Origin: a virus
IMG/VR virus record: IMGVR_UViG_3300050821_009085
Coordinates: 1-37,012 of that record
DNA: 37,012 nucleotides
Reading direction: 5' to 3' (one strand)
This document shows positions 1 to 37,012 of the stretch, in pieces (within the stretch, counting starts at the first letter, position 1; every line of letters starts with the position of its first letter). The translations under genes and the position numbers were made by a program. The notes beneath the pieces are model-generated. The model was given only the letters and a program-made list of their open reading frames with translations. It was not told the DNA's origin and searched no databases.

Positions 1-64
1 TATCTTGTTTGTCTTCTTTGCTCAAGAGTCTTGTCGATATTAAATTAGCCTTTATGCATAACAT
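1..64 (-). CDS. Partial duplicate: 5' part of the 59-aa protein (complete copy at 36799-36978)
   Basis: The ATG is at 64 and the reading frame runs off the left end of the window. It is the same sequence as 36915-36978, where the gene is complete. It should not be counted as a second gene. In the circular molecule the frame continues from base 1 into base 36914. Confidence 0.85.
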   Translation of the reverse strand, partial: MLCIKANLISTRLLSKEDKQD

Positions 65-98
65 CTTAGCTATTGTTATCAATACACTTTTGCAATGC
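1..98. repeat. Left copy of 98-bp terminal direct repeat
   Basis: Bases 1-98 are identical to bases 36915-37012. The repeat lies inside coding sequence: the 59-aa gene at 36799-36978 reads through it. The two ends are therefore one locus seen twice, and the contig closes to a circle of 36,914 bp. This is either an assembly overlap or the result of a circularly permuted headful-packaged genome. A true short terminal repeat cannot be excluded from sequence alone. Confidence 0.97.
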
Positions 99-239
99 TC
101 TACCGATAGCGCTGTCTGGTAATCGTCCATGTTCTGGTAATCCTAAAAGTTTACGTATTACGGGCATACATTCTAGTGGGCCGCTTAGGTGAGAGTATTG
201 TTTTAAAATACCAGGTTCTGAGAAAATATTATCATCCAT
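66..239 (-). CDS. Small protein of unknown function (57 aa)
   Basis: The ATG at 239 follows a good ribosome site (AAGGATTAATTATC then ATG), 12 bases after the stop of the initiator gene on the same strand. It is the next gene of the leftward early operon. The product has no membrane segment or recognisable motif; its middle carries PVIRKLLGLPEHGRLPDSA. Its stop (TAA, 68-66) is followed after one base by the ATG of the 59-aa gene, which suggests translational coupling. The last codons are repeated at the right end of the window. Function unknown. Confidence 0.75.
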   Translation of the reverse strand: MDDNIFSEPGILKQYSHLSGPLECMPVIRKLLGLPEHGRLPDSAIGRALQKCIDNNS

Positions 240-251
240 GATAATTAATCC

Positions 252-1214
252 TTATTTTTGTTTTATTTTAAGCTCCTGAGATTGAACATAAGCTGAACAT
301 CCTACCCAGCTATATCCTGTGGCTCGTGAGTGATACATTTGTAAGTATTCTTGATCAGGTTTTGGGAGGCTAAGTTGAAACTCAATAATTCCAGAAACCC
401 ATTCATATCCAGGAACACCCTTTTCGTGTCTTTTAAACTCTATATCATCAGGTTTTCTCATTTTAGGTTTATCAATAATCCTTTGTTGCTTAATCCATCC
501 TTTAGGCTCATCAAATTGCTTTTCACGTACAAACTTTAAAATTCCTCTTAATCTTTGCTGTCTCGTGAACTTTTCCTCTCGATTAAGTAAAGAATACAAA
601 GCGGCACTTAGAAAATCTTCTAAAGTTTTAATATTCTCCGATTGAAAAGGATTTTTCTCATAGCATTCCGACAAAGAGAATTTTTCATGGTCTGTTAGGG
701 TTTTTGAATTGTCTACTACTACTACCGGTTTTGAAGTGAGCCCTGTAGTAGTAGTTATATCTTTAATATCTTCTTTAATATCTGTATGCAATGGAGTGCA
801 GTAGTTTAGTGCAATGGAGTGCACTAGTTTGGTGCAGTCGATTGCACTAGTGTTGGATTCTTGTACAGTGGTGCACTCCAGTGCACTAGTGTCTAATTCC
901 AGAACAGTTATGCTTGATTTAGGGTTATAAATCCAATTGATTTTTTTTCTATTGGTGAATCCAGTGCGCTGAATATACTTAAACTCTTCGAGTTGATTCA
1001 TGATGTTATAATATTGGCGTTTATTAATTTTTGTTAATTGACAAAGATAATCAGTTGAGGCTTTTATATTTTTTCCCGCTGTGTGAAGGGAATAAAAAAA
1101 TGCAGCTATAAATGTGGATGTTTTTTCTAGTCGATCATCTTGATAAAGAAAAAATGGAATATGTAAGTAATCAGGTAAGTTAAATTTTTTTGTGTTGCAT
1201 GTATGATCTGTCAT
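252..1214 (-). CDS. Replication initiator, winged-helix, with internal origin repeats
   Basis: This 320-aa protein has an N-terminal winged-helix region at about residues 15-100 (ASTDYLCQLTKINKRQYYNI, then a Y/N-rich wing), a low-complexity linker at about 105-165, and a C-terminal domain. Such initiators (lambda O, P22 gp18) bind repeats within their own gene and recruit host replication proteins. Here the linker is encoded by four 20-bp iterons (787-891) followed by two AT-rich 12-mers (760-783), the layout of an origin within an O-type gene. The ATG at 1214 has GGAG upstream. The gene lies in the leftward early operon behind a leader of about 225 nt. Initiator is an inference from fold, iterons and position; a plain HTH regulator is the alternative. 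Confidence 0.7.
   Translation of the reverse strand: MTDHTCNTKKFNLPDYLHIPFFLYQDDRLEKTSTFIAAFFYSLHTAGKNIKASTDYLCQLTKINKRQYYNIMNQLEEFKYIQRTGFTNRKKINWIYNPKSSITVLELDTSALECTTVQESNTSAIDCTKLVHSIALNYCTPLHTDIKEDIKDITTTTGLTSKPVVVVDNSKTLTDHEKFSLSECYEKNPFQSENIKTLEDFLSAALYSLLNREEKFTRQQRLRGILKFVREKQFDEPKGWIKQQRIIDKPKMRKPDDIEFKRHEKGVPGYEWVSGIIEFQLSLPKPDQEYLQMYHSRATGYSWVGCSAYVQSQELKIKQK
712..754. repeat. Inverted triplet runs beside the iterons
   Basis: CTACTACTACTAC at 713-725 faces GTAGTAGTAG at 745-754 across about 19 bases, giving a possible stem of about 10 bp. Inside the initiator gene they encode a run of valines and a run of threonines. The inverted repeat borders the AT-rich 12-mers, so it could be part of the origin, or just biased codon use in a linker. 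Confidence 0.5.
760..783. other. AT-rich tandem 12-mers, possible DNA-unwinding element
   Basis: Two perfect, directly adjacent copies of TCTTTAATATCT lie at 760-771 and 772-783, immediately beside the iteron array at 787-891. AT-rich repeats next to iterons are where strands separate in lambda-type and plasmid origins. The role here is inferred from that layout. Confidence 0.55.
787..891. repeat. Iteron array 1 (four 20-bp repeats), probable origin of replication
   Basis: The copies are TGCAATGGAGTGCAGTAGTT (787-806), TGCAATGGAGTGCACTAGTT (810-829), TGCAGTCGATTGCACTAGTG (833-852) and TGCACTCCAGTGCACTAGTG (872-891). The first three are spaced exactly 23 bp and the fourth 39 bp on. Each has TGCA, six bases, TGCA, then STAGT. 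They sit inside the initiator gene. Gene-internal iterons of about two helical turns are typical of lambda O-type origins. Confidence 0.75.
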
Positions 1215-1263
1215 GATACAATTGCTCCGTTGATGAATCCGCTCCGGACTCGTTAATTTTTTG

Positions 1264-1387
1264 TTAATTGCCTTTGCTTCGGCAGTTAATGGGTTTGTTG
1301 GCCCGTGTTGTTCTCGTTTAAAGAACTTTTTAGGATGTACCTTTCCTCAATTTGCAGTTGAATCAAAGGCTAAGGGCAGGATGCCCT
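1264..1387 (-). promoter_or_regulatory. Leader with two inverted repeats upstream of the initiator
   Basis: The untranslated stretch 1215-1439 separates the 61-aa gene from the initiator. It holds TTAATTGCC (1264-1272) facing GGCAGTTAA (1281-1289), a nine-pair stem with one wobble on the plus strand, and AGGGCA-GGA-TGCCCT (1373-1387). Neither is followed by a clear T-run on the minus strand, so simple terminators are unlikely. They could control initiator translation or encode a short antisense RNA. I see no open frame here. Confidence 0.3.
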
Positions 1388-1439
1388 AAATTTATTTAAC
1401 TAGCATACAATATCATATTCCAAATTCTTATTAATCAAT

Positions 1440-1625
1440 TTACACCAATCCAAAAATCCTAAGTACAATTGGTATAAATATAGAACTAATAAATAAAGTT
1501 ATTAACCAATTAAGTTTAGAATCTACCGATTTAACCACATGCTCAATAGACCTAAATTTAATATCTTGAACCTCATGCAAAACCCTGAGCCTCACCTCAT
1601 GATCGATATACTGTTCGTCCGTCAC
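1440..1625 (-). CDS. Small C-terminally membrane-anchored protein (61 aa), XhlA-like layout
   Basis: I use the GTG at 1625 because it has a strong ribosome site (GGGAGG, five bases upstream). A TTG at 1643 in the same frame has none. The N-terminal half is charged and likely helical (EQYIDHEVRLRV). The C-terminal 20-25 residues are hydrophobic (LNWLITLFISSIFIPIVLRI) and should span the membrane. It is a paralogue of the 74-aa protein at 20438-20662, sharing EQYI(D/E)HEVRLR and the C-terminal anchor. XhlA-type small phage proteins have this layout and some act with lysis proteins, but function is not shown here. It follows the Cro-like gene by 14 bases. Confidence 0.75.
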   Translation of the reverse strand: MTDEQYIDHEVRLRVLHEVQDIKFRSIEHVVKSVDSKLNWLITLFISSIFIPIVLRIFGLV

Positions 1626-1639
1626 AAAATCCTCCCTGT

Positions 1640-1819
1640 TCAATCATGATGCCACTCTGCCATTAAATCATTTTTAGTTAATCGTTGCAGCTTAACTTGT
1701 GATTTTAAAGGCACATAACCCCACTTTAACCAATTGCCCAAGGTAGCGCGTGACATACCCGTTTCTTTATTGAATGCATAAGAACTTTTGTAATACCGAT
1801 AAACCTCTTTTGGACGCAT
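1640..1819 (-). CDS. Cro-like DNA-binding regulator (59 aa)
   Basis: The ATG at 1819 is preceded by AAGGAG at good spacing. The 59-aa product looks like one helix-turn-helix domain: YKSSYAFNKETGMSRATLGN, then WLKWGYVPLKSQVKLQRLT, which matches the end of Cro/YdaS proteins where W-x-x-G-x-V-P precedes an RLT motif. It is the first gene leftward from divergent promoters that share a palindromic operator (1871-1886). It is the obvious candidate to bind there and repress both directions. No CI-type partner was found. Family assignment is by motif and position. Confidence 0.75.
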   Translation of the reverse strand: MRPKEVYRYYKSSYAFNKETGMSRATLGNWLKWGYVPLKSQVKLQRLTKNDLMAEWHHD

Positions 1820-1847
1820 ATGTGACTCCTTAAAAAAATATAAAATT

Positions 1848-1876
1848 ATTATGGCAGATTACTTGACAGGGTACAA
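1848..1876 (-). promoter_or_regulatory. Leftward early promoter
   Basis: On the minus strand TTGTAC (1876-1871) and CATAAT (1853-1848) are 17 bp apart, about 29 bp ahead of the Cro-like start. The -35 box is moderate and the -10 box is five of six. The -35 hexamer is the left half of the operator, so bound repressor would block this promoter. Confidence 0.55.
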
Positions 1877-1892
1877 GGACTTGTACTATACT
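1863..1892 (+). promoter_or_regulatory. Rightward early promoter
   Basis: TTGACA (1863-1868) and TATACT (1887-1892) are separated by 18 bp, an excellent sigma70-type promoter. It drives the operon from 1944 to the terminator at 7279-7300. It also shows that an in-frame ATG at 1851, upstream of the promoter, is not the start of the first gene. Confidence 0.85.
1871..1886. promoter_or_regulatory. Operator 1: perfect 16-bp palindrome
   Basis: GTACAAG-GA-CTTGTAC is a perfect 7-2-7 inverted repeat. It fills the spacer of the rightward promoter and contains the -35 box of the leftward one. A closely related site lies in the promoter at 35481-35509, and a looser one at 20254-20270. It is probably bound by a dimer of the adjacent Cro-like protein. 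Confidence 0.75.
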
Positions 1893-1943
1893 TCTTTTAC
1901 GTCACTACCGACGCAGACTAAAAAAAGTGAAGAGGTATATATC

Positions 1944-2366
1944 ATGCAAAATCAAAATTGTACATTAGAAAGGGAACATATTTTAGAAAAAAGTATTCAA
2001 GAGCTTGAACAGCTTAACAAAAAGCTTGCAAAGTTTATTGTACGCAAGGAAGAATTAACAAACGAAATCATAGGAGCTATTGGCCATGAACATGAAGGCC
2101 AGAAGTCTTATGAGTATAACGTTTGGAAAATTGAGGTGAAGACACCTTTTATTTACTCATTGAATAAAAGATGTTATGAATCACACGAATTTAATTTGCC
2201 GGAAAAGTTTAATCCGATAAAAGAGTCTGTATCTTATACTATCGATAAACGCTTATGTGATAAATATATTGCCGAAGCCCCGAAGGAAGTGAGAGATACT
2301 TTAGCACAATTGATTGATAAGAAGCCTGGGAAGGCAAGTATAGTTATCAAGGAGCGTACACAATGA
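1944..2366 (+). CDS. Recombination-operon accessory protein (140 aa)
   Basis: I start at the ATG at 1944, which follows AGAGG at good spacing and lies downstream of the promoter. The product has a helical coiled N-terminal part (residues 5-45, E/K/L-rich), then a beta-rich segment and a C-terminal segment ending in KPGKASIVIKE. This helix-then-strand layout recalls the small protein often found just upstream of Sak4-type ATPases in phages (DUF7173-like; recalled, not searched). The next gene overlaps its stop by four bases (ATGA). It may assist the recombinase; function is unknown. Confidence 0.65.
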   Translation: MQNQNCTLEREHILEKSIQELEQLNKKLAKFIVRKEELTNEIIGAIGHEHEGQKSYEYNVWKIEVKTPFIYSLNKRCYESHEFNLPEKFNPIKESVSYTIDKRLCDKYIAEAPKEVRDTLAQLIDKKPGKASIVIKERTQ

Positions 2367-3004
2367 GCAATACTGTCTTAGTCATAGGCGAATCAGGAAG
2401 TGGCAAGTCCACTTCCATTCGAAACCTTGATCCAAAATCCACGTTTATTATTTCTATTCTAGATAAACCGCTTCCTTTTAAAGGGTATAAAAAATCCTAT
2501 AACGAAGAAAATAAAAATTTTTATTGTTCGGATGACTACAATGCAATTATTGCATACATTCGTGCAATTAACGAAAGACGTCCTGATATCACCACTTTAA
2601 TAATAGATGATGCCCATTTTCTAATGGCAAATGAATTTATGAATAGAGCTTGTGAGAAAGGATTTGATCGTTTTAGTGAGATAGCTCAGCACATGTGGCA
2701 GGTTATGTGCGCCATAACTAGTAGTCGTGATGATTTAACCTGTTTTGTATTGTCTCACAGTGAAATTGATAACACGGGAATTTCAAAACCTAAAACTGTT
2801 GGGAAATTATTAGACGATAAAATTACCCTACAAGCGATGGTAACAGTTTGCTTGCATACCAAGGTCAGAGATGGTCAGTATCAATTTTTAACGCAAAATG
2901 ATGGCAGCCATGTTTGTAAGGCTCCTATGGATATGTTTGAGGGATTATTAATTCCCAACGATCTACTGTTAGTCAAAAATGCCGTAGAAAACTATTATAA
3001 CTAA
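2363..3004 (+). CDS. Sak4-like single-strand annealing ATPase (213 aa)
   Basis: The protein has a Walker A motif, GESGSGKST at residues 9-17, and a Walker B, TTLIIDDAHF with the DD pair at 82-83. This is the short RecA-like AAA fold (AAA_24) of phage Sak4 proteins, which anneal single strands and depend on a partner SSB. An SSB-like gene follows directly and a nuclease comes next, the usual recombination set. It begins in an ATGA overlap with the preceding gene. Sak4-like is inferred from size, motifs and neighbours. Confidence 0.75.
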   Translation: MSNTVLVIGESGSGKSTSIRNLDPKSTFIISILDKPLPFKGYKKSYNEENKNFYCSDDYNAIIAYIRAINERRPDITTLIIDDAHFLMANEFMNRACEKGFDRFSEIAQHMWQVMCAITSSRDDLTCFVLSHSEIDNTGISKPKTVGKLLDDKITLQAMVTVCLHTKVRDGQYQFLTQNDGSHVCKAPMDMFEGLLIPNDLLLVKNAVENYYN

Positions 3005-3014
3005 GGGGATAAAG

Positions 3015-3590
3015 ATGGCTGGATTTTGGGAGAGTGATTTGGGAGAGGTTACAGGAAGTAGTCAAGATGCTTTTGCGAAAAGCTTTGTCTTGGTGCCGGA
3101 TGGTACCATGGCATTAGCTAGAATTGACAAATTTATCAATGATGAATATAACGGAAATAAATTTTTGAAAATTGAATGGACACTAACTGATGGAGATTTC
3201 AGAGGCGCCAAAGTTGAGCAGAAAATTAAAGTATGGGGTGATAGTCGCGACAAAGACCCTGTAAAAACCCGTCATCGTGCTTTGAATATGCTCAAGCTCT
3301 TATTCAATCTTTATAATTTAAAACCGCGTCATTCTAACGATCCAACTGATCAAGATTTAGCACTATTCATAGACAAGGTTGCAGGCATTAAAATACGTGA
3401 AACTGAACCTAATGCCGATGGTAAACAATATAACTGGGTGGCCGAGGTTCATCCGCAAACAGGGTTTAAATGTGAGACAGGCATTAAGATCGTGGTTACC
3501 CATAACCATCTCAATGAGGCCAATGACTTGTTTGATTCGGCGTTTTCTAGAAATAAACACGTGAATAATGAAAGCGATATTCCGTTTTGA
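3015..3590 (+). CDS. ssb: Single-stranded DNA-binding protein (191 aa)
   Basis: The product is OB-fold sized, with a beta-rich core (FLKIEWTLTDGDFRGAKVEQ) and the acidic tail ESDIPF. A C-terminal D-I-P-F is the tip by which bacterial SSBs bind partner proteins. It lies between a Sak4-like ATPase and a nuclease. The core also resembles DUF669-type phage proteins, which sit in the same place and may be SSB relatives. AAGGGG lies upstream of the ATG. The tail and context make SSB likely, though the core is diverged. Confidence 0.75.
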   Translation: MAGFWESDLGEVTGSSQDAFAKSFVLVPDGTMALARIDKFINDEYNGNKFLKIEWTLTDGDFRGAKVEQKIKVWGDSRDKDPVKTRHRALNMLKLLFNLYNLKPRHSNDPTDQDLALFIDKVAGIKIRETEPNADGKQYNWVAEVHPQTGFKCETGIKIVVTHNHLNEANDLFDSAFSRNKHVNNESDIPF

Positions 3591-3601
3591 AGGAACTAAT
3601 A

Positions 3602-4243
3602 ATGACAATAGGAAGGCTTACTAAGTTAATAGAGTCCATAGATTATAGATCGGATGAAAAACGTAATTATATCGGAGCCTCAAGTATAGGCTCTGATTGT
3701 TTACGTCAGATTTGGTATGAGTTTAAAAATGCAGATGGGGAGATTGTAACTAATAAATTAAAAAGAACTTTTGATATTGGTAAGCAATTAGAACAATTAG
3801 TTTTTTCTTGGTTGACTCTCTCAAATGTTAAATTTGTAAGTCATCAATTACAGTATGAAGACGAAGAGCTTTTGTATTTCCAAGGTCATATTGATGGATT
3901 TCTGCCAGAACTAGAGGCAATACTAGAGATTAAAACCGCTAAAGATTCGAGCTTTAAGGGATTTGTCAAAGATGGTTTAAAAAAATGGAGTCTTAGGTAT
4001 TATGCACAATTACAATCTTATATGGGAATGTCTGGATTTCATAAAGCCTATATACTTGTATTAAATAAAGACAATAGTGATATTTGGGATGAAATGATAA
4101 CTTTTGATGAAACATTTTATTTGTCTTTACGTGAGAAAGCTAAAATGGTTTATGAAGCCGTTATTCCGCCACTACGGGTTAATAACTCACCTCTCTGGTA
4201 CCAATGTAAGATGTGCAAATTCAATAGGGTATGTCATGAATGA
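3602..4243 (+). CDS. Cas4/AddB-like iron-sulfur PD-(D/E)XK exonuclease (213 aa)
   Basis: I use the ATG at 3602, preceded by AAGGA, rather than a TTG at 3587. The nuclease core is IDG (D98), E109-I-K111 and a Q motif at YYAQLQSY (about 133-140). A Cys at 33 (SDCLRQ) and C202-x2-C205-x5-C211 at the C terminus are placed as the four ligands of a [4Fe-4S] cluster in Cas4 and AddB nucleases. It probably resects DNA ends to feed the annealing ATPase upstream. No cas1 or cas2 gene or CRISPR array is nearby, so a role in phage recombination is more likely than spacer acquisition. Confidence 0.8.
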   Translation: MTIGRLTKLIESIDYRSDEKRNYIGASSIGSDCLRQIWYEFKNADGEIVTNKLKRTFDIGKQLEQLVFSWLTLSNVKFVSHQLQYEDEELLYFQGHIDGFLPELEAILEIKTAKDSSFKGFVKDGLKKWSLRYYAQLQSYMGMSGFHKAYILVLNKDNSDIWDEMITFDETFYLSLREKAKMVYEAVIPPLRVNNSPLWYQCKMCKFNRVCHE

Positions 4244-4457
4244 TCTAAGAAATATTTGCGATGAGATGTTCAAAGTAACTTTTAAAGACATTTTGGAATG
4301 TATTTACTCAGAAATAGACTTTGCTATAGAAAGGACTTTAGAGTCTTTGGCGCATCTTAATATTCATGCCGATGAACATCTTATCAGAAAAGAGATTATT
4401 ACTTCTATTGTTAGGATTTTGTCTAGCGATTTGGAGAAATTTAAGGGTGTACAATGA
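4236..4457 (+). CDS. Small protein of unknown function (73 aa)
   Basis: The ATG at 4236 overlaps the end of the nuclease gene by eight bases and has GGG upstream. The product is largely helical (DEMFKVTFKDILECIYSEID), without membrane segments or a clear motif. Its stop overlaps the next ATG (ATGA). The tight coupling suggests co-expression with the recombination proteins. Confidence 0.7.
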   Translation: MNDLRNICDEMFKVTFKDILECIYSEIDFAIERTLESLAHLNIHADEHLIRKEIITSIVRILSSDLEKFKGVQ

Positions 4458-4660
4458 AATGGTATTCATCAAAAAGATTTAAACCTGGTCAAACAGGAGA
4501 TCAAATAATATTTAGGCTTCCCTCTGGATATATACATACGGGCGTGTGGGATCACTTAAAAGATCAAGGCTATCATTTTGAAACTCACAGTGGAGATAGA
4601 TATCCTTTGCATGAAACAACGCATTTCTGCATACCTGATCCAATTGAGATTGAAAAATGA
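4454..4660 (+). CDS. Small protein of unknown function (68 aa)
   Basis: It begins in an ATGA overlap and ends in another. The protein is rich in aromatic residues, His and Gly. Its end, THFCIPDPIEIEK, recalls the THW-x-P-x-P ending of short phage proteins of the DUF551 type. That resemblance is weak, and no function is implied. Confidence 0.65.
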   Translation: MKWYSSKRFKPGQTGDQIIFRLPSGYIHTGVWDHLKDQGYHFETHSGDRYPLHETTHFCIPDPIEIEK

Positions 4661-4932
4661 CTGAATTAGAAGATTTACTAAAAATATTGCCATCACAAAT
4701 ACATGTTCCAAGATTTAATTTTAATGGTAAAAAATTAAAACCGATTACATATGATTTAATAATTTTTAGATATAGAAACGATATTTCATATAGGAATTTA
4801 AAATGTACGTGCTCTGGAAATGTAATATTAAAAGATAAATTAATAGAATTTTATGATGGAGAATTAATTGAGAATGTAAAAAAAATGCTCGCTTGGGTTG
4901 TTGAATGGGGCGACGCAAATGACTCAAGATGA
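4657..4932 (+). CDS. Small protein of unknown function (91 aa)
   Basis: It starts in an ATGA overlap. It has one C-x-C pair (KCTCSG) and no other recognisable feature. Its codons are markedly richer in A and T than those of the upstream genes, like the HNH-AP2 gene that overlaps its end by 14 bases. The two may have arrived together. Function unknown. Confidence 0.65.
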   Translation: MTELEDLLKILPSQIHVPRFNFNGKKLKPITYDLIIFRYRNDISYRNLKCTCSGNVILKDKLIEFYDGELIENVKKMLAWVVEWGDANDSR

Positions 4933-5587
4933 AGTTGATTTGATTTATGAATATTTGCATGAGAATTATGAGTATCAAGATGGAGAATTATTTTCAAAAA
5001 GAAAAAACAGAGTTATAGGTCATATAAGTGAAGACGGGAGAATGTCTCTTACCCTAAACAAAAAAATCCTTGGTAGAATCATTTTAATATCAATAGCTAA
5101 ATGTGTTTTTATATACCATTTTAAAAAATGTCCCAAGTATATAAAGCATATAAACAACAATCCAATGGACAATAAAATAGAAAATTTGGCTGAGATAAAC
5201 AACCGAAATACAACACTTTACAATCCAAAAACAAGAGGTGTATCTAAAAGCAGAAATAAATACCGCGTTATATTATCTATTGGGAACGGAAAAGCAAAAC
5301 ATATTAGATCATGGGATTTAGAAAAAGATGCAGAATGTTTTTATCAAAACGTTACATCTCTGATTAATTCAGGAGAAGGTCTAGAATCAGCTATACAATC
5401 ATCTCTTTTAAAATTTCCAACAAATAATATTAAGAAAAGAAAATATCCTATTGGAGTACATCCAGTAAATAAAAGATTTGCTTGCGCTATGTATGCTAAT
5501 AGAAAAAAAATATATATTGGCACATATGATACCCCAGAAGAAGCTTATGAAGAATATCTAAAAGCAAAAAATGAAAATACTTCGTAA
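4919..5587 (+). CDS. HNH-AP2 homing-type endonuclease (222 aa)
   Basis: I use the ATG at 4919 (MTQDEV); a TTG at 4898 would extend it by seven residues. The middle holds the HNH_3 signature, IKHINNNPMDNKIENLAEIN, the usual H-I-x-N/G-x2-x2-N-x-I-x-N-L form. Two AP2-like DNA-binding segments follow: GVSKSRNKYRVILSIGNG with a W/E-A pattern, and IGVHPVNKRFACAMYANRKK then IYIGTYDTPEEAYEEY. Such proteins are free-standing homing endonucleases. It overlaps both neighbours (14 and 17 bases) and is AT-rich, consistent with invasion followed by adaptation to the operon. Confidence 0.85.
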   Translation: MTQDEVDLIYEYLHENYEYQDGELFSKRKNRVIGHISEDGRMSLTLNKKILGRIILISIAKCVFIYHFKKCPKYIKHINNNPMDNKIENLAEINNRNTTLYNPKTRGVSKSRNKYRVILSIGNGKAKHIRSWDLEKDAECFYQNVTSLINSGEGLESAIQSSLLKFPTNNIKKRKYPIGVHPVNKRFACAMYANRKKIYIGTYDTPEEAYEEYLKAKNENTS

Positions 5588-7277
5588 TTACCAACAACAA
5601 GCAGTTAATGAGTGCTGGAAATTCTTAAAAAAAGACAATGAGCCAGTCCTCCTCATGGCCTCTGTAGGGTCTGGAAAGAGCCTTATGATCGCATCAATAC
5701 TATTAGATATTCAACATGCGCATAAACGCGCTCTATGCCTTGTAAATAACTCTGAACTCGTACAAAATAATTGCGTTACATTTAATATACAAGGTGGAGA
5801 TTCCTCTATTTATTGTGCAGCGCTTGATTCTAAAGATACATCAGGCTCTGTTATATTCGGTACACCCCAATCAATATTAAATGGCATTAATAAAAATGAG
5901 ACAATATCCCAGATTAAATTTAATCTTATTGTAGTAGATGAAGCCCATGCTATTAATTTTAATAATATTAACTCTTGCTTTATGCGTATATTACGTCATT
6001 ACAAACAAGAATATAAAGACATGAGAATCTTAGGAGCCACGGGAACCAATTACAGATTTAAAGGAACGGCTATCGTAGGGAACGATTGTTTATTCCGAAC
6101 CCAAGTGGGAAATATTACAACCCTTGACTTAATCAAAAATAAATATCTCATAGCCCCTCATTTTTCTGTTGATGAAAAACTAATCATAGATTTTTCAAAA
6201 GTTAGAATTAAACAAAATGGTCTATTTGACCAAAAAGATTTAGCGTTCGTTATTAATAAAAGTACCCGTATTACAGAACTTATCTGTAAACAAATTGTCC
6301 ATATCATGGAATCTCAAAAAAAATTTGGTATCTTCATCTTTGCCACTACTAGGCGTCACGCTGAAGAGATTTTAAGTCACCTCCCTGAGACGCAAAGCGC
6401 TTTGATTCTTGGCGATACGCCTCAAGAGGAACGAACAAGGATTTTAGATGCAGCTCGTCAAGGTAAAATAAAGTATTTGGTTAATATCGCTATTATTAGC
6501 GTCGGGGTTGATATCCCTGCTTATGACACGCTTGCCTATTTAAGACCCACAGAAAGCCTTGTTTTGCTTGTTCAAACTATGGGGAGGGTCTTACGGCTTT
6601 CGCCAGATACCAATAAAACAGAAGCTCTTATCTTAGACTTTGCCGGCAATATAGAGCGTCATCGCGACTGGGACGACCCTATATTACAAGATGCAGTACA
6701 AAGCACTATTGATAAAGACAAGCCTTATGTAATCTTATGCCCTCAATGTAATGTAATGAATACAGAACATGCTAGGCGTTGCATAGGTAGTGTTAATGAC
6801 AAACGATGTGATTATTATTTTGAGTTTAAAGAGTGCCACAATCAAGACTGTAAAGTTAATAACGATATTACAGCGCGTCATTGTCGGGCTTGCGAAATAG
6901 AATTAATTGATCCTAATGCCAAACTAAATCTGGATACAGTTAAGAAATCTTACCATGAAGTTCGCGTATTAGGCGCCAAATATGCATTATCCGGAACTAA
7001 TAATAAATTTAGAGTAAGCTGTATATATTCTTGCATAGACAATAACGGAAGAAAACGGGATATCTTCGAGCATTATACGCCTTCTAGCGAAAAGGCTAAG
7101 AATGTATTCTACGGACAATTTGTAAGGCGTCATTGTAATAAATCATCTCAATGGTACCCGTACCTTATGAAACGACATAAGGTTGAAGAAATGCTACAGG
7201 AAATTAATACACCATCTAGATTATTAATAACACCAAATGAGAATGGCATTTTAATTAAGAAGAAATTTTTCGATTAA
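5571..7277 (+). CDS. SF2 DEAH-box helicase with C-terminal zinc ribbons (568 aa)
   Basis: Motifs in order: Walker A SVGSGKSL (31-38), DEAH in VVDEAHA (about 122-128), GATGT (motif III), SVGVDIPAYD (motif V, about 312) and QTMGRVLR (motif VI, about 335). After the helicase core come several cysteine pairs (CPQC, RCIG, CHNQDC, HCRAC; about 390-445) that look like two zinc ribbons, then a C-terminal domain. It may unwind or remodel forks or D-loops, like UvsW-type phage helicases. It is the last gene of the operon, overlaps the HNH-AP2 gene by 17 bases, and ends two bases before a strong terminator. Confidence 0.88.
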   Translation: MKILRNYQQQAVNECWKFLKKDNEPVLLMASVGSGKSLMIASILLDIQHAHKRALCLVNNSELVQNNCVTFNIQGGDSSIYCAALDSKDTSGSVIFGTPQSILNGINKNETISQIKFNLIVVDEAHAINFNNINSCFMRILRHYKQEYKDMRILGATGTNYRFKGTAIVGNDCLFRTQVGNITTLDLIKNKYLIAPHFSVDEKLIIDFSKVRIKQNGLFDQKDLAFVINKSTRITELICKQIVHIMESQKKFGIFIFATTRRHAEEILSHLPETQSALILGDTPQEERTRILDAARQGKIKYLVNIAIISVGVDIPAYDTLAYLRPTESLVLLVQTMGRVLRLSPDTNKTEALILDFAGNIERHRDWDDPILQDAVQSTIDKDKPYVILCPQCNVMNTEHARRCIGSVNDKRCDYYFEFKECHNQDCKVNNDITARHCRACEIELIDPNAKLNLDTVKKSYHEVRVLGAKYALSGTNNKFRVSCIYSCIDNNGRKRDIFEHYTPSSEKAKNVFYGQFVRRHCNKSSQWYPYLMKRHKVEEMLQEINTPSRLLITPNENGILIKKKFFD

Positions 7278-7278
7278 A

Positions 7279-7300
7279 AAAGGCCAAAAATCTGGCCTTT
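7279..7300. terminator. Bidirectional terminator between convergent genes
   Basis: AAAGGCCA and TGGCCTTT form a perfect 8-bp stem around a 6-base loop, with A/T runs on each side. It lies between the helicase stop (7277, plus) and the collagen-like gene stop (7305, minus), so it can end both transcripts. Confidence 0.85.
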
Positions 7301-7304
7301 AGGA

Positions 7305-7958
7305 TTAGTCCGCTTGAAGTAGAATAATCTTCAAGTAAGCACTATTAGTCTGAGCATTAGTACCTAGTGTTGGTGCAGTCAGAGTAACAGTGGCCGTAGA
7401 TGTGTTAGCCAGTGTTAAAACATCTCCAACGTTCAAATGTACGAACACATCTGCTACTATTTCGTTAGCTTGTTGATCAGGACTCAAAGTCATGTTCGCA
7501 AAAGTAGATCCAGGAACAATCACACCATTTTGAAATAAACTTAATGTCCATACAGGAAGAGGCGTGGCTATTGGATTTAATGATCCACACATTCCTGTAA
7601 ATACATCATACCAACCGGCACGCTTTATAGTTATTTGTCCATTAATAGCTGCCATTGAAACGTCGATATTTGCAGTTGCAAAGATTGTTTTTTCCAATAA
7701 GACAACTTGACCAGCCAAATTAGGACCAGTAGATGCGGTTAAACTTTGATTTTGTGTGGAATAAATTTCTGCAAATTCAGGTGCAGGAATTTTATCTCCG
7801 CCACCACAAGCAACACAAGAACCAGGAATCCCTTGTGGTCCTTGAATACCTTGTGGACCTTGCAACCCGTCTTGTCCACGTGGACCTTGGACACCTTGTT
7901 CGCCTTGTATACCTTGCATAGATTGACAGCAACCGCATTTATCTTGATGATCACTCAT
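7305..7958 (-). CDS. Collagen-like protein with Cys-rich N terminus (217 aa)
   Basis: Residues 16-45 are ten Gly-x-y triplets (GIQGEQGVQGPRGQDGLQGP and onward). Before them is CGCC (8-11) and after them C48 and C51, which could staple a trimer. Residues 60-217 are beta-rich and look like the C1q/BclA-type trimeric head seen on many collagen-like fibres. Such proteins occur as phage fibres and as bacterial surface proteins. It has no signal peptide, so a virion fibre is the simpler guess, but it lies away from the late operon beside two secreted proteins. GGAG precedes the ATG. Confidence 0.8.
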   Translation of the reverse strand: MSDHQDKCGCCQSMQGIQGEQGVQGPRGQDGLQGPQGIQGPQGIPGSCVACGGGDKIPAPEFAEIYSTQNQSLTASTGPNLAGQVVLLEKTIFATANIDVSMAAINGQITIKRAGWYDVFTGMCGSLNPIATPLPVWTLSLFQNGVIVPGSTFANMTLSPDQQANEIVADVFVHLNVGDVLTLANTSTATVTLTAPTLGTNAQTNSAYLKIILLQAD

Positions 7959-8063
7959 GATAATCTCCGTTGATTAATGTTGTTTAAAACATAAGTCACC
8001 GAGGCCCATGGGATTAAGAGAGATAATTCGAATAAAAAGATGGGGATGGTTATTAATATTAGC

Positions 8064-8092
8064 ATAACATTACAAAATAAATAATATATACT
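8064..8092 (+). promoter_or_regulatory. Probable promoter for the secreted-protein pair
   Basis: ATAACA (8064-8069) and TATACT (8087-8092) are 17 bp apart, in AT-rich DNA 33 bp ahead of the gene at 8125. The -10 box is good and the -35 box is four of six. It lacks the GTACAAG operator, so the cargo genes may be expressed independently of the early promoters. Confidence 0.5.
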
Positions 8093-8124
8093 ACGTCGTT
8101 TTATTTCAGAAGGAGTTTTATGTA

Positions 8125-8499
8125 ATGCAGTACAGTTTTAAGCTATTAGGAATTTCCGTATTACTACTTTCAACAGCAACTCATGCCGGAACATTCAAAA
8201 CCACTTGCCACAGTAGAGCTAATTGCGCAGGCGTCAATGAATCCATCACTTGGAATGGTCAAGAAGAACATTGGTGGCGCGTATTTTCGATACACCGTTC
8301 TAAGAAGTTAGGCGATCATTCCGAAAATACATTCATGAAATATGGACACCGTTGTGCAATTGTCCATTGGACTGAAGCCCAAGATGAGCATAATCCTTGG
8401 GTAGTTGAAGGGTATCACTTCTACATGGATTTGAATGGCTACGAAGTCTATGATTGCTACACCTATGCAACTGGCTGTAACTTAACTGAAGGGTGGTAA
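8125..8499 (+). CDS. Secreted protein of unknown function (124 aa)
   Basis: AAGGAG precedes the ATG at 8125. The N terminus is a classical Sec signal peptide (FKLLGISVLLLSTATHAG, cleavage likely after THA). The mature part, of about 102 residues, has Cys, Trp and His in regular places (CHSRANC, EEHWWRV, HRCAIVHW, YDCYTYATGC), suggesting a disulfide-bonded periplasmic or extracellular domain. I do not recognise the family. The next gene starts five bases after the stop and also has a signal peptide, so the two probably work together outside the cytoplasm. Confidence 0.8.
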   Translation: MQYSFKLLGISVLLLSTATHAGTFKTTCHSRANCAGVNESITWNGQEEHWWRVFSIHRSKKLGDHSENTFMKYGHRCAIVHWTEAQDEHNPWVVEGYHFYMDLNGYEVYDCYTYATGCNLTEGW

Positions 8500-8503
8500 T
8501 AAT

Positions 8504-9355
8504 ATGTATGAATTACTTAAAACTATATGTCTTTCAATAATATTAATTTCTCTATTTTGTAACCAAGCAAAAAGCTCCGAATCCCAACAAATGGACATCC
8601 CACAAACTCCAGAGAACCAAGCATACTTTGCAGCCGTCGATAAAGACCCGTCTAAGCCTCACAAAATGCCCAAAGCATTAGCAAAGATGATCTTCGGTAC
8701 AAGTCATGTTCCTGAGCCGCATTCAGGTGTACATATCAGGCCTATGTCTAAAATGAATATCTCTAAACAAGGTTTACAGGCATTCCAAGCAAGACAAAGT
8801 GCTATTAAGAAAACTGGTTATGTTAAAGAATATAATACTTATGCTTTAACACTACAGAATATCCAGCATGCAGCTGATGAGGACTATAAGGAATCAGCAA
8901 CCGATACGACGCTTCATAATACGCATTTAGTCCGAACATTTAATGAATTGGAGCTTGCATATAAAGGACAGGACATACCATTAAGCCTTGTAAAGTCTTC
9001 AATTGGCTATTCACCTGCAGGGATGTTTATGGACAATGACAAATACAAAGGATGGTCTGCGTGGGGATTATTCTTTGTATCCCAAAATGATTTAACCTGT
9101 ACTTATGATGAATCTAATGTAGAGATTTCTGGTGGCTCGGCTAATGTTGCCAAAGAAATCGTAAGCCATAATATTAATGGCAAAATAACTACGATTGTCA
9201 CGTCGGGCAATAATGCTTCTGGCTTTATCGTTGATGCACAATGGTTTGATAAACGTTTTAGAAACCAATTGCGCTGCCGGATTGAGACTTATGATAAATC
9301 ATTGGTGGATAGTGTAATTGCTATGGCTAAGGATATAGATAAAAAAAATGTGTGA
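8504..9355 (+). CDS. Secreted protein of unknown function (283 aa)
   Basis: The ATG at 8504 follows GGTGG. A hydrophobic N terminus (LLKTICLSIILISLFCNQAK) looks like a Sec signal; the Cys near its end could make it a lipoprotein, but the lipobox is poor. The remainder is soluble, mixed helix and strand, with two late cysteines (LTCTYD, QLRCRIE) that could pair. I recognise no enzyme motif. It forms an operon with the 124-aa secreted gene. Likely lysogeny-type or cargo genes acting on the host envelope or surroundings; this is inference. Confidence 0.75.
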   Translation: MYELLKTICLSIILISLFCNQAKSSESQQMDIPQTPENQAYFAAVDKDPSKPHKMPKALAKMIFGTSHVPEPHSGVHIRPMSKMNISKQGLQAFQARQSAIKKTGYVKEYNTYALTLQNIQHAADEDYKESATDTTLHNTHLVRTFNELELAYKGQDIPLSLVKSSIGYSPAGMFMDNDKYKGWSAWGLFFVSQNDLTCTYDESNVEISGGSANVAKEIVSHNINGKITTIVTSGNNASGFIVDAQWFDKRFRNQLRCRIETYDKSLVDSVIAMAKDIDKKNV

Positions 9356-9360
9356 ACTAA

Positions 9361-9615
9361 ATGATTGATTTAATAATCATCGCATGTCCGCCATATTCTT
9401 TATACAAAAAAGCGCCAGAGGATCAATCACATTCAGAATTAGTTGATTGCCCAATATGTAAATTGAAAATGTGGTTATCAGAAAAAAAGAAAGAATTGAT
9501 TCTTATGCATACTACCATAGGAGATGAAATTCAGTTAATTTGTTACAAGTGCTTTAAAAAAGAAGCTAGTGAGTGTCCAGAGTTTTTTGAAGATTCAGAG
9601 ATTATTAAGATATGA
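9361..9615 (+). CDS. Small Cys-rich protein (84 aa)
   Basis: CPIC (about 30-33) and CYKC (about 61-64) form a two-knuckle zinc-ribbon pattern. The ribosome site is weak. It starts five bases after the secreted gene and overlaps the next gene by four bases (ATGA). It lacks the FTKEE start of the following family. Function unknown. Confidence 0.65.
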   Translation: MIDLIIIACPPYSLYKKAPEDQSHSELVDCPICKLKMWLSEKKKELILMHTTIGDEIQLICYKCFKKEASECPEFFEDSEIIKI

Positions 9616-9797
9616 ATGACTTCACCAAGGAAGAATGTATATGCAAGGATATTAAAATCCCTAGATGGGACATCTATATTTGTAGTTATTGTGGAAGACA
9701 ATTGGCTTTTTTGACCACCCCAGAACTTCCTTACCATTTGATTCCATTTTGGAAAAAATTATTCATTAAGATTAAAGGATTTATTAGAAATGAATGA
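9612..9797 (+). CDS. Small FTKEE-type zinc-ribbon protein 1 (61 aa)
   Basis: The protein begins MNDFTKEE, as do the next three, then diverges: CIC and CSYC supply a zinc ribbon, and the C terminus is hydrophobic and basic (LIPFWKKLFIKIKGFI), perhaps membrane-associated. The first 20 bases match those of the gene at 9790 except for one base, which indicates tandem duplication or recombination at the 5' end. It overlaps both neighbours. Confidence 0.65.
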   Translation: MNDFTKEECICKDIKIPRWDIYICSYCGRQLAFLTTPELPYHLIPFWKKLFIKIKGFIRNE

Positions 9798-10002
9798 CTT
9801 CACGAAGGAAGAACTAGAAAATATTTTAACATGCGTTAATGCGGTAAGTTATAACAATAAACAATCGGCTGAAACGCTTAAATCTTCAAAAGAAAAACTT
9901 AAATCCATGATTGATAACTATTGCGAGCATTTAGAATCCAAAGAAAATCATAATCCTTCCGTAATGGAATGTAAAAAATGCGGGGATTTTTTTGTTGAGT
10001 GA
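9790..10002 (+). CDS. Small FTKEEL-type zinc-binding protein 2 (70 aa)
   Basis: The layout is MNDFTKEEL, a helix, MIDNYCEH, then ECKKCGDFF. The Cys and His of DNYCEH with the C-x2-C pair form a probable zinc site. It overlaps the upstream gene by eight bases and the next by eight. Proteins of this shape recur in many phage genomes, without known function. Confidence 0.7.
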   Translation: MNDFTKEELENILTCVNAVSYNNKQSAETLKSSKEKLKSMIDNYCEHLESKENHNPSVMECKKCGDFFVE

Positions 10003-10195
10003 CTTTACGAAAGAAGAATTACAATATTTTCTAATGACTATGGAGCCTTTTCATTTTCTCTGGAGACATGACCCGATGAAACTTGAAAATAAACTCCGGT
10101 CTATGATAGATAATTATTGCGATCATGAATCTGGTTACATTGATTATGATCATCAGGCTATTAAATGCAAAAAGTGTCATAGGTTAATAGAATGA
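9995..10195 (+). CDS. Small FTKEEL-type zinc-binding protein 3 (66 aa), TTG start
   Basis: Alignment with its neighbours places the start at the TTG at 9995, giving MSDFTKEEL; another TTG lies one codon earlier and there is no ATG. Then come MIDNYCDHE and KCKKCHRLIE. The start lies within the end of the previous gene, so translation is probably coupled. Confidence 0.65.
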   Translation: MSDFTKEELQYFLMTMEPFHFLWRHDPMKLENKLRSMIDNYCDHESGYIDYDHQAIKCKKCHRLIE

Positions 10196-10410
10196 ATTAC
10201 TTCACGAAAAAAGAGTTGCAAATGATTTACGAAAATTATAAAGGAACACAATATTCTGATATATCCGACAAAGCAAAGTTAATAATTGATAATTGTTGTG
10301 AGCATGAATGGCATACTAATCCTTATAATTACGTGCTTTATTGTCAGAAATGCGAAGAAACCACAAAAAGTGACACCCAGGAAAAATTATTAAAAAATAA
10401 AAGTGATTGA
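10192..10410 (+). CDS. Small FTKEL-type zinc-binding protein 4 (72 aa)
   Basis: The protein has MNYFTKKEL, IIDNCCEHEW and YCQKCEE, the same plan as the two genes before it. It begins in an ATGA overlap and has an extra charged tail. It is the fourth and last clear member of the tandem family. Confidence 0.7.
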   Translation: MNYFTKKELQMIYENYKGTQYSDISDKAKLIIDNCCEHEWHTNPYNYVLYCQKCEETTKSDTQEKLLKNKSD

Positions 10411-10413
10411 ATA

Positions 10414-10662
10414 ATGACAGATAATGAAAAATTAGTTGAAGTGTCTCTTTCATTGGAAAATAGAGCGTGTACCAAATGCGGACTAATTCAAATGCATGAT
10501 GAAATATTCGGTTCAGTATTCTGTGATTCAAAAGAGGCGTTTTTTTATGGGTGTCCAGAAAAAGAGGAATGGCTTAAAAGATTCCCAAGCTCTCAATATG
10601 ATGAATCAATAATCCCACTTCAAAAAATGACTCGACCATTCATATATGAACCAAAAGTCTAA
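10414..10662 (+). CDS. Small Cys-rich protein (82 aa)
   Basis: It starts three bases after the previous gene. It has CTKCG (about 19-23), then FCDS and YGCPE, a possible four-Cys zinc site, and no FTKEEL start. It ends the plus-strand accessory operon. The 123 bases that follow (10663-10785) are AT-rich and hold only a weak 6-bp hairpin (10693-10707). Function unknown. Confidence 0.65.
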   Translation: MTDNEKLVEVSLSLENRACTKCGLIQMHDEIFGSVFCDSKEAFFYGCPEKEEWLKRFPSSQYDESIIPLQKMTRPFIYEPKV

Positions 10663-10785
10663 TTACTGTGATAATCAGACATATATATAAAAATACAACT
10701 TTTGTATCTATTGTAATACTAAATGTATACAAACTAGTAAGTTTACAGCTATTTAAAATGTATAAAATTAATACTAACAAAAAGA

Positions 10786-11181
10786 TTAATTATTATACAG
10801 AATATTAGTACAGTTTGAGTTACAATCAGAACTAGAGATTTCCAGATAGTTTAATAAAATATCAATTGCCTCAGAATAGCCCCAGGCAACATGACAATCA
10901 TAGCCGCGTTCTTTTTTTCTTTCCAAAAAATCACTTTGCTCTTTGGAAAGCTTTCCGCTTCCTACTTTTAATTCGAGCCAAAGTCCTGCTTTACCATTTT
11001 TTGGAATGGCTACAAAAATATCAGAAACCCCGCGCTTAACACCCATCCGTTTTAGTTTGCGTCCTTCTTGGATGGAACAACTGCGCTGATTAGCAAAATG
11101 ATGGGTATCTTCAAAAACATCAGGCAAATTGTAAGAAACCCAATTCATGAAATTTATTTGTGCAACATCTTCATTCTTCAT
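10786..11181 (-). CDS. VRR-NUC domain nuclease (131 aa)
   Basis: The pattern GVSDIFVAIP, then GLWLELKVGSGKLSKEQ, is the VRR-NUC signature (G-x-S/P-D, E-x-K, L-S-K-E-Q), a PD-(D/E)XK-type nuclease domain found alone in many phages and in FAN1. The likely catalytic residues are D in GVSD, E and K in ELK, and Q in KEQ. Stand-alone versions are thought to resolve or trim branched DNA. It overlaps the lysozyme gene by 11 bases and is the last gene of the late strand. A role in packaging or host DNA breakdown is possible. Confidence 0.85.
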   Translation of the reverse strand: MKNEDVAQINFMNWVSYNLPDVFEDTHHFANQRSCSIQEGRKLKRMGVKRGVSDIFVAIPKNGKAGLWLELKVGSGKLSKEQSDFLERKKERGYDCHVAWGYSEAIDILLNYLEISSSDCNSNCTNILYNN

Positions 11182-11587
11182 CGCTCCCTCGCATCATAAG
11201 AGCAACATCCTTTGCTCTTTGTCCTACTTGCATGGCCCAATCACTATTTAATGCGGCTCTTGCAGCTTCGGTATAGTTTTTAGATTCAATAGCGGCAATC
11301 ATGTTCTTGAATTCTAACAGTCCTCCAATACCCAAATTAAAGCACATATTAAAAAGAGCATCTTTAACATTGGGTGGCGCATTGATATAGAAACTTTCTG
11401 CAAGTAATTCTTTTTCAGTTATTGCCATGTCATTATCAAGTAAGTAGTTGGCTTCATCCACTGATATGCCATCATCTTGTAAATCTCTACCCCAACCTAT
11501 TGTGAGTTTACCTCTCGTATCAATATAGGCTTTGCTATCGTAACCTTCATAATGTTTTAACCATGACTTTAATTGGTCTTTAGTCAT
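11171..11587 (-). CDS. Endolysin, T4-type lysozyme (GH24)
   Basis: The protein cleaves the peptidoglycan glycan chain at lysis. E14, D23 and T29 have the same spacing as the T4 lysozyme triad (E11, D20, T26), in HYEGYDSKAYIDTRGKLTIG. At 138 aa it is compact beside T4's 164 and has no signal peptide, so it should need a holin. AAGGA precedes the ATG. A strong terminator lies just upstream (11602-11621), so either read-through or a separate promoter must supply its message. Confidence 0.92.
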   Translation of the reverse strand: MTKDQLKSWLKHYEGYDSKAYIDTRGKLTIGWGRDLQDDGISVDEANYLLDNDMAITEKELLAESFYINAPPNVKDALFNMCFNLGIGGLLEFKNMIAAIESKNYTEAARAALNSDWAMQVGQRAKDVALMMRGSDEE

Positions 11588-11601
11588 TGCAAATCCTTTG
11601 C

Positions 11602-11621
11602 AAAAAGGCCCCGAAGGGCCT
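11602..11621 (-). terminator. UUCG-tetraloop terminator
   Basis: On the minus strand the sequence reads AGGCCC-TTCG-GGGCCT followed by TTTT: a 6-bp GC stem closed by the very stable UUCG loop, then a T-run. It follows the stop of the 359-aa tail gene (11627) and precedes the lysozyme ribosome site. Confidence 0.9.
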
Positions 11622-11626
11622 CAGTT

Positions 11627-12706
11627 TTAGGCGGGTGTGACGATCCTATATCGCACATAGAGGATAGCCGTTGAATCGCCGGTCGCAAAATCTTGCGTTG
11701 CATTGGACAAATACACAGCAGTATTAAGAGAGGCTGTAGCGGTTACGCTTAAACTTCCAGCAATACCACCATTTGACAAGAACCCTGATGCAGCGACTCC
11801 GTTTAAGGAAGCAGCCGCTAACGTACCAGAGGCGACTGGGCCTGCTCCATGAACGGTGTTCCCGTATTGAGCTGCTAATACACCACCTGCTGTATATTGC
11901 GTGGTTACGAAGGCGATGTCCCATAGAATATTATCGATTAGGATAAGTTTTCCTGCACCAGGGGCTGCAATCAATTGCACAGGAGTGTCATACAAGGCTT
12001 TGATTTGAGTGGCTGTTAAGGTAACAGTCGCTGTGGCGGCCACATCTAGGGCTAATTGCGCATAATCAACTGCATTATTTGCAATCTTAGAGCCTGTGAT
12101 GGCACCTGCGCCAATCGTAAGGACACCGGTATTAGAGAGGGTTCCATCTCCGCTTAGGGCAACAGGGGCCGCTACACCTCCAGAGCTTCCCACAAGTAAA
12201 TCAGCCGAAGCTAGGGGAATTGAGGTTACGCCTGCGTTAGTAATAGCGACGATGCCTGACATAGCAACGTTAGCTGCAACACCTGAGCCATTACCAACTA
12301 AAATATGCGCAGAGGTTAATGGAATAGAGGTAACACCTGCGTTGGTTATTGAAAGGATCCCAGTTACAGCGACACCTGTTGCAATATTTGAGGCGTTTCC
12401 TACGAATATATTGCCACTAGGTAGCGAATCAGATAATCCACTAGAAGGTGCTAATTCAATAAATGTAAAGTTAACGGGGTCATAAGTAAAAAATCCAATT
12501 TGATTAGGGGAATAATAAATTAAAACGATATCACTTGGGAGCCATTGAAACTCACCATTATTTAATAATTGGATATTAGCATCTTCATTGGTTACATAGC
12601 CTGCGGCTGTAATAGTTGCTAAATTTGCGGTGGTTACAATACCCACGATGTTAGGGGTAAGGTTAAACTCCCTCAAAATCGAGGTTATTGTAGTTGTAGC
12701 GGCCAT
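11627..12706 (-). CDS. Tail fibre-like structural protein with 35-aa repeats (359 aa)
   Basis: The N-terminal third has no repeats. The middle has about three tandem 35-aa units, each starting (F/L)VGN-S/G and carrying A(I/V)TNAGVTSIPL (roughly residues 100-200). The C-terminal part (about 215-359) is beta-rich and ends in YVRYRIVTPA, a common ending of virion surface proteins. Such Gly/Ala/Thr-rich repeat proteins are fibre shafts or surface appendages. GGGAG precedes the ATG. Position at the end of the fibre block supports a virion role; the receptor is unknown. Confidence 0.7.
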   Translation of the reverse strand: MAATTTITSILREFNLTPNIVGIVTTANLATITAAGYVTNEDANIQLLNNGEFQWLPSDIVLIYYSPNQIGFFTYDPVNFTFIELAPSSGLSDSLPSGNIFVGNASNIATGVAVTGILSITNAGVTSIPLTSAHILVGNGSGVAANVAMSGIVAITNAGVTSIPLASADLLVGSSGGVAAPVALSGDGTLSNTGVLTIGAGAITGSKIANNAVDYAQLALDVAATATVTLTATQIKALYDTPVQLIAAPGAGKLILIDNILWDIAFVTTQYTAGGVLAAQYGNTVHGAGPVASGTLAAASLNGVAASGFLSNGGIAGSLSVTATASLNTAVYLSNATQDFATGDSTAILYVRYRIVTPA

Positions 12707-12722
12707 GATATCTCCCTATAAT

Positions 12723-12923
12723 TTATCTTAGTTTATGTTTTAAATTCTTCCTTCTAATTCTATCTATATCATCAACACCGATATAATCACACCCTTCTGC
12801 ATAGATATCAGTGCGAACCCCATGTTTACCTGCATCTTCTGCAGTAGTAAGCAGTTCATCATGATTCTCAAATTCTCTATCATCGAGTATTTCATCAACA
12901 TCAGCACGGATTGTACGTTTCAT
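12723..12923 (-). CDS. Small charged protein (66 aa)
   Basis: AAGGGG precedes the ATG. The protein is acidic in the first half (ADVDEILDDREFENHDELL) and basic at the C terminus (RIRRKNLKHKLR). There is no membrane segment. It lies among other small genes between two fibre genes, ten bases after the His/Lys-rich gene. Function unknown. Confidence 0.7.
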   Translation of the reverse strand: MKRTIRADVDEILDDREFENHDELLTTAEDAGKHGVRTDIYAEGCDYIGVDDIDRIRRKNLKHKLR

Positions 12924-12932
12924 AACAACCCC

Positions 12933-13034
12933 TTATTTTTTATGGTGTTCTTTTTTATGTTCTTTTTTGTGCTCTTTCTTATGTTCTTTTTTCTTATGTT
13001 CTTTTTTATGTTCTTTCATTTCTTCTCGTTTCAT
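12933..13034 (-). CDS. His/Lys/Glu repeat mini-protein (33 aa)
   Basis: The ATG at 13034 shares bases with the stop of the preceding gene (ATGA). The product is almost entirely KEHKK repeats (about six), beginning MKREEMKEHKKEHKK. Such a peptide could bind metal or nucleic acid, or be an inert low-complexity frame. The coupled start and an intact stop favour a real gene. The repetitive DNA invites replication slippage. Confidence 0.5.
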   Translation of the reverse strand: MKREEMKEHKKEHKKKEHKKEHKKEHKKEHHKK

Positions 13035-13225
13035 TTTTTAGATCTCCCTTTATGATTGAGTTTCCCTAACGTTTCGGCCAAACGAGCTCGTTTGCCTTCT
13101 TTACCACCTGCATGTGCAGCCTTTTCTAACTTTTTCTTAGGTATTTTTTTGCCTTCCGGAACACCAAGTTCTTTATGAAGCGCTCCCTTTTTCATTCCCA
13201 TTTTTTGGATCCACTTTTCCGCCAT
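13031..13225 (-). CDS. Small basic phage protein (64 aa)
   Basis: I start at the ATG at 13225 (MAEKWIQKMGMKKGALHKEL), which follows GGAG at good spacing; an upstream in-frame start lacks a site. The signature KKGALHKELGVPEGKKIP is one I recognise from many phage genomes, always as a short basic protein of unknown role. It overlaps the upstream 110-aa gene by 53 bases in another frame. Confidence 0.75.
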   Translation of the reverse strand: MAEKWIQKMGMKKGALHKELGVPEGKKIPKKKLEKAAHAGGKEGKRARLAETLGKLNHKGRSKK

Positions 13226-13505
13226 CTTCAGTCTCCATTGTTTTTTCAAATTCAGCAGCCACTTGATTTATCATCTCTAACCAATGCATCGCTTCTGCTA
13301 AATGTCCTTCGAGTTTAGCAAAATTAGCTTTAGTGGATTCCATTTCAGCTTTAATCTTCAAAACACGGTCTTCAATATCAGCTTTGTTCACAACTACTTC
13401 TCCTTTTACTGGTTGATTATTACTTAGACTTTCCATATAAATTAGCATAGATAAAAATGAAAATGCAGACTTCAGAAACTTTTTTAATAGTAAAAATAAT
13501 GCCAT
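13173..13505 (-). CDS. N-terminally anchored coiled-coil protein (110 aa), possible lysis or structural role
   Basis: I use the ATG at 13505, which overlaps the fibre stop (TGATG) and has GGGAG eight bases upstream. Residues 2-23 are hydrophobic (ALFLLLKKFLKSAFSFLSML), then comes a coiled-coil-like stretch (about 45-90). One membrane helix plus coiled coil is the plan of inner-membrane spanins, and of unrelated small phage proteins. No partner outer-membrane spanin is visible, so the role stays open. Confidence 0.6.
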   Translation of the reverse strand: MALFLLLKKFLKSAFSFLSMLIYMESLSNNQPVKGEVVVNKADIEDRVLKIKAEMESTKANFAKLEGHLAEAMHWLEMINQVAAEFEKTMETEDGGKVDPKNGNEKGSAS

Positions 13506-16426
13506 CAAGAAAACTCCCAGACCACGATTAACCCAGCACTTCCAGTACCACCGGAAGCACTAGAACTGGTAGAGCCACCTCCCGATCCTCCTGAACCATA
13601 GTTACCACCTGCAGAGCCATTTCCAGTGGCAGTCGTAGATCTTCCTCCACCACCATAGTGACTTTCTCCTCCACCACCAGTGGAAGGGTTTCCTAAAAGC
13701 ATTAATCCAGGATTTCCAGGTTGTCCTTGAACATTAATATCTCCGTTAGATCCTACGCCGCCAGTTCCACCAGATGCAGCACTAGCTTGTGCATTAACAA
13801 GAGCACCTGCGCCATTACCACCCACTCCGCCGGTAGCCTGCAGAGAAGATGCACTGAAGGTGGTTGTACCGCCCGTTCCTCCAGTACCGCCGCCGCCTCC
13901 TGCAGACCCAACCGCTCCTACTGTATAAGTGTAGGTAGAAGCAGCAGACGCTACGTATAATCTGGCATAGCCTCCACCACCACCACCGCCTCCTGCAGAG
14001 CATGTGCCAGTATTACCAGTACTTCCCCCTCCGCCTCCTCCGCCGCCCACTACTTCTACTAATATAGAGGTAACCCCAGCAGGTTTTGTATAGGTTTGAG
14101 CAGTACCTGTAGTAAATATTTGAAATGATTTTAAGCCACCCGTTCCCGAAGTTGCAGGACTTGCCCAACTACCGTCTCCTCGCCAAAATGTTGTGCTAGA
14201 TGCAGATGTTCCACTATTCAAATTGGTTACAGGCAGGTTCCCAGTCACACCATTAGCAAGATTTACCTGGGCCCATGCAGGATTATTGGAAGTACCTGTA
14301 TTAGAAAGATAGTTTGTAGCAGTGGTACTTTTCGCAAGTGTAGATAAAGCGCTCGTAGAGGAAGCATAAAGAATATCCCCCTGACTATAGGAGCCAATAC
14401 CTGTGCCACCGCGCCCAACTGCTAATTGACCTGACCATCCTAAGGTCATGCTTACAGCTTGTAAAAGAGCCGTAGCAGGAGTTCCTCCGAGTGTCATCGT
14501 CACGTTTGTATCATTGGTCTCCGTTAAAGCGGCTCCTGCAGGTAATTGCGACGTAGTAGCAAGAGTCCCTGAAGTTGGGAACGTGACAGCGGTCGTATTG
14601 GTCATCGTAAAGGTAGATGCAAAGGCCCCTGAGGTAGTTAAACTACCACCTAGGGTTATAGTACTTGCACCATTGTTAACACCCGTACCACCTCGTGCTC
14701 CTGATAAGGTACCCGTCCAACCAAGAGTCATTGATACTGCTTGTAATAATGCAGTGGACGGCGTTCCTCCTAAAGTCATAGTAACATTGGTATCATCAAC
14801 TTCGGTCAATGCTGCAGGTGTTGGAAGTTGCGAGGTGGTCGCTAAGGTTCCAGAGGTTGGAAAGGTAACTGCGGTACCTGCTGTCATCGTAAAACTTGTA
14901 TTAAAAGCCCCAATCGTGGAAAGGTCGCCACCTAGGGTTAAGAAGCTACTTCCATTATTTATGCCAGTACCACCAAAGACCGGAGATAAAATTGTGCCAT
15001 TCCAGGTTCCTGTGGTAACAGTGCCCAAGGTGGTTATAGTATTTTGACCAATATATGTCGGGTCAATGTTGATTATGGGTGTCGTGCCTCCTGTAGAGGT
15101 AATGCGCCCGGCAGTTCCGGTGACACTTGTGACCAACCCCGCTGCTGTCGTGAATGGCACCCAAGTAGAGCCATTCACAGTACCTTCAAAAACAGTCGTC
15201 TGACTATTGAATCGAATAGTACCAGCCCCTCCTGCTTGTTGTGCACTATTACCTTCTGGCAATGTAACCCCACCAGTACCTGGTAATATTGGATTTGATG
15301 CAATGGATAAGGTAACGGTTCCTGTAGGATTTGAGGCCACGATTTGATTTGCAGTTCCGAGGATACTAGTTACAGCCCCTGTAGTTGTCGCGAGTGTGCC
15401 CGAGGTAGGAAAAGTGACATTTGTAGAACCCGTGAAATTGAATACAGCTGGGAATGCGCCACCTAGAGTGAGCGATCCTGCTGTAGAGATAGCGCCACCT
15501 AGGGTTATGGTATTTGAACCGTTATTGATGCCTGTGCCACCGAAAGCAGGCGTTATAACAGAACCATTCCAGGTGCCCGTAGTAATCGTACCAAGTGTTG
15601 CAAGGGAGGTTTGGCCAACGTAGGTTGCAGCTATATCTATAACCGGATTAATGCCACCGGTTGAGGTTATGCGATTAAGTGTACCTGATACAGAGTTCAC
15701 TAAGCCTGTAGTTGTTGCAACCTGCTCCCAAGCGCCAAGAAAAGAGCTATAAAATTCAAATACTGCATTAGTTGTGTTATAACGAATCATCCCATCTTGT
15801 GGAGATATTGGCCTTTGTGCCGTAGTTCCAAAAGGAATGAGGGCATTTGATGTGCCTGAAAACTGTGGATTAGGCGCTATAGAAAATTGAGGGTTTCCTG
15901 TTCCTGTGGGATTCGTAATAACGATTTGATTAGCCGAACCAAGTAAGGTCAAAGACGATAAATTTCCACTGGTATTTTGTACTGCTAAAAATCCTGTAGG
16001 CAGAGTAGAAAGTGCAAAACCATTTACAAGGGAACTTGTATTTGTCTTAACAATAAAGTCAGCATTTGCAAGATTTTGCACCGTTTGACCACTTACAGAC
16101 CCCTGATTTAAAAGGCCTATCATACTAGCGCCGTTGCCAACAGTATTTGCGGCTAATCGCGCAATTAGAGCTGCTACATCAGAGCTACCACCCAGTTGAT
16201 CCCAAACCGTACCATCCCAGAATTCAAATTGTGAAAAGTCAGTGTTATATCGTATGGTGGGAGTTGCAGGAGATACGGGACGCGTTGCTGTGTTGCCTGT
16301 TGCAGCAAATTGTAATTGCACATTTGCTTGAACATTTGCCCCTGATAATAAGGTAGGCGCTATCATGCCAAGCGAAAAATCACCGCCGCTAGTCATCTGA
16401 CTAATTTTAAGCGTCTGAACCATCAT
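13505..16426 (-). CDS. Large repetitive tail fibre with glycine-rich tip (about 973 aa)
   Basis: The N-terminal part has two variants of a PA/SP-TIRYNT...FEFWDG...W repeat. The shaft has three modules ending [12 protein letters not shown] and two near-identical segments ([20 protein letters not shown]). The C-terminal 210 residues begin [19 protein letters not shown], the start of glycine-rich tip domains, with runs of eight or more Gly. Such tips form polyglycine sandwiches that bind receptors. AGGA precedes two adjacent ATGs (16426 and 16423). The repeats are also DNA repeats and a likely place for recombination and host-range change. Confidence 0.85.
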
Positions 16427-16448
16427 AAATCCTTTTATGCGATTACAT

Positions 16449-16796
16449 TTACGGCAATTGTCTTAATGATATCCCAAAATATGCACCAGTTGCATCCGGC
16501 GTGATAAAATGCAACACATCTCCACCTTGCGCGTAGCGCTGTGATCCATCTGAGCCTGGTCTAAACTCCGTATATTGTTGAGTATTCGAAGTTCCTGTAG
16601 TTGGAACAGTTCCCGTGGTATTTGAGCTTACAAAAATATTTGAGTTCTGAGTGTAGCCAAAACGTATTGAATATTTATTAATAGAAGTACCTGGAACGGT
16701 GAAAGATTGACTTCCATTAGTTGCAAGATTAAATTGTACGCAAACATCCGAAAATGGTACAGTTTGATCATAATTACTATTGTATAATATCGCCAC
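16449..16796 (-). CDS. Small structural protein of the tail-fibre block (115 aa)
   Basis: I use the GTG at 16796, preceded by AGGAG; longer frames upstream lack a ribosome site. The protein is beta-rich with many Ser, Thr, Asn and Gly residues ([26 protein letters not shown]) and no membrane segment. Between two large fibre genes, it may be an adaptor, a cap or a head decoration. Not recognised. Confidence 0.65.
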
Positions 16797-16815
16797 AATT
16801 ATAACTCCTTTTATA

Positions 16816-18915
16816 TTAAGTGCCCATCCTTGAGTCTGCTGAGTAGTGAAACGAAATATAAGCATCTGTTGAATTAGATACACTACCAGCTACGGATGCA
16901 AAAGGACTAGCTGTTTGTGTAACTGATATAAATTGAACTCCTTTATTTCCGTTATTCGCTGAATTCCAGCCCGTTGTAACTATTTCAGTAGTAGCGCCTA
17001 TTTGCACTGCATTGTCTCTAATATAAACTGAAACATTATTGATAAGACCTGCTTCATTATAAAAAACTAAAGATGCATTAGTCCTTTTTACCTCGTTGTA
17101 GCGAATATCAAAAGACCTTGGAAATACCACAATATTCCCACCGCTGGTGAATACGTTACAAGTTCTAACCAAAGCACCACTGGCATCACTAGTGGTTAAT
17201 AGTACGCCTAAATTTTTAGAGCTTTCAAAATAATAATAACAACGTTTTAAGGTCTCATCAAAGGTTAATATTTGTGCATCCAGAGCAAAGTCATTTCGAC
17301 ATAAAGACACACGTTCGAATAAAATACTATCTGCAGTTGCCGCCTGATTCATATTATCGATAGTATAAATTACAATTCCTAAGGTCATGGTTCCTGTTTG
17401 GTTTGCAGGTAATGTCATTCCTTGAAATGAATAGGTCGAACCCTGGGCGCCAAAGGTATAAATTGGATCATTGGTAGGTGTTATAGCTGTCCATCCTGCT
17501 GCAAAAACTGGATCGCCTGCTCCCGTCCAACTAGATATTGGTTCAGCCGAGCCAATAGTAGACGGTAATGTTGTTCGCCAAATAAGACGCATTTTAAACC
17601 TTACACTACTACTATGCGTTGGACTTAAGATATAAGCTCTCACTAAAGAGGATAATGTATATCCCCATACATCTCGAATTGTTCTAGGGTCGATATATTG
17701 AATCATCGCAAATCTATTATTAGCAGTAACTGCTGTTACCTGAAATGCAAAGTTTTGAGCTGCAGTGCCTTGCGCCGTCGATACCTGAGAAGCACCTGTT
17801 TGCTGATAAATAATGGTCTGATCAGCCGTATAAGCACATTGGGATGCTAAGGTAGTGTTAGTAACTGTCGTAAATTGCCAAGGATTTAATCCAAAATCCC
17901 ACCCCGTCAACAAACTTTCTTTAGGCTCGGTTAATAAACTATTACGATAATAATGGAAAGTATAATCTTGTTGGCGTTCTATTGTGTCTTGGATGTATGG
18001 AACAACCGTTGGCATATTAGATACAACTAATTGAATACTAGTTATGAAGACATTCCCTGTTATCGGTAACTGGATTAAAAAATCAACGTAAGCCGCTGGG
18101 GGTAAATCAGGGTTTGTGGTTCCACCTAACGTACCAAAGCCACGATATTCATTGAATACGCCGTCTACCGTGGCCGTTAAAACAGTGGCTAATAGCGTTG
18201 AATTTGAATCAACTAAGGTCGCTGTAATAACCTGCGGGGCACCTTGAATCAAAGCCGTTATCGATACTGCCACCGTTTGATTTGCCCATTCCATCCCGTT
18301 TTGTTGAAATCTCTGTCTTAATACAACACTGCCCCAACTACTAGTATTAATTTCTAAGGCATAAGGCGCATTCGTGGGATTAATAGTTGAAGGACTATCA
18401 TTTAATGGCACCTGGGTCAACGTAACGGTTCCTGTGCCTGTTAAAAGCAAAGACCAACCCGGAGCCACATCAATCGGACTAACGCCGCTTGCAGCGCCTG
18501 TGTAGCTAAATGGCGTGGTAAAATCTATTAAAGAGAACTGTGGGTTCGTGATTTGATTGTCACTAATGGATGCAACCTGAGTAATAGGGCCAATACCACC
18601 ACTGCCTGGTGTGTAATTCTCAACCAAATAAATAAGGGGATCGCTTTGATCATCGCCTTTCCTAAATTCGAGTCTGTATACCATGGGAGCAGCAGAACTA
18701 CCAGTATCCCAATAGATGTCTACAGGAAGAGTACCATTGGCTAGAAATTGAATTGGGTTGTTCCAAGGAATTAAACCTGAGGGATCGTGGTATACAATAG
18801 CTGGCAAATAAGGAAATGTATTTTGTAAGACAAATAGAAAATACGTATCGTCAAAAGGTAATGCGGTTAGATCAACTTCGAACCAAATAGGATTAAATGA
18901 CCTTACAAACGGCAT
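16816..18915 (-). CDS. Receptor-binding / tail appendage protein (699 aa)
   Basis: I start at the ATG at 18915, with GGAG seven bases upstream. The N-terminal 110 residues (MPFVRSFNPIWFEVDLTALP onward) look like a virion-attachment domain. Residues about 120-310 and 330-560 are beta-rich and resemble carbohydrate-binding jelly rolls. The end (about 565-699) has LKRCYYYFESSK, a pattern typical of C-terminal domains of phage receptor-binding proteins. It is in the place of the P22 tailspike (gene 9), downstream of ejection genes and a cassette, but is not itself recognisably a tailspike hydrolase. Confidence 0.72.
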   Translation of the reverse strand: MPFVRSFNPIWFEVDLTALPFDDTYFLFVLQNTFPYLPAIVYHDPSGLIPWNNPIQFLANGTLPVDIYWDTGSSAAPMVYRLEFRKGDDQSDPLIYLVENYTPGSGGIGPITQVASISDNQITNPQFSLIDFTTPFSYTGAASGVSPIDVAPGWSLLLTGTGTVTLTQVPLNDSPSTINPTNAPYALEINTSSWGSVVLRQRFQQNGMEWANQTVAVSITALIQGAPQVITATLVDSNSTLLATVLTATVDGVFNEYRGFGTLGGTTNPDLPPAAYVDFLIQLPITGNVFITSIQLVVSNMPTVVPYIQDTIERQQDYTFHYYRNSLLTEPKESLLTGWDFGLNPWQFTTVTNTTLASQCAYTADQTIIYQQTGASQVSTAQGTAAQNFAFQVTAVTANNRFAMIQYIDPRTIRDVWGYTLSSLVRAYILSPTHSSSVRFKMRLIWRTTLPSTIGSAEPISSWTGAGDPVFAAGWTAITPTNDPIYTFGAQGSTYSFQGMTLPANQTGTMTLGIVIYTIDNMNQAATADSILFERVSLCRNDFALDAQILTFDETLKRCYYYFESSKNLGVLLTTSDASGALVRTCNVFTSGGNIVVFPRSFDIRYNEVKRTNASLVFYNEAGLINNVSVYIRDNAVQIGATTEIVTTGWNSANNGNKGVQFISVTQTASPFASVAGSVSNSTDAYISFHYSADSRMGT

Positions 18916-18953
18916 TATCACACTCCTTGTGTAATTTGATTTATATTAGCATG

Positions 18954-19457
18954 TTACTCACGAATTGCTAGACTAATAACCGATTTTTGTAATCCTTTCT
19001 TACAATTAAGACAAACTACTGCAATATTTGGTAATTCATTGTTCCAGGGGTCATTGTCGATATGATACAAAACTAAACAAAAGTCATGTTCTTTATAGCC
19101 ACAAAGCTGACAATGCTTTCCGTAATTTTGAAATACTAGTTTCTTTAAGCCTAATCGACATCCTGAGCCTTTTTTAAGGATTCTTTGGGATTTATTTAGA
19201 GCCAGTTTTTCTTTTATTTTAGCTTTGTAACAAATCTGACAATGTTTAGAGCAGAACTTTTTCTTTGATCGTTGAAAATATTTAGAACCGGTAACTTCCG
19301 TACTACAATTCATACAGTTAAATATAGGCGCCTCTACATTCCTATTAATATGACAATCATAACTGCAGTATTTTGCTGTATGTACTCGAAATAGAGGTAC
19401 ATAGAAAAAACGTGCACAGACTCTACACTTTATATTTTTGCCATTCCTTTGTCGCAT
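18954..19457 (-). CDS. HNH endonuclease with multiple zinc knuckles (167 aa)
   Basis: The C-terminal part has CQLCG, then LYHIDNDPWNNELPNIAVVC and CLNCKKG, an HNH fold with two C-x2-C zinc pairs. The N-terminal part has four more cysteine pairs (CRVC, CSYDC, CMNC, CSKHC), probably DNA-binding knuckles. The start ATG at 19457 lies within the end of the second initiator gene (28-base overlap). HNH proteins next to packaging or replication genes can be homing or accessory nucleases. Its location suggests it belongs to the cassette. Confidence 0.8.
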   Translation of the reverse strand: MRQRNGKNIKCRVCARFFYVPLFRVHTAKYCSYDCHINRNVEAPIFNCMNCSTEVTGSKYFQRSKKKFCSKHCQICYKAKIKEKLALNKSQRILKKGSGCRLGLKKLVFQNYGKHCQLCGYKEHDFCLVLYHIDNDPWNNELPNIAVVCLNCKKGLQKSVISLAIRE

Positions 19458-19978
19458 TTCATCATCTCATCTAATAGTGGCTGTAGGTGTTTAAAATCTG
19501 GCCCTAATTTGAAATTTCCTTTTTGACAGTATTCTAATTCTTTTCGTTCTTCATGGGTTAAAAAAGAAAAAGGGTTTTCGCTATTGTCTTTATTATTGTT
19601 TTTAATATTGTCTATAGGTATCCCAGCTAGTGGGGTCATTAAACACCCCAAAATGGGGTCATTAAACTCTGGAAATGGGGTGATTAAAGATTTATCACCC
19701 TCTTTAGTGGGGTGATTAAAACTTATACGATAAATAGGAATTCTGTTCCGATAACTAGTATTTTTTCCGGTATAAATTAAGATTTTTTTATCTCTAAATA
19801 TTTTTAATATGGATTCGACTTTATTTCTGCATCGACCGCTTTTTTCCATGATCTGATCAATAGTAAGAAATACTTCATTATCTTTATTAGCTGTGAAGCA
19901 AAGAATCGAAAGAATGTGTTTTTGTGTTGCAGTAAAACCAGTTTGTTCAAAACATAGTCTTGTTAGGTCTATACTCAT
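19430..19978 (-). CDS. Second replication-initiator-like protein, winged-helix (182 aa)
   Basis: I use the ATG at 19978 (MSIDLTRLCFEQ); an ATG at 20032 lies inside a strong hairpin and has no ribosome site. The N-terminal winged helix (TIDQIMEKSGRCRNKVESIL, then YTGKNTSYRNRIPIYRI) aligns in plan with that of the initiator at 252-1214. A linker follows, encoded by four 13-bp iterons (19631-19720), and then a short C-terminal domain. This is the gene plan of plasmid or phage initiators with an origin inside. It may be a second replication module or a relic. The similarity is by eye. Confidence 0.62.
   Translation of the reverse strand: MSIDLTRLCFEQTGFTATQKHILSILCFTANKDNEVFLTIDQIMEKSGRCRNKVESILKIFRDKKILIYTGKNTSYRNRIPIYRISFNHPTKEGDKSLITPFPEFNDPILGCLMTPLAGIPIDNIKNNNKDNSENPFSFLTHEERKELEYCQKGNFKLGPDFKHLQPLLDEMMKCDKGMAKI
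19631..19720. repeat. Iteron array 2 (four 13-bp repeats), possible second origin
   Basis: TGGGGTCATTAAA occurs at 19631-19643 and 19654-19666, and TGGGGTGATTAAA at 19676-19688 and 19708-19720. Starts are 23, 22 and 32 bp apart. Reversed partial copies lie at 19641-19650 (AAACACCCCA) and 19691-19700 (TTTATCACCC). The array sits inside the second initiator-like gene and differs completely in sequence from array 1. Confidence 0.7.
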
Positions 19979-20008
19979 TTGATATACTATTCCTGTTGTG
20001 TGTTGTTG

Positions 20009-20044
20009 AAAGCCGAACGGGTTAGCGCCCATATGTTCGGCTTT
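20009..20044. other. Strong hairpin ahead of the second initiator
   Basis: AAAGCCGAAC (20009-20018) and GTTCGGCTTT (20035-20044) form a perfect 10-bp stem, with GGG and CCC in the loop able to pair further. On the plus strand GTTTTTG follows, so it could stop leftover plus-strand transcription. On the minus strand it lies between the 49-aa gene and the initiator and could control its expression. Confidence 0.65.
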
Positions 20045-20059
20045 GTTTTTGTATTATAC

Positions 20060-20209
20060 CTATTTTTTATTTTTCTTCTTACGCTTTTCCCCGGATTCCG
20101 AGTATGCAATTGCTACAGCTTGTTTCTGAGGTTTTCCTGCGGACATTTCAGCTTTAATATTATCTTTGAACCCTTTAGATCCTGGTTTAGCTCCTTTCTT
20201 CAATGGCAT
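20060..20209 (-). CDS. Small basic phage protein (49 aa)
   Basis: The ATG at 20209 has AAGGAG upstream. The protein begins MPLKKGAKPGSKGF and contains AGKPQKQAVAIAYSESG, then a lysine-rich tail. I recognise this short basic KKG...GKPQKQAVAIA family from many phage genomes, always of unknown function. It is the first minus-strand gene of the cassette, divergent from the membrane peptide at 20297. Confidence 0.8.
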   Translation of the reverse strand: MPLKKGAKPGSKGFKDNIKAEMSAGKPQKQAVAIAYSESGEKRKKKNKK

Positions 20210-20253
20210 TTCATTCTCCTTAAAATAATGATTGTTTTTTGGTCATACACATG

Positions 20254-20270
20254 GTACAATGTACTTGTAA
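20254..20270. promoter_or_regulatory. Operator-like site in the cassette's divergent intergenic region
   Basis: GTACAA-TGTA-CTTGTA matches the halves of operator 1 (GTACAAG / CTTGTAC) with one extra central base. It lies between the divergent starts at 20209 (minus) and 20297 (plus). On the minus strand TTACAA and TATGAC, 17 bp apart, overlap it; on the plus strand AATACT preceded by TG is a possible -10. The extra base makes this the weakest of the three sites. Confidence 0.45.
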
Positions 20271-20296
20271 TACTAACCCACACAAATAGGTGTAAC

Positions 20297-20428
20297 ATGG
20301 ACGATAACTTTTATAAAGATAAAAAGGATAATAACAAAAGGCGCCAGTTGAGTTATATTGGATTTAAAGTTTTTGTAATCATATCTGGGTTGTTTATGCT
20401 GTTAGGATATGAGTTTAATTGGTTTTGA
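20297..20428 (+). CDS. Small membrane protein (43 aa)
   Basis: The ATG at 20297 has AGGTG just upstream. The first 20 residues are charged (KDKKDNNKRRQLS) and the rest is one membrane helix (FKVFVIISGLFMLLGYEFNW). It starts a short plus-strand run of membrane peptides within the otherwise minus-strand late region. It could be a holin-type or regulatory peptide. Confidence 0.6.
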   Translation: MDDNFYKDKKDNNKRRQLSYIGFKVFVIISGLFMLLGYEFNWF

Positions 20429-20437
20429 GGGTTTAGG

Positions 20438-20662
20438 ATGAGTAAAGATACTGAGCAATATATTGAACATGAAGTAAGATTGAGATTAATAGAATCTCAA
20501 AATACAGATATCTATAGGAAGTTTGAAAAAATTGAGGAACGGATAGAAAGGATTTTCGATAAACTTGATTCAAAGATTCATTCTAATTTCTTATGGACTA
20601 TTGGGCTTATAGGTACATCTATTGTTCTCCCTGTGATTTTACATTTACTGAAACTTATTTGA
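20438..20662 (+). CDS. Small C-terminally membrane-anchored protein (74 aa), paralogue of the 61-aa protein
   Basis: The protein begins MSKDTEQYIEHEVRLRLI, has a charged coiled-coil-like middle (FEKIEERIERIFDKLDSKI), and ends in a membrane helix (LWTIGLIGTSIVLPVILHLL). EQYI-HEVRLR and the C-terminal anchor match the protein at 1440-1625. XhlA-type proteins have this plan. Each copy lies next to a winged-helix initiator gene, which suggests duplication of a module. Confidence 0.75.
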   Translation: MSKDTEQYIEHEVRLRLIESQNTDIYRKFEKIEERIERIFDKLDSKIHSNFLWTIGLIGTSIVLPVILHLLKLI

Positions 20663-20670
20663 GGTTTATT

Positions 20671-20730
20671 ATGGGTTTTATAATATTTTTTACAATCTAT
20701 ATATTAATTTGTTGGTGGGCATTTGATTAA
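20671..20730 (+). CDS. Tiny membrane peptide (19 aa)
   Basis: GAGG, six bases, then ATG at 20671. The product, MGFIIFFTIYILICWWAFD, is one hydrophobic helix. It follows the 74-aa gene by eight bases and ends five bases before the convergent stop at 20736. A frame this short can arise by chance, but the ribosome site and hydrophobic composition support it. Confidence 0.45.
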   Translation: MGFIIFFTIYILICWWAFD

Positions 20731-20735
20731 TTATT

Positions 20736-21929
20736 TTATTTGAGGAATTTTTTTAATTCATTATATCCTAACAAACCACCTATAGTTCCATAAGTTAAAA
20801 CTTTCTTTACAGAAGGATTATGAAGAAATATCCCTGGATGATTCTTAGCTAACTGCACCATAAATTCTTCATCTTTTAATAAATTCTTAACAGCAGTTTT
20901 GGGGCGCATTTTTCCTGCTTCATATTCTGATAGGTCTTCAAGCCTTGTATAAGGGATAACGTTTTCTCTATATTTGTTGGCAAGATTAGTATAACCCATT
21001 GCCAACTTTGGGTTGCTACCAAAAGCGTTCTTTGAAAACATGGCTTCTTTAATGCCTTTACGTGTCTCAAGTACATTCTTATAAGTTTTGATTTGACTAG
21101 GTGTTAAACCAGTCTTCCTGGATATACTATCAAGATGCCTTTCAAATGCTCCAAGCTCACTATTTGCCCAATGAGCATTTTCAATAGTTGGTTCAGCTAA
21201 ATATTTTTTAAGTGCTGTATGAAATTTTGGTTGTGAGTTTTTAACAATATTAGAGTGCATATCTACAATTTTTGGGGATGGTAAGGCATGCGTAAGTCCT
21301 GCATTATGGGCTTCTGAAAATAATTTAGTGTAATCTTTTTTCGCAATTCCCATTTCTTTCGCTTTCGCCTTAGATAACTGTTTTACAATTCCTTTGCTAG
21401 TGATCGCAGGGATTCTTGCTGTAGCCGCCTCTGGAGCCATAAATAAAGGCGCGATAGCACCAATATCATGAAACAATTCATCACCTCTTTGAGACTCACC
21501 AAGAATGGCATGCTCTAATCCTGTATTACCAATCTTTAACTTTTCAGCATAAGGAGCAATTTGTTTAAATAAAGGTATATTTTTTGAGCCAAGATAGGTA
21601 TTAATATTTAATGGCAGATTGTATAATCCTTTAGCTCCTTCTAAGAGTCCAGATAAAATCCCAGCCCCACCACGACCAATTCCTGACAAAGGATGTTCAG
21701 ATAATTGTTGTCCTGCTTCTGAGAATTCATTAGGCAATTGCATCGCTTTATTGCCTGCTGCAAATAATAAATTTAATCCCGCATTACCAATATCTCCCGG
21801 AATACTAGCTATACCTTCATTTTCATGAGTCGGCATCATTGGCGCTTGTGGTAATTTTGACTCTGCTGGTCCTTTGATACGAAACCCTGCATTAGAATTA
21901 GCTAGACCTTTTATTTTATATTGAGACAT
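20736..21929 (-). CDS. Probable DNA-ejection protein (397 aa), gp16-like position
   Basis: This is the last of three consecutive genes where P22 has its ejection proteins 7, 20 and 16. It is Gly/Ala-rich at the N terminus with weak hydrophobic stretches (about 45-110 and 150-175) that could enter membranes, then basic and helical. It ends in a hydrophobic GTIGGLLGYNELKKFLK. Ejection proteins leave the virion with the DNA and help it cross the envelope. Start codon overlaps the previous stop (TAATG). Assigned by position and composition. Confidence 0.55.
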   Translation of the reverse strand: MSQYKIKGLANSNAGFRIKGPAESKLPQAPMMPTHENEGIASIPGDIGNAGLNLLFAAGNKAMQLPNEFSEAGQQLSEHPLSGIGRGGAGILSGLLEGAKGLYNLPLNINTYLGSKNIPLFKQIAPYAEKLKIGNTGLEHAILGESQRGDELFHDIGAIAPLFMAPEAATARIPAITSKGIVKQLSKAKAKEMGIAKKDYTKLFSEAHNAGLTHALPSPKIVDMHSNIVKNSQPKFHTALKKYLAEPTIENAHWANSELGAFERHLDSISRKTGLTPSQIKTYKNVLETRKGIKEAMFSKNAFGSNPKLAMGYTNLANKYRENVIPYTRLEDLSEYEAGKMRPKTAVKNLLKDEEFMVQLAKNHPGIFLHNPSVKKVLTYGTIGGLLGYNELKKFLK

Positions 21930-22969
21930 TATTGTGCCCCTAACTGTCTAGCTTGTGCATAGGTCATGGTCTCTTCACCATTTGGACCTTCCACAATCAC
22001 CAAATCAGTGTCTTTATAAGATGTATCATGACCTGCTAAAACTTTCGACCTTTCTATAGAACTCAATAATTCCTTTTTCATAGATTCAAGTTTTCCTATC
22101 GCCACTTGTTGCGATTCTGCATGAGAAGGTTTTAAAGCTTGGGCGAGTTTTAAGGCAACAATATTGCCCCTAGACGAGAGTTTCATCTCAAGACCTGCAA
22201 TTCTATCTGCAATCAAGTTTTGCCAAACACCAAAGTTTTTATTTTTTGTAGTCTTTGCATATAATTCTGGCAAAAATGTTTTCCCAAACATTTCAGGATT
22301 GTTTTTAGCAATATTGATTAATTCATCTACGCCTTTCAAAGAATTTTCAAGAACTGGAATATCTTTTTTAGCCGATATTTTTTCTTTATCTTGAATAACC
22401 TTGGCTTTGTTGGCAGTTTTTGCTTCTTCTAATTTGAGTTTGCTCTCCAAATCGGCAAATCTTTTTTGTTGTGGAGTTTCTCGAATCTGAGGCAATTTAA
22501 TACCGGCCATATTTAAAGCCATTTGCTCCTCAGGAGTAAAGTTAAATCCACCTTGTTGTAATTGTTGCGGTGAAGGAGCTTTTACTGGAGGGCTTCCTAT
22601 TTCTTCTAAATTTGGCATTCCAGAACCAGACATTGGCGACATTGGTTCTGCATTTGGCAAAGATTGTCCCCCATGAAGCCCTTGTAAAATTGTTTGAATA
22701 TAAGCCAATTTCTTGGTTGGATCAGATTCCATCTGAGCTTTTTGTATTTGCAATTGTGCTAATTGTTGATGGAGAGGCGCCAAAGCCGCAGCCCTACCTG
22801 CAGATGCCTGCTGCAAAGCCAAGGCATCTTTATGTATCTTCATCTGCTGTGCTAATTGCTCACGTTTAAGAATGGGCTCCATAATACGCGCAAACATACT
22901 AGAGCCCGTATTAACACCCTGATTTAAAGCCTCACCAAAGCTTCCTGGCAACGGAATTCCTAAAGCCAT
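21929..22969 (-). CDS. Probable DNA-ejection protein (346 aa), gp20-like position
   Basis: GGAGG precedes the ATG. Residues 30-110 are Gln/Ala-rich and helical (LAQQMKIHKDALALQQASAG), then comes a Pro/Gly/Met-rich linker and a long charged helical part (about 165-330). P22 gp20 is likewise Gln/Ala-rich and helical. It is the middle of the three genes after the gp26-position gene. Likely a virion component released into the host. Confidence 0.55.
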   Translation of the reverse strand: MALGIPLPGSFGEALNQGVNTGSSMFARIMEPILKREQLAQQMKIHKDALALQQASAGRAAALAPLHQQLAQLQIQKAQMESDPTKKLAYIQTILQGLHGGQSLPNAEPMSPMSGSGMPNLEEIGSPPVKAPSPQQLQQGGFNFTPEEQMALNMAGIKLPQIRETPQQKRFADLESKLKLEEAKTANKAKVIQDKEKISAKKDIPVLENSLKGVDELINIAKNNPEMFGKTFLPELYAKTTKNKNFGVWQNLIADRIAGLEMKLSSRGNIVALKLAQALKPSHAESQQVAIGKLESMKKELLSSIERSKVLAGHDTSYKDTDLVIVEGPNGEETMTYAQARQLGAQ

Positions 22970-22970
22970 G

Positions 22971-23693
22971 TCAACCTCCCGATAAATTCCATCTCTTGGC
23001 TAATGCGCCTCCCATAGGCCCTGCAAGCGCACTACCGAACAGGCCAATACCTTGACCTATTATGCTATTAAATAAATTACCTGGAGCATTCTGTTGTCCA
23101 TAGGCCATCTGTGCACTATTGCCTCCCATATTCATCGCATTAGTGCCCTGATTCATGGCGGCCTGTAAAAGATTAGAGCCCATATTACCTGCAAGACTTC
23201 CTTGTTGTCCTGCAGCGCCCAATCCCCCAGTATAAATACCACGCGCAAGTTCAGCGCCTTTCATGTACTTATCCATCAAATCTGCTAGATACTGTTGACG
23301 ATCCGCATTAGCGATATTTGTGGTTCCTTGCTGAATAGCGTGTAAGGCTGGTGTTGATCCAAGCAAACCTTGAGAACTTGCAGAACTTAAACCACGTTCT
23401 TGCGCCATATTCTCAAGTTGCTTTGCATAATCTGATTCGTGATAACCTTGTGTCCATTGGTTTTGGAGTCTTTCAGGATGCAATAACTCATCCATAGAGG
23501 TCGCCAATGGCCCGTAGGCATTTTGGCCTTGCTGATTGTAGGGATTGAGATAATCTTGGCCTTGATTATAGTATCTATAAGCCTGATTTAGCCCTTGATT
23601 ATAGAGGTTTTGGTTTTCACCGTAGAACCTGTTAAGCTGGTTTTGTCCAGCCTTGTATCCTTTCCCAGGATTTAAAAAATCTAGAAAGCCCAT
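22971..23693 (-). CDS. Probable DNA-ejection protein (240 aa), gp7-like
   Basis: The protein is very rich in Asn, Gln, Tyr and Gly (NRFYGENQNLYNQGLNQAYR), with a hydrophobic Gly/Ala-rich C terminus (IIGQGIGLFGSALAGPMGGA). This composition and its 240-residue length fit P22 gp7 (229 aa), the first ejection protein. GGAG precedes the ATG at 23693. The position directly after the tail-accessory genes also fits. Confidence 0.6.
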   Translation of the reverse strand: MGFLDFLNPGKGYKAGQNQLNRFYGENQNLYNQGLNQAYRYYNQGQDYLNPYNQQGQNAYGPLATSMDELLHPERLQNQWTQGYHESDYAKQLENMAQERGLSSASSQGLLGSTPALHAIQQGTTNIANADRQQYLADLMDKYMKGAELARGIYTGGLGAAGQQGSLAGNMGSNLLQAAMNQGTNAMNMGGNSAQMAYGQQNAPGNLFNSIIGQGIGLFGSALAGPMGGALAKRWNLSGG

Positions 23694-23705
23694 TGTAAAC
23701 TCCTT

Positions 23706-23999
23706 TTACGGATAAGCTGTTGTAGTAAACTTAACTAACGCCCCTGATTGCATCCCTACGTATTCGTTATTAGTAGTATCGTATAATAAGATACCATTTG
23801 TAAAATCACCTGCTGTAAACATGGCTGCAATTTGAACTGCTGTTAAATTGGGTGCGGTTAAAAAGTTAAAACTTTCTTCAATGTCAGCAATATCTTCGTT
23901 TAAAGTATCAACCAAATTAGTAACCCATTGGGTAAAGTCTTGGGTAAACTCATTTCCAAAAATAGGTGCTGAATCAATTCTATCTAATATCAAATCCAT
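23706..23999 (-). CDS. Small tail protein at the gp26 (needle) position (97 aa)
   Basis: It begins MDLILDRIDSAPIFGNEFTQ, followed by a helical stretch (FTQWVTNLVDTLNEDIADIEE) and a short beta part. In P22 this place holds the tail needle gp26 (233 aa). This product is far shorter, so it could be a reduced plug or another small tail protein. GGAGGGG precedes the ATG, which overlaps the gp10-like stop. Confidence 0.5.
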   Translation of the reverse strand: MDLILDRIDSAPIFGNEFTQDFTQWVTNLVDTLNEDIADIEESFNFLTAPNLTAVQIAAMFTAGDFTNGILLYDTTNNEYVGMQSGALVKFTTTAYP

Positions 24000-25771
24000 T
24001 AATTAGCCCCTCCGCTAGCACGCCTTGTGTTTCTGACAGCTCCCAATATCACGATAGGTGCCGGACTCACACAAACGAGCTTGTAACAACGGTTCCTTGA
24101 GGTTCCTAACTCATTCCATCGCATAATCCAGCGATACTCTCCTAATTGCCAAGGCTCTCTGGCATCAGCTGATAAAAAGGTCACTCCGCCATCATCTGAG
24201 ATATAAAGCTCAATATGAGGCTTATAAAGTGCATTCCATTGGCTATCTGCACTGGTTGGGAAATTTGTTCCCTCTTGTATAACGTACTTACCGTCTTCCG
24301 TTACAATATAAATTGGATTAGTTGGCGTTGAACCTTCCCCAACAATAAAAACAGTATTTAAAAATGGTGCATCCGATCTAAAAAATGCCTCATCACCAAA
24401 AACAAAATCAATTTGCACGTAATCATCGATAAATTCTTCATAGGCCTCGAGTGCTAATTGACGCGTTACAAGTTCATAGCGCATAGGATATTGGGTAAAA
24501 GCATTCGCGTCTTGGGGGCCAGTATTTGGCGTTCTCAACTCATTGGTGTAAATATTCCCTGCCATCTCATAAATTGCTGAGTCTTCCTCAATGGTTACTA
24601 AATGAATATTATTAAAGAAAACATGTTGCTGAATACGATTACGCTCACCATTTAACTCAATAACACGTCCCCAGGTTTGTGTCTCAAAGTTATATTCAAT
24701 GGCTACAGTATTGTCCTCATCTAAGTCCAGAATGTCCTCAGAAATAAAAATACCAACAACAGCCCGATAAAAAATAGTATTTTCATATTGATACAAGAAA
24801 CCACGTACCGTTTGGGTTAAAAATGGACTGACATCCCCTGGATGGGTTGAGTCTTGTAATAGGACATTAATTGCCTGGGTTGATATATCTTGGGGTCTTC
24901 CGCCATCAGAAACGAAAAAGCTTACTGAACCCTCTTGATTTTGACCAAGCCATGTCATGCGGCCAAAGGATACAGATAGACTGAATGGATCTTCCATGCC
25001 ATAGTCAAAATTGTATGAAGAGTTCAGTTTAAATGGAAACTCAAAAGTAGCTCCTGCTACGGTAATTTGCGTGCTTATATTCCCCCATATATCTGTAGTA
25101 AAATCATTAAAAATATATAACTGATTATGAAGAACCGCTAATTGTCTAATAATTCCTGTAGCTTGGGCAAATAAGGCTGCGCCATTTATCGTGAAACAAG
25201 TATTTAAATCAACAACAGAACCACCTAGATTTATTACAGACAAGGTAAACTGTGGCGTATTTAAGGTACTAACGACAAACCGATTACCAAAGGTTGCTAC
25301 AAATGCAGGGCTTCCTGGATTATTTCCGCCTCCTGGAGCATTGGGGTCAGTAACTGTGCCCATGGTCACATTGGTACCATTTTCAGTAATAATGTAAATA
25401 TTTGTGCCATCTGTAAGCATGATATAGACGACAGTATTAACTGGCAAAATAGAAAACCAAAGGTTACCGGTTAAGGAAACATTTCCTATAATCTTTTGAT
25501 TGTAAAATTTGTCATATTGAAAAACTTGGGTGCCATCGATTACATAAAAAAAGTTAATAGATTTAAATATCAGTCGAGGCTCGGCGCTAAATATAAGCTG
25601 ATTTTGTCCACCAAAGGTAATATGTTGGCGTCCCATAGCAGGATATAATGCTTGTTTCTTTTTTCCACTCTCTACTTGAATCCCATACCAATTCGCACAA
25701 TCCATAGCACCAAATTGCGTGAAACGCTGACGGTCGTAATAGCAAAATATCGGTAGCTCTTCAATAGCCAT
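23999..25771 (-). CDS. Packaged-DNA stabilisation protein, P22 gp10-like tail hub (590 aa)
   Basis: I use the ATG at 25771, which overlaps the gp4-like stop (TAATG) and has AGGA upstream. The protein begins MAIEELPIFCYYDRQRFTQF, and its beta-rich repetitive body is that of the phage-stabilisation (gp10) family, which forms the hub sealing the portal after packaging. P22 gp10 is 472 aa, so this version carries about 118 additional residues. Confidence 0.78.
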   Translation of the reverse strand: MAIEELPIFCYYDRQRFTQFGAMDCANWYGIQVESGKKKQALYPAMGRQHITFGGQNQLIFSAEPRLIFKSINFFYVIDGTQVFQYDKFYNQKIIGNVSLTGNLWFSILPVNTVVYIMLTDGTNIYIITENGTNVTMGTVTDPNAPGGGNNPGSPAFVATFGNRFVVSTLNTPQFTLSVINLGGSVVDLNTCFTINGAALFAQATGIIRQLAVLHNQLYIFNDFTTDIWGNISTQITVAGATFEFPFKLNSSYNFDYGMEDPFSLSVSFGRMTWLGQNQEGSVSFFVSDGGRPQDISTQAINVLLQDSTHPGDVSPFLTQTVRGFLYQYENTIFYRAVVGIFISEDILDLDEDNTVAIEYNFETQTWGRVIELNGERNRIQQHVFFNNIHLVTIEEDSAIYEMAGNIYTNELRTPNTGPQDANAFTQYPMRYELVTRQLALEAYEEFIDDYVQIDFVFGDEAFFRSDAPFLNTVFIVGEGSTPTNPIYIVTEDGKYVIQEGTNFPTSADSQWNALYKPHIELYISDDGGVTFLSADAREPWQLGEYRWIMRWNELGTSRNRCYKLVCVSPAPIVILGAVRNTRRASGGAN

Positions 25772-26496
25772 TATATTCCTGCCCGTACACGCCATGCACC
25801 ATTCAACAAACTTGCCCTATCCCCTGTAACTGACAAATTAACTTCAGAACTTGAGATCATAATATCCATTGCCTCGCGATACATAGCTTCCAATTGAGTC
25901 GTCCATGCATCAGCGCGACCTTTATACATAGCTACATCTTTTGCTGTTGCAAATAGAAGGTATCGCAAATAATAAGTAGGCAATAAATCCATGGTGGAAT
26001 TGGAGGTTAAAGTAGCCAACTGAAACTTAGCTCTTAAGAAAAAGGTGAACGCCTGGCTTGGGGCTGGATAAATCTGTAAACGCATCAAAGTTGTTTCAGG
26101 ATACATAATCAAGAAACGTGGCAATCCTTTTAATGGGAAATATTTGAAGGAGGCCAGAAACTCATCCCGTGATTCAGGAATTAAGGGATAATCTACGCCA
26201 TCTAAATTAAGCCAGGCGGCCGTCATATTGGCCATGCGTCCTTGTGGAATTAATACTTCATTGGGAAGCGGTATGTAGGTTACATCTGCGCAAACTACAT
26301 ATTGCGTACCGATATTGACTATGGTATTCACAGTATTGGCAATCGTAATCATAAGCCCTGTTGAAGCGTATGCTTGTAAAAGCTCGTTTAATACTAATAT
26401 AGCCAAATCTTCATCATCGCCATGCAAGGGTTGTGTCGGATTGCTAGGATTTATTAAACGATAGGATTGTCTTACAAATTGCCGTACCGTTGTCAT
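25771..26496 (-). CDS. Head-completion / tail accessory factor, P22 gp4-like (241 aa)
   Basis: AGGGG precedes the ATG. The N terminus (TVRQFVRQSYRLINPSNPTQ, then DEDLAILVLNELLQAYAS) matches the plan of the P22 gp4 family, a ring that binds under the portal and starts sealing the head. P22 gp4 is 166 aa, so this one is longer. The order coat, gp4, gp10 matches P22. Confidence 0.7.
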   Translation of the reverse strand: MTTVRQFVRQSYRLINPSNPTQPLHGDDEDLAILVLNELLQAYASTGLMITIANTVNTIVNIGTQYVVCADVTYIPLPNEVLIPQGRMANMTAAWLNLDGVDYPLIPESRDEFLASFKYFPLKGLPRFLIMYPETTLMRLQIYPAPSQAFTFFLRAKFQLATLTSNSTMDLLPTYYLRYLLFATAKDVAMYKGRADAWTTQLEAMYREAMDIMISSSEVNLSVTGDRASLLNGAWRVRAGI

Positions 26497-26498
26497 AA

Positions 26499-26702
26499 TT
26501 ATCCCCTATTTTTTTGACCCTTTGGCTTTAACTCATCCACCGTTGTGAACCATTCACGACTTTTTACAGCCTTTTCATATTCTTCGTAGCTATTACAAAG
26601 CCGTCTTTTATCATCCTCGCCATATACAAAAACCCTAAAATCTTTCTTAGGAACTTGTCGACCTACATATTCGACATATTCAATTTTCTTTTCATCTTTC
26701 AT
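26499..26702 (-). CDS. Small protein after the coat gene (67 aa)
   Basis: I use the ATG at 26702, with AAGGA six bases upstream. A longer frame would begin inside the hairpin at 26722-26737. The product is highly charged (MKDEKKIEYVEYVGRQVPKK) and has no membrane helix. It lies two bases before the gp4-like gene. It might decorate the head or aid assembly; not recognised. Confidence 0.65.
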   Translation of the reverse strand: MKDEKKIEYVEYVGRQVPKKDFRVFVYGEDDKRRLCNSYEEYEKAVKSREWFTTVDELKPKGQKNRG

Positions 26703-26721
26703 CAAAAATCCTTGCGTGAAA

Positions 26722-26737
26722 GGGCGGTTTCCCGCCC
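26722..26737 (-). terminator. GAAA-loop hairpin after the coat gene
   Basis: On the minus strand GGGCGG-GAAA-CCGCCC is followed by TTTC. It is a 6-bp GC stem with a stable GNRA loop, twelve bases beyond the coat stop. The T-run is short, so it is probably a partial terminator or an mRNA-stabilising end that gives more coat than downstream protein. Confidence 0.65.
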
Positions 26738-26749
26738 AAATCATGAAAA

Positions 26750-28003
26750 TTACGACAAGATAGCCACTGCAAACTCAGGGTTAATTGCAACCCCGCAGAT
26801 AACGTCAATACGATCGAGCTGCTCGTAATTACGGATATCCGCACCCAAAGAGTAGGTCATCGCTAACTTGTAAAGATCGGAGTAACGCGTAACGGCTTCA
26901 ACACCACCTTTTAATTCCTTGATTGGAGGTGCAGCAAAGACAACCGCTTGTGTGTGATAAGCCAAAGATACGTTATGGTCAGCATAGAGCAACATTTGAG
27001 CACCATTAGGAATAGCAGCAGAAATGTTTTGTTGAGCACCGGCAATAACAATAGTTGGATTAACAGGAATATCTGCCGTAGAGCCGTTGGCCGAGATTAC
27101 CTGTGCTGTCACTACAAATTGTGCAGGAGCTTCATAAATTGGCTCATAGGTCAGTGGGTTGACTGCGTAAACGCCAGCAGCCGGAGCTACCTGGATGATG
27201 TCACCTATGTTAAAGACCACAGTACCAGGGGCTTGCCCTAATCCTGTAACGCTAATTAGGTTACCTGCAATGATAGGTCCATTGGTGACAGTACCTGCAA
27301 GTAGCATACCTGCAGGAGGAGTCCCGCCTAATTGCCCAGCACCTGCTATTTGACGCGTCAAAAAGTTAGTCTTAAAGAAGTCAAAACCTGATAAGTGCCC
27401 TACAAATCCATCAATCAAAGCACCTGTATTAACAGTCATGTTAAAGACGTTAAAGAGGTCATTGGAAAGGTTCGCTGCAATACGTGGGGGAACAGCACAA
27501 AAGCGTTTGCCATCTTCAGGGATTGCAAGTTGCGTCATTAAGGCATCAGCTGTCAAAATTGTGTTTAAACTAACAGGCACGCCTGGTGTTCCAACAGAGT
27601 TATAAACTGCAGGCTGGAAATTTTGAGCGGCAATGAAATTCTCAACTAAGTTTGCCAAACGCTTTGCACGAGGGGCGTTAGCCATTTCTAAATAGGGTTC
27701 GTCGCGCGCACGATCGAATGTGAGTTCGAAACCCGTATACTCAATCATGGTTCTAAATTGTTTGGTGATAGATAAAGGACGTATGATTTGAACACGAGCT
27801 TCACTTGTAGCAGACGCACCTTCACCCGCGAGATATCGCTCTTCAAGCCTATAATCGAGTGTTTGACCGGTAGCAAAACGAAGAGATTTAAAATCACCTT
27901 CAAGATTACGATTAGCTGTTCTTGCAAAAGCCAAACTGTTCCAGAAACGCACAAATACGTCATCTAGAACGTACTGGGTTTCGCGAAAAATATTAGTTGA
28001 CAT
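26750..28003 (-). CDS. Major capsid (coat) protein, P22 gp5-like (417 aa)
   Basis: I use the ATG at 28003 (MSTNIFRETQYVLDDVFVRF), preceded by GGAGAGG; the upstream frame has no site. P22-type coats begin with a long N-arm helix and carry a phrase like RFATGQTLDYRLEERYLAG, then LSITKQFRTMIEYTGFELTF. P22 coat is 430 aa, close to this one. It forms the T=7 shell around the scaffold encoded just upstream. An untranslated leader of about 195 nt precedes it. Confidence 0.88.
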   Translation of the reverse strand: MSTNIFRETQYVLDDVFVRFWNSLAFARTANRNLEGDFKSLRFATGQTLDYRLEERYLAGEGASATSEARVQIIRPLSITKQFRTMIEYTGFELTFDRARDEPYLEMANAPRAKRLANLVENFIAAQNFQPAVYNSVGTPGVPVSLNTILTADALMTQLAIPEDGKRFCAVPPRIAANLSNDLFNVFNMTVNTGALIDGFVGHLSGFDFFKTNFLTRQIAGAGQLGGTPPAGMLLAGTVTNGPIIAGNLISVTGLGQAPGTVVFNIGDIIQVAPAAGVYAVNPLTYEPIYEAPAQFVVTAQVISANGSTADIPVNPTIVIAGAQQNISAAIPNGAQMLLYADHNVSLAYHTQAVVFAAPPIKELKGGVEAVTRYSDLYKLAMTYSLGADIRNYEQLDRIDVICGVAINPEFAVAILS

Positions 28004-28198
28004 GTTCCTCTCCCTGACGAACAAAATAATAAGTAAACGCACACACTGTGCACCTAGTAATCATTTGTCCGGCGGGAGACAATCCATATCGTTACGCGCC
28101 TATCTTTTTTCTTTTGGGATGATGGAAACCCGTACAACTACGCATCAATTAGTTAATTTGTATCATATCTATGAAAAAATGCAACAATGTTTCTTTTG
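28004..28198 (-). other. Untranslated leader of the coat gene
   Basis: Between the 46-aa gene and the coat ATG are 195 bases without a frame. They include a short TTGTC/GACAA stem near 28071-28088 and AT-rich DNA. No convincing promoter pair was found. A long leader on the most abundant protein's message may help stability or hold a late promoter I cannot recognise. Confidence 0.3.
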
Positions 28199-28339
28199 TT
28201 AATCATTCTTATCTTTTTTTTCTAATTCTTTAGTTATTTTTTCAACCTGTTTTAGGATATATAAAAACATATTAAAACAACTATCCAGTGTTCCTTCAAT
28301 TTTAGGTGAGGTAGGTAATACAAACTTATCTTTATCCAC
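28199..28339 (-). CDS. Small protein between scaffold and coat (46 aa), GTG start
   Basis: The GTG at 28339 overlaps the scaffold stop by eight bases and has AAAGG at six bases. The product begins MDKDKFVLPTSPKIEGTLDS, has a short hydrophobic stretch (FNMFLYIL), and ends in a charged helix (KQVEKITKELEKKDKND). A C-terminal coiled coil could contact the scaffold or capsid. It is unrecognised and easily missed because of its GTG start. Confidence 0.6.
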   Translation of the reverse strand: MDKDKFVLPTSPKIEGTLDSCFNMFLYILKQVEKITKELEKKDKND

Positions 28340-29240
28340 GTTTTGCCTTTATTTTAGCCATCTTTCTAGCCTCAAATTGTGCTATCTGTTGCTCAATCGT
28401 CGGCTCCTTTGGGGTACGCTTGTGCTCTATGGTCGCGTCTTCTGTAGCACGCCCTAGAGGCCTTGGTGCGGACGTTGTCGACTTAGACTTTCTCATGCGT
28501 TCCTCTAATCGTCCCATTTCAACCATTTGTACGTATTGATCAGGAATAGACGATATACGTTTAAGTTCTTCAGGATGTCGTTTGCTAGCCGCATAGATGA
28601 AAGCAGCTGGGTCTTTCATAGCACGCGTGGCAACCGTCATCGCATCGGTAATAGGTTGTTGTTTTACAACTTGCACAAAGTCATCAAAGTTATTCATGCC
28701 ATCCAGAAATTTGGTTTCAAACTCACGTTGAGCTGTTTGCTCGCGCACTCGCATCTCACGTTCTTCAGTCTCACGTGACATGTTATTAACGGTTTGTTTC
28801 ACGAATGATGCTAGTTGTTGCTGCCAGTCACTACTATCATTTGGATCGTATTCGAAATCTTTGGCAGCTTTCTGAACCTCGCGACTTGCACCTGTTTCAG
28901 CCAATTGTGCACGTAATGCCTCAATCTCTGCCTCATGTTTGCGCGTCATACTTTCAGCTTGCTTTTTAAGACGCTCGCGTATTACCTCATTGTCAGTAGT
29001 CTTTTTATTGCCATAGTCATCTGTTTCCACCTCAGGTGTCGCGTCTTCAATTTGTTCGTTAGTGGTGGTGTCTTTATCCCCGACATCCTCATCGTTGCTT
29101 CTTGGCTGTTGTTCGGGTATGTCACTATTATTTTCGTAATCATCTCTAGATCCATCTTCTTCACCCTCCAGTTTTTCTGCTATTTCCGTGGGAGTTATTT
29201 TACCAGTTGCCAATAAATCATCCAGATTACTTATTTGCAT
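28332..29240 (-). CDS. Scaffolding protein, P22 gp8-like (302 aa)
   Basis: The protein is highly charged and mostly helical: an acidic N-terminal third (D/E/N-rich), a coiled-coil centre (ERLKKQAESMTRKHEAEIEA), and a basic C terminus (FEARKMAKIKAKRG). P22 scaffold is 303 aa and binds coat through a basic C-terminal helix-turn-helix. Location between portal and coat is the standard one. It would direct procapsid assembly and then leave. Sequence similarity is low but plan and length match. Confidence 0.8.
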   Translation of the reverse strand: MQISNLDDLLATGKITPTEIAEKLEGEEDGSRDDYENNSDIPEQQPRSNDEDVGDKDTTTNEQIEDATPEVETDDYGNKKTTDNEVIRERLKKQAESMTRKHEAEIEALRAQLAETGASREVQKAAKDFEYDPNDSSDWQQQLASFVKQTVNNMSRETEEREMRVREQTAQREFETKFLDGMNNFDDFVQVVKQQPITDAMTVATRAMKDPAAFIYAASKRHPEELKRISSIPDQYVQMVEMGRLEERMRKSKSTTSAPRPLGRATEDATIEHKRTPKEPTIEQQIAQFEARKMAKIKAKRG

Positions 29241-29241
29241 C

Positions 29242-31590
29242 TTACGTCCTTATATTGTGTGTCAAAATCTTAACCAAATTATCAGCATGCGCTATAGCAT
29301 GGTCACTTTGTGTTCGTTCAGTTTCAGCCATATATCGCATCTTACTTTCTTCAATTTCCCCCATGACAGCGATTTCTTCCGCTTGTAATTTTTGTCGCTC
29401 AATCTCAAGGTCAATCTGCATTTGTTGAGCTTTCAATTGTAACTCTTGCTTTTTGAGTTCAAGTTCCGCTTGCTTGAATTGGGCTTCCATTTGCATTTGT
29501 TGCTGCTGCATTTGCATAGCTTGTTCTTCAGGACTTGGTTGATTTTGACCCATTTCTGACGGCATTTTGCCCGTTTTACCAGCCTCAATGATTTGCGGGG
29601 GCACAATGGTTTTAAGTCTGTTCTTAATCTCAATAGTATTTGATAAAGGCAGGTTATCAGCATACAAGTCAGCCACAAGATTAAAAGTTTCAGGACTTGC
29701 TTGTAGTATTTGTTGCAAACTATTGAGAGCCTCTTGCTTCTGACCTTCATAGCTAGGCCCTGGTTTCAAGCGAACCTCATAGGTGCCTTTCCTAATATCA
29801 TTTTCAACTTTCTCGCCATACTCATCCATCTGTTTATTGATAGTAATGTTCTTCATGCCCTCATCAGGGGTCATTAAAGCAATCACACGTTCTGCATCAT
29901 ACACACGTGGTATCATTTGATTAATAATGCGACCTGCGGTTGCTATGGCACGGTTTATGCTATTAAAAGCCACATAGGTTGAATAACTTCCTTGGCGAGT
30001 TCTAGCATCAATTGCAACTCCTGATATCTCATTACCTTGCTGGCCCATCCGGGTTGGATATAATCCGGTTGAGGTGTATAAATCCTCTATCGCAAGATTG
30101 TATTGCGTAAATAGCGATTGTGAGAGCTCAGGGGGTTGCACTTGGAAAGGCTTATCACCATTAGGGGATTCATCATAAGTTAAGAGTCCTTGGATAGATT
30201 GGGGGTCTTTCCAGTTGCGCATAGTATCAGGACTTTGCGCATTTTTCTTAGAGCCTATCCATTGGTCATAACGACTAACTTTCAAAATATAACAAGATTG
30301 GGTTCTGAGATAATTGATATACCGCTGAGTATCTATAACATCATCAAAAAATGACCGGCATACTTGCTTGCCATCTTTATCATAAAAGGAATTCTGATCA
30401 ACATAGATAACGGGTATTTCTTCGGCTGGGAATTCAGTTTCATCTAAAATGTAATCACCTGCTATTTGATAGTGTATGATACGCGAGCGTTTGTGCTCAC
30501 GTTTTTCTTCAATTCTTACAGGCTGTCCTTCATCAAATAGTGTTTGTCGCTCATCGAAATCTAGTTCTTCATCGTATTCGGATTCTTCATCAATGGGTGC
30601 TGTTAATCCTTGGCCTTCGGCTTTATTGCCAACTGTTACTTCTCCACCCATAATACCCATAGATTCTGGAACTTGAGATAACATTGGGTTTTGAGGTAGG
30701 GGCGGCATCCCTGCCTGTTGTTCTAATCCCCCCACTTGAGGTACTGGCTGCAAATCTTGTGCCAGCATTTGATTTTCTTGGAAACGAAGACTAGACTCTA
30801 TTAGCTCGTCCATCTCTTCCTGGTTTAATATCTTACCATTTGACATTTTATAAAGCGTGTCTTTGATGAACTTACGTTTGTAGTAATTATTGATTGAAGC
30901 TGCTTCATCATCGGCCCATGAGAATGGATCTTCTCCATAGGTATCCGGCTGCACAGCTAATGCTATTTCCTCTTGCGTTGCTGTAATTTTAGAGGCACGC
31001 TTTACCTTTTCTTCAACTTCTTTGCCATAGACTTGTCTGAATTTCGCCCACGTCATACGCGTAATATAGCCGCCATGCATACCATCTGTTTTATTGATAG
31101 TCTCAGCACCTATATCCCAATAGCAGCGACTTGAATCCTTAAACCAACGTTGCACGATGTTTAAATCAAATGATTTTGAATGGGTATACTCTGTGTCAAC
31201 TAAAAAAGCGCCATAGCTTCCGATAAAAGCCTGGGAGGCTGCTACCTGATATGCGGTGTTTGATTCATTACTGAAAACAATATCTTTGACTATGAGTTCA
31301 CGAAGATGAGCTGTTTCCTCATCGCAATTTGTCATAGGAACTATTTCAAGCTGTGGGGTATTTTGTTGTTGCTCACCAAGGAGTGCATTACCCATAGTGG
31401 CAAGTTTATTGGCCGTTAGCGGGACTTTCTTATTGGTAATAAGCATGTCCTCTTCTTCCTCTTCCCATTGATGGCCAAGAACAAAGGAATGCATCTTATG
31501 ATATTTATCGATGTTGTATTTAAAGTATTGTCGCCATTTCTCACAGGCGATTCTAGCTTCTCGTGCTAACTTTTCAGCCTTCCTAGCCAT
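29242..31590 (-). CDS. Portal protein, P22 gp1-like (782 aa)
   Basis: The protein forms the twelve-fold ring through which DNA enters and leaves the head. It has the portal N-terminal helical region (ARKAEKLAREARIACEKWRQ), a core with DSSRCYWDIGAE and YINYLRTQSCYILKVSRYDQ, and a C-terminal Q/M/E-rich helix (about 670-740) resembling the P22 portal barrel. It is longer than P22's 725 residues; an acidic, Gly/Pro-rich insert lies at about 275-360. AAGGA precedes the ATG. Confidence 0.85.
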   Translation of the reverse strand: MARKAEKLAREARIACEKWRQYFKYNIDKYHKMHSFVLGHQWEEEEEDMLITNKKVPLTANKLATMGNALLGEQQQNTPQLEIVPMTNCDEETAHLRELIVKDIVFSNESNTAYQVAASQAFIGSYGAFLVDTEYTHSKSFDLNIVQRWFKDSSRCYWDIGAETINKTDGMHGGYITRMTWAKFRQVYGKEVEEKVKRASKITATQEEIALAVQPDTYGEDPFSWADDEAASINNYYKRKFIKDTLYKMSNGKILNQEEMDELIESSLRFQENQMLAQDLQPVPQVGGLEQQAGMPPLPQNPMLSQVPESMGIMGGEVTVGNKAEGQGLTAPIDEESEYDEELDFDERQTLFDEGQPVRIEEKREHKRSRIIHYQIAGDYILDETEFPAEEIPVIYVDQNSFYDKDGKQVCRSFFDDVIDTQRYINYLRTQSCYILKVSRYDQWIGSKKNAQSPDTMRNWKDPQSIQGLLTYDESPNGDKPFQVQPPELSQSLFTQYNLAIEDLYTSTGLYPTRMGQQGNEISGVAIDARTRQGSYSTYVAFNSINRAIATAGRIINQMIPRVYDAERVIALMTPDEGMKNITINKQMDEYGEKVENDIRKGTYEVRLKPGPSYEGQKQEALNSLQQILQASPETFNLVADLYADNLPLSNTIEIKNRLKTIVPPQIIEAGKTGKMPSEMGQNQPSPEEQAMQMQQQQMQMEAQFKQAELELKKQELQLKAQQMQIDLEIERQKLQAEEIAVMGEIEESKMRYMAETERTQSDHAIAHADNLVKILTHNIRT

Positions 31591-31645
31591 ATCAAAGTCC
31601 TTTTTTGTTTAAACCTGTTACATCTTGTATCAGTATAATTAAACT

Positions 31646-31921
31646 TTAGTTCGCGTCTTGCGTAATCCTATCTGTTAACATTTTTTTTCCTAAGAATGCA
31701 ATATCATCTATCAAAGAAAACCCTGAATCTTTATGTGTTTTAGAAAAAAACTCAAATGATAATTCTGAAATAAAAATACCTACACAGAAGGTAACCATAT
31801 GGAAATACTCCTTACTATCCAATCCATATTTTTCTTGTACTACAATAGTTTTACGCATCCACGCATTAAATAATTCTCTAATGGCCTCTGCGTGGAATTT
31901 AGGATCGCTCAAATTAATCAC
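31646..31921 (-). CDS. Small protein upstream of the portal (91 aa), GTG start
   Basis: A GTG at 31921 starts the frame, one base after the stop of a 21-aa reading frame. The ribosome site is weak (AAG only), so translation may be coupled to that frame. The product is helical with a moderately hydrophobic centre (YFHMVTFCVGIFISELSFEF). It lies within the packaging block. Function unknown. Confidence 0.6.
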   Translation of the reverse strand: MINLSDPKFHAEAIRELFNAWMRKTIVVQEKYGLDSKEYFHMVTFCVGIFISELSFEFFSKTHKDSGFSLIDDIAFLGKKMLTDRITQDAN

Positions 31922-31922
31922 C

Positions 31923-31988
31923 TTATCTATTATGTAGGACTATACAGCAACATCTCTTACAATAAAAATGTCTTGGTGCTTCTTGCAT
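31923..31988 (-). CDS. Possible 21-aa Cys-rich peptide
   Basis: The ATG at 31988 has AGGA five bases upstream. The product, MQEAPRHFYCKRCCCIVLHN plus Arg, has a C-x2-C-C-C cluster that could bind zinc. TAA, one base, then GTG links it to the next gene. It is too short to be certain. Confidence 0.35.
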   Translation of the reverse strand: MQEAPRHFYCKRCCCIVLHNR

Positions 31989-32040
31989 ATGTGTCCTGAT
32001 ATACCATTCAAACTTGTGACCAAAAACTTTACACAAAAGC

Positions 32041-32244
32041 CTATTTATCTGTGAGATTATCATTATCTCTCCAATAACCTCCTCTATTTATCAATAAATG
32101 ATCGGCCCATTCATCGTCTAATAGGGACTTAATATCATGACATTTATGGCACATGTCTATAAAGTACATGCCATTTCTCGAGAGTGTCTTTTTATATTCA
32201 TGTAAACATCCCACTACTTCGTTCGGGGAGTCTATTGACCTCAT
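32041..32244 (-). CDS. Small His/Cys-containing protein overlapping the terminase end (67 aa)
   Basis: I choose the ATG at 32244 with GGTGG upstream; it overlaps the end of the large terminase gene by 47 bases. A TTG 33 bases earlier is possible. The protein has C...H, then DMCHKCHDIKSLLDDEW, a possible zinc site. Unrecognised; a head or packaging accessory is possible from its place. Confidence 0.55.
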   Translation of the reverse strand: MRSIDSPNEVVGCLHEYKKTLSRNGMYFIDMCHKCHDIKSLLDDEWADHLLINRGGYWRDNDNLTDK

Positions 32245-33700
32245 AATTTCCACCACCTGCATGTTGTCCATAAGCAAACGTTATCATAAGTGCATCTGCT
32301 TTGTCAGGACTATTCATCCCTCTCTTTTTAGCATCTATCTTAGACTCAATCAATAAGCGACCATTGCTCGTATATTTATATCCTAGTCCACAAATCTCTT
32401 TTTGCAATTCGGGATCATCTGGTATTTGCACAGACAAGTCTTGGGTAAACCAGTCGCGCATCTCGCTCCAAAGCTCAGCCCTGAGGTTTTGAAAATGTTC
32501 GGTATTATTAGCATTCCTTGATACATTAACGCCAACCACTTGCATATAACCCATCTCATGTAATCTATCTACAACACCGGCCCCTATTCCAATAGAATCA
32601 ATAAATACCTTATTAGGACGCTCTTTATCGATAATCATCTTGACCTTACCCACTAACTGCATGGTATCTAGTCCCTGGTGGGCCTCAAGCTTATAAGCTA
32701 ATCGTCCACGACGTCTGATTATCGTTGATCGGTCATTTCCACCACGGGCTGGATCAACCCCTATGACTAAAGACGTATCACTATCTACTGTAGCTTTTCG
32801 AGCACGGTTTACGGGTTCGACAGTAATGAAAGTATCCGTTATACTGTTGAGGAATGCTTCTTCATCGGTAAACGGATACTCTTGACTAAAGCCTTTGCAC
32901 TTTTGATCATAGTCTCCATCAAAGTCAGATAGTTTGTTACGCCTCCATGCCAAATGCCGTGCAGTTAATCCATTATCGCCATAGAGTTGCATCCAATCTT
33001 CTTCATCAGGTGTTAATTGCATCCCAACGGCGTCTCTAGTGTATTCATCTTGCCAATACCAGGGTACAAATATTATTTCCCAATCAGATTTATTCTCTTT
33101 CGCATCTTGCCAGTCAATGTAAAAGGCATTACTAATACCGTTAGCAGTAGACTCTTTAATCTTTTCAGTACCTGGAATATCTGCAACTGTCTGCTCAATG
33201 CCACGTTTGGTTTCTGATGGATTCTCATAGAATGCATATTCGGATAAGTGCAAAAGCTGATTAGTCATTGAACGGCCAATTTCTTTAGAGCCTGCTGTTC
33301 CAACCCGATAACCTGAATTGAATTTGTTAAACACAAGGCGGTTATCGTTATCCTTATCAGCCTTAGGTGCTAATCCTGTTGGTAGATTATTGTTATAGCG
33401 CTTAGTCATCTCAAAAAGACTTTTTGTGGCATCCGTCATATGAGTTAGGATAAAAGCTTGTGTTCCTTCTACAGTTAATACTCGATGAAAAAAGCGTGCT
33501 TGAATATACGTCGATACACCTTGTTGACGGCCTTTTAGGATTAATACGCGGATATAGCCTAAACGTTTGAGCTGTGTTTCTATTCGCTCATGGACATAAC
33601 GCTGTGCTCTATTAAATTCAAATGGGATTAGGTTTCCTGATTTATCGGATATCTTGAAGAAAGATGGGGCAAACTCTTGGAGGTCATAAATGTTAATCAT
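32198..33700 (-). CDS. terL: Terminase large subunit (500 aa)
   Basis: This is the packaging motor and nuclease. The ATPase has the terminase form of Walker A, KGRQQGVST (56-64), and a Walker B-like LLHLSEYAFYE (about 153-163). The RNase H-like nuclease begins at VIGVDPARGGNDRS (about 309-322) with the first catalytic Asp. It should cut concatemers and pump DNA through the portal. P22 gp2 has 499 residues, nearly the same length. The ATG overlaps the small-subunit stop (ATGA). Headful packaging is likely by P22 relationship and fits the circular assembly. Confidence 0.93.
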   Translation of the reverse strand: MINIYDLQEFAPSFFKISDKSGNLIPFEFNRAQRYVHERIETQLKRLGYIRVLILKGRQQGVSTYIQARFFHRVLTVEGTQAFILTHMTDATKSLFEMTKRYNNNLPTGLAPKADKDNDNRLVFNKFNSGYRVGTAGSKEIGRSMTNQLLHLSEYAFYENPSETKRGIEQTVADIPGTEKIKESTANGISNAFYIDWQDAKENKSDWEIIFVPWYWQDEYTRDAVGMQLTPDEEDWMQLYGDNGLTARHLAWRRNKLSDFDGDYDQKCKGFSQEYPFTDEEAFLNSITDTFITVEPVNRARKATVDSDTSLVIGVDPARGGNDRSTIIRRRGRLAYKLEAHQGLDTMQLVGKVKMIIDKERPNKVFIDSIGIGAGVVDRLHEMGYMQVVGVNVSRNANNTEHFQNLRAELWSEMRDWFTQDLSVQIPDDPELQKEICGLGYKYTSNGRLLIESKIDAKKRGMNSPDKADALMITFAYGQHAGGGNYEVNRLPERSSGMFT

Positions 33701-34044
33701 TGTTTAACTTTTAGTTCACCTGTCATTATCTTTTCAAGCAGTGAGGCAGCATTCGTAGTATCATCATCTCTATCTTTTTCACGCCAGCGTGCACGTGTTT
33801 TGAGCCAAAATATTTGAGCTTTGATATCATCTCCATCGATTGCTTTACGAAAAAGTTTAGCTGCAACCTTAGCGTTTGCACGAACTATACTGTTGTCTAA
33901 TTCATCGCGATAATACTTAACTAATGTATTAATATGCACACCAATAAAGTTCGCAATTTCCTCCTGACTATTGCCAAAACTTACTAATGCTGCAACCTCA
34001 GCACGCGTCTTCTCTGTTGGTTCATGTGGAGTATTATCTGGCAT
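33697..34044 (-). CDS. terS: Terminase small subunit (115-116 aa)
   Basis: Two ATGs (34047 and 34044) overlap the methyltransferase stop; GGAGG is better placed for the second. A helix-turn-helix is visible at SFGNSQEEIANFIGVHINTL, followed by VKYYRDEL, and the rest is helical (KVAAKLFRKAIDGDDIKAQI). The small subunit recognises the pac site and loads the motor. The large-subunit gene follows with an ATGA overlap. Confidence 0.85.
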   Translation of the reverse strand: MPDNTPHEPTEKTRAEVAALVSFGNSQEEIANFIGVHINTLVKYYRDELDNSIVRANAKVAAKLFRKAIDGDDIKAQIFWLKTRARWREKDRDDDTTNAASLLEKIMTGELKVKQ

Positions 34045-35186
34045 CATTCCTCCAAGATAGCTTTATTACCGGTATAATTTTCATATCTTTGTATAATAAC
34101 ATCACAGTATTTTGGGTCAAGTTCCATCATAAAACATTTGCGTTTGGTTTTCTCACATGCGATTAAGGTGGATCCTGAGCCTCCGAATAAATCAATTATA
34201 TTGATAGCTTTTTTGTGATTTCCTAATGCTCTAATAGCAAGTTCCACAGGTTTTTGAGTAGGGTGAATATAATTTGTGTCTTTTGAAACAATCCACAAAT
34301 CAGACTCATTTTTAATCGATTCATCAATCTTTGCATTTGTTAAACAAAACTCATGTTGATGGCGATATCCAGAACCCATACCAAAGTTGTTTTTAGCCCA
34401 AACAATACATGCAGTAAACTCTAAAGTATTTTGTAAAAGAGCGTAAAACTTCCAGTTACACCATACATAATAAGGACATCTGAGTAAACAAATCATAGTA
34501 ACAATAGATGAGATAAAATGTTCAAATTCATCATCTTCTAAATCATCATTTTTGATTACATCAAATTTACCAGACCGACCCTTGAAGCCAACATTATAAG
34601 GGGGATCAGTAAATATTAAATCCATAGGTGTTTTACCAATTAATTTGTCAACGTCAAGAATATTAGTACTATCACCACACATCAAACGATGCTCACCCAA
34701 CATCCAAACATCCCCAAGCTTTGTGACCGGTTCCGCAGGCACATCAGGGCAATCATCCTCACCACAAAATACCTCAGGCGCGTCATCTGGAAAAATATCA
34801 ACCAACTCATCAAGGTCAAAACCTGTCAACGTCAGGTCATAATCAAATCCTTTCAAATACTCAAATTGGCTAACCAAAAGGTCATTATCCCAGCCTGCAT
34901 CTAGTGCAATCTTGTTATCAGCAATTACCAAAGCTGCTTTTTGTGCATCGGTTAAGCCTGACAACACAATACAAGGTAATTTCTCAATACCACACTGAAT
35001 CGCAGCCTCCAAGCGCCCATGCCCTGCAATAATAGTATTATGTTCATCAATTAAGAGTGGATTAGTAAAACCGAAGGCATTGATAGAGCGAATGATCTTG
35101 TTTATTTGTTGTTCAGAATGGGTACGGGAATTACCTTTAAATCTGTGTAAATCCCGTACAAAAATGTCTTTATAGTCTCTAAGCAT
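34044..35186 (-). CDS. ParB-domain / DNA methyltransferase fusion (380 aa)
   Basis: Residues 1-110 are a ParB-like nuclease domain (INAFGFTNPLLIDE, IIAGHGRLEAAIQCGI, ADNKIAL). Residues about 150-380 are an N4-cytosine/N6-adenine methyltransferase: DLIFTDPPYNV (catalytic DPPY at about 194) precedes the SAM-binding DLFGGSGST (about 331), the beta-class order. No restriction enzyme is nearby. It may protect phage DNA from host restriction or mark DNA for packaging, as it is directly upstream of terS. Target sequence cannot be read here. Confidence 0.9.
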   Translation of the reverse strand: MLRDYKDIFVRDLHRFKGNSRTHSEQQINKIIRSINAFGFTNPLLIDEHNTIIAGHGRLEAAIQCGIEKLPCIVLSGLTDAQKAALVIADNKIALDAGWDNDLLVSQFEYLKGFDYDLTLTGFDLDELVDIFPDDAPEVFCGEDDCPDVPAEPVTKLGDVWMLGEHRLMCGDSTNILDVDKLIGKTPMDLIFTDPPYNVGFKGRSGKFDVIKNDDLEDDEFEHFISSIVTMICLLRCPYYVWCNWKFYALLQNTLEFTACIVWAKNNFGMGSGYRHQHEFCLTNAKIDESIKNESDLWIVSKDTNYIHPTQKPVELAIRALGNHKKAINIIDLFGGSGSTLIACEKTKRKCFMMELDPKYCDVIIQRYENYTGNKAILEE

Positions 35187-35192
35187 CAGTGT

Positions 35193-35378
35193 TTAAGGGC
35201 CTGCTTGCACATTTCTATGCTCGCCAACTAAGGCACCATCGTTCTCACCAGCTTCCCCTGGCCAACAGTATTTTGGCTGTTCACGGCATTGTTCATCTAC
35301 AATCTTCCCATACATAGACTTGACACCATTGTAATGATTGTATTCTTCTTCCTCTGTGTAATCTTTGACTTCCATCAT
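35193..35378 (-). CDS. Small protein at the head of the late strand (61 aa)
   Basis: I use the ATG at 35378, with GGAG eight bases upstream. The protein is acidic at the N terminus (MMEVKDYTEEEEYNHYNGV) and has two cysteines (EQCREQPKYCWPGEAGENDG). It is the first minus-strand gene before the methyltransferase. A 16-bp palindrome lies 16 bases upstream of its start. Function unknown. Confidence 0.65.
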   Translation of the reverse strand: MMEVKDYTEEEEYNHYNGVKSMYGKIVDEQCREQPKYCWPGEAGENDGALVGEHRNVQAGP

Positions 35379-35393
35379 GATAGTAGCTCCATC

Positions 35394-35409
35394 TATTAAT
35401 CGATTAATA
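35394..35409. promoter_or_regulatory. 16-bp AT-rich palindrome near the late-strand start
   Basis: TATTAATC-GATTAATA is a perfect palindrome 16 bp upstream of the first late gene and 85 bp from operator 2. It could bind a late regulator or be a transcript feature. No recognised consensus matches. Confidence 0.4.
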
Positions 35410-35480
35410 ATGTACCACACGGTAACGATAGCACAATTTAATTACACAATAAAATATTTTAAATATTTAGTTCAAATTAC

Positions 35481-35509
35481 TTGACATATAGTTCAAGTAC
35501 TTGTACCAT
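35481..35509 (+). promoter_or_regulatory. Promoter of the small-gene operon
   Basis: TTGACA (35481-35486) and TACCAT (35504-35509) are 17 bp apart, 33 bp ahead of the first ATG at 35542. The -35 box is perfect and the -10 box is four of six. The spacer contains operator 2. Confidence 0.75.
35491..35506. promoter_or_regulatory. Operator 2
   Basis: GTTCAAG-TA-CTTGTAC differs from operator 1 by one base in the left half and in the two-base centre. It occupies the same place in a TTGACA promoter, between the -35 and -10 boxes. A partial third copy, GTTCAA-ATTA-CTTGAC, lies just upstream at 35470-35485 and overlaps the -35 box. Confidence 0.7.
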
Positions 35510-35541
35510 CTCCTTTGTTAACTAGCCAAGTGAATATAAAA

Positions 35542-35739
35542 ATGAATATTAATTTTGAATTTGAGGAAACCGATCATGGATTGGAATTTATGCAATACCA
35601 AACAAAGATTTTTTATTGTAATGGCATCTGCACCTTTAGAAATTCAGATTGTGGAACTTTAGAAAATCTCAAAAAGTTACTTGGGGACTTAAAAATATCC
35701 ATAGAAAAATTAGAAACGTTCATAAATAGCAAAGGATAA
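35542..35739 (+). CDS. Small protein 1 of the operator-controlled operon (65 aa)
   Basis: I use the ATG at 35542; a TTG at 35515 would start close to the promoter. The ribosome site is weak (AAGTGA). The product starts MNINFEFEETDHGLEF, has YCNGICTF and SDCGTL cysteines, and a helical end. It is the first gene after the promoter. Function unknown; a host-takeover or anti-defence role is possible. Confidence 0.6.
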   Translation: MNINFEFEETDHGLEFMQYQTKIFYCNGICTFRNSDCGTLENLKKLLGDLKISIEKLETFINSKG

Positions 35740-35742
35740 AAA

Positions 35743-35952
35743 ATGAAAGATTTTGTAGATTGCGTAATGAAGTTCTACGGTAAAGATGAAATATACGATA
35801 TCGGAGCGACTCGTGAAGAAGTATGGCACGCCACATGTATTCGATTAAAAAGAACCCTAGGTCAGCCATTGAATGGTGTATCTTTTGAGGCTGATGACCT
35901 TGACCGGGAAGCAGTTAGGGATATTATTTTAGAAATTAGGGAGAAATCATGA
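35743..35952 (+). CDS. Small protein 2 of the operator-controlled operon (69 aa)
   Basis: AAAGGA precedes the ATG at 35743. The product is acidic and helical (VCMKFYGKDEIYD-type start, ending EADDLDREAVRDIILEIREK), without membrane helices. It overlaps the next gene by four bases (ATGA). Unrecognised. Confidence 0.65.
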   Translation: MKDFVDCVMKFYGKDEIYDIGATREEVWHATCIRLKRTLGQPLNGVSFEADDLDREAVRDIILEIREKS

Positions 35953-36152
35953 AACAAGATACCGACAGTTATCTGGGAACAAAATATACGGTTTGGAATG
36001 ACCAAGATTATCCTAACGATTGGTATTTTACAATTCATACAAATTCTGGTGATATAGATAGCGATGATTCATTTAACACAATGCAGGATGCAAAAGACTA
36101 TGCTGAAGGCTATATAGAAATTCAGCTAGACAGAGCTATAGGGAGATACTAA
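35949..36152 (+). CDS. Small acidic protein 3 (67 aa)
   Basis: GGGAG precedes the ATG. The product is rich in Asp and Tyr (DSYLGTKYTVWNDQDYPNDW, SGDIDSDDSF) and ends in a helix (AKDYAEGYIEIQLDRA). Such acidity is seen in DNA-mimic inhibitors, but that reading is speculative. It overlaps the next gene by one base. Confidence 0.65.
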   Translation: MKQDTDSYLGTKYTVWNDQDYPNDWYFTIHTNSGDIDSDDSFNTMQDAKDYAEGYIEIQLDRAIGRY

Positions 36153-36385
36153 TGAAAACCTTAAGCGATATAACGCTTTACGATCTAATGGCTGAAGATA
36201 TGGATGTTTGGGTCAGAAAGCGCACCTCAAACACCTTTGAAATACAAATTGATGACGAAAATGGCGAAACCCTCCTAGAAGATGACTCAATACATGAGTT
36301 TGCCGTAGATAGCTTTGCTAGATTCTGCAAGTACTTTCTATTTTCATACAACAACGCTAACAAAAAGGAGTTAGAATTATGCTAA
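36152..36385 (+). CDS. Small acidic protein 4 (77 aa)
   Basis: GGGAG precedes the ATG. Acidic patches are DLMAEDMDVW and QIDDENGETLLEDDSIHEF. The C-terminal part is aromatic (FARFCKYFLFSYNNANKKE). Its last codons contain the ATG of the next gene. Unrecognised. Confidence 0.65.
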   Translation: MKTLSDITLYDLMAEDMDVWVRKRTSNTFEIQIDDENGETLLEDDSIHEFAVDSFARFCKYFLFSYNNANKKELELC

Positions 36386-36507
36386 GGAAGCTCAAATGCG
36401 CCTTGAGAGGTCATAAGTATCATCTGCACTATGACCGGGTAACCAGGGTTTATGGTCCGGCGAGCGAAGATGTTTGCTGTTGCTGCAGTCGAACTCGACG
36501 AACTTAG
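36379..36507 (+). CDS. Small Cys-cluster protein 5 (42 aa)
   Basis: The ATG at 36379 overlaps the previous gene by seven bases, with AAGGAG upstream. [20 protein letters not shown] followed by [10 protein letters not shown] suggests a small zinc-binding protein like the DUF1660-type phage proteins (C...GH...C-x2-C). It ends four bases into the convergent cspA-like gene. Confidence 0.65.
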
Positions 36508-36701
36508 GTGCGCTGAACGTTCTTGGCAATTGCACCCTTTGGGGAGTTTGCAGGCTCAAAGCTTACAGGCTCTCCTGGTTCTAGTGTTTTAAACCCGTCC
36601 GAGTTAATTTCTTTATAATGCACAAAATATTCTTTGTTGTTACTCGTGATAAATCCAAACCCTTTGCTCTCCGAAAACCACTTCACAGTCCCTTGTAGCA
36701 T
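36504..36701 (-). CDS. Cold-shock domain protein (65 aa)
   Basis: A complete CspA-type domain: [15 protein letters not shown] with RNP1 KGFGFI (13-18), then YFVHYKEI in place of RNP2 (25-32), ending [20 protein letters not shown]. It would bind single-stranded RNA or DNA and melt structure. AAGGGA precedes the ATG. It is the last gene of the leftward early strand, after the initiator, so it may assist phage mRNA translation or replication. Its end overlaps the plus-strand gene by four bases. Confidence 0.92.
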
Positions 36702-36798
36702 TTCTTATCCCTTAAAATCAATTTTAACAGGCCTTAAACGAACGCTAAGGCACCTAAAATATAAATGTAACACCTAAGTGACACTTTTAAAACAAAAG

Positions 36799-36978
36799 TC
36801 AGTATAAACGTTTATATGGCTCTGTATTGCCTTCTGCGTAATTGGGCATACCGGATTCTATCCAGCACTTAACCGCGGTGAATAGCGTTTCTTCAGGTAA
36901 TAGCCCGTGTAACATATCTTGTTTGTCTTCTTTGCTCAAGAGTCTTGTCGATATTAAATTAGCCTTTATGCATAACAT
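36799..36978 (-). CDS. Small protein of unknown function (59 aa), complete copy across the circle junction
   Basis: The ATG at 36978 (base 64 of the left copy) follows the 57-aa gene's TAA by one base; a TTG at 36996 is an alternative. The product is helical (MLCIKANLISTRLLSKEDKQ, then LLPEETLFTAVKCWIESGMP) and has no recognised motif. The 97 bases after it, before the cspA-like gene, have no open frame. Confidence 0.7.
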   Translation of the reverse strand: MLCIKANLISTRLLSKEDKQDMLHGLLPEETLFTAVKCWIESGMPNYAEGNTEPYKRLY

Positions 36979-37012
36979 CTTAGCTATTGTTATCAATACA
37001 CTTTTGCAATGC
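36915..37012. repeat. Right copy of 98-bp terminal direct repeat
   Basis: It is identical to bases 1-98 (see the left copy). Joining the ends at this overlap restores the 59-aa gene and the order 57-aa gene, 59-aa gene, cspA-like gene on the minus strand. Confidence 0.97.

Follow-up and report, generated by a model that had tools for sequence, protein, structure and literature searches.

The window, the whole stretch of DNA analysed here, is a 37,012-base virus contig whose ends share a 98-bp direct repeat. Because of this repeat at both ends, we treat the record as a complete phage assembly that closes into a circle of 36,914 bp. It carries packaging and tail genes, a recombination operon (1944-7277) and a small-gene operon (35515-36507). 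Two replication-initiator/helicase-loader-like genes lie at 252-1214 and 19430-20032 (HTH_36, PHROG 186/270), and a gene at 34044-35186, found only in some relatives, encodes a ParB-like domain fused to a DNA methyltransferase. The minus-strand gene at 1640-1819, called cro below, encodes a Cro-like predicted repressor of 59 aa. Searches with this protein as query returned 8 and then 44 viral loci together with one contig from a bacterial assembly. About 20 complete or nearly complete related genomes were read, each rotated so that cro starts at position 5000, and the control region of each relative was compared with the remainder of its own genome. Judged by terminase, the nearest isolate is Pseudoalteromonas phage H6/1; among isolated phages we found no homologue of the Cro-like protein or of the first recombination-operon gene.

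The recombination operon, on the plus strand, begins with a gene for a 140-aa protein (1944-2366, PHROG 2480), which has a confident predicted fold and for which no solved relative was found. It is followed by genes for a Sak4-like recombinase (2363-3004; PHROG 2872, E 1.6e-74), a single-strand DNA binding protein (SSB; 3015-3590; PHROG 9002, E 2.8e-12) and a Cas4-type exonuclease (3587-4243; PHROG 1990, E 1.2e-51), and the operon also encodes a helicase. Ahead of it on the plus strand lies an early promoter, TTGACA-18-TATACT (1863-1892), with 11 of 12 consensus matches and boxes at 1863-1868 and 1887-1892. Its 18-nt spacer is occupied by the perfect palindrome GTACAAGGACTTGTAC (1871-1886), a predicted operator at a conserved locus which we call O1. 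The left half of O1 serves as a weak -35 box (TTGTAC, minus strand) of a putative divergent cro promoter, TTGTAC-17-CATAAT (1848-1876), whose geometry is alike in relatives. The preliminary description had placed exactly this palindrome in the early-promoter spacer and on the -35 of a divergent promoter, and we find it so. It had overlooked a weaker second operator at this site and another at the site described below. Here this predicted operator, O2 (1853-1867), is degenerate, with one half reading CAG; it is separated from O1 by 8 bp, a distance shared with relatives, overlaps the early -35 box and falls within the spacer of the cro promoter. Half-site spacing thus differs within this one genome, being N4 at O1 and N5 at O2.

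A second control region precedes the small-gene operon, about 3.3 kb from the first on the circle. The plus-strand promoter TTGACA-17-TACCAT (35481-35509) contains GTTCAAGTACTTGTAC at 35491-35506, with exactly the letters given in the preliminary description. The element lies downstream of TTGACA (35481-35486), and its end overlaps the first 3 bases of TACCAT (35504-35509). This predicted operator, O1', is accompanied by O2' (GTTCAAATTACTTGACA, 35470-35486), the previously overlooked weaker one, which covers the -35 box and is separated from O1' by 10 bp, as in relatives. The operon downstream comprises five plus-strand ORFs without a match to any family of known function, and the action on the host that the preliminary description ascribes to them is conjectural; the gene at 36152-36385 has related genes in 13 of 20 genomes searched. 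The interval from one operator locus to the other includes a cold-shock protein gene (36504-36701), which has related genes in each of these 20 genomes. The same neighbourhood holds another perfect 16-bp palindrome, TATTAATCGATTAATA (35394-35409), which lies upstream of both the packaging genes and a conserved gene, 35193-35420. Related records that carry this palindrome have a single copy each, and it is a second, different operator candidate. In several relatives (e.g., G004, G009, G012, and G016) the homologue of 35193-35420 is preceded by a TTTTGTGGATAA stretch with a DnaA-box-like TGTGGATAA, a stretch that is degraded in the window.

Single-genome counts gave the recurrence of the palindrome only moderate significance: allowing up to 3 mismatches, there are 3 matches vs. 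1.1 expected, and another 14/16 match arises in 2 of 40 random genomes. Such statistics are too weak to decide, and sites 1 and 2 are convincing because they are conserved in relatives. Several relatives showed a clear remote match to the control region 3.2-5.5 kb downstream of cro, situated between the cold-shock gene and the homologue of 35193-35420, ahead of the small-gene operon. Inspection of the same interval revealed the site in most other relatives, despite diverged sequence. Both loci carry operators of the form CAA-N3-5-TTG, often as tandem pairs. Measured between the TTG of one site and the CAA of the next, the N3, N4, and N5 variants all keep a gap of 8 bp at promoter 1 and of 10 bp at promoter 2. 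Exact 8-bp-gap pairs were present at 11 of 20 first promoters, compared with 2 in the other 705 kb, and exact 10-bp-gap pairs at 13 of 19 second promoters, compared with 1. A looser pair search returned 28 matches within the two loci; outside them it returned 11, with about 16 expected in random sequence. Four relatives (G010, G015, G018, and G021) have diverged or single sites.

The two promoters also resemble each other within a genome. Half-sites of promoters 1 and 2 agreed at 2.55 positions within genomes vs. 2.26 between genomes (p = 0.0012), in a permutation test on 8 genomes in which shared base composition was not otherwise controlled. In four genomes (G007, G008, G014, and G015) the same cro gene adjoins another set of recombination genes. 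In three of them (G007, G008, and G014) the swapped set consists of different exonuclease and annealing-protein-like genes, and the tandem operators are kept at site 1. Such persistence would be expected of control that resides in the promoter. Sites 1 and 2 are real and conserved, and they are very probably Cro operators.

The Cro-like protein belongs to a family in which 40 of 40 relatives match PHROG 409 and 37 of 40 members match Pfam P22_Cro (PF14549) at E<=0.1; the 59-aa protein of the window, searched alone, gave no PF14549 match at that cut-off. Compared with solved structures, the family profile matched P22 Cro (1rzs, E 5e-6) and N15 Cro (2hin, E 8e-4). The AlphaFold2 model (pLDDT 94) shows an all-helical Cro fold with a helix-turn-helix and superimposes on N15 Cro with a TM score of 0.86-0.87 and an rmsd of 1.0 (operator complex 6on0, TM 0.86), and on P22 Cro with a TM score of 0.76. 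In relatives, cro directly adjoins site 1 and is divergent from it, an arrangement of palindromic operators in the control region beside cro that characterizes Cro of the P22/N15 type. Neighbourhood and fold point to this protein as the binder; recognition-helix residue 29 showed no significant association with the presence of the CAA core (p = 1.0), and we therefore only infer its identity. Next to cro, at 1440-1643, lies a gene for a small membrane protein with a paralogue at 20438-20662; the two are 37% identical, one is XhlA-like, and similar genes occur in relatives.

Immediately downstream of the early promoter lies a structured 5' leader RNA (1899-1946, plus strand) that covaries in 43 sequences. 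It consists of a hairpin, CGUC (1900-1903) with GACG (1910-1913), a small helix, ACU (1917-1919) with AGU (1926-1928), and a hairpin loop, UACC (1906-1909), that is complementary to the Shine-Dalgarno (SD) region GGUA (1934-1937). Across these three helices in the 43 aligned leaders, 95.1% of cells pair vs. 89.9% in shuffled alignments, doubly changed cells number 18 vs. 2.7, and the covariation score is 0.156 vs. 0.073; for each measure none of 500 shuffles reached as high a value, in controls that leave relatedness in. Registers slid along the alignment paired in 23-41% of cells. Changes in the loop go with changes in the SD region (UACC/GGUA, AUCC/GGAU, AACC/GGUU, and UAAC/GUUA), and on the tree of the first gene the variant groups need at least three changes. 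These data support the leader as a covarying structure in the aligned sequences. Because the loop changes with the SD region, we set aside a reading of the inverted repeat as a DNA operator. In 46 of 47 leaders, that of the window included, 7 nt separate the end of the -10 box from the hairpin, and from this fixed distance the early mRNA should begin with the hairpin; the conserved element thus probably forms the very start of the transcript.

Each genome has a single copy of the leader, together with the first gene and the SSB gene, and it is missing where those genes are missing. No further copy was found, whether at promoter 2 or in other parts of the genomes, and a search of 1700-2100 against Rfam returned no match up to E 5. 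Folding without pseudoknots favours the loop-SD pairing over the hairpin, so that the two could be alternatives, forming a switch, and not a pseudoknot. By its fold, the leader would hide the SD region of the recombination operon and add a second regulatory layer. As a tentative proposal, less likely than not to hold in full, these lysogeny-free-looking phages may gate their recombination operon twice: on DNA by a stand-alone Cro that works at two separate promoters, and on RNA by a 5'-terminal, SD-hiding pseudoknot read by a product of the operon itself (SSB or the first protein), convergent with the operator of T4 gene 32. The leader is the more novel part of the system compared with the Cro operators: a covarying RNA element that lacks an Rfam match and stands at the beginning of phage recombination mRNAs.

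For the DNA level, we consider it likely that Cro from 1640-1819 binds the tandem operators at two promoters and represses early genes. A Cro dimer would bind the tandem operators at promoters 1 and 2, and at promoter 1 a dimer on either O1 or O2 would block polymerase in both directions. The targets of repression would be the recombination operon, cro itself and the small-gene operon. Because binding would block polymerase at all three, early expression would be on at infection and would then be lowered as Cro accumulates. No tyrosine integrase was found in 21 genomes, and no CI-type HTH_3 repressor matched over the cut-off in the same set. Given these two absences, a stand-alone Cro exerting delayed negative feedback on early genes, rather than a lysis-lysogeny switch, is the simplest reading. 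Some observations count against the Cro model: recognition-helix residue 29 showed no significant association with the CAA core, the coexistence of N4 and N5 half-site spacing is unusual for one dimer, and the relatives G010, G015, G018, and G021 have diverged or single sites.

A temperate lifestyle, with sites common to Cro and an unrecognised CI-like repressor, appears unlikely. It would agree with N15, PY54, and phiKO2, in which Cro acts alongside a prophage repressor (PMC4488713, PMC4997575), but neither a tyrosine integrase nor a CI-type HTH_3 repressor over the cut-off was detected in the 21 genomes, and the divergent position is taken by the recombination operon instead of a repressor gene. 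The lack of a CI-type match weakens the case for a lysis-lysogeny switch and has no such bearing on the identity of Cro.

The preliminary description had gone further and suggested that a single regulator, in the simplest case the Cro-like protein, could control three operons, the third being the second-initiator cassette. Our data support one regulator for the recombination operon, cro itself and the small-gene operon, since the same two loci recur in diverged relatives and half-sites are similar within genomes; for the cassette they do not, and a single Cro regulon of three operons is improbable. The letters GTACAATGTACTTGTAA are indeed present at 20254-20270, in an intergenic position, with 5 of 6 arm bases pairing and a spacer of 5 nt, the N5 spacing also seen in O2-type sites here. 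However, the window holds 17 other imperfect CAA/TTG palindromes as good as this one, which puts the site at chance level; it has no tandem partner, and no sigma-70-like promoter matched over 20254-20270. Upstream of the homologous gene, 9 of 10 relatives have no CAA/TTG site, and the remaining one has an unrelated lone site. We therefore rejected site 3 as a member of the regulon, and control of the cassette through it is not supported. An artefact of chance or composition is the best reading of this site. The two membrane-protein paralogues described above lie near site 1 and near site 3.

That another phage or host repressor reads the operators seems quite improbable. The assignment to Cro draws on neighbourhood and fold, with recognition-helix covariation not significant, and in principle the operators could also serve a host factor. 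Yet cro is adjacent in every genome with sites, even where the neighbouring genes differ, none of the 21 genomes yielded an HTH_3 match over the cut-off that would supply another phage repressor, and PY54 Cro, a protein of similar general kind, binds a 16-bp palindrome (PMC4488713). It is hardly credible that the palindromes at sites 1 and 2 are themselves artefacts of chance or promoter composition, because relatives have fixed-gap tandem pairs at these two loci as well, even though within one genome a second match is only moderately rare.

With repression by Cro at promoters 1 and 2, this widespread group of uncultured phages would offer a two-promoter regulon that can be tested, along with rules of operator sequence and spacing for a Cro that seemingly works without a CI partner. 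Operators paired at a fixed gap, with half-site spacing that varies, form a natural data set on the co-change of repressor and site.

The system shares with P22 and N15 a small, all-helical Cro, palindromic operators in a divergent promoter region and, presumably, autorepression. Unlike in those phages, no CI/c2 partner was found, the operators are tandem pairs with a CAA-N3-5-TTG core, a second operator locus lies at the small-gene operon, and the recombination operon is in the divergent position. In PY54, Cro is a lytic repressor that acts at a single site upstream of the prophage repressor gene (PMC4488713). The small Cro and the 16-bp palindrome at a promoter are common to both (PMC4488713), with binding predicted in our case; the phage studied here differs in having two operator loci and no prophage repressor gene over the cut-off. 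For the leader, the closest parallel is the operator of T4 gene 32, a pseudoknot 5' of the SD region that is bound by gp32 (PMC535899). By analogy, the leader resembles this operator, as a predicted 5'-terminal pseudoknot on an mRNA encoding an SSB for recombination; it differs from the T4 element in that the hairpin loop pairs with the SD region itself and the SSB is encoded by the third gene.
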